DNA from: Branchiostoma floridae
Taxonomy: Eukaryota > Chordata > Leptocardii > Amphioxiformes > Branchiostomatidae
Assembly (NCBI RefSeq): GCF_000003815.2
Contig: NC_049981.1
Span: 2,346,010-2,410,009 of the forward strand
Direction: 5' to 3'
DNA: 64,000 nt
Positions within the stretch are counted from its first letter, which is position 1; each line of letters begins with the position of its first letter. Positions 1-64,000 of this stretch are shown here, piece after piece. The notes under the pieces are model-generated. The model was not told the DNA's origin, searched no databases, and worked only from the letters and a program-made list of their open reading frames with translations. Both the position numbers and the translations under genes were made by a program.

Positions 1-206
1 ACAAGGAAGACAACTTTTTTTTTTTCATTTGCACGCTCACATCAGTTTGGGGGTTCCCATGGGATGTCATGCCGTATAATCAAATAAACATAGCATGATG
101 TAAAGACAAAGAGGGTGAATATGACCGGCCGGAAGACTTTGTGATCGACGTGTGAGTTTTGGGGTCTATTGTTCTGTTCGACGTTCGGAGACACGCCAAT
201 GAAAAT

Positions 207-511
207 AATCCAGTCGCAAATGTCACGAACTTTCGTCCTGCTAATTTTGTCTAAAGGAAACACTTTACATGAAGTCATAAAAATAAAATGTTTCAGACAA
301 TCCTGAGAAACATACGAGATAATTTTTAAGGTTAACGATCAGAATTATTATTTTTTTAATCCAGTCGCAAATGTCACGATCTTTCTTCATTTCCCCCTGC
401 TAATTTTGTATAAAGGAAACACTTCTTCATGAAGTCATAAAAATAAAATTTTTCAGACAATCCTGAGAGACACACGCGGTAATTTTTAAGGTTAACGATC
501 AGATTTATTTC
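207..511. repeat. Tandem duplication, about 150 bp unit, two copies
   Basis: Bases 207-357 and 358-511 are diverged copies. Both start AATCCAGTCGCAAATGTCACG and share GAAGTCATAAAAATAAAAT, TTCAGACAATCCTGAGA and AATTTTTAAGGTTAACGATC in the same order. The second copy has small insertions. No coding role is apparent. Confidence 0.8.
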
Positions 512-830
512 ATATTTCCTGGTTTGCGGGTCACGACGGCAAATATTCGAGCAGTAAATCTCTGTATTTCTCATTTCACCCGGTGGAACTGTTTGTCTGC
601 CTCTCCCGTAACTGTTTGAAAATGACGTCCGACCTTTTTGTTGCCCCATCTGAAGTTTTACGGCCCAGTCTCGTGTCCGGACGACGCCAAGACGATCTGG
701 AATTTCTATGAATTAATATCGAGAACGGCCGAGTGAAAACTATCCACTGTTTAAAGGACTGTAAAGAAGTTTTTATCTTCGACCCAACACATTGAACTCC
801 CACAAATATTTCTTCATGTTCTTACCTTCT

Positions 831-1031
831 TCAGTGCTGCTGGCCCCATAGCTCAGAAAACATGACAGACATCCCGAATGTGGTACGGGTCATAGGTCGT
901 TGGAAGTTGGTATCGGCCCCCGTCTTAGTGTAACGAAAGTCGGCATGCCCTGTTTTGTTGCTTGAAAGATACTCAAAGCGACCACGTATTTTTCTCACAT
1001 ATGGATGCTTTATCCAATCTATGATATTCAT
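831..1031 (-). CDS. Possible small coding exon, unassigned
   Basis: A 66-residue minus-strand frame starts with ATG at 1031. Its composition is mixed and protein-like, with aromatic and charged residues and stretches such as RGRFEYLSSNKTG and FRYTKTGADTNFQRP. A GTAAGA donor-like site follows shortly after its stop, at about 826-821, so the stretch could also be part of an exon read in another frame. I found no partner exon that joins cleanly and I do not recognise the family. It may be a chance frame. Confidence 0.2.
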   Translation of the reverse strand: MNIIDWIKHPYVRKIRGRFEYLSSNKTGHADFRYTKTGADTNFQRPMTRTTFGMSVMFSELWGQQH

Positions 1032-2170
1032 TGCTTAATTACTTTATACTTTTTATTTTCTTCTTTAATAAATGACAAGGTATCTTTTAGCAGGTTGAAA
1101 TCTATCTATTGGAATAAACTTCGAGGATGAGAATTGTGTCTGTGACTGCTGTGAACTTTGTATGTTTTATCATTTGTTTGTATGTCTTAATTCGATTCAT
1201 GGAACTAATTCTTGAATCCATCGAGTGACAGAAGTAGCCATAGTTTCAAAATATTATGAATATGTCACTCTTTTTGCCTACCAACTTGCCCAAAGGCAGA
1301 AGAAAAAGAACTAACCCTCCAACCCGCGACTCGGCTGACTTCGCCTTCCAATATCGTGCCCTTACGGCCTCAAAAATGTCTAAGGGACTACCTTTACCTT
1401 TTGTCTGTTCGTTGTATGTGATATAGTTCAAATAAGTTATGAAATACTAAAAAAAAAAAAAAAAAACGCGAAATCGGAGGGAATAACTGATGTAGTTCGG
1501 CCCACCCCTCTTGACTCGCCCGTAGTACAGTCCAAACATCCCCATCGTGCGGCGATTATTAACTCATAACCCTGGAGTGTCGGAGCGGCTCTATACAGCA
1601 GTATAAACATACGGTGGGCGGACAGGGCACTTCTGCGGGCAAACAGGTCTGTATAAAGGCACTACACAACCTGGGCAAGAGTCAGGAGACAAGTAACTGT
1701 TGCCTCGCGTCGCTGCCATCAAAACGTCTTACAAAACGTCTAGGTCTTGAAATCTTGCAAACTTTTTGGTACGTTCTCATCTATCAAATCCAACTTGAGA
1801 TCTCCTCAACCTCTACTCAAACCCGGCCGGTAGGAAGAGGAAAACTGTGACATCTATCCGTGCCGTCGTCGCCGAAAACGTTTCACTTTAGATCTTGCAA
1901 AATTCTAATCTAAAAGACGAAATCTTCGCAGACTTTTCTCAAACCCAGGTGAGAGTCAGGGTTTAAACGAAGTGTATCGGTTTCAAGTCGTCCTGAAAAA
2001 CATCGAAGTCTCCAGATCTTGCAAACATTGTAGGTGCGTATTCAATTCACGCCTGGTAGTCTCGTAACCGAACTTTCTTCAGAGACGCCAAAGTCTTCAA
2101 CTTCTACAAAACGCATACGTTTTCACGTCCAAGTGTAAACCTTTCAGGCATCCTGCGAACCGTCGTACGA

Positions 2171-5065
2171 ATGTCTGCTATGAGCTGGTCTGTGTGGGTC
2201 TTACTTCTGGCTGTGACAGCGAGCTGTCAGGTAAGTTCCTGTTTATATTTAAGATTGGTCATGTACTGCTTCACATGTTTTAATTCATTGGTATGACTGC
2301 GTTGCATTTCTTGTTGTTGCATTCCTTGTTTTGCATTTCTTGGCACAGTTAAGAACACATGCACTAACGTACTAAGTGCCCTAAAGTCGCAAAATCATCC
2401 CTTGCAGATGATGTGTTTTTTTGAGAGGATGTTTATCGATGGAAAGAGTAAAATTTAATGTATTATCTGTCTTCCGTCGTTTCCCCGGCCTAGCTAGTAC
2501 TGATTATGACCGTTACATGCACTGCGCATGCAATATGACGACAGTATACTGTAATATCGCGGCCAGTGTTACCAGTATAGTAAATCCGCAATCGGATACT
2601 CTATGTATATACTTTTATAGTTCTGCGTTTGCCCCAAAGTACAAGCTATGGATGGTTGCTCGAAGTTGTCTTCATAACCGAGACATATGCCTTAGTCAAT
2701 CTGACTTTAATTTTGAACTTCAACTTCAGTTATTATATTTCAGATGTTAATACTATGGCAGCTGTAGACAGATTGTATGTTTACAAGGCACTTATAGTTG
2801 GATCAGAACGATTAGGAACGTGCAGTACGTGTTTTATAAGAATAAAGCAGCCGACAATTCTCAAGTACTTTTGTCCAGTGTTCAGTCCACGGTTACTATA
2901 GTAGTTGTGTGCAGCCGGTCTTTTCACATATCGCTACTTAAAGGATCCTATTGTAGGTTTGAAACGTTCTACATACAATGCGTGCCTCTTAAGAATAAAA
3001 AAAATACCTATCGTGTGAGTATTAAACAAAGGACCTGTTAAATGTAAGTTAACTATTGACAGCTGGTATGGTCACAGGGTGGCTATGGTAATAATGGAAT
3101 GATTAGAAAGTTCTACAGCACATGCCTTAAACTTTCAAGTTGTGGCGCACTAAAACAGCTGACCGGCTATTAATAAGATCCCATGGTTATGGCTATGGGG
3201 CTAGGTGAGCGGGTACAGGCAACATACAATACACAGTTTCAGGATATTCAACAAAAGTTGCTTATTGTTATTTCGTGTTTTTCACTCCTTTTTGACAGGC
3301 TGCACCCAGTGTGGTCTCTGATAACGAGAGTCTCGTGAGAAATGGCGAGATAGATTTGGACGACCGCATTTCACCTGTGGGGTGGACAGGTGTCGTAGAT
3401 GTGCTGCCACCTGACCTGGCACCCCTGCAAAACAATGGTAAGTACCGAGAAAGGAATATTGTCGTCAATTGAAATGAAGAATTGAAAATGTATAACAACG
3501 AGACGTGCAGATTCTGAAAAGTATTTCTTGTAATAGTCTGCTTTCTTGAAGGATAGTACAAATGTATTATCATTATGGAGGTTTTTATCAATTTGTTAAC
3601 AGCTATTAACACATTTTCACCAACATTTTCAGCTGATTCATTCAGTGTACCAAAGAGGCAGCAAAACCCACGCGACCCAATCCGGAACGGAAAGAGGCAG
3701 GACAACCCACTGGATCCAATCCGGAACGGAAAGAGACAGGACAGCCCATTGGATCCAATCCGGAACGGAAAGAGGCGGGACAACCCACTAGATCCAATCC
3801 GGAACGGAAAGAGACAGGACAACCCACTAGATCCAATCCGGAACGGAAAGAGACAGGACAACCCACTAGATCCAATCCGGAACGGAAAGAGGCAGCGCAA
3901 CCCGCTTGACCCAATCCTGAACGGAAAGAGGCAGCAAAACCCACTCGACTCAATCCGAAACGGCAAGAGGCAGCAAAACCCACTCGACCCGATCCGGAAC
4001 GGCAAGAGGCAGCAAAACCCACTCGACCCGATCCGGAACGAAAAGAGGCAGCAAAACCCACTCGACCCGATCCGGAACGGAAAGAGGCAGCAAAACCCAC
4101 TCGACCCAATCCGGAACGGAAAGAGGCAGCAAAACCCACTCGACCCGATCCGGAACGGAAAGAGGCAGCAAAATCCACTCGACCCAATCCGGAACGGAAA
4201 GAGGCAGCAAAACCCACTCGACCCAATCCGAAACGGCAAGAGGCAGCAAAACCCACTCGACCCGATCCGGAACGGAAAGAGGCAGCAAAACCCACTCGAC
4301 CCAATCCGGAACGGAAAGAGGCAGCAAAACCCACTCGACCCGATCCGGAACGGAAAGAGGCAGCAAAATCCACTCGACCCAATCCGGAACGGAAAGAGGC
4401 AGCAAAACCCACTCGACCCAATCCGGAACGGAAAGAGGCAGCAAAACCCACTCGACCCAATCCGGAACGGAAAGAGGCAGGACAACCCACTCGACCCAAT
4501 CCGGAACGGAAAGAGGCAGCAAAACCCACTCGACCCAATCCGGAACGGAAAGAGGCAGCAAAACCCACTCGACCCAATCCGGAACGGAAAGAGGCAGCAA
4601 AACCCACTCGACCCAATCCGGAACGGAAAGAGACAGGACAACCCACTCGACCCAATCCGGAACGGAAAGAGGCAGGACAACCCACTCGACCCAATCCGGA
4701 ACGGAAAGAGGCAGCAAAACCCACTCGACCCAATCCGGAACGGAAAGAGACAGGACAACCCACTCGACCCAATCCGGAACGGAAAGAGACAGGACAACCC
4801 ACTCGACCCAATTCGGAACGGAAAGAGGCAGCAAAACCCACTCGACCCGATCCGGAACGGAAAGAGGCAGCAAAACCCACTCGACCCAATCCGGAACGGC
4901 AAGAGGCAGCAAAACCCACTCGACCCAATCCGGAACGGAAAGAGACAGGACAACCCACTCGACCCAATCCGGAACGGCAAGAGGCAGCAAAACCCACTCG
5001 ACCCAATCCGGAACGGAAAGAGGCAGCAAAACCCACTCGACCCAATCCGGAACGGCAAAAAGTAG
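2171..5065 (+). CDS. Neuropeptide precursor with 36 amidated-peptide repeats
   Basis: Three exons (2171-2230, 3299-3437, 3633-5065) join in phase and give 543 residues. Exon 1 encodes a signal peptide (residues 1-20, hydrophobic core VWVLLLAVTA). M4 has a better start context than M1, but both keep the signal. Exon 2 encodes an acidic spacer without repeats. Exon 3 gives VPKR at residues 72-75 and then 36 units of 13 residues (76-543). The main unit is QQNPLDPIRNGKR (21 copies, the last ending GKK before the stop); QDNPLDPIRNGKR occurs 9 times. From family knowledge, Lys-Arg is the prohormone convertase site, Gly is the amide donor, and an N-terminal Gln can cyclise. Predicted products are therefore pyroGlu-QNPLDPIRN-amide and the QD form, secreted and probably acting on a GPCR. 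Variants are copy 1 (R for L), 3 (S for N), 4 (starts R), 7 (QR, ILN), 8 (DSIRN) and 10 (NEKR, so not amidated). I do not recognise the peptide family. Confidence 0.88.
3659..5062 (+). repeat. Coding 39-bp tandem array, exactly 36 units
   Basis: 1404 bases equal 36 x 39. The units are nearly identical and encode one peptide plus its GKR site each. Units near the 5' end are the most diverged, while central and 3' units are homogenised. Blocks recur at multiples of 39: a distinctive AAATCC-containing unit near 4141 recurs near 4336, 195 bp or five units later. Because the unit contains no stop in several frames, long open frames on both strands here are by-products. Confidence 0.97.
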
Positions 5066-5275
5066 AGAGGAAATCTAAAAAGAATCTCACCTGAAGAGTC
5101 TGGAAATACTTAATGCAGCAAAAGTGAATTCCTGTAGTTGAAAGAAGCAAAAGATATGTTTATCATGATTTGCTGCTAAACATAATTTCGATGCGATTGT
5201 AATGATCCAGCATATATGAAAACCTAACCTGCAATTCTGCTTCCATGTCCAAAGCTACGTATTTTTTGTGCATTC

Positions 5276-5281
5276 AATAAA
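5276..5281 (+). terminator. Poly(A) signal AATAAA of the peptide gene
   Basis: AATAAA lies about 210 bases after the stop codon at 5065, in A/T-rich DNA. It is the first canonical signal downstream. Confidence 0.55.
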
Positions 5282-6067
5282 GTAAAGGCGAAAAAGAAGA
5301 GAGAGTGTCTTGAGTCTTGATTTTCGACTTAAGTTATGATTTAGATAAGTCTTTTGGTTGTATGTAAATTTTGGTGATTTTCAAAACATGCAAGTGAACC
5401 CCTTGAGCATCATCTTAACTATCTATGACCTTGTTATTAATATGACGTTAAACAGTAATCGCTCTGTCGGATCTTGACCTGAGCCCGGACCAGTGCCCTA
5501 TGACGTAGTAAGAAACAACAACCGTGATGTTGTCAGTTTAGTTCAGTTTATCCTCAGTCAACAGCAAACGCCCGATGGGACTTTGGCTTACGTAAATAGA
5601 AGTAAAAACGTCATATATGTCCACGTATATGTAGAATGGTAACTTACTCCAGGGCCACACAAATTACTAGTTACGATGGCAGTTTTTGGCGCAGTAAAAA
5701 GATTTGCTCACTCAATAGGGTGCATTTCCCTATTTTTTCACTAAGCGGCGCCACTGCACGGGTTAAGTCATCAAAATGCCAGAACGTCATCATAACAGCA
5801 TCGTACAGTGTAACGTATCTACCTACCTAGACCCTTGACCTCCAGGTCGTAAATTGTAAACAACAGTGTAAACTACTGTTTGGTAAGATATACCATGAGG
5901 ATAGGGCGGAACATGACTAACTTAGTTAACGAATTGTCAGCCTTAAAATTGCAGTCACACGATATGTAGTCTGGCACTGACCACCTGGTACAGGCAATTT
6001 CAGGTCATATAAAAACAGTCATGTCGTCCATTTTAGGTCTTCAGGTTAACTCTAATTGTGTATTCAG
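5282..6067. other. Intergenic gap
   Basis: No gene is visible. I looked here for the missing upstream exons of the fibrinogen-domain fragment at 6068 and found none. A polypyrimidine-poor TTCAG acceptor ends the stretch at 6067. Confidence 0.5.
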
Positions 6068-6430
6068 CAACAAGGTACCTACCTGAACAATCAGGCCTTC
6101 AGTGCTAAGGACGTGGACCGTGATGCATGGCATCCCGGTTCGTGTGCCAGCGGCCGCAGTATCGGAGGTACAGGTGGCTGGTGGTATAACTACAAGGCCT
6201 GTTCCTGGTCTTCCCTAAACGGTCCGTACTTACGCCCCTCCGATCGCACTGCAGCTGCTTATAGCGGCTGTGGTCTCTACTGGCACACTTTTGGTGGGCC
6301 TTATGATTCCTATCTGAAGAGGTCCAAAATGATGGTTCGTCCTGTTGACTTGTTGAATTCAAAGAAGAATTGTGAAGAAACAAGACTGAAGAATCTATTG
6401 TTTAGCATCTATACCCCTGATGGAGTTTAG
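6068..6430 (+). pseudogene. Orphan exon: C-terminal part of a fibrinogen-related domain
   Basis: The frame opens just after an acceptor-like ATTCAG. It encodes the C-terminal half of a fibrinogen-like globular domain: an F-S-x-K-D-x-D-x-D stretch (the region that binds calcium in the family), a GGWWYN motif, a nearby Cys in KACSWSSLNG, G-x-Y-W-H-T-F, and the typical LKRSKMMVRP ending. About 25 extra residues follow before the stop. The N-terminal half of the domain and any signal or coiled coil are absent upstream: the complete peptide gene lies 5' and no further domain exons are seen between. Complete fibrinogen-related proteins are secreted lectin-like molecules, many acting in innate immunity. 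This copy is probably a truncated duplicate, though a gene with distant exons cannot be excluded. Confidence 0.6.
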
Positions 6431-7429
6431 TCACTTGTTCAACCCTGATGACCACTTAGATTTCATAATGAAGGCAACTTCTTTTTGGCAAAACTTTTCG
6501 CACGCTTGCATCAGTTTCTGGGGTTTCCAATCAAATCAACATGGCCTAGTATATAAACGGGAGGTAGAAGCGTCAGTTAACCTGCGGTGCCTTCATGTAA
6601 TATGTATGATTTATCAGACATGAAACATATTGGCTAATATAGACTTTTAAAAAGGCTAATATAGACTAGACACTTATCACTTAGCGCATGCTTACAATAA
6701 TTGCGGCACATGATAGTTAGCAGCGTGAAAACCTTTCTACCAAACGTGTGAATGTAAAAGATAAAGTACAAACTATGATTGACTCGAAAATAAAACAACA
6801 TGAGAAATAACAGCTCTGTCTTTCTAGATTGTGATGAAGTTAAACAATAAACAACCCTTGACTGAAGCTAGGGTCAAAGTTCTGACCAACAACAACTGTA
6901 CCCCGGCCATTTGTGGTCAGTGAGCTCGAGTTGAACTTCAGCACCCTGACGTCGGACGTTGTCCTGAGCTGCCCCTGTCCTTATATCACCCTTAATGGCC
7001 ATAGTTCGGTCCCCCTCAAACACCTGACGGACGTAAACAGCAGAAAAATGCCAGACAGGGGGAACAATGATAAATATAAAGCCCCCATCAGTAAAGAGTA
7101 GAATCCGGGTGAATACAAATTGACAAGAAGTTAAGAGTCGGTCCACGGGCAGGGTATTAAACATAAGTGCACGCGGGAATTGTTATTTCCGGGTGGCAAA
7201 CTCCCCTATATTCTCCCTTAACAGTCAGTGTAGTTAGACACCAGATGAACAACCCACCAGTAGAGTAGCAACGAACGCCCGGAGAGGGTGTCATTGGCCA
7301 CTTGAGCCCGCTCCGCGAACGGTAACAATAATAGCGCCGCTGTGGCCGGCTTGGAGTGACTCAGCGGTTTTCTCATAAAGGTTACAGTCTTGCAGAACAG
7401 TGGAAGGCGGTATGTAGCATTTCCCTTCT

Positions 7430-7715
7430 TTACTCTGGGGTTCTGTATTTGAGCGGGTGGGGAGTCGACCCAGGGGTGGGTCCCTACCCGGGAGATGTCC
7501 GTACGTAGTCTTTCCAATTCCTAAGATCTCCTAACGCTGGTGTTCTTTAGATAGCTATGGGAATGGGTCCCGGGGGCTGGGGTTCCCACCCAGGGGAAGT
7601 CTGTAAGCCTTAAATCCCATTCCTTCGTCTGGAGTTCTATTGCTGTGGGGGTGGGGAGACGCCCCGCCGGGGTAGCGGGTGATCCTTACCCAGGGGCAGT
7701 CGGTACATTACTAGC
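7430..7715. repeat. Degenerate G/C-rich tandem repeat, three units of about 100 bp
   Basis: Three units begin CTGGGGTTCT, CTGGTGTTCT and CTGGAGTTCT. Each carries a GGTGGGGA- or GGGTCCC-like core followed by ACCCAGGG or ACCCGGG and a GT(C)CGTAC-type stretch. They are diverged and non-coding as far as can be seen. Confidence 0.55.
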
Positions 7716-7811
7716 CTTCTACTCTCCATTCTAAATTGTTATTCAGTCATGTTACCATTTCCGCATATCTTAGGACCCCCAAACGTAATTGGTACGAACC
7801 CTTCAAATCTC

Positions 7812-8007
7812 TACTCTCCAAGCAGAGGTTAGGCTCCGGCTGTTTTTTAGTCGTTTTATCGGGCTTTCTATTTTTTTTATATCTTATTGTGTCAAAACCT
7901 AATTGCTGGCGTACTTCAAGAAAAATGACAAAATAGAAAGCCCGATAAAAACGACTAAAAAAAACGTTTAAAAAAACAGCCGGAGCCTAACCTCTGCTTG
8001 GAGAGTA
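7812..8007. mobile_element. Foldback MITE-like element
   Basis: The arms start TACTCTCCAAGCAGAGGTTA and end in its reverse complement. Outer arms of about 60 bases pair almost perfectly around an A/T-rich centre. A second, more diverged member sharing the ends TTCTCCAAGCAGAGG and GGCTCCGGC lies at 31835-31950, so this is an interspersed family. Confidence 0.75.
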
Positions 8008-9396
8008 CCAAATCTCGTCTTGGCCGAACCACTGCCAGAGGGTCGTCTTGTATATATAGATACGTCATAAAATTGACGTTTGCCACGAATGTAAGAATTC
8101 CGTATCACATTCTGATGAATTGCTAACTGAGTAACGTTACATGACGTTGAATAACAGACTGTTACAGATAGAAATATGATATTGTCGACGCGATCGGATA
8201 CTTCGTTGCATTAAGTAGATTATGGGTTACCGCTAGCAAAGGGACCAAATCTCGTTAATAGACTTAATTTTGACATTAACCAAGCGGTAGAGCAGCAAAG
8301 CTGACAAATTAAATGTGTTAAACATGAAACAAAACGCACAAATTTGCTCAGGCACAGTATAGTTAATGTGTCCTTTTGGGTACCTCCTTTTGTGCTTTCA
8401 TTTTGAAAGGACTCTGGTAAGACTTCGTACGTATACATCGCCACTCGTCTGACGTCGCAAATAACGTTGTTTTGATAAGTCGAACTGTTGTTTTTCACCT
8501 GGCTGTGGCGATAGCGATCTCTTTGGGTGAAAGGTCGACACGACAGGAACTTTTTATGACAAACATGTGCTGGCTCGAAAACAACACTCCTTGTCCAGTT
8601 ATGGAAAACAATGGAATTATATAAGTTCCTCTTTGATTCTGCAACTTCTGCTTGCATAACATGCATATCACTATGTATATCTTTGCCAACACTACCTGCC
8701 TGCCCCAAATAATGGAAACCCTTCGTTCCTTTCTTTAGTTATCCTCTTTGGAATGTTTTGACAAAAATGCCCCTGCAATTCCAAAATTCTATGTTTGGGG
8801 CTGAAACTTGCCCCACCATGTCTTGACGTCGAAAGCTACCTGCCACCCAAATGTCAAGACCATACCATATCCGGGACAAGAGTACATTAAAAAAAACTGC
8901 TGTGATAGAATATTCTCATCAATTACGCAAATGAATCCTAATTTTCATGATTTCTATTTCAATTTGTACATCTTTGTCAAAGCTACCGTTATTCGTAACT
9001 TGAGCTATCCTCTTAAGAGCTTTTTTTCTTATACAAAAATGCCCCTGCAATTCCAAGCCTAATCGCTAGGGGGGGGGGGGCTAAAGTCACGTCACTTCTT
9101 CCCGAGCGCAAGAGCTGCCTTGTTAAACACACAAAAAGCGTGACCATAGCTTGTTCAGAACGCGAGATATCAAAACGGGAAGTTCCGATGCAGTACCAAG
9201 GAAAGCCGCAAGTGTTTCCAAAATCGTATCATCCCTACCAACACACCATTGAAGTTTGATACTAAATCTTCAATACCGACGCCCCCTTTACCCCCAACAT
9301 CTCTTTACCATAGTTACTGACGCCCCCCGTTGTTCCATGTTGTTCCAAGAAGCCTTCCTGTGGGGGTCACCGTGAGGTCAGCCGGTCAAAGGTCAG

Positions 9397-9408
9397 CAAG
9401 ATGGCGGC
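9397..9408 (+). promoter_or_regulatory. TISU/YY1-type element over the sulfite oxidase start codon
   Basis: CAAGATGGCGGC matches the published TISU consensus SAASATGGCGGC, which overlaps a YY1 site and directs initiation from very short 5' leaders, often in mitochondrial genes. The ATG is the predicted sulfite oxidase start. Leader length cannot be read from genomic DNA. Confidence 0.55.
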
Positions 9409-12400
9409 GGCGCGGGCTGTATTGACGTGTGGACGTGTTTTTGCGCAATCAGCTGCTTCTTACAGCACCAGGTGAGTCCGTAAAACGCACCTGGGCAGGT
9501 GTAAGGTACGGGGAAGAGGCTTCAGAGATCTAAACACCTGTGTCTTAGTCTTAAGTGAGAGTGACAGTGGTGTAAACGACCTCAACATGCAACACGTCCG
9601 CCAGGAAAATTTTTACCTTAGAAATTCCTTTGGATAATTAGTCCGCAATAATTATGTGTGATTACGTGATTTTCCTTAATCTTCAAGAAGGAAAACCGTT
9701 TCCGAATGACACTGATCTAGGTTTGGCTACAGATAAATATATGGAAGTGACAGCTTTACTAACTAGTAGTAGATCTGCTTTATCTACGCAGAAACCGCAC
9801 AAATATTTATTTTTTACACACCCCGCCGCAGACAGTTCAAACAAGGAAGTTGATGCCTTTTTCAACCTCCTTGTACTCGCTGCACTAAAAGTCTTAATTT
9901 TTTTCAAAGAGTGACAGACGAGTAAGTAGACAAACTCAACAACTCTGCCAGGAAATTTACCTCAGAAATTCCTTTGGATGATTAGTCCGCAATTATGTGT
10001 AATTTTCCCTGGCGTAAATTCAAGAATGGAAAGTGTTTCGTAACGTTATATGAAACTGATCTACGTTTTACTGCAGCAAAACTTGTTGTTGTTGTCCTCA
10101 TTTAACGTCTATTATTTCGCTAGACGTGGCCTCTTGGTGCTGAGTAGCGCATGGTTCGCTTTTGAGTTAAGAGTCTCTCTTGGTATTTAACTCTTGGTTC
10201 CTTGTGCTTGAGAGTTGCTGGAGGAGTTTCTAGGAGAGTACGTCGAAACGGTGTGTACTCTCAATGTACTGGGAGAAGGCCATGTACATCTGTTTGTTGA
10301 AACATGTGAAACTTGTGAAGTGACTGGAAGTGACAGCTTTAGATCTGCTTATCTGTGCAGAAACCACACAAATATTTATTTTAGTTTTTTACACACCACC
10401 ACAGACAGATTAGAGTTCTTCGGTTATACTATAAGTATGATTGTCACTCCGGTTTAGAACTTTTCCACACCTGTGTACGTTTTTCCTGCCTGTAGAAACG
10501 ATGAAGGGAAGTTTTAGGTCTGACACACACGTCACTCCTTAAGCAAACATCAGTCTCAACTTTAAAAACAATCTTTCAGTTTTACCAGTATGAAAGTTCA
10601 TCAGTGTTGCTGACCTATTATTCAACTTATTGGCAGTTGAATGGGGGTAAAGTCCAGGTCGGTGTAACCTGTGAGTGGCGGACATGCAGGGGTCGGTAGG
10701 ACAGAGGATGACTATTTACCCGGATACACATGTACTAGTAGGCTAGCCCAGGTACAGGGCTTTCGCCAGCTCGAAATTTTTTTCCGTCAGCCAATTCCCC
10801 TTGTCGCGAAAACACTATTCCAGGAATTAGAGAGACTGAACTGAGACCTTGAAAAATGGGTTTTAATGAGATTATCGTATGCGAAAGGGCACCGACACAC
10901 ATTGTCAACAATCATAACAATAGCAAAACAGTGTGTGGCTTTTACGGCCGTGGACAGCGTCCCCAAGCAGCCTGTAGCTTCCACCAAGGAGCTTTTATCA
11001 GATTTTTGTCCGTCAAGGGTGACGGATTGTTATAAAATTTTTTCCGTCACATGCAGCAAATTTCCGTCAATTGACGGAAAAACGGACGCTGGCTAGAGCC
11101 CTGCCCAGGTACCATCCTATTTGATCGAGCTCCTTGCACTCGCTGCCCTAAGAATTTTTCTGTATTGTAAGAATTCAGAGGGGCCAGTAGGAACAGAATT
11201 GCAGAAAGAAACAAACATGCCGACACCCGGGATCGAACCCGGGGCGGCAGATTACAACCCAGCAGCGAAACCACTGCACTAGAAAAGGCTTACAGTATCT
11301 TATTTTTTTTCAGAGTGACAGATGAGTAAATAAACAAACGCAACACGTCCACTAGGAAATTAATCTCAGAAATTCCTTTAGATAATTAGTCCACAGTTAT
11401 GTGTAATATTTCCTGATGTTGATTCAAGAAGGGAAAGTGTTTCGTATATGTATCAGTATGATTATGAAATTGATTGGCTGCAGCTAAACTTGTGAAGTGC
11501 CTTGTTGTCGTTGTCCTTGCTTAACGTCTATTAACGTCTATTGGCGTTGTTTGTGGTGTAACTGGTAGAGCGATACACGCCGTGCCCCCAACGTTGTGCC
11601 CTTGGGAAAGCCACTTTACACGACCTTCCTCACTTCACCCAGGTGTAATAATGGGTACCTGACTTCGGTTGTGGAGGTAAAAGGAATGAGTACCTTTACC
11701 TTCCGTCTGTACTGAGTGCAATGCCACATAATTTGTCCTCGTCTGTCCAGAAAGCGAATAGAAAAATTGTCTAGATTTTTTTATTTCACTAGACGTGGTC
11801 TCTTGGTGCCGGATAACACATGGTTCAGTGACTGGATATGACTGGGTCTGACTGGATGTGACAGCATTAGAACTGCTTACCTGTGCAGAAACTGTACAAA
11901 TATTTATGTTACACACCACAGCAGACAGGTCAACCTTTACTGGCTTTAGCGTAGATTAGAGCAAGGACGTTGATGTAACGTCCTTGATTAGAGCAAGGAG
12001 GTTGATTCCTTTATCAACCTCCTAGATTAGAGGTTTTTTAGTTAGGTATGATTGTCAATCCAGTTAGAACTTTTCCACACGTGTGTACGGTTTTCCTGCC
12101 TGTTGAAATGATGAAGGGAAGTTTTAGGTCTGACACACGAGGTTTAAGCAAACATCAGTCTCAACGTTAAAAACAATCTTTCAGTTTTACCAGTATGAAA
12201 GTTCACCTGTGTTGGTGACCTGTTATTGGGAGTTTAATGGGGGTAAAGTCCAGGTCAGTGTAACCTCTGTGTGGCAGACATGCCGGGGTCGGTAGGACGG
12301 AGAATGACTACTGTGAATGCAGAAATGTTCGCAATGGTTTTATGTTCGCGTTTTTTTGCGGTGGCTACTTCACTGAGAATTTAAAACAACCGCAAACATT

Positions 12401-14329
12401 TTTCCACGACAGTAAGAGACTACAGTGCATGGCGCTACCACAAACTTAATACCACCGCGAAAATACTTTTTCCCGCTACTGAGAAATCAAATCCCCACAA
12501 ACTTAAATGCATTACAGTATTTACCTGGATACACATATAGACCCCATTTATGATGCAAAAATCAAAACGGTTCTCTATCCATGATTTAGCCTTACGATCA
12601 GAAAACAGTTTGCATTTTGCGTTCACGGTCGATGTAAACTTGTGTGGATATTTTTAAGCAACATGCTTTGTCTGTTTTTTGTGGTCTTTTTAAAAAAATG
12701 TATAATATGTGGCCCTGGGAACAAAAAGAAACACTAGGATAGTACAAAATACACCAGGACGGTGGCAACCAGAGATGACTGTAAATGATAGCAAACATGT
12801 CTGTAGGCAGGGAAACAGTAAATTCTGTGTCAGCGTAACGTGTGTATCTCATGATCAGCCATACCAGGTTTGAAAGGACAGAAGTACAAGTGTGGTCCAA
12901 TCCTACGTACCTTCAGCTTTCAGGAGAGAACGCCTAAGTTTTAAACAATTATACAAGTCCAGACGTGCTTTGCTTATGTCTCGGGGGACTTCAAATTTGA
13001 CATATTACTTATGCTATAGTGCATCAGACTTCTCTTGCTCAGTTGCAGTCACTGCGAACCAGCTTTTGTCCCTCTGCAGGTCGGCAGGGAAGACCCCCCT
13101 CTCCCAGAAGTGGACTGTTCTGCAGCAGACGGTAAGACAGAATGCTCGGCGCTACACCACCGGTCAGGCCGGTCGGGCGTACGTGTGGCCAGCCACCGCC
13201 GTCGGCGTCGCCTGCGGACTCGCGGTCGGAACGACCCTCTACCTGAGTCAGCGAGAGAAACCCGTCGGCGCCAAATCTGTCCCTACCTTCGAGCACGACC
13301 CAACCCCGGGCGGATTCCGTACGAACTTACCGGAGTTCTCACTTTCAGAGGTGGCAAAGCATAAAACGAAGAATGACCGCGTCTGGATCACCTACAAGTC
13401 CGGTGTCTACGACATCACAGAGTTCCTGGAGAGCCATCCGGGCGGTGCATCGAAGATCATGCTGGCTGCGGGCGGTTCTGTCGAGCCGTTCTGGGCGATG
13501 TACGCCGTGCATAAGGAGAACCCAGAAGTCTTCGAGCTCCTCGAGCCGTTACGCATAGGAAACATCAGCAAGAAAGATCTCATCGAGATGCAGCAGACCA
13601 AGAAGGCCGATCCGAATGACCCGTTTGCGTCCGAACCCGGTCGCCATCCGGCGCTGGCTCCAAGCTCGAAGAAACCGTTCAACGCCGAGCCACCGCAAGA
13701 GCTGCTGGTGGATAATTACATCACGCCTAACGAGCTGTTCTTCGTTAGGAACCACCTGCCTGTACCACAGGTGAGTCATACTATCACTTTGCCTCCCACT
13801 TACATACAGGAATGCATATACAAGTATCATGTTTCAGTAAAAGTATCAAAACAAAATTAAGTCTCTTGTATATTTCTTGACTGTCAACATATAAAAAGAA
13901 AGAGTTTGATGCATGTTATCATGTGACAATGCTTATATATATGTACTCAACTGTTTCATAATGTAAGTTAAATCCGTGAGCAGGCTTTTAGCCGGGCATT
14001 TGTCCATGCGTTTGGACGAACTGTTCTAAAAATAATGAGAAATTGGACGCACTAGGATCCTCTGACAAGCATAAGTTTCTGATTGATCAGGGATGCCACT
14101 TGTGGTCACACTCATCACAGTCTTCTACTGTGACCTGTTTGACAGTAATTTAGCCCCTCAAGATATCAATTAGAATGCACCATTTTGACTTAAACTCTGC
14201 ACCATGGAAGGTGGATGCCCCTGGACCCCCTTACAATATATCACTTGTTTCGACTCACCAAGAAATTTGGACCCTTATTACAATATGATCCTTGCTAAAA
14301 GCCTGGCCATAAGAAATGAATTGGAAATA

Positions 14330-14366
<37 letters not shown>

Positions 14367-17300
14367 CAGGTGGACATGAACAAGTACGTCTTGACAGTCG
14401 GAGGCGAGGGTCTGAAGAAGCACTCCTTCACCTTGGATGATCTTAAGGAGAAGTTCAAACATCGGAAGATGGTGGCCACGATCCAGTGCGCCGGGAACCG
14501 CCGATCCAACATGATGGAGGTGGGGCTGTTTGTTTGTTTGTTTGTTTGTTGAGATGCCCACTTGCAATTCACATTGTCTGGAAACCTTTAATATAACACA
14601 TTTTTCCACAGCAAACATGTGAAACATTTATTATTGAACACTGTGTGTTTTATGAATAAACTTTAAGCCTTACATGTAGAACAGAATAGGAAGGAGAGAT
14701 GTTGTTGCTTAGATTTTGAGCCCCTAGCACCGTTCTGTGGAACTGCAGCAGAATATCATACATGTATTTTGTAGATTTACCTGTTTTGGTAATGCGAAAG
14801 TCAAGGGGCATGAAATCCAGTACAAAATGTAAGACTTGAGCCCCTAGCAAGCTTCTCTGGTATTGCAGCAGAACTTGATATATTTTGTTAATAATTTTCC
14901 AGGTGAAGAAGATTAAGGGTCTGAGTTGGGGGATCGCAGCGATCAGTAACGCTGAGTGGACGGGCGTGTACCTGAGCGACATTCTCGCGCACGTCGGACT
15001 GTCCGACCCAGAGAACCGCGGAGAACTCAAGCATGTGCAATTTGAAGGTCTGGACCTGGACCCGGAGAGGGCGCCGTATGGAGGTTTGTTTCTTTTGCTT
15101 TTTTGTTTGTTTTTTAAGTAGAAGCTGTGTAACAACGGATTGTAATAAGTCTTGATCCACTCACAAGTTAGGAATGCATGTAATGATGATCATTGTAGTG
15201 CTATCTTATGTTGTAAAATCAATGCAATTCAGCCCCTACAGGGGCTGCAAAGTTGATTGGAAATAAGGTTGCAAAGAATGCCCCCTTCTCTTTTTGATGA
15301 GTGTGGAAGGTTCCAAACTCGAGGTGCATGTGGCTCTCCTCATACATGGGATCTACAGCTTTTATATGGCTTTTTGTCTGAGAGGATGTTCCTTCAACTG
15401 AAGGAAGGTATTCATTTTCATGTGAGCCGAGGGAAGAAGCAGTTGTTAAGTGTCTTTCCCAAGGGCGTATTATTGTGACCTGCTAGGGATTGGAACTCGA
15501 AACCTTCTGAGTCAACACCCCTTATCACAACACCACCCTTCCACAGGTTCCATCCCGATTGAGAAGGCGTTGGATCCGTCGGGTGACGTCCTGCTCGCGT
15601 GGGACATGAATGGAGAACCGCTCTCACGTGATCACGGTTTCCCCCTCAGGGTCATTGCGCCAGGAATCATCGGCGCCAGGTCAGTTCCGAAGTTCCAGTT
15701 GGCATAGTTTGATTTTTCCCCCAAACTCTTTCAACCAGCACGTTTCTTTCTGGGGGTAACTATGTGTTAGAATATGCAGCTTGTGATATTTTTTGTGTGC
15801 ATAATCTAGTCAAGAATGTCTTGTTTTTTGTTTTTTTCTTTGTTAATTTGTTGTTGGCAGAAGTGGCTGTGTAAAGTTTAGGCCATCCCAGATGAGAGTC
15901 TGTCCCTCTGTATTAAGTTTGTTTATTTGTTTGTTTGTTTGTTTGTTTGTTTGTTTTAGGCAGGTAAAGTGGCTGAGCAAAGTTTGGGCCAGCCCAGACG
16001 AGAGCCCGTCTCACTGGCAGCAGAACGACTACAAGGGTTTTGCTCCGCAGGTAGACGTCTTAAATTGTTTTTAAACAATTAAAAGAAACATCATAATGAA
16101 TGTAGTTATACATAGTTTTAACTATGTATAACTACATTCATTATGATGTTTCTTTGAGTTGAGTCGTAAATGCCTTGAAGTTCACAGGGATTTGATTTTG
16201 CAGTAGGGTGAAAATGGAGTGCTTCTGATTTCTATACTGAAACAATATGGGGTTGGTGGACAGAAGACAACAATGTTTTTTATTCAGTATAAACATGAAT
16301 CCTTATCACAAGATGTTAATAACAAACCACTTAAGACTTATAAACAGTAGTAAGTAATCTAATAAAACAATTGCATAATAACTAGCATTGAATCATTGAA
16401 ATTAATCATTTTTGACAGTACATGTACACATCAAGCATTTTCACAGTTGTTTTAAGTTCGCTGTCACTGCAAAAGTTGCGAACATTAACCCACCATCAAC
16501 ATATATATTGTCAGTAATACCTTCTTTCCTGTTTGGAGATGCTTTTAGTAAGTATGATACAGTACTTTTACATTGTACTTTAAAGCCTGTGATCAAGTAG
16601 ACTAGTTCATCTTAAGGTCTTTGCTGAATAAAAGAAGTTCATCCTCCTCCTCAGGTGGACTGGGACTCTGTGGACTTTAAGAAGTCCCCAGCGATCCAGG
16701 AGTATCCTGTCCAGTCCGCCATTTGTGAGCCGAAGGACGGAACCGTGTGGGACGATGAAGAGGAGGTGAGATCACCCCCGTATGCCACTCGAATGGTCTG
16801 GGTCATGTGCAGATTCAATTGGATATGGACCACGCCATCTGATAATTGGGGGATTGGCATTTTTTATTCCGTTTAAGATTTGTTAGGTTGTAGGTAGCTT
16901 TTTGTGGAACCCCCATTTAGGAAGTGAACTGATCTGAAATTGCACAGTTTGTTGTTGGTTGTTGCTGCCTTGTTGTTAACCGTTGCTACTTACAAATGTA
17001 AAGTGTTGTTGTTTACCTGTTGCTAGGAGACAGTGAAAAGGTTATGTGTTGTTGTTTACCTGTTGCTAGGTGACAGTAAAGGGTTATGCGTACAGCGGCG
17101 GGGGTCGGGAGATTATCCGCGTAGACGTGTCGGCGGATGGTGGGAAAACGTGGCACCCCACGGAGCTGGTGGCAAAACCAAACCAGGGCTACAACCGCAC
17201 CTGGGCCTGGACACTGTGGGAGGCCAGCGTGCCTCTACCGAAGGACGCTAAAGGTCAGTTATTCATTTATAACCATTTCCTTATTTTGTAATTGTTTCCT

Positions 17301-17912
17301 TATTTGGTAATAGTTTCCTTATTTGGTTACCATTTCCTTATTTGGTTACTATAATCAAACCTGGGCCTGGACACTGGGGGTGGCCAACATAACCATTTCC
17401 TTATTTTCATATCTGGTAACCATTTCCCTATCTTTTCTGTACACTATGGAAGGCTACTTTTCAACTGAAAGATGCTGGTTGGGTTCTGACATTACATATT
17501 TGGTTACCTGCCATGTTCTTATTTGGTTACCATATCCTTATTTGTAGCCTAGTTGCCCTATTTGGTCATCAGTTCCATATTTGGTGTTTTCTTCTGTTCC
17601 AGGAAAGAAGGTTGAGTTGTTTGCAAAAGCGTACCCTATTTGGTCATCAATTCCATATATGGTGTTTTCTTCTATACCAGGAAAGAAGGCTAAACTGTGT
17701 GCAAAGTTGTACCTTATTTGGTCATCAGTTCCATATTTGGTGTTTTCTTCTTTCCAGGAAAGAAGGTTGAACTGTGTGCAAAGGCAGTGGACTCAGCATA
17801 CAACACCCAGCCAGAGTCATTCAAACCGTACTGGAACCTTCGCGGGGTCGTGGCCAACGCCTGGCACAGGGTGCACATCACGGTGGAGCCACCAGAGGGC
17901 GACGATGACTGA
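9401..17912 (+). CDS. SUOX: Sulfite oxidase, mitochondrial (9 exons)
   Basis: Oxidises sulfite to sulfate in the mitochondrial intermembrane space, passing electrons to cytochrome c at the end of cysteine catabolism. Exons 9401-9471, 13080-13770, 14370-14519, 14903-15083, 15547-15679, 15960-16050, 16655-16765, 17070-17253 and 17758-17912 join in phase to give 588 residues (human enzyme about 545). Residues 1-50 contain Arg/Lys but no acidic residue, as in a mitochondrial presequence; 59-79 is a hydrophobic anchor. A cytochrome b5 domain (about 107-190) has HPGG at 143-146 and a second His at 168, the expected haem ligands. The molybdenum domain carries [10 protein letters not shown] (R247 at the sulfite site by homology) and QCAGNRR with C294 as the molybdenum ligand. 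A C-terminal dimerisation domain follows (from about 450), ending [13 protein letters not shown]. All catalytic landmarks are present. The last splice acceptor is surrounded by decoy copies. Confidence 0.95.
10755..11103. mobile_element. hAT-like MITE with 8-bp target duplication
   Basis: Terminal inverted repeats CAGGGCTTTCGCCAGC and GCTGGCTAGAGCCCTG bound 349 bp, flanked on both sides by CCCAGGTA (10747-10754, 11104-11111). An 8-bp duplication and CAGGG ends are typical of hAT transposons. No transposase frame is present, so it is non-autonomous. It lies in SUOX intron 1. Confidence 0.75.
11219..11289 (-). pseudogene. tRNA-Thr(UGU)-like pseudogene or tRNA-derived SINE head
   Basis: On the minus strand a 71-base stretch has a perfect T arm (CCGGG TTCGATC CCGGG), a pairable D arm (AGTG/CGCT) and a 7-base anticodon loop GTTGTAA with UGU in the anticodon position. 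The acceptor stem pairs only at its outer three bases (GCC/GGC) and is otherwise mismatched, so a functional tRNA is unlikely. Confidence 0.5.
11550..11712 (+). mobile_element. tRNA-derived SINE fragment
   Basis: The head resembles tRNA (GTGGTGTAACTGGTAGAGCG), followed by the body motif TTGTGCCCTTGGGAAAGCCA and CACTTCACCCAGGTG. The body motif recurs in three other places in the window (near 15450, 29950 and 63125), which marks an interspersed family. Confidence 0.6.
12311..12517. mobile_element. TA-flanked MITE with an empty paralogous site
   Basis: Ends CTGTGAATGC and GCATTACAG, flanked by TA. The same flanking DNA without the element occurs in the duplicate copy near 10706-10712, which directly shows the insertion and its TA target. 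A second family member is at 47869-48070. A TA target suggests a Tc1/mariner-type source. Confidence 0.8.
15415..15540 (-). mobile_element. tRNA-derived SINE next to SUOX exon 5
   Basis: On the minus strand a tRNA-like head (GGTGGTGTTGTGATAAGG, then GAGTTCCAATCCC) is followed by the body motif GCCCTTGGGAAAGACACTTA. The complement of the head lies directly against the exon 5 acceptor at 15546, so part of the polypyrimidine tract appears to be SINE sequence. Confidence 0.55.
16082..16155. repeat. Perfect 36-bp hairpin in SUOX intron 6
   Basis: Bases 16082-16117 and 16120-16155 are exact reverse complements separated by two bases. No target duplication or family member is obvious. Confidence 0.9.
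17346..17390 (+). pseudogene. Partial copy of SUOX exon 8 inside intron 8
   Basis: The stretch reads ACTATAATCAAACCTGGGCC and continues with TGGACACTGGGGGTGGCCAAC. It mirrors the end of exon 8 (CTACAACCGCACCTGGGCC, then TGGACACTGTGGGAGGCCAGC). It sits among 16-bp TTTCCTTATTTGGTTA microrepeats (about 17270-17345). It is a diverged local duplicate, not a usable exon. Confidence 0.75.
17556..17790 (+). repeat. 78-bp unit repeated three times across the SUOX exon 9 acceptor
   Basis: Units start near 17556, 17634 and 17712. Each holds TATTTGGTCATC, a pyrimidine tract, a CCAG acceptor and GGAAAGAAGG(T/C)TGA-type coding sequence. Acceptors end at 17602, 17680 and 17757. Only the third continues into the true exon 9; it has one base fewer in its tract, so the first two put the downstream coding sequence out of frame. 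Confidence 0.9.
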
Positions 17913-18504
17913 GTCCTGTTCTCACACCTCACCTTGTAGCAGGGTCATTTTACACTTAACCCGTTCCCTGCTGCCTTAGTCCTTATCCAAACACGTCAGG
18001 TGCCAAAAGGCTAGACATGAATGTTCACAGCAGGGGCAGGTTAAAGAGTGCAATCATGGAAGTCTACTTGGTGTATAATAGGGATGTCTGAGTGTACATT
18101 GATGAGTTAACCATCCCCTGCTGCAGGCAGATGTACCATGTACATGTATGCACCACTTTGTGTTGGTTACAGCAGGACTTAGCAGCTAGGAGGTTAATTT
18201 GTCATGGATTTCTCACTACTTTTGTCTCCAATCTAAAAAAAAGGATTTCTGTTCATTTTTCTATAAAATGAAGTTTATAGGGATTTAGCACATGAACTTG
18301 TTGTGTAAAGGTAATAGGGTTTTACTTATAGTAGTGATGAGCTGTGGGGTTGTTAAAGGAAATGATTATATGCTGAAGAAACTGCCTTTTGGTGTAATAT
18401 TGGTGTAATTCTACAGGTGTCTACAGTAATTCTGTATGGGGGTTTGATGTCTCAAATGCTAGTAAGATTAAGAATTAACCATGTATCAAAGGTGTTAGAC
18501 TTTC

Positions 18505-18805
18505 CAGGGCTCGAAATTCATTTTGGGGATTAGGTGCACTGGTGCACCCAGCTTAAAAATTGGGTGCACAAAATTTTTTTGGGTGCACCACTTAAATTTA
18601 AGTCAAAACCTAATAAGACTTCTTATACAACTACCACAACAGACATTTTTATTATCTTTCTAACACTTGGATGTCAAGAATATGATTTATATTAGTATAC
18701 TTGATATCTTTACATAGTATTACATAAACCTAATAAAATATTTGGGTGCACAGTTCCAATTTTGGGCGCACCTGGGTGCACATGCACCCAGTATTTCGAG
18801 CCCTG
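18505..18805. mobile_element. MITE in the SUOX 3' region, 5-bp target duplication
   Basis: Ends CAGGGCTCGAAAT and ATTTCGAGCCCTG bound 301 bp and are flanked by CTTTC on both sides. The inside repeats GGGTGCAC motifs. The element at 62465-62873 has the same CAGGG ends and also a 5-bp duplication, as in a hAT-type family with 5-bp targets. Confidence 0.75.
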
Positions 18806-19518
18806 CTTTCTAAGTGTGTACTTTTATACAGAGATGAGAGAAATCATTGTACAGATGATTTTGTAGGGATGACCTTGTAGAATGATTTTGGATGACCTTG
18901 GAAAGATGACCTTGTAAGAATGAATGGCAACTTTCAACCTTCTTGTTGCCATTGTTGACTAGTTTCCAGCATTTGGTATTTGAGAAAGTTGAAAAGGGAA
19001 GGTGGACTTAGTAACATAACATGAAGTTGTCAAAAGTTGTAAGGAAGTCAAATTTAAAGCAATGGCTCTTTACAGCGAACCATGGCCAAATAATGTGACT
19101 TGCTATTCATGCAAGGACCTGGAAATGTGTGAACATTGCCGACAGATACTGTGTGAATTAACAGTAATTGATAGCTCTATCACTATTAGCAGGGATGCAA
19201 GTAGTGCTGTGTACCTAAATTCAGGTCAATGTATGGAAGGTTTTTGATGGTTGACAACAAAACAGACAATTTAAGGATCTTTAAGCAGAAGATAGTTTTT
19301 GCAAGTCCTAAACTGGTTCCTGACGTTTACTTTTTTGGAGAGACTGAACCTTAACGTGTTTTTTTTTTTTTCAAATTAAGTTCTGGTCAGATGTACAGGT
19401 ATGCAGGTCTAGTTGTAGGACAGGAAAGGAGTAAATGTTACTGTAGGTGTGGCACACTGCAGATTGGGAATGTAAGAAGTCTGATTACCTTTGGTTAATA
19501 TTTAATATAGTTGTAATT

Positions 19519-19524
19519 AATAAA
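19519..19524 (+). terminator. Candidate poly(A) signal of SUOX
   Basis: AATAAA lies about 1.6 kb after the SUOX stop, and a second one is at 19700-19705. Between the stop and these signals no other gene is seen, so 17913 to about 19720 is probably 3' UTR containing the MITE at 18505. Confidence 0.4.
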
Positions 19525-20042
19525 GTATTAACTTTGGACATGCGATTTGCAGAGCTTGAACAACAAGAGATAACATTTTTTTTCCTATGACTACTAAGTG
19601 CTGAAAATTGCTCTTTCAAGTTTCATCTTGTGGAAAATCTGTAATACAATGCTTTTTGATGTTTCATGTCGAAAGAGGAATGAAAATATATAGTTTCTCA
19701 ATAAAGGGTATAGCAGAGATTTGACTCGTTCTTTTTTTTTTCAGGAAATACATTATTATAGCTCAAACACATGGAATGCTGGTTGAAAAATTGTATTCGA
19801 ATTGAAATTTTCTGTTTGAAATTTTAGGAGGCCACAGTTCTTAGGCATCAAAGAGTGACAATGTAAAAGAAGTGTTAAGTCAGGTTATAGGTGTTTATAT
19901 ATTAATGTTGAAAAAAGTCAAAGCCAAAATGTTGGAAGTCATATACCTTCAGTGTAAACTGCTTGATCTATGGTTTAATAATTAATTTATCCATACATGA
20001 AAACAGACAGGAAGACAAACCAGATCGATACTGGGTGAAATA

Positions 20043-20048
20043 TTTATT
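20043..20048 (-). terminator. Candidate poly(A) signal of gene A
   Basis: TTTATT on the + strand reads AATAAA on the minus strand, about 1.85 kb after the gene A stop at 21894. The stretch 20050-21893 has no other gene and is likely its 3' UTR. Gene A and SUOX would then end about 340 bp apart in convergent orientation. Confidence 0.4.
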
Positions 20049-21893
20049 TTACAACATGAAATGAAAATTTCAGGATCTTGGAATGAGTTCATTCACTTCC
20101 TGGAAACAGGCTTTCCAAATGGCTACCGATAAGCATTATCTACACTAACTGGATCTTCTGACCTTACAAAGCCAAATCATAACAGTTTTGCTCAATAAGT
20201 GCTCCTGATCTACAACTGAAACCATGCAGAATGATTTTACAGTTTACAAGCGCTTACAGGAATTAGCTGAATTGACTTTCCAGTGTTTTGCTGTACATAC
20301 AGAATTCAAGGATTTTCTTACAATATTCTCTAAAGCACTTTTTACCATATCCTAAAAAATCACAGATCACTTAAACAAAGTGTAGCAGTTCATCCACAGA
20401 TGATTTTGCAAAAGCTATAGAACATCATACTCGAGTTACAGGTCACATGACTTTGGCAACTTTCTACAGCAACCATAACACATCTAGCCTTGTTGCCAGG
20501 CTTTTTCCAGCGCCTACACTGGCCAGCTCCTTGGCTCCAGGGCCAATAATTTTACCAAAGGCCCTGGCCTCAGTCATTTCTAATTAGAGTCAGTCAAAAT
20601 TGGGGGCTGCGGTAAATTTTCTTTTGGCAAATGTTGACCCTAGAGCTGAGGAGCTGGTCTGTGCATGTAGGCTGTGGAAGAGGGCTATAACACATGATTT
20701 TCAACAATTTGCTTTGAATTACCCTTGACTGACACTACTGAGCTTGATACTTGATAAATTGATGATGCAATGCAGTATTTGCAATGGAGTCATTTTATAC
20801 ATTAATCATTCCGGCTGACTATGAAAATATCTTGAAACATAAAGTTACCTAATACATTACACAATTACATTATGCACCTCTGCATCAAAAATACTTCGGT
20901 CTTACAAACCTAAACTAGGAAACAAACTTAAACAGCAAGAAATCTTTGAACAGAGAAATAAAAGAAACAAGAATCTACTGTCACCAATAAAGCTCACATT
21001 TCTCCTTCACATCTTGTTATCCTTGTGAGACTACAAGGTAGCACTGTAACTGATGTATACAAAACATGGTGGCTTATTCCATTAATAAATGAGGCTAAAA
21101 ATCTGACAAAATGAACTTAGTATCCCTACCAAGCATTATCAAACGTTCTCCCTAATTCTAACTGACAATAACGATTCAAATTTGGTGCAGAACGACTACC
21201 TAAGCAGGCCGAACGTTACCCATACTACAGGTCATTGGACTCAGAAAACTATAATACTGAACTCAAAAATCAAAGCAGAGTCTCTAGTTTCAGGGAGTCT
21301 GATTCAAGTTTTTCTATTAACTTTCTTTTAACCTCTTGCAGGATTTTACATAATTGAAACATTGAATTGTCTTGGTCTTACACTGCAGTTAACCTTCCAT
21401 CTGTAGCCTAGCACCAGAACAAATAGAGATTATTGGTAGCCAAAAGTCTACTATAGTGTGCCAAACAAATGGGTTATTTGAACTTTGACAACAGCATCTT
21501 GCAGAGTATACCACTGTCTTCCATAGGAGTTTTCAGTCAAGTGTCATACGGAATATAATCATAGTGTAGACATCGGTACCTCCGACACAGACTATCTTCA
21601 GACATTGTCCAACTCAAGCACACATCAAAGTCAAGTCAAACATCAACACATGCCAATAAAGTTGGTTCAAGCATTTTAGGTAATGTTAGAAGGGATCAGT
21701 TTTTTTTACTTATCATAGAGCTGGAGGTTGGATCTGTTAGAAGATATAAAGCTGCAGCTTTGTGGAACTGTTAGAACATGTAAGAGTATGGGAACCATGG
21801 GTCTACTGCTACCTTGACTATCCTGCAGGATGATTTTGAACCCCTCAGCTAGTCTAGTGAGCCCCTCAGTTGGCCCTGTGAGCCCAAAGGCTG

Positions 21894-24800
21894 TTACTGA
21901 CCCCCTTGGCTAGTCCCTGGAATCCCGACATTAGCCTCTGGAGCCCCGAGTGTGTTCTTAATCTTCCCCATCAGTTCTTGGTTCTCGATGATCTTGTTGA
22001 CTACCTCCGAAGTGATGGGGACGCTGATCTGCTGCAGGTACCGCTCCACCAGTTGGCGGTCCTGAAGGGGGGTCCAGAAGATCCTCTCGATGCTGTCGAG
22101 AGCCTGTTGGTTCTGTAGAACCCCTTCTACAGTCTTGGGCGTTGCCTGCACCCCCATGCTCGACAGGTACGCCACGACCATCTGATGTTTATCAGCATTC
22201 CCAACTGAAACCTTCTCTACTGTCTGGGTATTCAGTGTAGAAGTCTGCCCTCCTGCGGAGGTACTTGGCACAGTCCGGAGCATTTCTCCATCCACAAATG
22301 GTTTCGGATTTCTAGTTTTCATTCCCAATGATTCCTTTTCATTTCCTGATGTCACGTCGATTATGACTTTGAAAATCTCCTCTGTAACTTGGACACCATC
22401 GTCGGACAGAACGTGCTGGCACATCTGCCGGACTCTCTCTCTTGCGACCACGGTTTTCTTGGGCAGACAGTCTACCGTAACTCTCCGTAAGAGTTGGAGT
22501 TTCCAGACAGACCCAGGAGGCAGTTGCAGGTGCTGTGCCAGCTGCTCGACCATCTTGTCATTGTTCTGTCCATCTCTCCAGACAGACTCAGACTTTCCCT
22601 TCAGCTCTTCTTCAAACGTGTTAATCCTGTCAACAACCTCCTCCTTCATCACTTCCCCATAGGTTCTCTCCACAAAACCAACCAACTTCTTACAAAATGG
22701 TAATAAAATTACAGTGCCTTCCCTGGTCTCTCTCAGGGCACCTGCAAAGTTTTGGGTGGCTCTTTGTGAGGCTGGACCAGGCAGCGCCAGGGTACTGACT
22801 GGTTGTGACTGCTGACCAGTTTGAACTAACAGGTAGGCTGGTTTACCTTCGGAATACAGAATGCCTGCCTGACTTACAGCTGGGCTTGCTGTTGTGCCCT
22901 GCTGTACACCGTGCTGTGTCCCCTGCTGTGTGCCCTGTCGTGTGCCTTGCTGTGCGCCCTGCTGTGCACCCGTCAGTGTGCCCTCTTGTGTGCCTTGTTG
23001 TGCGCCCTGTGACGCAGCTAGGTGTCGATGGGCCATGGTGTTCCTGATGTTATGCATGACCTGCTCATTCTGCAGTATCCCGCGAATCCCCTCCTCAGTG
23101 GCGGACATACCCTGCTGCTGCAGATAGGTCTTCACCATGTTCCAGTCCTCCCAGTTCTGGGCTTGGCCCATATCTTGAGACTTTGTGGCCCAACTGGTTG
23201 AGTTTTGGCCCATTTGCTGTCCCACAGCACTTGGAGCCTGTAGAGGCCACAACTGGGTGCTTGCAGTCTGCTGTTGTTTGGGGAAATATTTTGGGCCTCC
23301 CATCTCTCCTGGGCCCTTTTTGCTGCCTCTGGGACTTGGACTGTCACTTCTCTGTCGCTTTGCACTGTTTTGGCTGTTTCTGCCAGTCTGTAATGGTTTA
23401 TCTGGGATGTTGTGATGACTGGATTGAGACCTGTTTTGAGAACGATCCCGTGACAGACCATGACTGCTGGATCTGTGATCTCTTCTTTGACTCTGAGTGC
23501 TGGACCTATGATCTTTACTTTGACTTTTACTTCTGGATCTGTGATCCCTTCTACTACTGGATCTCTTATCTCTACCTTGACTTTTGGATCTGTGATCTCT
23601 ACCCTTGTTTTCATTACTGGGTCTGCGATCCCCTCTTCGACTGCTGGATCTATCCTCTCTACTCTGACTCTTGGATTTGTGATCCTCTTTCCTACTTTGA
23701 CTGCTAGATCTATGACCTCTATCCTGGATCTGTCTACTGGATCTCTTATCTTTGCCTTGACTCCGACTGTCAGATCTGTGATCCCTTCTCTGACTTTGGC
23801 TGTTGGATTTTCGATCTCTATCCTCCCTGCTACTCTTCAGGCTTTGATCTCTATCCTGTTTTTGGCTCTTACGTCTGCTCTCATCTCTGTCACTTCGATC
23901 CCCTTTCTCTGGTTCTCTTCCAAACTTGTCTTTTGCAGAGGAGCTTAGACTTTCTCTTCTGGGCTCCTGTTGAAGTCTTTTCTTGCTCCCAGGTAAATCT
24001 GTCCTTTCACTGTAAGAATCTCTCCTCTCTTTGTCCCTGCTACTAGTTTCATCACATGAGCTCAAGATAGTCCACTCATCTGCCCATGCCATCTCAGGCT
24101 GACTCCCTTGTGCAGCCCCACTGCCTGTTGTGTCTCCCTGTGCAGCCTCCCTGACTATGGCACCCCCCTGAACAGCCCCCCTGCTTGTGATCCCCCCCTG
24201 TGTCATTCCACTGTCTATGGCATCACCGAGGATGTCTGACAAGCACTCTTTGCCCCTGTCCGATCTGTACTGGTCCTTCTGCTGCAACAGGAAAGGGCTG
24301 GGGGTTCGGCTGATACTATGGGGAGGATTATCACCATGGATGCGGTCACCATGGAAACCTTGACCAGCAATTGGTCTTGCATACTCTTCATGGGGTACAG
24401 GGGCAACTCGCCGATCATATTCATCCAGGGCAGAGTGAGGACTTTGGTCTGGTGGCAAATTGCTCAAGTTCTGGAGCGTCGGCTCCTCCCTTCTGTCGCT
24501 CCCCATGTACGGAGCATCGCGTCTATCTGGTGGAGACTTATCGTGGGCCAGTGACCCACGTGCAGGATCATCTCCATAACTCCCTGCAGCTTCCTCAGGT
24601 CTGTATGGCTCTCTATGTCCATCGGCTGAGGCGTCTCTTCTGTATGGATCATAGTGGAACTCATCTTCTTCCCCCCTTTCCCTGGAACGGCTTCTTCCCC
24701 GCCGGTCCTCATTGTATCGTGGCTGCCGTCTGTAGTACGTGTCTCTCACATCTCCTTCACGTGACCAATCACGTGGTGCTGTGTCATCAGGGTGCGTCAG

Positions 24801-27701
24801 GGGACTGTCATCACGGCGAGGATCTCCATGGCGACTCCTGTGGTCGTACTGGGGAGGGCTCCTGTCATCATTGCGATGGTCTCCATAGCGACTCTTACGG
24901 TCATACTGGGGTGGGCTCCTATCGCCATGGAAAGATTCGGGACTCCTGTCCCTCCTGCTCTCTGATGTCATCGGCAAACTTCTATAATCTACGTCATGAT
25001 TAGCTGACATCTGCTGCTCAATGTGGTCTCCGTGGCGATCAGCCTCCAAGTGGGGGGCTTCTCGCAGGGCCCGCTCATCATCCAATGCTTTCCTCTCCTG
25101 AGCTAGACGCTCCCACTCTTTCTGCAGCAGCATTTTCTCAGCAGCAACATCCAACTGCGGAGCACCTCCCAATGTCTGCCCAGTCTGTGGCTGTAACTGT
25201 GACTGTTGCCCTGGTGGCTGAGGCCACTGCTGTTGCCCTGGTTGCTGAGGCCATTGCTGCTGTCCTGCTTGTCGAGGCCATTGCTGCTGCCCTACTTGCC
25301 GAGGCCATTGCTGTTGTCCTACTTGCCGAGGCCATTGCTGTTGCCATGCTGGCTGAGGCCATTGCTGCTGTCCTGCCTGCCGCGGCCATTGCTGCTGTCC
25401 TGCTTGCCGAGGCCATTGCTGCTGTCCTGCTTGCCGGGGCCATTGCTGTTGCCATGCTGACTCAGGCCATCGCTGCTGTCCTGCTTGCCGTGGCCATTGC
25501 TGCTGTCCTGCCTGCCATGGCCATTGCTGTTGCCCTTTTTGTCCCCATCTCTGTCCAATCTGTTGATGCTGCCCTCCCTGCTCCTTTTCACGCCACTTCC
25601 TGCACCGTTCTAACCTCTTAGCACAAAACTGCTGACTGTTAAATGCTCCCAGGTCCCCTACAATGACTTCGCTTATTGCTAAGAACTTGGACCCAAACTC
25701 CTCCCTTAACAGATTTTGACAGAGTTGCCCAGTTTTCTGACGGGCAAACTCAGTTTTCTTTGGCAAACAGTCAACGACAACCCTCTTTAACAGTTGGAGT
25801 TTCTGGACGGAACCTGAAGGCAGGTTCTGTTTGTCTGACAGCTGCTCAATCATCTTGTCGGTCGGGTGCCAGTTTGAGCAATCCTTCCCGTTCAGCTCCT
25901 CTTCAAACTCATTGATCCGCTGCTCGACCTGGAACTTCATTTTCATTGGGTAGTTTCGCTTTGCCAGTGAAATCACCCTTTGAGCAAATGGTTCTGAGAT
26001 CAAAGAGCCTCCCCCCGCTTCTCTTTGAGACCCAGCAGGTTGTTGGGTGGCTCCTTGTGAGGATGCACCAGGCAGGGCTGGTTGTGACACCTGACCGGTT
26101 TGATCTGAAACTCTGCCTGGTTCTTGTACGGCTGAGTTTCCACTTTGCTGTGCAGCATTTTCCGGGGTCTCTATGACATTACCTGCATCCCCTGCTATGA
26201 CTCCGGTTAGCGTGAAGAACTTGGGACCAAACTCCTCCCTTAAAAGGTCTCGACAGAACTGCCAAGATTTCAGCCACGCGGTCTGATTCATCTGCGGTAA
26301 ACAGTCAACGACGACCCTCTTTAACAGCTGGAGTTTCCACACAGAGCCCGAAGGCAGTTGCTGTTTAACTGACAGCTGATCAATGATCTTGTCGGCAGGG
26401 ATCAAGTTTACGCGATCGTTTCCATTCAGCTCCTCTTTAAACTTGTTGATGCGTTGTGCAACATTGAACCTCATCCTTATAGGGTAGTTTCTCTTCACCA
26501 GTGAAAGCAACTTCTTACAAAATGGTTCTGAGCATAAACTGCCTTCTGAGGTTTCTTTTTGGGCGGTTCCTTGTGAAGACAGACCAGGAAGGGCTGGTTG
26601 TGTCGACTCCTGGCTGGTTTGATCTGAAACTCTGTCTGGTTCTGGTAAGGTTGGGTTCCCGCTTTCCCCTGCGACATCTGTTGGGAGCTTTACGACAGTT
26701 GTTGCATTCTCTAAAATGACTGGGGTTAGTGTGAGGAACTTCAGCCCAAACTCCACCCTCAACACCTCTTGACAGAACTGTTGACATTTCTGATATGCCG
26801 TTTTAGTCTTCTTCTGGAAACAGTCGGCAATGACTCTCTTTAGGAGCTGGAGTTTCCACACTGACCCTGGAGGTAGCCGATGTTGGTTTGACACCTGTTC
26901 GAGTATCTTATCGCCTGGGTGCAAGTTTACGCGATCATTTCCACTAAGCTCCCACTCAAATTTGTTTATCCGGCATTCCACCTTGTATTTAGACCTAATC
27001 GGGTAGTCTTTCTTCACCTGTGCGAGCAACCTCTGAGCAAACGGTTTTAAGATCAAAGAACCTTCCTTGGGTTCTTTCTGCGTACCGGCATAGTGTTGGG
27101 TGGTTTCTTGACCGGTTTGATCTGAAACTCCACCTGGTTTTGGTGAGAATACGTTTTCAGTTTGCCGGGTGGGATTTTTTGGGACTGTGACAAAAATGAC
27201 ATCTAGCGTGTCTGGGATGTTTTGCTGCCTGATTTCCCCCTGCAGGACTTGCTCACACAAAATGCGAGCTCTCTCTCTCTGGAAGGTATTATTTATTGAG
27301 AGGCAGCTTGTAATCACTCGCCGTAAGAGACGGATTTTCCACACAGCACCAGCAGGAAGCTGAAGACGCTCTGCCAACTCGCGGACTAACCTGTAGTTCT
27401 GCGCACCCACCCAAGGAAGATCTACACTTCCTCTCATTTCATCTTTAAACTTGTCGATAAAGTTCCCAACTCTTGTCTTTCTATTTGCTGTGTAGTTTTT
27501 CTCCATCAAAGTAAGCAACTTCTGGCAAAATGGATCTTGGAGTAAAGGGCCTTCTGGCATGTTCAGTCCTGGGCTGTCTTGCCCCGGCCTGTTCTGCTCC
27601 CCTGACATGTCCTGGTCAGATCTGGTAGACTCTAATGTCTCCTGATCCAACTTGCTGTCCTCCTCACTTTCCTGTGTCTGTTCTTTTTCCACATCACCCA
27701 T
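21894..27701 (-). CDS. Gene A: large intronless RS-rich protein with five novel helical domains
   Basis: A single frame of 1935 residues; the start GCCATGG is a good context. I do not recognise the family. Four diverged copies of a ~110-residue predicted helical domain lie at about 57-170, 219-330, 393-503 and 570-681, and a fifth at about 1667-1782. Each has PF-x2-(K/R)-(L/V)(L/I), a basic helix, (K/R)(M/I)(V/I)EQL-like and LPPGSVWKLQLLKRV. Residues 722-862 repeat QQQWPRQAG. About 1033-1154 is a block shared with gene B (PEEAAGSY, RRDAPY, LPPDQ, HGDRIHGD). About 1250-1435 is rich in Arg-Ser, as in splicing-related proteins. Three short ~35-residue helical repeats (M-V-x2-YL-x4-V-x-AT) lie near 1515, 1840 and 1880. 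A nuclear RNA-related role is plausible but inferred only from composition. Confidence 0.85.
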   Translation of the reverse strand: MGDVEKEQTQESEEDSKLDQETLESTRSDQDMSGEQNRPGQDSPGLNMPEGPLLQDPFCQKLLTLMEKNYTANRKTRVGNFIDKFKDEMRGSVDLPWVGAQNYRLVRELAERLQLPAGAVWKIRLLRRVITSCLSINNTFQRERARILCEQVLQGEIRQQNIPDTLDVIFVTVPKNPTRQTENVFSPKPGGVSDQTGQETTQHYAGTQKEPKEGSLILKPFAQRLLAQVKKDYPIRSKYKVECRINKFEWELSGNDRVNLHPGDKILEQVSNQHRLPPGSVWKLQLLKRVIADCFQKKTKTAYQKCQQFCQEVLRVEFGLKFLTLTPVILENATTVVKLPTDVAGESGNPTLPEPDRVSDQTSQESTQPALPGLSSQGTAQKETSEGSLCSEPFCKKLLSLVKRNYPIRMRFNVAQRINKFKEELNGNDRVNLIPADKIIDQLSVKQQLPSGSVWKLQLLKRVVVDCLPQMNQTAWLKSWQFCRDLLREEFGPKFFTLTGVIAGDAGNVIETPENAAQQSGNSAVQEPGRVSDQTGQVSQPALPGASSQGATQQPAGSQREAGGGSLISEPFAQRVISLAKRNYPMKMKFQVEQRINEFEEELNGKDCSNWHPTDKMIEQLSDKQNLPSGSVQKLQLLKRVVVDCLPKKTEFARQKTGQLCQNLLREEFGSKFLAISEVIVGDLGAFNSQQFCAKRLERCRKWREKEQGGQHQQIGQRWGQKGQQQWPWQAGQQQWPRQAGQQRWPESAWQQQWPRQAGQQQWPRQAGQQQWPRQAGQQQWPQPAWQQQWPRQVGQQQWPRQVGQQQWPRQAGQQQWPQQPGQQQWPQPPGQQSQLQPQTGQTLGGAPQLDVAAEKMLLQKEWERLAQERKALDDERALREAPHLEADRHGDHIEQQMSANHDVDYRSLPMTSESRRDRSPESFHGDRSPPQYDRKSRYGDHRNDDRSPPQYDHRSRHGDPRRDDSPLTHPDDTAPRDWSREGDVRDTYYRRQPRYNEDRRGRSRSRERGEEDEFHYDPYRRDASADGHREPYRPEEAAGSYGDDPARGSLAHDKSPPDRRDAPYMGSDRREEPTLQNLSNLPPDQSPHSALDEYDRRVAPVPHEEYARPIAGQGFHGDRIHGDNPPHSISRTPSPFLLQQKDQYRSDRGKECLSDILGDAIDSGMTQGGITSRGAVQGGAIVREAAQGDTTGSGAAQGSQPEMAWADEWTILSSCDETSSRDKERRDSYSERTDLPGSKKRLQQEPRRESLSSSAKDKFGREPEKGDRSDRDESRRKSQKQDRDQSLKSSREDRDRKSNSQSQRRDHRSDSRSQGKDKRSSRQIQDRGHRSSSQSRKEDHKSKSQSREDRSSSRRGDRRPSNENKGRDHRSKSQGRDKRSSSRRDHRSRSKSQSKDHRSSTQSQRRDHRSSSHGLSRDRSQNRSQSSHHNIPDKPLQTGRNSQNSAKRQRSDSPSPRGSKKGPGEMGGPKYFPKQQQTASTQLWPLQAPSAVGQQMGQNSTSWATKSQDMGQAQNWEDWNMVKTYLQQQGMSATEEGIRGILQNEQVMHNIRNTMAHRHLAASQGAQQGTQEGTLTGAQQGAQQGTRQGTQQGTQHGVQQGTTASPAVSQAGILYSEGKPAYLLVQTGQQSQPVSTLALPGPASQRATQNFAGALRETREGTVILLPFCKKLVGFVERTYGEVMKEEVVDRINTFEEELKGKSESVWRDGQNNDKMVEQLAQHLQLPPGSVWKLQLLRRVTVDCLPKKTVVARERVRQMCQHVLSDDGVQVTEEIFKVIIDVTSGNEKESLGMKTRNPKPFVDGEMLRTVPSTSAGGQTSTLNTQTVEKVSVGNADKHQMVVAYLSSMGVQATPKTVEGVLQNQQALDSIERIFWTPLQDRQLVERYLQQISVPITSEVVNKIIENQELMGKIKNTLGAPEANVGIPGTSQGGQ
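25120..25540 (-). repeat. Coding minisatellite for the Gln-Trp-Pro repeat of gene A
   Basis: About 15 units of 27 bp encode QQQWPRQAG and variants (QQQWPQPAW, QQQWPRQVG, QQQWPQQPG). The frame stays open throughout. The tract joins the fourth helical domain to the charged middle of the protein. Confidence 0.85.
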
Positions 27702-28164
27702 GGCGACGCTTCACAGCCCCACCCTTCCTGCCCTGTGACAAAGGAACAAGTGTCTTCAAACTTTCACTCAAGGCAGAGACAACACTCGAGAAGCCCCTTG
27801 CAGAATTGTCCAGTTTGTACCCTCCCTGTCACATCTACCTGCAGGTAGCCATACATGTGTAATTTTATGACTAAAAGTCCGAGTCATGTGACTCACAACT
27901 TAGTGATGGCATCTGTCAATCATCGTAGGATGCCCGCCAATCCCTGCACACAGCCCGCGTGCAGGAGGCTCAAGTTCACTGTTGCTTTACTGGATGTTGA
28001 TTGGCTTCTCTCTGACAACTTTTGTCAGTGAACTGTGAAGAAGTCCTCAGCAGTTGAACAGCGTTTTCTTGCTGAAAATTCCTTCTCTGGAGGACCTGCA
28101 AAGAAAAGGCAGAACAGAGTGAGGGGTGCATACATAACATGGCAGGAGCAGCTACCATGTGTCA

Positions 28165-28860
28165 AGCATGTGACTAGTACAGACTACCATGTGTGTCCAG
28201 CCTATAACTGGCATGTTCCCAGCATATAACTGATATGTGTCCAGCTTATTACTGACATGTGCCCGGCATATAACTTACATGTGTCCAGCATGTCACTGAC
28301 ATGTCCCCAGCATGTAATGGACATGTTCCCAGCATATAACTGACATATTCCCAGGATATAACTGACATGTATCCAGCTTATAACTGACATGTTCCCAGGA
28401 TATAACTGACATGTGTCCAGCATGTCACCGACATGTGCCCGGCATATAACTGACATCAGCCCAGCATGTGACTGACATGTACCCATGGCCAGCATGTCAA
28501 TGACATATCCCCAGCATGTGACTGACATGTGCCCAGCATAGTATGTGGGTAAGGACAAACTCAAGCCTCAAGTTCACACTTACGCCATAACTTCAGAAAA
28601 GACGCTAGAGCCGCATGCTCCCCATTTAGGAACTTTATTCGAACCGACACACAACAAACATGTTTTGCCGTGTAGCTTCCTCAGTGTTATGGGCTTGAAC
28701 CCAGCATATACCCAGCATGTCAATGACATGTCCCCATCATGTGACTGACATGTGCCCAGCATATAAAATGAGCCCAGCATGTGACTGACACGTGCCCGGA
28801 ATGTCACTGACACATACACATGACATACCCAGCATGTCAGTGACAATGACATGTGTGTGT
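28165..28860. repeat. Minisatellite, 21-22 bp unit
   Basis: Degenerate copies of ACTGACATGTGCCCAGCATAT run through the stretch, interrupted at about 28545-28700 by unique-looking DNA. The unit length lets a minus-strand frame stay open for about 120 residues, but that is a by-product of the repeat. Confidence 0.85.
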
Positions 28861-29914
28861 TGATAGTCACAATACAACATTACTGAGGTATCTGAGCCAC
28901 TACTAAGGAGTGTATAACTAACATGGCAAAAAACAGCTACCATCTGCATCATCACATGCAAGGCACATGACCATTATGTGTCCACCATGTGACTAACAGC
29001 GGGCAGTCACTGACAGCAAATGCTGTCTGAAACATTTGACTGTTCCCCAATACATGTGTATTATCCAGTTGCTTGAACAACTGCATGTCATTGGCATTTG
29101 CTCATTGCCAAGTATAAACTATATAGCATATTAAGCACTTACAAAACATCTGCATGCAGTCAAGTGTCACACTCACATACATGCTGCTGCTACACGTACA
29201 TATGTACAGGCCTGTATTCCAGGCATACGTACAACCATTGAGGTTCTAACCTCCTTGCTTCCTTGGTACAAGAGCAGAGGCTGCATCCTTTATTCCTGAT
29301 TCTTCAGCCCTGATATCAGTGAGAGACATTCTGGATAGGACGATATAAATTGTGAACTTATATTGAATCAGATAAACAAATCACTTTTTCCAAGCAAGGA
29401 GTTTGTATCCCATATAAACTCCTTGTTCCAAGGAAGCTTACTGAAAAAAACAAGCTGCTAAGGCCCTTAGTAATGGGGCCCGAGCTGACATTATTTTGCC
29501 CTTACATCAAAAGCTATCTGCCTCCAAAGCATTGCATGTCCAGGACAAAAGATACAAAAAAGACGTCCTGCTGCAGTACAAAGTCAGACACCAGGAGGCC
29601 AAAAACTGACCATGACCTTTGTCTTGAACGCCATATTAAACAAATAGAACCTCCTAACATTCTATTTAGAACATCTCCATCAAAAACAGCCCCAGTGGGA
29701 CAGAAATGGTTGATGAAAAATGCTATCCCACCTTTGTTTAAGACTACACCCACCGAATATACTAGTAGTTGTTTTGGGTGGGAGAGCAACTGCAGAGCAT
29801 TACTTTGTTGGTAGGCAGGATGCCTTCATCTTCTTTTCTTCTTCTTTCGTTTTGAGGCTACAGTACCAACTTTAACTTGCTGAAGACTTTTGTAGCCTAT
29901 ATACTCATTTTTCA

Positions 29915-30045
29915 CTTGAGTGAAGTGAGGAAAGTCGTGTTAAGTGCCTTTCCCAAGGGCACAAGATCAGTGACACGCAGAGTTCGAACTCAGGACCTTC
30001 TGGGCCTGAGTCAAACGTGCTGCCGATTGCGCCACATGGTACCTA
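29915..30045 (-). mobile_element. tRNA-derived SINE
   Basis: On the minus strand a tRNA-like head has an A-box-like TGGCGCAATCGG and a B-box-like GAGTTCGAACTC. It is followed by CTTGTGCCCTTGGGAAAGGC and CACTTCACTCAAGTG. This is the cleanest member of the family seen in the window. Confidence 0.7.
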
Positions 30046-31679
30046 GGTATGTACAAGAGATGGGACTCTGCACTAGCAGGCTTTGTAGAAGGGTCCTATA
30101 GTTGCACGTAGTACACACTCCCACTCTGCCAGTGCCCTAGCTGCTGTCTTTTCAATGTCATTATTGTCATGAGCATGCATGCAGCTGTTATATGCATGCA
30201 ACAAATGCAGTACTTAGAAATCTGTCACAGATATACGTTCCTTTACGTAAACCGACTGCCGACATGGTAAATACAGAGTCCTCCCCAGAGGATGGAATAA
30301 CGGAGGCCCTCCACTATACTCCTAGCCCAGCTCCACTATACAACTTTTGAAATTCAATGTGTTTCTTACCTATTTACTTTGTAAGTTTTGCTAAAATTAA
30401 ATTTTGTGCCAAGTGGCTTCACTTTTCCTTGTGGCATTGCCTGTAAAAACTTGTACATGGGCAATGATCAAAACAATAGTCCTTTTGCCACTTCACAACA
30501 AAGGAATCACTTTAACATATTATACTTGTAGTATTTGACATCCTCTGTCATTGCAAAATGAACCCATATTAATGAAAGTGCAGTGTGTTGTTGTTTTTTT
30601 TTTTGGCAGCCCCTCCACTATACTAAAAACTTTTGGGGCAAACCCTGTAAATACTAATGCTACAAGGTGCAGTCATGTCGCAAACTGACCGTTAATTGGT
30701 CCTGCACGTAAACTGGTAACCTTAAACGTTTTTATGTGACGCCTACCACTTTCGTTTTAACTTATACTAAAGCGTAACCTCCTCTGAACCCAGTGAATGT
30801 AACCTTCAAAACAAAAGGTGGTGTTACTTTTTCTGTCCATTCTGAGAGGATTTCAGGGCCCAAAAAGTTCAACTGTTCAAATTAAGTTGGTATTATCAGG
30901 TACATAGTGGCTGCTGCCCATTACAAAATTAATGAAATACAAAGTGGTTCTAGATTAATGTTGTGAACCACAAATATCCAGAAACTCAAACATACAGATA
31001 CATCGAAAACAATACCTCCATTTTTCATGTAGGTAAAAAAAAGGGGGGCCCTAAGGTGGGAGGGGGGCAAGCACACAACTTAGTAACGCTACGGTGTGCA
31101 TGCAGCAGCAGTCTGTGCCCTCTGAAGGGCATACTTCTTGTCTTGCAGTTCGGTCACAACACTATATATATTAAACTGAAATTTGTACAAACATTTACAA
31201 AATCCTCGAGGCGACCTTTAAAAGTTATCTATTCTAAGTTCTAACTGCCCACCAAACATCCACCCACCCACAGTGTCGCGCAAATCAGAAGTGAACTATA
31301 TAATTTGAAACCAGTGCGCTTATGATGAGGTTGTTTCAACATTTCATACAGCAGAGCCCATGTAAGACCGTGGTTTCCTTTGTTTGCCCTGTTTACCATA
31401 ATTTTGGAACAAACACGAAAATTTCGACCATCGGATCAGCAGCTTGCAGCAAGAACGTTTCAGTCTCTCGAACTACTTTTGGGTAAACTCTGCGATAAAA
31501 TGTTAATGTAGGTTACCAGGTGTTTCTTTATGGACTGTCAAACCTCCTACAGGTGTACAAGTACCTGTGCATACGGCTCAAATCTCCGGATTTGCGAAAG
31601 AAATCCTTTCAACTCCGTCTTTCTTCTTCCCTTCCTTGCGCTTGGGTCGCCGGAAATATGCATGTCAAAGGTCATCAAG

Positions 31680-31850
31680 ATGGCCGCCGCTTGGGTCTCT
31701 TGTATTTTTTGGCGACGCTCTCAGGCAGCGAGCCCAAATTATATTAAAGCGGAAATTGTCCACGTTGACTATGAAAATGCTATGGCACCAGACGCGTTAG
31801 CTAGCCGAGGAATACACCTAGGCATAATATCTTATTCTCCAAGCAGAGGG
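31680..31850 (+). CDS. Candidate orphan first exon with TISU-like start
   Basis: CAAGATGGCCGC at 31676-31687 differs by one base from the TISU consensus and starts a frame encoding MAAAWVSCIFWRRSQAA, a basic, presequence-like N-terminus. It runs into a foldback element and no downstream exon was found. It may be a gene fragment, a promoter with a non-coding transcript, or chance. Confidence 0.2.
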
Positions 31851-31950
31851 TAGGCTCCGGCTTTTCTTTTACGTTAACTGGCTATATTTATTATCTATAT
31901 TTTGTACCTTTGTCTGTCTCATGGTCAGAGCCGTAACTCTGCTTGGAGAG
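31835..31950. mobile_element. Foldback MITE, relative of the 7812 element
   Basis: Starts TTCTCCAAGCAGAGGGTAGG and ends ACTCTGCTTGGAGAG. It shares its ends with the element at 7812-8007 but is shorter and more diverged inside. Confidence 0.65.
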
Positions 31951-32092
31951 AAATGATATATATATATTACTTCCTGGCGACCTGTGGCGCCTGATTTAGG
32001 CTATCAACATATATCCAAATATGGAGCATGACAAGCCATGGCTGTGAGAGCATATTTTGCTTCAACTTCTACATAGCTGCATGTAAAAGTAG

Positions 32093-32160
32093 CCTGGGTA
32101 CCATCCGATTTCTACCAGGGCTCCTTACACTCACTATCCTATCGGATGGTACGCAGGGTA
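32093..32160. repeat. Short inverted repeat with CCTGGGTACCATCC ends
   Basis: CCTGGGTACCATCCGA is matched by TCGGATGGTACGCAGG. The same end sequence bounds a longer element at 49621-50099, so this is probably a deleted family member. Confidence 0.6.
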
Positions 32161-33689
32161 AAAGGCTACAAGGAACAGATTGTACCTTAATAGTCAGCTA
32201 GGGAGATGCCATATATTACTTTAAATCCTTGGTTAAGTTAAGATGATAATTGATCAGACTCTCTATATCTGTTGTCCCAACAAACGCCTTGAAGAGTTAC
32301 TTCATACATATGTACTCTGTAAACTGTCTTTGCTAGGCCTCTATCGACGTAAACACCATGATGGTCAGTAGTAGACTCAGGTCTGATAGTTTCTGTTAGC
32401 TGGATATGTATTTTTTTTGCCAAGGTTATGTTCTCATGCGTGTCTGTGTGTCTATCTGTGATTGAGAACAACATTACTCAAGGTGTCATCGATGGATCTT
32501 CATGACATTTGGTATGTTGGCTGCAGGCCTTCCACTTCAGATATATTCTGGACATGCTAAGTATTATGGTCACAGGTAGATAGCTCTTCGGCTCCATCAG
32601 TTGTGACTGAGGTTTGGCTGACTGTAGGGGCTGATTTTGTTTTAAACTTTGGACGGAGCATCTGTTATATAATTCAAATTTGTTCATACTTTAAAATAAG
32701 ATCTATATGATTTGCATAATACTAGTTCACTTCTTGCATTGATATCAGTAGGTCTTTGCATCTAGTGCTTTGTAAAACAGATGCTTAGTCAATCAATACC
32801 ACAACAATCTAATATCATCAACACCAGATCACGTGAAACATTGACCCAACTTTATTTCCATTTCTTTTCCTCATCGTTGCAGCTGATTTGTCTTGTACAA
32901 ATGTAGTCATGACAAACAATACACTGTCACGGCCCTCACGGGTTTGCCATATGCCTTAACTGGGCCACACCACAAACGTAAAGTGATACTTAAATAGGTC
33001 CACAATTTTATGGCGGCCCACAAAAATGATTGCAACTTAAACAAAACTTATATCTGAAACAGATTAAAAGTCACACCCTATTTGACAGATGATGTTACAC
33101 AAGACTTTTGAGCATTTACTGACACAAGTTCCAGCTAGCGGTGCTGCCTTTAACATAGAAAATGCCCAAGTACGGTAGAACTATTGGCGTTCATGAGGCA
33201 GAGTGTACAGCATTACAGGAACAAGTCTACAGGTACATCTAACCTTAAATAGTAACACTGTCTTAGAATTTATTATCATCTCAAGATGTATCTTTCAAGA
33301 ACTCAGCATTGCCTGAAGGTCAACAATAATAAAGTCGGACAAGTTGATACCACTAACCACTTACAGGTTGATACCCTTTACACACTGGCACTTACAGAAG
33401 TCACTATGTTTCTGACTCTAGGAAAGGAAATATAAGTAAGCGTTTTCCACAACTTTTTTGGTCCACGTCTCAACAGAAACTACTTCTAAGTAGACAAAAA
33501 CATGGGAATAACGCAGCTATAGACATAAAGGTCTGACAAATGATTGATGTTTTTACTTTTTACTCCAACCACATAAGGAAGCAAGGAAGGAAAAGAAAAA
33601 CGCACCTCATTTTCCTAACCTCAATGGTACATTGTACAAAGCCTATTTTTGAATACTGGGTGATCATGTTTCACATTGTTTAAAATATC

Positions 33690-33695
33690 TTTATT
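33690..33695 (-). terminator. Candidate poly(A) signal of the SAFB gene
   Basis: TTTATT on the + strand reads AATAAA on the minus strand, about 130 bases after the stop. Another candidate is at 32851-32856, which would give a UTR of about 1 kb. Confidence 0.4.
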
Positions 33696-33825
33696 TGAGT
33701 CATCATTTAAGTACTCACATATCAGGATCAAAATTTCAAATTAAAGTGTAAACTATTACTCCAACTAAGGCAAGTGAAAAAAAAACCTACTGAAAACATC
33801 CCTCTCTACACTACACCCTGCAGTA

Positions 33826-36800
33826 CTAGTACCTGCGGGCTGGTGGCGCCCTACTGTAGGGGTCAAACCTGTTGTCCTGTGCAGGCTTGTGCCTGTCAGG
33901 CCCGCCAAAGCCTCCGACGGCTGGCGCTCTGCTGAGGAGCTGGGTTGCCGGGGGCGGCTGTGCATGGTGCTGAGGTGCGGCACTGATGTAACCTCCCGCT
34001 GTCCGCTGGTGCTGCGACATCGTTCCCGCGCTGACGGCCAGGACTCCCCGCGCACCACCTCGGGACTCCACCTGCTGCTGCCCCATGGACCCCGGCCACC
34101 GCTCCCCCAGCCGGTTCACTGTCGGGTTCTCCAGCCCGCCCATCGGCCAGCCGTGTCCATCCGTCCCCGGCTGGCGCTGAGGCTCTGCCTTCCGCATCCG
34201 GTCCCCACTGCTCCAGTCGCGGGAGTCACCCCCTCGGGATGGGGCACTGCCTAACAGCCCAGGCCGGTTGTCACCCACACTCGAGATCTGCCGGTCATTG
34301 TAGGAGGATGCTGATGCTCGTGGTGCCGCTGCCCGGCTCCTGTCGTCAGACGGGACTGGACCCCAGTCGTCTCGCGGTGGGCCTGGCTCTCGGGGGCGGC
34401 GATCATCTAGGGGAAAACGGGAGTCGTGACTTTGCATTCCTACTGGAGCTGGCTCCCTTCCCCCATACGACATACTGCTAGTGGGATTACTCATACCTTT
34501 AGAGATGGGATCCATACCTCCTCGCATGGCGGCACTGCCCGCAACACGGGCTCGCCCGTCACGCCTCTCGCTCGGTAGGCTCCTCTCTGACTTCCACTCT
34601 TCCCGGGTCGGCCGGGGACTGCTACGGCGGTGTGGGCTGCGGGACCGGTCAGGGCGTTCTGCTGGGCGCTCTCTAGGTGGGACCCGGGTGCCGCGTGGCA
34701 TCCGGTCTGGTTCAGGGGCGTGACCCCGGTCAGGACGGGCACCTCTATCCCGCGGTCCCGGTGGCGTGCGGCGGCTGGGAACGGTTGGGGTTCTGCGGTT
34801 GTCACGGTCACGGATGTCTCGCCGAGGCTCATCCCGCCGGGCTGGCTCATCACGGCGGGGAGGAGGCAGGTCATCTCGCCTCGGAGGGACATCTCGCGAG
34901 TTGTCATTGTAGCGGGACGGGGGCTGGTCGTCTCTGCGTTGTGTGTTGTCACGGCGATCATACCGTTCGACTCGGCGTTCGTACGGGTCAGGAGGAGGGG
35001 CAGCTGAACGGTGGTCAACATCACGTGTGTAGCCTGGGCCACGGTCACGGTTATCGTAGTCATTAAAGCGGTTTGTTTCTGGTGCGTTACGGTGGAAGTC
35101 ACCCTCATATTGTCTCTTTGGTTCGCTCCAGTAAGAGTCCCTCTCACGAGGGGCCTCGAGCGCCCGCTTCAGCTGCCTGCGCTCCTCCTCAAGCTGAAGC
35201 TGGAGCCGCCGCGTCTCCTCCCGCTCACGAGCGATCCTCTCCTGCTCACGGGCACGCTCACGCTCAATCCGCATCCGTTCCCTCTCCAACCGCTCTCGTT
35301 CCTGCTTCTCCCGCTCCAGTCGCTCCCTCTCTCTCTGAAGTCGCTCCCGCTCTCGCTGGAGTCGCTCCCGTTCCTCCCGCTCACGCTGGATGATCTCCCT
35401 CTGTCGCTCACGCTCTCGTCTCTCCCTGTCAGCGCGGCGGCGCTCCATTTCTCGCAGCTCTCGTTCACGCTGACGCTGCCGTTCACGCTCTCGCTGCTCC
35501 TTGATCTTATCGAACGACAGGATCTCCCCCTGCTTCTCCTTGCTGCCTTTGCGAGGCTGCTGGCCATCCTTTTCCTTCGACTTAGAGTCCCGTTTACCGT
35601 CTTTCACTGTTACCACAGGCTCCCCCTTCTTCTTGTCCATGACAACAGTGCGAGTTCCTTCCTTCCCGTCCTTGTCTGTTCCTTCCTTCTCACCAGCCTC
35701 TTTGTCCTTTGCTGCTGTCAAGAAAGAAAAAAAAAAAACTGTTTGAACAGGATGACAGCATTGACTTTTCTAATTTTACTACAAGAACATAATACAATGT
35801 GGCACACAAGGAGCATGCATGCTGTATAGCACACATTACAAGCATACCGCATACAAAACAATGACAAATTCAAAACTCTTTAAAAAGAAACTGAGGATCT
35901 GAATGACTATAATTATTTAAATATGTATCAGTGAAAAAAAACAAGATAACTGAAAAGTTTTCATCAATCTAGTTTCAAGAAAGGCACCAGGGGTATGAAA
36001 CCAGCACCCAAGAAGCAAGACAATGCAAGTGCTAAGTTAGTTAATGTGAACTTGATGCAGTCCATTTTACCTGGAGCAGCTTTGTCCCCGGTACTGCGGC
36101 GGGTCTGAGACGATGAGCGCTTCTCCTCATCCTTCTTCTCCTCCTTCTCATCTTTCTTGTCTTCAGGCTTCTTCTCTGCCTCCTTCTTGTCCTTGTCCTC
36201 CTTCTTGGGTGCTGGTTTCCGGGTGTCGGCAGATGGTTTCCGGGTGGAGCTGGAGCGGAGGTCTCTTTTCTCTGGCTCCTTCTTCTCAGGAGGCTTCTTG
36301 GAGGAGCTGGAGGGGTCGTTCTTAGCCTGCGGGGTTCCAGAGAAGGAAGTTTAGTTAATGCTTATTTATAAAAAATCATGCCTCAGAAAATTTTCTCCAG
36401 ATTGTGCTTGTCTGTACCAGCTAGCAATAGTTTGTTCCAGCCTATGCTAGAGTGTACTTGTGCCAGTTGGTTTTCTATTACCCTATAGCATTCCTTAACA
36501 GTCAACATTACTACACTGCTGCAGTAGTCCTACTTACCCTCTCCACTGAGATCATTCGCCCGTGCAGCTCAGTACGGTGGAGGTGGGTGATGCATCGCGC
36601 AGCTTCTTCACTGGACGACATGGTCACAAAGCCGTAACAACGGGCACCTGGGCTGCGTGCGTTGGTCACCACCTTTGCCCCCACCACCTGTACATAGGCA
36701 GAACCACAGTGGTGAGAATTTCCTCTCAGCAAAGGCCCCATACGGTAGAATTACACTGCTGGGGAACATATCCTTTCAACAAAGACCCCAAAGGATACAC

Positions 36801-39800
36801 TTTGTGCATTACTTGCGAGCATTTCCTTTCAGCATAGAACCCCTATGATACTTTTGGCAGGCTGAATGTAAGTTTTCAATTAGAATTATATCCTTCCTGA
36901 TGTCTTTCTGAGGGACGACTGTGGTACAGACTCCCCTATGATACTTTGGACATCACCTCGTGACCTCATACACAAAAGAAATATCCCTGGCCCCTGAAAA
37001 AAGGTCATGAAGAAAACTAGACCCCCTAGACACCTCACCTTGCCATACTTGCTGAAGGCAGCCTTCAGGTCGGTGGCGCGAGTTGTTGAGGAGAGGCCGC
37101 TTACCCAGAGGTTCTTACTGCTGGAGCTGGAGCTGCTGTGGCGCGCTGGAACGACGGGGTAAACAAACAAACATTACACTTCCAACAAAAACTGGATATT
37201 ATATATATATGCAAAGGGTCTGGACCTGAACCTCTGGAACTGAATTTGGATGTGAAACCGAACATGACTTTAGGTAAGCAGCACTACCACACACTACTCT
37301 GACACAAGCCAATATCATATGGATGGTAACAGTAACAAAGTTAACATTGGCTAATATAACATCATATCTTACCCTTCTCATCCTTGTTCTGCGGTGCTTT
37401 CGTGTCCTTTGCATCTTTACCACTGGCGCTATTCAGGGGAAGGAAGGGAGGACAACAGAATGTGAGCACGAGAAACTGGCACAATGTCTAGTATACAAAC
37501 TCAGCGCTGAACCGATTTACGAGCCAAGATGGACACAACAAAACGACTGAAAGCTGTGAGAGAATCGTGTTGACAAGATTTAGTGTGCGTTTGTCTGCGC
37601 AGGTTTGCTAGTTACTGGGCTTGATTACTGAAACCTTAACTTTATGTTCTAAGATGTTTCTTCTAGTTCTACCATAATTACTTGAGCGGAAAGAGCAGAG
37701 ACAGAGGGAAGACAATGGTATTATCTCTGAGGGCTTTCTCTTGTTGTCAAATGATCTGCCAAAGTCTTGAGACTATTCAGTGTCGCCTAAGAAATAGTTG
37801 TTAGATCTAAGGTTTTCTAGCTCCATGGCTTATCGGGACAGTCTTTAAGTGGTTGGTTCTAGTGTTAGGTGGAGAATGGCACAAGTTGGCGATGATGATA
37901 CTAGACTGCCTGCCACCGCGTCGGACCATTGCATGCTACCATGGCAACCGGGCACCACACGTCTTCGACCTTCGCCAAGGGCACCCCTGGCAGGCCAGGT
38001 CACTATACAAGGTCAGGGGTCAAAGTTGAGTTCGAATCATCTCATTTCACCTTGTCCGGGCGTTACAATAGTTTAACTTAGAACTGAGTACGGGAACTAT
38101 AGGTACATGGAAAAAAAGGGTGGAATTTCACCATCAATGTAAGCAAGCATTACCACAAGCAGACCAACCTCCGAGTCCTCGCGCTAACACTCGGGCTTTT
38201 CTTGGCCGAGTTTTCTTTGCTCTTCTCTCCACCTGCCTCCGCAGCTTTCTTCCCTTCCTCGCTCCCTTTCCCCTCCTCAGCCTCCTTCTTGGCGCCCTCT
38301 CCTTCCGGGAGGTCGGCAGCCTCCTTAGTCGTCTCTTCAACCTTTTCCTGCTCCTTGCCTGACTCCTCGGCAGCGGGAGCACCTTCCACAGAAGACTCCG
38401 CGTCCTTGGGCGTGTCCAGGAGGTCGGCGTCAAGGTCAGCGATCATCTGGTCGTCGGCGTGAACCACCAGCGAGATGTTCTCTTCTTCGTCCTTGGAGGC
38501 CGTCGGCGCGTGCATCTCAAGCAGGTCCTTGGTCGTCAAGGGGAACGGAACGGGGGCATCTCCCGGGGCGATGACCTTTGCCCCGGCAGGCTTGGCTGGC
38601 TCCTCCTTGGGTGCTTTCTTGTTGTTGCTACCTTCTTTGTCTAAAACAAGTGAATGGATATTAAATGGTGTGAGACCCACATGCAAGTCTGAGGGAGCTG
38701 CCCAGCACGACCACAACGTCTTAGGCCTGCTCAAAAACGTCTTAAAGAAAATAGTCAATTCCTTACAACCAGAGCTAGCAACAGCTTACCATGTGAACTT
38801 ACCTCGCATGTATTACTGTATCTACATGAGGTATGGCAGGGGGACGTTAAATACTGCAGATACTGTGTTGCTGAACTGTGCAATGCTGTGTGAACTTTAA
38901 CCTTTAACCTGTAACCTTGTCAGGGTCCCAGATGCTGCAGAAAGCTTGTTCCTCACATTCAGACATGACTGCCCCCCCTCCCCCTCTCTTCCCTGTGTCT
39001 CTCATTGCTCCTTCTCTGTAGCCAGTCAGTGTTCCAACATTGCCATGACGACCCTTGGTGTAAGCTGCCGGGATGGTGGAGTAGCTACCCGATGCTGTTG
39101 TCTTCTCAGTAGTCTCAACAAATGTCTCTGCCAGTCCAGCTGACCCTGAAGGATTCCTGGTGTGGTAGATTGTCTGGAAAGAAGCCTTGGTGACAGCGTG
39201 TTGAAAAGTTCCCATGATGGTGAGAAACATTTTTCTTCTGGACAAAGTTGCCAAAGGCCACCAGATGTCCTGTTCATTTTCAAATCTTCCTCTTCTCAAA
39301 GTCCTACTTGTCTTCTTCTCCCCGCCCCTCTTCCAAGGAAGTTCCCTTTGAGAAGTTTCCACCTTGTTCTTCTGGCAGTTCCTAAGGATCAAAAAGTCTG
39401 ACTCGTTGCTTGTTCTACACAGAAAGTCCCCGCTCTGCACAGAGACAGCAAAGTCACGTCATGTTGGTCGCTGCCAATCCTGTCCCCGTTTTCACAACTC
39501 TTTTGGCGCTGCACACCTTTGGGTTACCATGGTGATGATCTGCATGTTGCCATGGCGATGATTTCTCTAGTGGTTGTCAACAACGTTTGGTTGTTTCCAT
39601 GGTGGAGCAAAAATGTTGACGAAAGGCACGGCAGACACCATGGAGACCGCTGGTAGTGACCGTTGTTGTGGCAACGACCCCTTCATCGCTATGGTGGCAT
39701 CACCATGGAGACGGAGCTTGAGAAGAGAAATGTGGAGGAACAAGCTTTCTTGCAGCTCCCCTAAAAAGGTCTATTGTATTACCACCTCCCTTGTTATTTA

Positions 39801-42800
39801 CCCAGGCCATGGGGACATTGCACAGGGATGTTCAGTTGGACCAATCCTGTGGTGAGCTAAGGTAGGGCCACTGGTTTACTTTACGGATGTTGGGATTCTC
39901 TTAGGACACTGGGGTTACCTAAGGACACTGGGGACACCTATGGACACTGGGGTTACCTTTCTCCTCTGCGGGGGGTTCTGCCTCGCCCTCTCCAACCTCC
40001 TGAAACAGGTCACATAACTTCTGTTAAAAATCAGCACAAGATTTACAGGCAGATGGCCAAACCCCTTACCACTGATCTTCTGAGTTACAGGAATGACAAC
40101 TTTGGGATGAACAGTCATAATGGTTCCCACAGGGGGTTGAAAACATGTCAGGAGTTGAACAGTTCCAGCATAAGAATGTGACAGCAAAAAAACAAAACTT
40201 AAGACTACAAAATAAGAAATCCAGCTAAAAATATGTTAAACAATGGAATCTAAATGTAGCAGAAATACAAACATCAATACAAGTAAATCAATAGCAACAT
40301 GAAAAGCAATAATGACAGGCTACAGTTCAGTTCATGCCTTTCTACAATATAAAAGAAAACACGAAAGAAGTCAACCTTTTAGGGAAGCAACGAAAACAAA
40401 TAAGATGGCATAGAAAGCAACAAGAATGAAGATTCCTTAGATGAGAACTATGGAGCATATCACTCATAAAAATGTCATTTTGCTACTAACACATAAATAG
40501 ATTTGTTGTCTTCAATGCGCAAGGCTTTGCAGCAGGAAAAAAATACAAAAGTTCAAAGGTCAGCAGAAGAGAGCATGATGGGAAGAATGGCATGACACTC
40601 ACATCCTCAGTAAGAAGTTCTTCTTCCTGTTCTGCTGACAGGGCGACATCGTCCGCGGTCTCTTCCGTTTCGTTTAGAACCTGCACACAAACACAGGACA
40701 ACCCTGTACCACTATTTTGTAATGTGCACAAACACACAAGACAACCCTGAAGCACTGATCTCTACTCCCACCAGTCATACTGTACAATAACTACAGTCAT
40801 ACATAGAAAATAATGAATCCAGGTATGAATATTCTTTAGTCCTAGATGTACACTGGACAAGATTCCTGTGATTTTACACAGATGTCTGACATCTAAAACA
40901 TCTGCAAATTCACAGAATTCTAGAAGTATTAGTATTATTCATTTATTGTTATCTATGACAGCAACAAAAATGATGTGATTGTCAAAACAAGTATGTAACC
41001 ATTGAAACAGTTGTATTTAACTTAAGTAGGACTAAACCGATTTGACTCATGGATGACATCCGCTACACCCCCCACAACTGATGGGAGGGTACAAAGAAGG
41101 CTCAACAAATGGCTAAACACACAGAACACTACATACCAAACATTCTTTATTTCTGATCTTTCACATCTTCCTTGATTTTGGAATTGAATTTGGCACTCTA
41201 TTCTCTGACATTTTTGCCTTACTACTAACTTGAAGCACAAATTTGCTTGTTTTATAATCTCTTTGCACAAATTACAGTGTGGTCAAAAAGTTTCTTAAAC
41301 AGGCATAATTTGATTCACATGTCATCCATACAATCAAGGCAGTAAGGCCTTAGTACTATGTCCTGCTTCCCACCCTGTTGTGCAATGGAAACTCAGTCGT
41401 CAGACTGATACCATAAACAAGTTTGGCACAACTTGACACCCTTGCTTTGACTATTGCAACATTCCCAAAGAGAGAATGGATGGTACAGGTAGTTTGGAAT
41501 GTCTACCGGGCCAGTGAAGGTATGAAAGGAAAGAAGTATTGCATTAGAAGAAATGTTCGCCGTGACTTTTTCCCCCACAAAAATTGTCTTCTGCCCCCCT
41601 ACCCACTTGTTTCCAAATTTCCCTTTTTAGTTCTTATGGTATTTTCTGTACTCTGTAAACATACCAATTGCAACGTCTTGCAATATCTCTTGGTATTGTA
41701 TTGTTGATACTGAGTTTTGTGATCTGGATGTCTTGCAAAAATGCCACAAAATACATGTAACACCAAAGGAAGACAGACACTGGGACTAAAGAAAAACTGT
41801 CAAACTTGTTCCTGAATGTATCCTGGCAGTATGCTTTCAACTGGATGCTAATCATACAGCAATTTCTGTATTTGCACTATGGCTTTAGAAACACTTCAAA
41901 ATTTATAGGATTTTCTTAACTCCCAGTGCATTTTCATACAATAACAACAGTATAACATTAAAACGATATCAACGGGCCCAGCTGAACGGGCCACAAGATC
42001 AGCAATGTCAAAAAACAGGACAACAATATGATTTACAAAAAAAACAAAACTTAGCCAAGTTTATTGTTGACTGTGTCTTTACAAAAGGCTTTGATGGAAC
42101 AAACTTTCTCAGCTTTTGATATCAACAAGAAAAGGTACAAAGTTAAAAACAACAGCAGTCCAACCGTCAAACAATGAAGCCTAAGCAACATTGTAACTAA
42201 AACTAAGTAAAAGCACTACAAGGAACTAAAACACTGGTACATTTGAACTGAACATAAAACAGCATCACGTGCAAACCAAACTGTGTTCTGACCACAACCC
42301 TTTACCTGTCTGTGGTGCTTCTGGATATGGCTTCATGGGGACGACCAAAGGGCAAGTCTGATCCCTAACCTGGGAAACCATGGTTCGATTCCACAGCTGT
42401 TCACCATGATGTGGAAGACCTGGGCTTGATTACCTGGTTATCTATCTTAAAATCTCCTTTTCACCTGCCAAGGTAAGGCTATGTGTTTCTCCACCACAGC
42501 ACAATGTTCCTTACCCAAATTAAACATGTACAGCAGTTGTAGTGTTCAGACTACATCCTATAGTTGGGCTGGAGCGCCACTAATCTCTTAAACAAGGTAA
42601 ACCTAGAACGTGCAGAAGCGGCCCCTGCAGGCCATGGGCAGTACTGCAGAGCTGGCTTTACCTTGTCCACCAGGCTCGCAGCATCCATCTCCGTTTCTGT
42701 GGCCTCCTGGCTGTCCTGTGCAGTGGCGCCTTCTGGCACCTGCCCTTCCCCTGCGGCTGCCGTGTCCGGTGGTGCTGCGGTGGATTCGGCCGCCACGTCA

Positions 42801-45800
42801 GCGGTTTCAGAACTCGGAACCTCTGCACTCTCTTCAGAAACTTCCCCCTTCCCTTCCTCTCCATCTGTCGGCGTGGTAACAGTCTCCGGGGCGTCGCCAG
42901 TTTCCATAGAAACCGCATCTGCAGGAACCTCCTCTGGAGGGACCTCATCCTCCCCGTTCACAGTGGAGGTTTCCTCTGGCTCAAGGTCGTCCTCTCCAAG
43001 GTCGTCGATCGTATCCATCTCCTGCTTTATTGCACAACATCGGTCACTATGGACACCACCCATAACCATGGAAACCACCCATATCACCCTCTCATCAACA
43101 ATCCAACCATTCTCAGCTTGATACTTAAATGCGATTGGACTGCACAAATGATGTGTTACTTCATTTCTACATATTGGGGTTGAACTAACTGCATCTACCA
43201 TACAAGCCGACTTGGCAGCAAGGGGAGTTGAGCTTATCAAGCAGAAATCAAAAAGAACTGAAAAGCAGTGCAGGGGAGGGTATAGAAATGTCCCCAGAAC
43301 TATCAAAGTCAGGTTTAGTCTGCCTGTTAGGACAACACTTTTCTCCAGAATCATATCTATATAACAGCCCAACTGACAGTACTAAAACCTTGGGGCCCCT
43401 CTTCTTTACTCTCCATGGAAAAATCTCACCCAACCTCTTTCAACAGAAACAGTTCAATCTTTGAAGCGTAAAAGGGGGCTTGCCAACTGGAGAATTTTAA
43501 AAGAAAAAGGGTCCCACGATGTAGAATCACAACTGGAATTTCAAAAACTTCCCTTAACATGATTTGTACTGACATGAAGTATTCCACCTTGAGTCTTGAA
43601 CGACTTGAAAATCACATGATCAACGTTTACAACAGAGTTAAGGTAACGCCTGCACCGGACAGGGAACGGCACTATTCTCATTGGCACTACAGCGGGTCAT
43701 ATTCATGCATGAGGTATCTGCGCAACCCCTCATTTCCACTAGAGGCTGGAATCGCTGTGCAACCAAACATTTGACAGGTTGCTCATCTACTCCATAAAGA
43801 ACAAATCTTTCTTTTTTAAGTTTTTGTGTGCTTTGTTGCCATTTCATATCCCAATCATAAAATCAGGGGTCACAAAATTCAGATATGGGTTTATCAACAA
43901 CGGCTCAGCGATGGCTGTCTAGTGGAATGAGGGCCTAAGCGAGTGGGCCTCTAGAATTAGAACAGCCCTGAAGCATCAGACTCTGTCTTGAAGGTCATAA
44001 CGCTGTCCTGAAGGTCGTACCTGATCTATGGAGTCTTCCTCGTCAAGGACATCCAGATCATCCATAGGTTCATCCTTCAGTGACAGGCTGTCGGGAACGT
44101 CAGCCGCCTCCGTCTCCATTCCATCTTCAGCCGGCTCTGTGCTCGCTTCTTGTTCTTCTTTCTTAATGCGGCCTGGGATGGGCGGCAGATACAAATACAG
44201 TCAAACCTGGTCTACCGACCACCTGTGCATAACGACCCACTGTCCACTACGACCGCCGAAAAGCGGTCCCTTGAATTTTCCCATAGACGTAAGCATTAAC
44301 ATTTCTGTATATGACGACCACTGTCCATCGCGACCACGACCACCACTAAAGGCGACCGCACGTTACCTAAACACTGCCAAAACGACCGCGGCATGTGATT
44401 TTGTCACGCTACTTTAATGTTCACGGCGAAAAATGAGCGTAATTACCACAAATTATGCCCCCTCCCATTCTCATTACTTCTGGATCGGCACTTCACTATA
44501 CAAATTTTCGGTGGCTTCGTGATGAGAATCTCAGGCTAAAATGCCATTATATCCAGGGAGCAGACATGAAAGCGTTTAGTTTCACCAGGCTTTTCGAAGA
44601 TAAACTAAAAAAACGCATTTTCTGTCATAATAAAACATCTGACTCGCTGTTCTTCCCGAGAAATACGTATTTTGCACAGCGCGGTTCTGAATCGCGGCGT
44701 CTGCAGGTCGGAAATACGCTCCTCTGATTGGTTGAAACCACCAAAACAACAACAACTGCATGTATAATATCGGGGAATCCCCGGCAATCTCGCGCTCTGA
44801 TTGGTTGGAGCGGTGCATCATGGGAACTTTGCTGCCAGCTCGACGCCATCTTGTTTCAAAGACTTACGTTTTAAAACGCAAAAGAACGCTATTTTCCACG
44901 ATTACGTAGCACCATCCTAGTTGAAAATGCATAATCCAAAGAACTTTTCGTGGAAACATGTGTTAATATGTGAATTTATGGTGTCTCAAGCGTAATTTTG
45001 GGTTTCGATGCAGCCGTAAAGTGTGCTGAGAGTTAGCGTGGGTTTCCAAAATATACCCCGAAAATAATGTCGCATTTTTCATGTCACACAAAAACAAAAC
45101 TCCCAAAAAGAAGAAGCCTGCAACATTTTCTGATCATAGCGATTACGTTTTGGGTAGAAATGTTCGTCGATGTGCCGGCGTGCAGCTGCGTGATACCTCA
45201 GTTACAGAATATTTGTTGTCACATTAGGGCCGCGGTATGAGAAAAAATTATGCCAGCCCCGGCACGGCACGCTGCAAAAAGCCAGACGAATTACCACCGT
45301 TTTTCTTTTTCAAATTATTCTTATAATATATCTATTATAAATATCATTACAAATATAATGCTTTTTAATACGAAGAATAACATAAGTATACGTAATTTTA
45401 GCATTATATAACATCGTGTTATCTTGTAAATAATAAGAAAGACAAATGCGTTTCATGCATAAATTATCGATGTTCTGACTTGTCAGTTTCTTTACTGTCG
45501 CCACGTTGTTTTCTATATAAAGACCACCTATGTATGAAGACCACTTTTGCTGGGTCCCTTGAGTGGTCTTCTTATACAGGTTTGACTGTACAGTCAATTC
45601 TCTTAAATTTACTATATCTATTTCATCTAGTCACACCATGCCATTTCTTGGTTGTCGGATTAAAAAAGAAAAATACTGAACTGTAAAAACAACAGGAAAA
45701 CGGAGGATGATGGAAAGGACGCATAGATTGATAGAGCAAACATGGCTGAAATCAGTTTTCGTCCCAGCCCTTCCCAATACTTTCTTCTAGTTCCTGGTTA

Positions 45801-48709
45801 CATTCGAAATGCATGTTCGCTTGTCAAGAACTCACAGACACAAAATACAACGAACGCAAAAGATTCACAAATTGACAATTATCAATAACCAGCTGCAACC
45901 AGAAGCCTGTTCAGCTAGTGCGTTGCACACACAGACTGTGATATTACCAGAAGTAGCTATCAACACAAGCCCAAAGCTGTAACTAAACCTGGGGACCCGT
46001 ACTTGTACCTAAAATTCGCTTGGGTGCACAGCTCTACCCCTGGGGGTTTTCTGATCTTTACTTACGGACAGGTGTTCTTCTGGCTCCTGCTGCCTTCTTA
46101 GCTGACGCAGGCTTCTCCCCAGCCTCAACCTCAATCTCATTAGGATCTCCTCCCTCATCTTGGATAGCCTGGGCAGGGAATAAAGTTTTTTTGTAACATG
46201 CTGAGTATGTGTGAACACTAACTCTGAGACAACAAGAGTTACACAAGAAGCCAGATTGGTGAAATTAGTCAAACTGCAGGTTAAATAGTTTTGAACTAAC
46301 TGCAACTAAGTTTTTCACTGAAACTACGCAGCTCTTATTGAGGGATTGTTAAGGTATCTCGGTTGGCTAAATTAGCATTTTGACCTTCCACTGTTTTCTT
46401 ATTAATGAATTAAGAAAGAATGGAGCCATAACGAATGTTGATAGATGGGCATTAAAGAATTCTAAATCTGATTTTTTGGGGCCAAATTGATGACGTCATC
46501 ATTTTTATTACCTCTGATATTATTTTTTTCTATGACAAAACACAGCACTTTGGTACATACCACAGTAATGAAACTTCGTTTTTCGTTGCATAATGATGGA
46601 AGCTACAACCGTAGTGTTGCGCAAACTGATATCTACTAACTATCTGTAGTTATTAAGAATTAAATTTTTTTAATTAGATGAAAACAAACATTTTCTTATT
46701 ACTACAGATCATTAGTAGATATCAGTTTGCGCAACACTACGGTTGTAGCTTCCATCATTATGCAACGAAAAACGAAGTTTCATTACAGTGGTATGTACCA
46801 AAGTGCTGTATTTTGTCATAGAAAAAAATAATATCAGAGGTAATAAAAATGATGACGTCATAAATTCGGCCCAAAAAAAATCAGATTTAGAATTCTGTAA
46901 TGCCCATCTATCAACATTCGTTACGGCTCCATTCTTTCTTAATTTATTAATAAGAAAACAGTGGAAGGTCAAAATGCCAATTTAGCCAACCGAGATACCT
47001 TAAGTCTTATTCTATTCAATCTTAGAAACATATGGGTAGGGGCTAAGCAGTATTAGAAGCAGATGAGTCCTTTCAGCTTGTAGTGTACCTGTTGATGTGT
47101 TGGACAGACAGACTTCAAAAACTTCTTTTTTTTTCTCAAGAAATGTGTAGAAACTAGGAGAAATGTCTGAGGGGAAAAAATCTGAAGACTCAAAAAAATA
47201 TCATACAGTCTGAATTACAAGTAGCTTTTTTCCATCTATCTGTTTTAACTTTGTTCTCTTTCTAGATCATCAATGTATCATTAAAATCTTTGCACACAGC
47301 TGCTGATCAGGCTTTTTGTACGCCAGCAAAAGGAAATACATATACAAAGAAAATGGATTACGAGACAAAGGAGCCAGATGAAGGAAGAGGAATATATAAT
47401 CCCAAGCTGTTAACGTTTGATTCAATCATGCGAACGTAAGCTTCCCAACATCTGGTTTTCAGATTGATACAGGAAAGTTGTGTTTAAATAATAATGGACA
47501 GGAAACCTCTCCTAACCAGCAGCAGAGATAATATTGTACTTTCTCCTTTAATGTTTCTCCATGCTGACGTAATGCCTTGTAACAGGTGCACGATAATTTA
47601 TACATCTTAGGCACTCTCAATTAAACAGCTAAAACAGTTTCTAATTCAGTAGTAATTGTGTCACGTCACAAACTGCAAAGTCTACTTGCCAAACCTGTGA
47701 TTTTATGGGTGTTAATAACTGCTATATAGAAATATATAAATAAAAAAGGATGCAGTGGAACAGCTGAAACTGACTATTCTGAAACGGATATCTAAATCAA
47801 ACATACAAAATTGACTAGTTCACATATTAGTGTGTACGTATCCATGTGCCATCATGTAACAGTGACTACTGTAAATGATATCGGGTGTATTTTGCAGCCA
47901 GTAGGTACCCAAAGTGAGGGTAATGAGGCTGTTTAACGTGGTCGAGGCACCTCCTCGAGCACGGGACCCCCGTTGAATTCAAATTCGCAGGGATTTAATT
48001 TCGCGGTAGCGGGAAAAATGAGTTTTCGGGGTGGTTTTAAACCACCGCGAAAGTTTCTGCATTTTTACAGTATATGGTAATATTTAGATACCTTGATATA
48101 ATTTTAGATAATTTGTATCAAATTCAAAAGCTTTCACAAACATATCAGTCTATTTGATTTAACAATCATTGTCATCTTCTGTTTTAAAAGTAGAAATCGC
48201 ATAAAAGACAAACGGAACCCTGGTATTATTCTTTAATTTCATTATTTTTGTACCATGTGGGGAGCCATCTGATCACGTGGTCACGGTTGGCGCCACGAAA
48301 TGGCGTGTTTATTTCTCAAATAATTAGCTTCGAAAAGTCGCTGAAAAAACGCTGCTACAGCAGCTTGAATCTCACACACCAGGTTCCAAAATAATCTCTA
48401 TAAAGTACAGTCTCATGTAAATACAGAATGAGCGCTAAAAATATCAATATATTCTGAATTTCTCTGATTATCGGATATTTTTCTAAGCCCAACCCACGCC
48501 GGCGTAAAGAAACAAAAGGACCTGCCATGTTGGTCGTCACTCGAGAGAAAATTTTACCTGAATAAAAGTCAACATAGCCAAAACCTTACCTTCTTTAATC
48601 TCTCTATCAGTACGGGCTTTGTTCCTCCCTTTTCGAGGCCTCTTTTCTCAAGTTCTTCCCTCAAATCGACGACTCGAAGCTCGCTGAGTTTTTTCTTCTC
48701 AATCGCCAT
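33826..48709 (-). CDS. SAFB: SAFB-like scaffold attachment factor (12 exons)
   Basis: Nuclear matrix and RNA-binding protein of the SAFB/SLTM family, linked to chromatin organisation, transcription and splicing. Exons on the minus strand: 48709-48590, 46168-46066, 44172-44021, 43021-42662, 40680-40603, 39999-39957, 38640-38169, 37428-37373, 37145-37039, 36687-36538, 36326-36071 and 35714-33826. They join in phase to give 1261 residues. A SAP domain opens the protein ([18 protein letters not shown], residues 8-25). Acidic Glu/Asp-rich exons follow. The RRM (about 472-547) carries [16 protein letters not shown] and ARCYGFVTM, matching family RNP2 and RNP1 positions. A Lys/Glu stretch, then [10 protein letters not shown], starts a long Arg/Glu coil (about 701-825). 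The C-terminus is rich in Arg, Gly and Pro and ends PPARRY. Whether it equals vertebrate SAFB, SAFB2 or SLTM singly cannot be decided here. Confidence 0.93.
44198..45588. mobile_element. Tc1/mariner-superfamily element, pogo/Tigger-like, non-autonomous
   Basis: Ends CAGTCAAACCTG and CAGGTTTGACTG are flanked by TA on both sides, bounding 1391 bp in SAFB intron 2. GACCACC motifs repeat near both ends. TA targets and CAGTxAAACCT ends are typical of pogo/Tigger elements. No transposase frame is visible. Confidence 0.7.
46349..47003. mobile_element. 655-bp near-perfect palindrome in SAFB intron 1
   Basis: Starts TTAAGGTATCTCGGTTGGCT and ends in the reverse complement. Arms of roughly 290-300 bases differ at only a few positions around a short A/T-rich centre near 46650-46690. 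The outer TTAA at both ends could be a piggyBac-type target or just part of the palindrome. No coding sequence is present. Confidence 0.85.
47869..48070. mobile_element. TA-flanked MITE, same family as 12311
   Basis: Starts CTGTAAATG, ends CATTTTTACAG, and is flanked by TA. It shares TTCGCGGTGG-type inner motifs (CCACCGCGAAAGTTTCTGCA) with the copy at 12311-12517. It lies in SAFB intron 1. Confidence 0.7.
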
Positions 48710-49620
48710 TTTATCGTCTGAGGGAAGTGAAAATGTCCCGGATGTTCATTCCCAGGGCTCTGTGCGAAGTCAGAATGTACCATACTAGTATTTAGATGGG
48801 GGTGTTTGCTGCAAAGGTAAAATAACATTATGTTCGTTAGGTTCATAAGAAAGCATGTTTTGGAATAAGAAAATATTCTTTTATATCACAATTATTCATT
48901 TGTTATGCTGATTTTTTGTTTAAAAGGACTTTCCATTATTTGTGACTACCTATCTCTAATTTAGTGCCCCTACCTCTACATGGACTCGCCTTGATGTTAA
49001 GGTCACAAAGACCCAAGGAAAAGGAGAAGAAGACGATTTGGAGGAAGTCTCGAGGAAATTTTGCTGTGCAAGAAGGTCTTTGGGCATCTGTGGTTGTTTC
49101 TGGAACAGTCGAGCTATGTTTTAGCGCTGATAGAGGTGGTTATGTGCAAGTGTAAGGCGATGTGTGTGGTACGGTATATTGTGTTTGTGTGACCAGGAAC
49201 GTGCTTGCTTTTTTTTTGTGGGCCGCATGCATGATCAGTCTCCTCTTCAAGCAGATGTATGATATGATGGACACCACGTGTTCGCTTCTCTCGTTTTCAA
49301 GTAGTCAGTTTGCGCCATGCCATAGACGCCCCACAAATACCCTCAAGACACATATTGCAACCATACATCTGCCTGAAGGTTATGGTTGTGTAATACATTG
49401 CCAAAATCACAATGAGCTCACAAATTTCCTAACGTTATATCTGACTGACTAAGCATTTGATCATGTCTCTTCTGCCATCGTCCACATATTTTGTTTTCCT
49501 TGATCATATTTAAAGCCGTGGGAACTCCATGAGGGTGCATTTGCTTATATGTATGATAAAGAAGCAAATACGCCCTCCCAGAGTTGCCATGGTTTCAGTG
49601 CATTTTGCGTTGTGATGTAA

Positions 49621-50099
49621 CCTGGGTACCATCCAGATTGTAGTTCGCTCCTATGTTCTCTTCTGCTATCCGTCTGAACATTTTACCTCTTCGTGATTAC
49701 GGCAGTTTAATAATGAGCATAATAAGGAATGGGTTCTAGAGTACTAGTACTCGTTCGATGACAATAGGCCATCCAGCAAACGGACGTCACGGATGGCGTT
49801 TTGGGTGTTGGAACACCTGTTTGACCGAGCACTTGGACCCATTCCATAATGCACGCTTGTGGGGACTCCTTCCTACGGCCGTTGAGGCTATGGGACCGGT
49901 GAGGTGAAGTGAGAGAGGGAACCAATCAGCGCCTGCGTCCAAAATTTGGACGATTCCAGACGTTAAGATGGTCCGCGTTCTCAGACGGAAACACAGACAA
50001 GCGACTGTATATAGTGTATAATGAATGCCAGAGCTAGAAGCGACTGTATATAGTATATATTGAACATCATAGCGAACTACTTTCCGGATGGTACCCAGG
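49621..50099. mobile_element. MITE with CCTGGGTACCATCC ends
   Basis: CCTGGGTACCATCCAGATTG at the left is matched by CCGGATGGTACCCAGG at the right, with a further match of GTAGTTCGCT to AGCGAACTAC. About 479 bp long, with no transposase. Confidence 0.65.
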
Positions 50100-50351
50100 C
50101 TAGTTGTGATTATGATAATTACATTATTTTTACTGGCTTTTGGGCAACTTTTGTTTTGATGAATAACGAAATGTAGGCTATTAGCACTGTGCCATGTTCT
50201 ATGTCTTGTAAGTTGTACTTGTAGCAAGAATGAACTTCCTTCTGAGCTACAGGGAATCATCTTGCCTTATGACTTAAAGGTCAACATGAAGAAAGGTCTC
50301 TCCTAAGGAAGTTTACCTACTTGTTGTAACTGAAAATACACACGTGTTCAC

Positions 50352-50462
50352 TAGCCTGGTACCCAGCAGTGTTTACAGCTCCTGAGTCTCGTCTGTCTTT
50401 GCCACAAATACAGAGGGGACAGAAGAGACTCTGGAGCTATGATGCTGCTGGATACCAGGCTA
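50352..50462. mobile_element. Short MITE with TAGCCTGGTACCCAGC ends
   Basis: TAGCCTGGTACCCAGCA at the left and TGCTGGATACCAGGCTA at the right, with inner matches AGCTCC/GGAGCT and GTCTC/GAGAC. About 111 bp. Confidence 0.65.
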
Positions 50463-50631
50463 TGTGAGCATATGTATTGAATTTGCAAATACCATGCATT
50501 AAATACTTAATAACAATATAAACTGAACTAGAAAGATATAATTGATTTATTTATAACAAATGAGGGATTTTGAGCAATGATTTGATTTCTCATAAGGTTG
50601 CATTGCAAAACCTCCGACATTTCTGAGTGTT

Positions 50632-50725
50632 GCCTGGTATCCAGACCTATTATACTGTAGCTGCTGAGTCACTTTTGTCCTCTCTGAGGAGAGCAACTGA
50701 CCAGCTAAAATGTGGATACCAGGCT
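50632..50725. mobile_element. Second short MITE of the same type
   Basis: GCCTGGTATCCAGAC at the left and GTGGATACCAGGCT at the right. It shares its ends with the element at 50352-50462 about 170 bp upstream. Confidence 0.6.
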
Positions 50726-51781
50726 AGAGTTGATGACTGTTGGATACTAGTACTTGATTTACACCATTAGCTATAACACAATTTGTAAGTGCAGTTTTGG
50801 TTATTTGGTTGCTACTACAATACACTCGCAGGCACACACACTATAACACACACATACATACATACAATATATATGTAACATATACAACACACAATTTACA
50901 AGTAAATACAAGTTGTGATGATAGAATATCCTGTTTGTTTTTGTTCTATCTACATGTGTCGGTTACTGTTACGTTATCTGACTCTGAAGATTTCACCTTT
51001 CAAATCATTCTTTTTACTTTTCAGGATGAAAGGCTCAGTTCCCATATAGCATACATTACTGTGCGCAACTTACAGAATGGTTCAAAAGTAGCTGATGTCT
51101 TTTGTATACCAATCTATTTGTTATCTTCTGCAAGTTGATCATGGAAAGAACATTTACTTACATATACTTGTTGGTATCCCAAACAAATTTATGCATTTTC
51201 AGCATTTTTCACAGCTAGCTTTGAACCCTGCTGCATTCTGTGTCCTGGCATGGTAGTTCCCTGGATGCTGCAGTCATGTGACTGTTATATGTTAACCACA
51301 TGTTAATCACATGATGGCCACATGACAGCAGGCCCTGCCATGCCCTGTGCCACAGTTAGGGTCTATTTCTCACACTATGCTCTGCTTGGTTTTGCAGGAC
51401 CAATTGGCAGGAATTTTGTTTCTGCCTGGTGACCATCCTTGACGGCAAACAAACAAACAAACAAATATTCAGCACAGCCAGGGTGGAAGTCCATACTCCT
51501 GCCATGCTGTGTGTTGATTAAGTGCATGTGTCAAGCTCGCAGCGTGCTAACCAAATGCAGTAGTTTTGGTCAAACTTCTCACAAAGCCACTGGGACAACT
51601 TCATAACAGGAGAACCTTTAGGTCGCACTCTGAGGACACAACTGAAAAACCCTCACACTTTGAAACTCCTGCATGTAGCTCCGAATCAAATGACAACATC
51701 CAGTCTTCATGATGGGATTCCACCACTGTAGCATAGAACTCTGAGTCTGAGAGCTTGCTGATCTGAAGTCTGAGAAGCAGC

Positions 51782-54700
51782 ATGAGTCAGAGGGTGGTGC
51801 AGAACCGTCAGGGGTGGAACAGACGGGGTTCCAACCGACCCGGGCAGAACCCAGGCAGGGGACCCAACCGACCCGGGCAAAACTCAAGCAGTGTCCACAG
51901 CAGGCTGGGGGTACCACGAGCAGGGAACGGGCCAAACCCTGGGGCCAGGAGGTGGCAGAACGTGGACCGGAGAACTGGAAGAGAGGGTGGGTTCGTTCAA
52001 GACGCGAGGGATCGTCTGGAGGAGAACAGACGGGCCTTGGAGTATGACCAGCCTGGCTTCCAACAAGCCTTAATCCAAGACAGCATCTTTGTTGTAGAGA
52101 ACCAAGTGTATGGCCAAGACACGGCTGAAAACCAGGTGTATGGCCAAGATACCAATGAGGCACTGCCTTTGCTACAAGTGGAGACTGCGGCACAAAGTGA
52201 CGTGGACTATCGCCGCGACAATTCCTTACAGGTAACAGTGGAGCCCGGGCACCACGATGTGGACTACCGGCGCGTAAAGGTCAAAACCTCTGAGGCAGGA
52301 AGCTACGAGCGGGAACCAAGCCCAGGTCATCATGGCTATGACCGTTCCTATGACGACCCGCGCCAAGAACCCTACCAGACCTACCCTGGTGACTATCCTG
52401 AAGTTACTACCCGTGAGAGGTCTACTGAAAGAGATTTCATGGATCCATATGACAGTCGTATTGCACGCAGAGAAACTCCGGAACGAACCAACCTGGATAC
52501 ATTCGCTATTGGGGCCGAAAGGGCAGGGGTCAGAGATAGAAGCCGATCTCGAACCCGTGACGACAGACATCGGTTTTCCCAGGACAGAAATAGGCGCTCC
52601 AGGGAAGGTGACCAAGAGCGGGACAATGACAGGCGCTCTAGAAATTCTGATAGGGGAGAGGACAGGCGCTCCAGAGAAAATTATCAAGAACGTGACAACA
52701 ACAGGCGCTCCAGGGACGTAGATGTAGGATTAGACAATGACAGGCGTTCTGGAGAAGTGGGAGCAGGGTCTGACTGGGAGGCTCAGCTGCGAGAAAGAGC
52801 GCGGGAGTTTGGGAGGCAGCAGAAAGAGGAGGAAAGGAGACAAGGGCGAAGCAGCCAGGAGAGGCCTGACCCGTGGAGGGGGTCATCTCGTGAGGGGCGT
52901 GACAGTCACAGGGCTAGTCAAGAGAGACAACAGAGGAGCCGCTCGTATGACAGAGTACAGGCAGATACGTATGACAGAGTACAGGTAGACGCGTATGTAC
53001 TGGGAGACACGTATGGCAGAGATGCATATGGCAAGGTACAAGAAGATCAGTATGATCATGATCAGTACAGGAGGGAAGAGTTGGTAGATCCCAGCAGAGA
53101 TTACCATCCTGAAGAGGCTGCAGGGAGTTACAGAGATGACCGACCCTACCCTGGGCCTGGGTCACCACCCTACAATGACCCTGCCTTTCCAGCTGAACCT
53201 TCCGCAGACAGGCGTGATGCTCCATACAACAGAAGAGACAGAAGGGGGGACCAGACACTTCAACAAGCCAGTCACGACGACGTCTTCAGGAACTTGCCAC
53301 CGGACCAAACTCCTCACTATGCCGTAGACGAATATGGTCGTCCAGTTGCCCCTCTACATCACGAAGAGTATGTGAATCCCCCTTCGGGTCTGGGTATCCA
53401 TGGCGACCGTATCCATGGTGACCGCAATGCCAGGAGCAGCAGCCGAACTCCCAGCCCTGTAGTGTTGCATGGGCGACAGGAGGACCTGTATCAACTTGGC
53501 AGGAGGAAGGACCACTCCTCCGACAGTCTGTACTCCGAAGTCAGCTCCAAACACAGCCCGGATCTGGACACCAGGGGGGAGTACAGGCCTGCAGACAGTA
53601 GGGCAGATTACAGACCTACAGATAGGAGGGGGGAGTACAGACCTTTGGACACCAGGGGGGACCCTTATGGCACGGACTATGGGGACATGGATAGACAGGA
53701 ACAAGACTATCTGTATGATGTAACAGAGATGCGAGGTGGGGAAAGGAGAGGAAGTCCAGAGTATCGGCCTTTAGGAGAGCCTGGTGGGGGAGAGCAACAC
53801 TACCCAAACAGCCGAGACGACAGAAGGGAGGGGATCGATGAGCAGCACTCCTGGAACAGCCAAACGGAAAGAAGGGGCAAGCAGCACTCCTGGAACAGCC
53901 GAGAGGAGAGGAGGGAAGGTAGAGATGCCAGGGCCCGAAGTGATGCAGGAAGGAGAGAGAGACACACTGAAGAGAAGTTAGGGACAACAGAAAGAGACAG
54001 AGACTCAAGGAACCGGTATGGGAGGGAAGAGGATCCGGAGCAATCACGGAGCCATGATCAAGGCAGGAGGGACTCACAAGGCAGGAAGGAACAACGTACA
54101 TCCTCCCGGGGTGGAGATAGAAATAGAAGTAGGGATGGAAGAGACTATGAACCAGAGAGTGATTTACAGAGAAGTTTAGCAGATGAGATCAACAAGATTC
54201 GGCAGGAGCCCGATCATAGGGACAGACAGCGGGGAAAAGACCGCAGGGGAAGTAGCAGGAGTGGTCGTGAAGACTCCCAGGGCCGTCAGCGCAGTAGCCG
54301 CGGAGATTCCCGGGACCAGCAGCGCAGCAGCCGCGGAGATTCCCGGGGACAGCAGCGCAGTCAGCAGAGTTACCACAAGGACTCAGAAAAGTCCACAGTT
54401 GGCAGCAGTGTCAGTAGAAGTAACAAGCAGCAGTCACCATCAAAGCCGACAGATAAAGACTCAAGAAGTGCGAAGCGTAAGAGGAGTCCTAGCCCAAGAC
54501 GTAAGTCCGGTAGGAGACAAGAGGACTTGAGTGGAAGTCGTAGCTCGAGAGACATGCCACATGGTAAAGAAGGATATGCCAGAAGACAACGAAGCACAAA
54601 AGACGACGTTCGTGGAAAGGACAATGACAGAAAAAGACATGAGGGCTCAAGAGGCCAGTCTCTTGGAAGGAAAGAAGACACCAGACAAAGGAGAACTCGT

Positions 54701-57145
54701 GGTTCCAGTCCACATGACCAACCCAACCGAAGTCAGCAGCAGGGTGCAGATGAGGAAAGCAGTCAGCTGTGGCCTCTGCAGCCCCCCAGTACTGTGGCCC
54801 AACAGCCGGGCCAGTCTGCCTCCGATTGGGCCCTGGAAACCCCAGAACTTCAAGGAGGCCTGCCACCATGGCAGCCTGTTAATACGCAGGGAAGTTACCA
54901 GGACTTTGGGAGGGATGCAAGGTCTTTTTACCAGAGCACTCAGCAGAATGTAGGAGAGGGGAGAGAAAGGGGGAGAACTATTGTGGAACTACAGCCAGCA
55001 GTGGAAATGGGTGATGCCAACACCCCTGGTACAACAGCAGACCAGTGGGAACAGAAAAATGCGGGAAGCAAAACATCAGAATCCCTGCCACACCAGTCTC
55101 AGGCAAGCCCTACCTCACAGAAGGGTGCAACTCAATCAAACCTGGTGGAAATACCTTCCTTTCAACAAGCCCAGGAAATGAAGAAACAGAAAAACAAGAA
55201 GTCCCTGGTGGTACCGTCCACCCCCCAGCGCTTCCCTCCCAACATGAGCTTCCCAGAGAAGCTGCTGGTCCTGGTGGAGAGCTACGGTGGGCGGACCCGA
55301 CAGGAGGTGGAGACGCGCATCCACAAGTACGAGAAGGAGGTGAAGGACAACTACCTGAATTTAGGGAAGGATGAGAACAACGACGACAAGATGGTGGACC
55401 ATCTTGGGGAACACCTGCCTCCTGGTGGACTCTGGAAGCTCAAACTCCTCCGCAGGATCATTGTCGAGTGTCTCCCCAAGAGAACTGTAGAAGCCAAGAA
55501 CAAAATCCTGTGGATGTGCAAGCAGCTGCTGTCGCCAGAAGGAATCGAAGTGACAGAGGACATCTTCACTGCACTGATGGCAAAGAGAATCACAAAGTTT
55601 GGCTCTAGGACTCCCACTCCAGCCACTGGAGCAAACTTGCAGCAGTTCGAGCCCAAACAGGTAGAGAATGAGGAGAAGCGAGACATGGTGGTGGAGTATC
55701 TGCAGAGGCTGGGCGTGCCGGCGACGCGCGAGGCCGTCAACGGGATGCTGAAAAACAACCAGATGTTGGAGAACATTGAGAAAACCTTCTGGATCCCGCA
55801 TCAGGACCGCCGATTGGTGGAGCGGTACCTGCAGCAGATCAATGTCCCCATCACTCCCGAGGCCGTCGACAAGATCATGGGAAACCCAGACATCATGTTC
55901 GACTTGCGGAAGACGTTTGAGGATCAGGAGTCCAAGGAAGAAGGGACCATTTCCCAGCAAGGTAAGGATGATGATGAACAGAGCAGCTCCATGGCAACAA
56001 GCTCCATGGCAACAAGCTCCACGGCAACACCATCACACAGACCACCTGCAAGCGTGTCAATGACTCAGCCAGGACCTGCCATCAACAACACCAAGTCTGA
56101 CACCTCAAGTGCAGGCTCCTACAAGTACCTCTTATCCACTGCTCATCATCATCAGGAAAGTCCTCCAGCAGCTTCTGCAGGAAGCACTGCAGCCTCTGTC
56201 ATGTACACGCAATCCTCGTCTCACATGTCCCAGGCCTCTACTCGGGGCCTGGCTGAGACAGACTCCCACCAACAGCGAGCACAAAACAACCCTTACATAA
56301 GGATGATGTACAGTGAGCAGCAGAGACAGCTGGACAGTTCACAGCGGGGTTACAGTGAGGCCCAGCAGAGAGCAGAGGTGCAGCAGAGATCAGAGGCGCA
56401 GCAGAGAGCAGAGGCGCAGCAGAGAGCAGAGGTGCACCAGAGAGCAGAGGTGCAGCAGAGCGGGTTGTACAGAGGTTATAACAGAGGCGACAGCCTTCAA
56501 CAGAGTGCATCAGTAGAGTCACGTGGGAGAGCTCCCGGAATGCCAGCTCAGCAGCAGATGTACGCAACCACTGCAGCACCCCAGCAGCCCATCTCTGATC
56601 GGCTACAGCACCTCTCCGGGCAGCCCATGGCAGGGACAAGAGCCATCGGACCAGCTACTGCGGGACAGTTCCAGCACCAAACTGCACCTGTAGGATCAGG
56701 TGTTTCAGGACAGTTCCAGCACCAGGCTGCAGTTGCGGGGTCAGGCGCCATGGGACAGTTACAGCACCAACATACAGGGGCAGGAGCAGCATTTATGGGA
56801 CCAGCTCCTGGGGTACCAGGTGCTGCAGGATGGTTACAGCACCAGGGCCCAGCCACAATGGGGCAGTTTCAGTACCAGGGACCAGGCACTGCAGGACAGT
56901 TACAGCACCAAACTGCAGCTATGGGACCAGGTGGCATGGGAGAGAACCTGGAGAGCCTCCGCATGTTCATCATGGACGTGTTTCGGCAGGTGAACCTTTC
57001 CTGGGTACCGGAGTCCACCGTGCAGGAGATCCTGAGGAACCCGGAACTTGTGCAGCAGATCCAGCGATTCCGCGCCGTGGGCATGCCACTCGAACTGCTC
57101 GTCAACTACCTGAAGCAGTGTCTACAACTGGTCAACCGTCCATAG
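51782..57145 (+). CDS. Gene B: large intronless RS-rich paralogue of gene A
   Basis: A single frame of 1787 residues. The order mirrors gene A: an Arg/Ser/Asp-rich first half, a shared block at about 440-570 (PEEAAGSYRDD, RRDAPY, LPPDQTPHYAVDEY, HGDRIHGDR, SSRTPSP), more RS-like sequence (about 700-990), a SQLWPLQPPST motif near 995, one copy of the ~110-residue helical domain (about 1155-1266, with LPPGGLWKLKLLRRI), and two ~35-residue helical repeats (about 1300-1380, MVVEYLQRLGVPAT and LVERYLQQINVPIT). A diverged third such repeat closes the protein (about 1728-1770). Gln-rich tracts lie between (QQRAE units near 1530, QFQHQ units near 1630-1710). It lacks the four N-terminal domain copies and the Gln-Trp-Pro tract of gene A. 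Function is unknown; composition suggests a nuclear RNA-associated protein. Confidence 0.85.
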   Translation: MSQRVVQNRQGWNRRGSNRPGQNPGRGPNRPGQNSSSVHSRLGVPRAGNGPNPGARRWQNVDRRTGREGGFVQDARDRLEENRRALEYDQPGFQQALIQDSIFVVENQVYGQDTAENQVYGQDTNEALPLLQVETAAQSDVDYRRDNSLQVTVEPGHHDVDYRRVKVKTSEAGSYEREPSPGHHGYDRSYDDPRQEPYQTYPGDYPEVTTRERSTERDFMDPYDSRIARRETPERTNLDTFAIGAERAGVRDRSRSRTRDDRHRFSQDRNRRSREGDQERDNDRRSRNSDRGEDRRSRENYQERDNNRRSRDVDVGLDNDRRSGEVGAGSDWEAQLRERAREFGRQQKEEERRQGRSSQERPDPWRGSSREGRDSHRASQERQQRSRSYDRVQADTYDRVQVDAYVLGDTYGRDAYGKVQEDQYDHDQYRREELVDPSRDYHPEEAAGSYRDDRPYPGPGSPPYNDPAFPAEPSADRRDAPYNRRDRRGDQTLQQASHDDVFRNLPPDQTPHYAVDEYGRPVAPLHHEEYVNPPSGLGIHGDRIHGDRNARSSSRTPSPVVLHGRQEDLYQLGRRKDHSSDSLYSEVSSKHSPDLDTRGEYRPADSRADYRPTDRRGEYRPLDTRGDPYGTDYGDMDRQEQDYLYDVTEMRGGERRGSPEYRPLGEPGGGEQHYPNSRDDRREGIDEQHSWNSQTERRGKQHSWNSREERREGRDARARSDAGRRERHTEEKLGTTERDRDSRNRYGREEDPEQSRSHDQGRRDSQGRKEQRTSSRGGDRNRSRDGRDYEPESDLQRSLADEINKIRQEPDHRDRQRGKDRRGSSRSGREDSQGRQRSSRGDSRDQQRSSRGDSRGQQRSQQSYHKDSEKSTVGSSVSRSNKQQSPSKPTDKDSRSAKRKRSPSPRRKSGRRQEDLSGSRSSRDMPHGKEGYARRQRSTKDDVRGKDNDRKRHEGSRGQSLGRKEDTRQRRTRGSSPHDQPNRSQQQGADEESSQLWPLQPPSTVAQQPGQSASDWALETPELQGGLPPWQPVNTQGSYQDFGRDARSFYQSTQQNVGEGRERGRTIVELQPAVEMGDANTPGTTADQWEQKNAGSKTSESLPHQSQASPTSQKGATQSNLVEIPSFQQAQEMKKQKNKKSLVVPSTPQRFPPNMSFPEKLLVLVESYGGRTRQEVETRIHKYEKEVKDNYLNLGKDENNDDKMVDHLGEHLPPGGLWKLKLLRRIIVECLPKRTVEAKNKILWMCKQLLSPEGIEVTEDIFTALMAKRITKFGSRTPTPATGANLQQFEPKQVENEEKRDMVVEYLQRLGVPATREAVNGMLKNNQMLENIEKTFWIPHQDRRLVERYLQQINVPITPEAVDKIMGNPDIMFDLRKTFEDQESKEEGTISQQGKDDDEQSSSMATSSMATSSTATPSHRPPASVSMTQPGPAINNTKSDTSSAGSYKYLLSTAHHHQESPPAASAGSTAASVMYTQSSSHMSQASTRGLAETDSHQQRAQNNPYIRMMYSEQQRQLDSSQRGYSEAQQRAEVQQRSEAQQRAEAQQRAEVHQRAEVQQSGLYRGYNRGDSLQQSASVESRGRAPGMPAQQQMYATTAAPQQPISDRLQHLSGQPMAGTRAIGPATAGQFQHQTAPVGSGVSGQFQHQAAVAGSGAMGQLQHQHTGAGAAFMGPAPGVPGAAGWLQHQGPATMGQFQYQGPGTAGQLQHQTAAMGPGGMGENLESLRMFIMDVFRQVNLSWVPESTVQEILRNPELVQQIQRFRAVGMPLELLVNYLKQCLQLVNRP

Positions 57146-57388
57146 GATCTGAAGCAGTGTCCACAACTAGTCAACTGTCTGTAGGACCTGAAGCAGTGTC
57201 TACAACTTGTCAATCATCCGTAATACATACCCGAAGCAGTGCTTACAACTCGTCAACCGTCCATAGGATTTGAAACAGTGTCTACAACTGGTCAACCATC
57301 CATACAATCTGAAACACACAATGTCTACAACTCGTCAGCCATCCATAGGATCTGAAACAGTGTCTACAACTGGTCAACAGTCTGTAGA
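57111..57388 (+). repeat. 39-bp tandem repeat spanning the gene B stop codon
   Basis: About seven units of CTGAAGCAGTGTCTACAACT plus GGTCAACCGTCCATAGGAT. The first is the C-terminal coding sequence (LKQCLQLVNRP then stop); the others follow in the 3' UTR with substitutions and small insertions. Most units keep the TAG in register. Confidence 0.88.
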
Positions 57389-60300
57389 CAATTCAGCTGC
57401 CTACCTTTTGTGGCTATATCAGTCAAACATGTCACATGTTATCACTTCAGAAAGACCAAGGAGGTGCTCTCATGAAACCTTCTGGGATATAGATGCCATA
57501 TTTGGCTGCCTACTGAGTCTTAATACATCAGATACGTCTTCATAAAGGTAACTCTGTTCAGAGAACTGTTGGCAACTACAAACTTACTGTTATAAAACAA
57601 ACTAATTTTTTTTCCATGAACAAATCAGCCAAGAACCAAATATGGTATCTGGGAAATGATGACATGATCCATTATTAGTTTATTGAGGAAGAAGGATGGA
57701 AGATGGACAAATAAGTTAAGAAGGTAAGTAGAGGGCATGAAGCAAGGAACTTTTTGACAGTCGGAACCCAATTCAAGAGGATGTAAGGAAGGTTCATCTT
57801 TGGAGAAGAAAGTCCTTTGATTAAAGGATCCTTGTGCAAAAGACTTGAGGTGCTGTTGGACTGTAGAATGCAACACTCTGGAAGATACGACTCCATCCAG
57901 CTTCAGCAAACTGCCCAGATCCTCTGGTCACAGCAGGTCCACCGCGGGAACAGTTCAACTACTGGTATCAAAGGACTAAGGACTCACTCCACACCTCTGT
58001 TGTGCATATTGTCATTGGACTAATGAAAGTTTCAGTGTTGTCCTGAAGTCGAGGTTATCCAAGTGATTTTTGTTGATATTGAAAGCCGGGGAAATACACG
58101 GCACTTGTTACCTCACTTGAACATTTCTAAAATTGGAATGGTGAAACCATCTGTAGACTTTGTTAGTTGTATAAGTGTATGTATCTTACTTTAGAACGAT
58201 TACATTTACTAAGTAATGATGGGAGTGTTGATAACATTTCCTTCACTTTTTCTACAAAGAATCTCCATGACATACTTCAGGTTACATCCTGAACATGTAA
58301 ATGACTATCTGCAACATTTTCTATGGAGTAGCTTAAAGTCATTACTCAAATTCAGACAGTGCCAAGTATCAGAAAGGTGTAATAAGTGATCCGTCTAATA
58401 TTTAGTTTGCATTGTACTTAGAGATGTATTGGGCAATGAAGCCCTTAATGTTATTTAGATCTCATAATGATGGTACATGGTGGTTGTATAGATCTACAGC
58501 AGTGTGACTAGTTTAGAGGCCATGTATAATCCTAGTGAATTTGTTGTGCCTGTATCTCTAGCATACACGATCATAATTGAAAGAAAGACAAATTTTATAG
58601 CAGTTGGAGAGTGCAATTCATGGCAGCTCTTAGTTTCCAGCAGATCTGTTGTAGTTCATTATTGTTTAAGTTATCTGTGGTACTCTGAACTCTGTACTAA
58701 AAGGAAGCTGCAAGACAGATTGGCAGAGGTAAAGAATCATCTAGAAATCCTTGGACCAGAATCGACATGTTTAATGATGTTTCAGTAAGATTTAATCATT
58801 GCTGAACACCTTTTTTTTTTGTTTCTATAATGGAGTGCCCTGAGAGCAGTGTTTTATAGTTGTCTTTTACAGTATCTGCCAACATTCTTTGTGGTACTTT
58901 CGCCATATTGTCATACAACGTACATGTTATAACTGTTATATAACTTGATGTACTCTTAAGAGCACAAGGAAGGGTCAGCAAAATAAGCTAGTTCATTGAA
59001 ATGCATATGAAAATGTCAAAGTTGAAGGCCCCTTGCAACATAAAAGGATTTGCCTTCAACTTTGACAAGTTCCCTACAATGCTGTAAATCTTACTATCAT
59101 AATGTTAGAAGATGTAACAAACAGTGGTAACAGGCAGTGATGTCTACAGATGCCAATCCGATACATGATGGTATCAAGTTGTCTGAACTCTGATACATAA
59201 TATTGTCAATTTGATATTCTAGATCTTTACTCCGCATATAGCAGCAGGTTGTTAAAAACAAGTGAACATTCTTGCGCAAATGTTGCCACATATAATCTCC
59301 AAGCAGATGTAAGGGACAGGCACATTCTTTGTGCTTTATGCTAGTTTTTACAACATTTGGTACGCTTTTCGGGTACTCCCTTTTCTATGTACTCCATCAG
59401 AAGAAGAAGAAGCCAAAGAACTCAATGTTGCAAAAATATGTTACACACAAAAAATGAGCCTACAATAATCTTCTGGTTCCTATCTTCAGACAGTAGTGTT
59501 GCTTGGCACAGCAAATGCACCAAAGGTCATGGCCTATTTAATCTGATAAAGGCTAGACATGATTAACAAGGTATCCTTTGCACAAACCTTCCCTTTGTTT
59601 CATCTGTGTTGATATTTTACATTGTTGAGTAATAAGCTGTGATCAGACACAACAAAGGAGCAGTTGCTTGCTGTGTTTGGTCTCAGTTTATATCTCGGAA
59701 AACTGTGTTTAATCTTTTCTGTTATTAGTTACCAATTGTGAGGGTAACTCTGGTGACTGTGCAACCAAACCTTACTTCAAGGTTGCTTACAGCTATGAGA
59801 ATGAACAGATAGCACTGCCATGTATGTGTGTCTGTTTCTAATAACCGTTATATATTATAGTGTTTATAACATGGGCCACTGTAACTACAGTTCTTGTTAG
59901 TCATGTATCCCACCAATGGCTCCAGTATACTACAGACAGGCGTATGTTTTGTATTTGTAAAGCGGAACTTGATCTTAAACAATAATACAGCAGCCAAGAT
60001 GTTATATAGATCAGACAAGTCCAGACATTTGTGCTAAGCTTGGTTGTATATGAGCAGCTGAGATGCCTCAGTGTCACACATTGCAGCTACATTTTGTTAT
60101 GTTGATTATTTAGTATGTGACCACCAGAGTTGTACGCCTGTTGTGTAATGTCCTACACAGCTGTTGTAGTATCGTGCGGCAATGATAAGGCCTGTGCTCA
60201 GGACTCCAGTGTGTTATATAGTATAAAGTATAGTCATGTTCTAAACAGATTATACAGTAAGCGAGCAAAGTTGTACAACTGTGGAAAGACAGAATAAAGT

Positions 60301-60540
60301 TGATGCTCGTGAAGTGTTTTGTGAAGTGTCATCTGGTCAGTTGGAACTCGAAATCCCCTCCCTCTGTAGTCTCCAAGCAGATGCAAGAATTCAGTTCATT
60401 CTTTGTATTTTATGCCTGTTCTTTCAACATTCAGTACTCTTTTCTTAAGCATTGTATTGGTTTCAAAGGTTGGTCTTTTCATACTATGTATACTAACATA
60501 CTAGATAAAGTATTTGATGTCATAACGTCTAAAATAAAGA
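57389..60540. other. Downstream of gene B, probable 3' UTR and flank
   Basis: No gene is seen. AATAAA signals at 60293-60298 and 60533-60538 (+) are candidates for gene B, giving a long UTR if used. The segment 59294-59370 (CTCCAAGCAGATG, CATTCTTTGTGCTTTATGC) is repeated in diverged form at 60369-60440. Confidence 0.4.
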
Positions 60541-61000
60541 CATCAATGAAAAGTAGCTTTCCGGATCATCGAGATTCTGGGAGAGTCCTATGGACTACAA
60601 GCCTTGTAGAAACGTAACTAATTTTTATCAATCAAATGGCTTCTACTTTCCATCCACGACTTCTCCTATTGAAGTGATAAAAATAACGCACACTTTGTAA
60701 TCTTGACGCCATATGCCGTTTGAAAGTTAATCATATAGAGTTCTATTAAAAGTTATTATGTAGATACAACGCGAAGTACCTCCAAAACATTATTACGCAT
60801 TGTAGCAAGGTATTAAAACTAAAAGATTTTTTGAAATCCAAACGACTTTCAACAATCACTTAATGTCACTTCTTCACTTTATGTACATTGAGTCATCCTG
60901 AAGTCATAACCTCTAACATCAAGACAACAGTGAAATGCTTTCCAAATCATGGAGATTCCAGGAGAGCTGACAGTTTTCAAGCCTTGTTCTACTGTTTGAA

Positions 61001-61145
61001 AATGAAACCCCCTATCTGTTACAGTAGGCTCGCCCAAAGTTCTTATCTGTGAAAATGGACCCCCTATCAGCTACAGTAGGCTCGCTCAAAGTTGTAATCA
61101 GTGAAATGGAACCCCCTATATGCTACAGTGGGATCGCCCAAAGCG
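61001..61145. repeat. Tandem repeat, about 50-bp unit, three copies
   Basis: Each unit has AATG(G)AACCCCCTAT followed by GCTACAGTAGGCTCGC-like and CCAAAG sequence. The third unit runs into CGGGAAAGCGG. Confidence 0.75.
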
Positions 61146-62267
61146 GGAAAGCGGTGCACGCTGGGAACGAGCAGCCATTTTCATAACCTTTGACCCATAT
61201 GCTTCCTTTTAAACTGCATGCACAAGCAATTCAAGACGACTTTGGGAGGAATTATTGCCGAAAATAGCACGTTTAAAGGTACCTGGAGATTAGTAACAGC
61301 TTTGTAAAGGGACTGAGAGTAAACATTGGTGATGAAAAGTTCAGGAAAAGAAGCTGTGGCAAGGAAATGGCTGGGATCGCCATCGTACGTACGTGCATGG
61401 CATGGGTTTCCATTTTTGTTCAGTTTTGGGAAAATAGAAAAAAAGATTTTATTTATGAGGAACACAACTTAATTTTCCAGTTAGTTTTCCATTCTTTAGT
61501 GTCCTGTTTGGTAATGCTTGTGTGTGTGTGGGGGGGGGGGGGGGGGTACATATCAGGACAGTGCGAGTGTGGCATAATTTTGAGGTGTCATGGACTGCTA
61601 GACGCGTTGTTGATATATCCCCCCGTGTGGCCCCAGAGCCAGTTTACTCACCTGAAAATGTGCAGAGTGACTTGTAAAACCATTGGATATTATTTGACGT
61701 CCTTGGTAAAACAGATTTTTAGTATTTCTTTCCTTGTTTTTGTTTTACATGAAAAAGTGTGGAATCACTGGTTGTCACCTCTTGAGCTGTTGTTTTTCGT
61801 GAGAATGCTATGAATGGGTTTGGCAATAAGGTTGCATACCGCCTTGAACATGAATGTAATTTGTTAGTGGTGCCTGTTGTCTTCTCTAGGCAAGGTTGGG
61901 CCAGCCAAGAGATAATGTTGTAGTGCAATGTTTGCTGATTGAGTTTCTGTAGTCACCAGTGACAAATCTAGCAGCTAACTGCTATACGTTACACAAACAT
62001 ACAGACTCCAGTTTACGTCAAGGAAGGTCAGACATCCAGGTAATGAAATATACCAAGTAGCGCAGCAACTACATGTACACAAACAACTTGATATGAGTTT
62101 CCAATGTCATGTCCAGTTGCTTTAACGTTTAAGTAATTGCTACTTGGTGAGATTTCAGATTGTCTTCTAGACAGCTAGTTTACATGTCTGACTGAGTCTG
62201 TGAGGATGCATAGATATAGATGTATCCGTAAATAGTGTCATCAGGTTGGTAAATTACTTATATACTA

Positions 62268-62909
62268 ATATAGTAAGGTTCTTTGTTACACAACCAAATT
62301 TGTACTCACTTCCAACGTTTTGATGTCTGTCAGACACCATCATCAGGATTAGAATGACTAGGACAGCATTCTATAAGTAGCAGCAAGAACCAGACCTAGT
62401 CATTCTAACCCTGATGATGGTGTCTAACAGTAACAGACATCAAAACGTTGGAAGTGAGTACAAACAGGGTTAGACAAGTTTTCAAAAATTCACTTGTCCT
62501 ATCGGGCAAGTACATTAAAAATTTACTTGCCCGTACCAGATTTTCACTTGCCCGAAATTTTAATTACATTTTTCTATGTGTTTTCCCTTTCATAAATTTT
62601 CTCTTTTGTTAAGAGACCATGTCTAGCGAAATAATAGACGTTAAACGAGGACAACAACAACAACAAAATCCATGTCTCTGATGGCTTAAAAATGACATGG
62701 TCAATATAGGCAGGCATTCAGCCCCATGTGCTGTCACACTCAGTGGTAATTTGAGCGGGTCACATCTGGAAATTTTTACTTGCCCATCGGGCAAGTGGGG
62801 AAGCACTTCTGCTTGCCCGAACAGCACTTTTACTTTCCCGGGACAATCGGGCTAATGGACTTGTTTATCCCTGACAAATTTGGTTGTGTAACAAAGAACC
62901 TTACTATAT
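62268..62909. mobile_element. Foldback element interrupted by a MITE
   Basis: The left arm (ATATAGTAAGGTTCTTTGTT, then ACCAAATTTGTACTCACTTC and CAACGTTTTGATGTC) is matched in reverse complement by two right-arm parts on either side of 62465-62873. Removing the insert restores a continuous arm of well over 100 bases. Confidence 0.85.
62465..62873. mobile_element. MITE nested in the foldback element, 5-bp target duplication
   Basis: Ends CAGGGTTAGACAAGT and ACTTGTTTATCCCTG, flanked by ACAAA on both sides (62460-62464, 62874-62878). 409 bp with repeated ACTTGCCCG motifs. Same end type and target size as the element at 18505-18805. Confidence 0.82.
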
Positions 62910-63055
62910 GAGATATAGATGTATCTTGTAAACTGCTATATTAAAAGGTTGCAGTCACTAGTAAGATATTATTGAACAGCTACGTATGATCATGACTGGT
63001 TAAGCTTGAATGTTGAACATTACACGTATGATGATTTGCTGGTTGGATTGCATGG

Positions 63056-63200
63056 GGCAAACAACAGCACATTGAGCTAAGGCCCAATAGGTCAGGAGTT
63101 CAAATCCTGCTGTGTCACTGATCTTGTGCCCTTGGGAAAGGCACTTTGCACAACTTTCCTGACTTCACTCAGGTGAAAATGAGTACCTAGCATTGCTTAG
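63056..63200 (+). mobile_element. tRNA-derived SINE
   Basis: The tRNA-like head includes GGAGTTCAAATCC. The body motif is TTGTGCCCTTGGGAAAGGCA followed by CACTCAGGTG, as in the copies near 11600 and 29950. Confidence 0.65.
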
Positions 63201-64000
63201 GACATTAAAGGGAGGTCCCGTGTTTGGGAAGAGTAGGGGCATGCCCCGGTGTGCGTTGGTGGAAATCCTTCTGTCTGGAGTTAGTGATTCACTTCAAATC
63301 ACCCGGATGGAGGTCTGGCAAACCTTCTTCTCGTATCAACCATACCTTGATTTACACCATTCACCCAAACAGGAGACCTGGCGCATCCATGTCTTGTAAT
63401 CAGCCAGCGAAAGGGTATGCCACCCTGTATGTGTAAGGGGCAGCATAACTATGTTGTGCGTAAGCACGCCGATCAATGATGATCGTGATCATCATCATGA
63501 TTCTCTTGTGCAGGAAAGTTTTCATGTCATCTATTGCTAGAATGTGTAAAAGATAAAATCTACATTGTGAAACCTTTCTGTAGATATCTGAGGTGCTGCT
63601 CCTTCTTTACACACTTACACAGCCTTCTTGGCCTGAGGAGTGATTGAACTGTGACTATAGATGCTTCATAGTCATACATACACCGCTCATGATGGTTACA
63701 TGCTGGATGTGTGATTGTCATGCACTGAGCACATGTTAGCAACATGATGTTGATATGCTCTTCAAATGAGAATCACATGCACAGCACATGGCCATCATTG
63801 GACCTGCTATGTCCCGTCCAATATTAGGTATATAGGCTTCTAACTTTGTGTTCTGCATTTGCTTTGCAGGTGTTTTATTGCAGTGGTTCAGATGTCTCAG
63901 TCATGGCGAATCATGTGAACATCACGTCATTGTGTGCTGGGTACATGATAGCCCATGCTTAAAGCCTACGTCACCCTTCCAAACCTGGGCCCGGCTAGGC

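Follow-up and report, generated by a model that had tools for sequence, protein, structure and literature searches.

In the genome of the lancelet Branchiostoma floridae, a tandem array of 39-base units reads in one frame as a long run of nearly identical peptides separated by pairs of basic residues. This raises the question of whether the locus is a gene for secreted messenger peptides, a gene for secreted peptides of another kind, or a repeat that happens to be open in one frame. The window analysed here, by which the whole stretch of 64,000 nucleotides is meant (C3:2346010-2410009), belongs to a 513-Mb assembly that was searched for relatives of the array. A lancelet fluorescent-protein query gave 68 exon matches in this assembly, of which the best-scoring was 85% identical. 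One exon matches lancelet proteins of solved structure, lanFP10A best (E 3.7e-29), and a further exon of that C4 gene group (L050) differs by eye from the lanFP10A segment at one of 59 residues, in keeping with a Branchiostoma genome. As judged from its sequence, the locus is quite probably a lancelet prohormone gene encoding a secreted multi-copy precursor, most likely that of a peptide hormone or neuropeptide. Lancelets stand at the base of the chordates, and any messengers found in them alone would aid in distinguishing the ancestral chordate set from lineage inventions.

Gene structure

The gene is predicted to occupy positions 2171-5065 of the window, where three spliced exons encode an uninterrupted protein of 543 residues followed by a stop codon (Table 1). 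Both introns start with the consensus donor GTAAGT, end at acceptable AG acceptors and have phases 0 and then 1, which recovers the signal peptide and three in-phase exons proposed in the initial annotation, the signal peptide being called by eye from its hydrophobic core. An in-frame stop lies upstream at 2057. The leader of the protein comprises 75 residues and ends in SVPKR, with its KR standing directly before unit 1 of the array, and the single cysteine of the whole protein is encoded in exon 1. A Pfam search with the N-terminal 166 residues returned 0 families, and a PDB search with the first 140 residues returned 0 matches.

Table 1. Predicted features of the peptide gene, in window coordinates
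Feature	Position	Strand	Description
TATA-like boxes	1602..1657	+	TATAAA at 1602 and at 1652, 5' of the start codon; match to the consensus only
Exon 1	2171..2230	+	Carries the start codon and encodes the hydrophobic signal peptide MSAMSWSVWVLLLAVTASCQ; phase-0 donor CAG|GTAAGT
Exon 2	3299..3437	+	Acidic leader AAPSVVSDNESLVRNGEIDLDDRISPVGWTGVVDVLPPDLAPLQNN; phase-1 donor ATG|GTAAGT
Exon 3	3633..5065	+	ADSFSVPKR (first codon split with exon 2), then 36 units and stop TAG
Peptide array	3659..5062	+	36 units of 39 bases (13 residues), no indel
AATAAA polyadenylation signal	5276..5281	+	211 bases past the stop codon

The peptide array

The array had been described as 36 uninterrupted units of 13 residues, nearly all closed by GKR and the last by GKK, and a count agrees with this: 34 units end in GKR, unit 10 in EKR and unit 36 in GKK, with TAG directly after it. 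At the protein level, 20 units have the sequence QQNPLDPIRNGKR and nine the sequence QDNPLDPIRNGKR, the other seven being singletons. The predicted products are (pyro)QQNPLDPIRN-amide from 21 units and (pyro)QDNPLDPIRN-amide from nine, together with single-residue or similar variants from five units and a non-amidated peptide from unit 10.

At the DNA level the array contains 21 distinct 39-mers, with units 11-14 and units 16-19 presenting an identical order of DNA variants, and all but one of the seven protein singletons fall within units 1-10. The concentration of singletons in this part of the array and the repeated order of variants fit a growth of the other units by unequal exchange, a process by which the uniformity of the units is probably also maintained. 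The copy number of 36 is that of the assembly and depends on it. It had been called very high for a neuropeptide precursor; high it is, but not exceptional, as the Renilla Antho-RFamide precursor likewise contains 36 copies according to the relevant passage of PMC7266959.

Probable relatives on C14 and C3

A gene on C14 and a cluster of five genes on C3 encode related peptides, and since both lie outside the window they are invisible from the window alone. The genome search with the protein sequence of the window units found one other such array, at C14:6059903-6060523 on the minus strand (E 5.8e-11, a value inflated by the repeats). The frame of this gene runs over 414 residues (L009:2912-4156, minus strand) and holds 16 copies of DPLSPI[V/S]NGQGKR, alongside other peptides (TPLDPIENGQYKR, SSPLHPMENGQFKR, LPLLSPIENGQLKR and GVLSPIENGDYQKR) and two with two cysteines each (QYDCSVDGTCDALGNGFPGKR and DVKCLWDPSDSICFGKKKR). 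Changes between its copies are silent in 16 of 18 cases, a proportion that was reached in 0 of 2000 randomisations, while the best alternative frame has 11 of 18 silent changes (P 0.01) and is interrupted by one stop. A candidate signal exon with a phase-0 donor, MKTTVIAAAALCLLATTFAAPTGKHE, is located 11.6 kb upstream and was chosen by eye from six candidates listed by a script. A Pfam search of the C14 frame returned 0 families.

The C14 gene resembles the window gene in its 39-base units, its PLxPIxNG core, its cleavage at KR and the repetition of its units, of which there are 16. By contrast, the glycine of its NG is internal and the predicted amide falls on the next glutamine (NGQ-GKR), and the gene carries the extra two-cysteine peptides, which the window gene lacks.

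A shortened query from the C14 gene revealed its homology (E 2.9e-33 and weaker) to genes that stand in tandem at C3:349-395 kb. This cluster consists of five genes, counted from their own signal-peptide exons (MLF[AP]V...LCLCSMQAAGL), leader exons and peptide exons, five of each kind, with one peptide exon split; the genome searches also covered C3:366000-384999 inside it. The exons for signal peptide, leader and peptides follow one another as in the window gene, but the cluster genes have no tandem array. In one of them the intron phases, read by eye, are 1 and then 0, and a Pfam search of one cluster frame returned 0 families. The encoded peptides are SP[IV]ANGQG, LLSLIRNGQF and two-cysteine peptides mostly ending in FPGKR; release of SPIANGQG is uncertain because NR, not KR, follows it.

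Seen across C3:346000-404999 (L021, L022, L023, L024), the five tandem genes present predicted amidated two-cysteine peptides such as QYDCSPNDVNCDVGGNGFP-GKR, whose arrangement of C-x(5-6)-C with a Pro-amide is reminiscent of calcitonin-type ends, in peptides of much smaller size. In the gene at C3:359-361 kb (L022:4395-4811 with 3087-3311) the peptide exon is in two pieces and the cysteine peptides are altered, so that this gene may be broken or diverging.

When a query mixed from the units of the family was used, only the C14 and window arrays scored below E 0.1; as the query was built from those two arrays, this result says merely that no third array competes. Further weak matches of the same query fall on C6 and C10 (E 0.14-2.2). 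Another on C16 (E 0.19) was rejected by eye as an unrelated open frame.

Common ancestry or convergence

The window, C14 and C3 peptides have the core PLxPIxNG in common, and in the window units it stands between dibasic sites. Among the C14 peptides, TPLDPIENGQY matches QQNPLDPIRN best, with a score that seven of 20,000 shuffled versions of the window peptide reached, and one of 20,000 when the following shared glycine was kept. Over the stretch TPLDPIENG, seven of nine positions are identical to the window peptide. The similarity comprises these nine residues and was picked as the best match of a genome search; with about 100 precursors assumed, the odds come to about 0.5-4%.

These figures have to be weighed against the idea that the window gene and the C14 and C3 genes are all real precursors which arrived at the same core by chance, an explanation that is compatible with a prohormone function for each of them. 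No similarity was seen beyond the peptide: a genome search with the window leader returned the window itself as the sole match, and neither a leader homologous to those of the C14/C3 family nor its two-cysteine FP-amide peptides were found in the window protein. Moreover, the intron phases are 0/1 in the window gene as against 1/0 in the C3 cluster gene that was read, the predicted amidation site differs, and the core amounts to six fixed residues only. The rarity of equal scores among the shuffles and the seven identities in nine argue the other way. Convergence is thus considered rather unlikely, and common ancestry of the window unit with the C14 peptides, and through C14 with those of C3, is considered probable.

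A common origin of the genes would imply a shift of the amidation site, as the glycine of C14 is internal and its predicted amide falls on the next glutamine. In the window gene the glycine of NG would serve as the amide donor, giving PIRN-amide, while in C14 the same glycine would be retained within PIxNGQ-amide. A tentative scheme, judged somewhat less likely than not, would be a lancelet family of about seven genes in which a PLxPIxNG ancestor gave rise to two ligand types by a shift of the amidation site, with the C14 and C3 genes also releasing a cyclic two-cysteine FP-amide hormone.

Predicted processing and probable function of the precursor

The initial annotation had proposed a secreted, dibasically cleaved and amidated multi-copy precursor, and the sequence supports this with a signal peptide, dibasic sites and a glycine before KR or KK in 35 of the 36 units, the exception being unit 10 (EKR), which has no amidation glycine. 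A motif published for finding precursors with multiple amidated copies, given in PMC6188537 as x(5,200)-G-[KR]-[KR]-x(2,35)-G-[KR]-[KR]..., was also tested on the protein, which matches it.

Maturation would begin with signal peptidase, which would take off roughly the first 20 residues of the precursor. A subtilisin-like prohormone convertase would cleave after each KR, and a carboxypeptidase would remove the KR pair (KK from unit 36). An amidating monooxygenase would then turn the glycine into a C-terminal amide, and glutaminyl cyclase would cyclise the N-terminal glutamine to pGlu. One precursor would yield about 21 copies of pGlu-QNPLDPIRN-amide and nine of pGlu-DNPLDPIRN-amide, in addition to five variants and one non-amidated unit, and the high copy number would raise the output per transcript. 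The computed [M+H]+ values are 1176.612 for pGlu-QNPLDPIRN-amide, 1163.580 for pGlu-DNPLDPIRN-amide and 1038.558 for the C14 peptide DPLSPIVNGQ-amide. We infer these steps from established processing rules, the cleavage and amidation sites being the part of the scheme that is visible in the sequence. Cu2_monooxygen is the domain class that includes the amidating monooxygenase, and 72 matches to it were found in the genome by a search which cannot separate the amidating enzyme from DBH-like enzymes.

With its two prolines, its predicted blocked ends and a charge near neutral, the 10-mer would fit a diffusible messenger that acts on a G-protein-coupled receptor. The signalling function and the neural role proposed for the peptides are plausible. 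A precursor processed in the same way could, however, supply epithelial, mucus or defence peptides that are released to the outside and carry no neural or hormonal signal. Secreted defence precursors also show high copy numbers and sequences without known relatives, and the window gene combines a high copy number with a sequence that has no known relatives outside this genome; defence genes often form varying tandem clusters as well, and the C3 relatives are such a cluster. On the other hand, these peptides of 10 residues, for which a count of residues gives a near-neutral charge of 0 or -1, contain two prolines and have ends predicted to be blocked, a combination unlike cationic amphipathic antimicrobials, and the peptide of the C14 relative is under strong constraint. 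A release to the outside without a signalling function is therefore regarded as improbable, and a hormone or neuropeptide precursor remains the preferred reading of the gene.

Tests against chance

On its own, a long open frame through the array means little. Between stops, the coding frame and five others run for 374-613 aa and span all or most of the array, and some frame stayed open in practically all of 100,000 mononucleotide-shuffled versions of the 39-mer (proportion 1.000 at the precision printed). Open frames carrying G[KR][KR] were found in 7.8% of the shuffled 39-mers and those carrying G[KR][KR]Q in 0.5% (n=100,000).

Tests of synonymy and codon usage confined to the window are equivocal as to the strand. 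In the coding frame, 12 of the 23 distinct changes from the consensus unit are synonymous (P 0.014), and in one antisense frame the count is also 12 of 23 (P 0.0185). The codon-usage score of exon 2 is 9.15, a value reached by three of 1820 overlapping open 138-mers presumed to be non-genic, and exons 1 and 2 joined score 6.17, below the 8.94 of one reverse frame over that stretch. The genome also contains unrelated satellites that are open in frame: weak matches to the window units on C10 (two), on C7 and at C3:13.49 Mb were assigned to this class and set aside.

The window gene is raised above chance by its combination of start codon, signal peptide, splice sites with consensus donors, KR before unit 1 and a stop directly past unit 36, together with the independent relative on C14 that is under clear coding constraint. 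With these features in place, and with the satellite look-alikes lacking dibasic-Gly punctuation by eye, a minisatellite that is open by chance and gives no functional peptide product is a very improbable account of the locus.

Comparison with known peptide systems

The window gene shares the general layout of multi-copy amidated precursors such as Renilla Antho-RFamide and the TRH precursors of echinoderms and vertebrates, that is, a signal peptide, tandem copies between basic sites and a glycine as amide donor. For the starfish TRH precursor, the pertinent part of PMC4772807 gives 11 copies of QWYTG and one other peptide. An N-terminal glutamine is common to TRH-type peptides and the window units, but NPLDPIRN-amide has neither an RFamide nor a pQxP-amide signature. 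The short QxPG or QxxxG units of the TRH type are absent, since each of the 36 units spans 13 residues and holds a 10-residue peptide followed by G or E and then KR or KK. The RFG end of the RFamide type is absent as well, the dibasic pair being preceded by RNG in 34 of the 36 units, by LNG in one and by RNE in one.

The string RNG also occurs in NG peptides of the NPS/CCAP type, the B. floridae peptide being listed in an excerpt of PMC5818035 as SFRNGVamide. The neurophysin domain of NG peptide precursors is absent from the window protein, in which the array reaches the stop codon and the N-terminal 166 residues have no Pfam match. In addition, the mature window peptide would lack NG because the glycine would be consumed as amide donor.

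Searches for NPLDPIRN, related unit strings and amide names gave no exact match in open-access papers, with figures, supplements and the two neuropeptide catalogues of 2013 in which the peptide would most likely appear (Mirabeau and Joly; Jekely) lying outside this scope. By these exact-string searches, the view that the peptide is undescribed is not contradicted. Of interest beyond the single precursor is what is probably a lancelet family of some seven peptide genes, in which the point of amidation differs between the branches. Such a family, which has several paralogues and is predicted to have two ligand types, offers concrete peptides to try on the orphan receptors of Branchiostoma.

Other features of the window

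Just downstream of the peptide gene, an open stretch at window 6056-6430 (+) gave no Pfam match up to E 1; by eye it looks like the end of a fibrinogen-like domain (GGWWYNYKACSWSSLNGPY). Two very long open frames rich in SR and RD are also present, one of 1938 aa at 21897-27710 (-) and one of 1792 aa at 51767-57142 (+), with no Pfam match for the former and one sub-threshold match (E 0.05) for the latter. A VWKL.LL.R-like motif and a DR.LVERYLQQI motif occur in both frames, which by eye look like paralogues.
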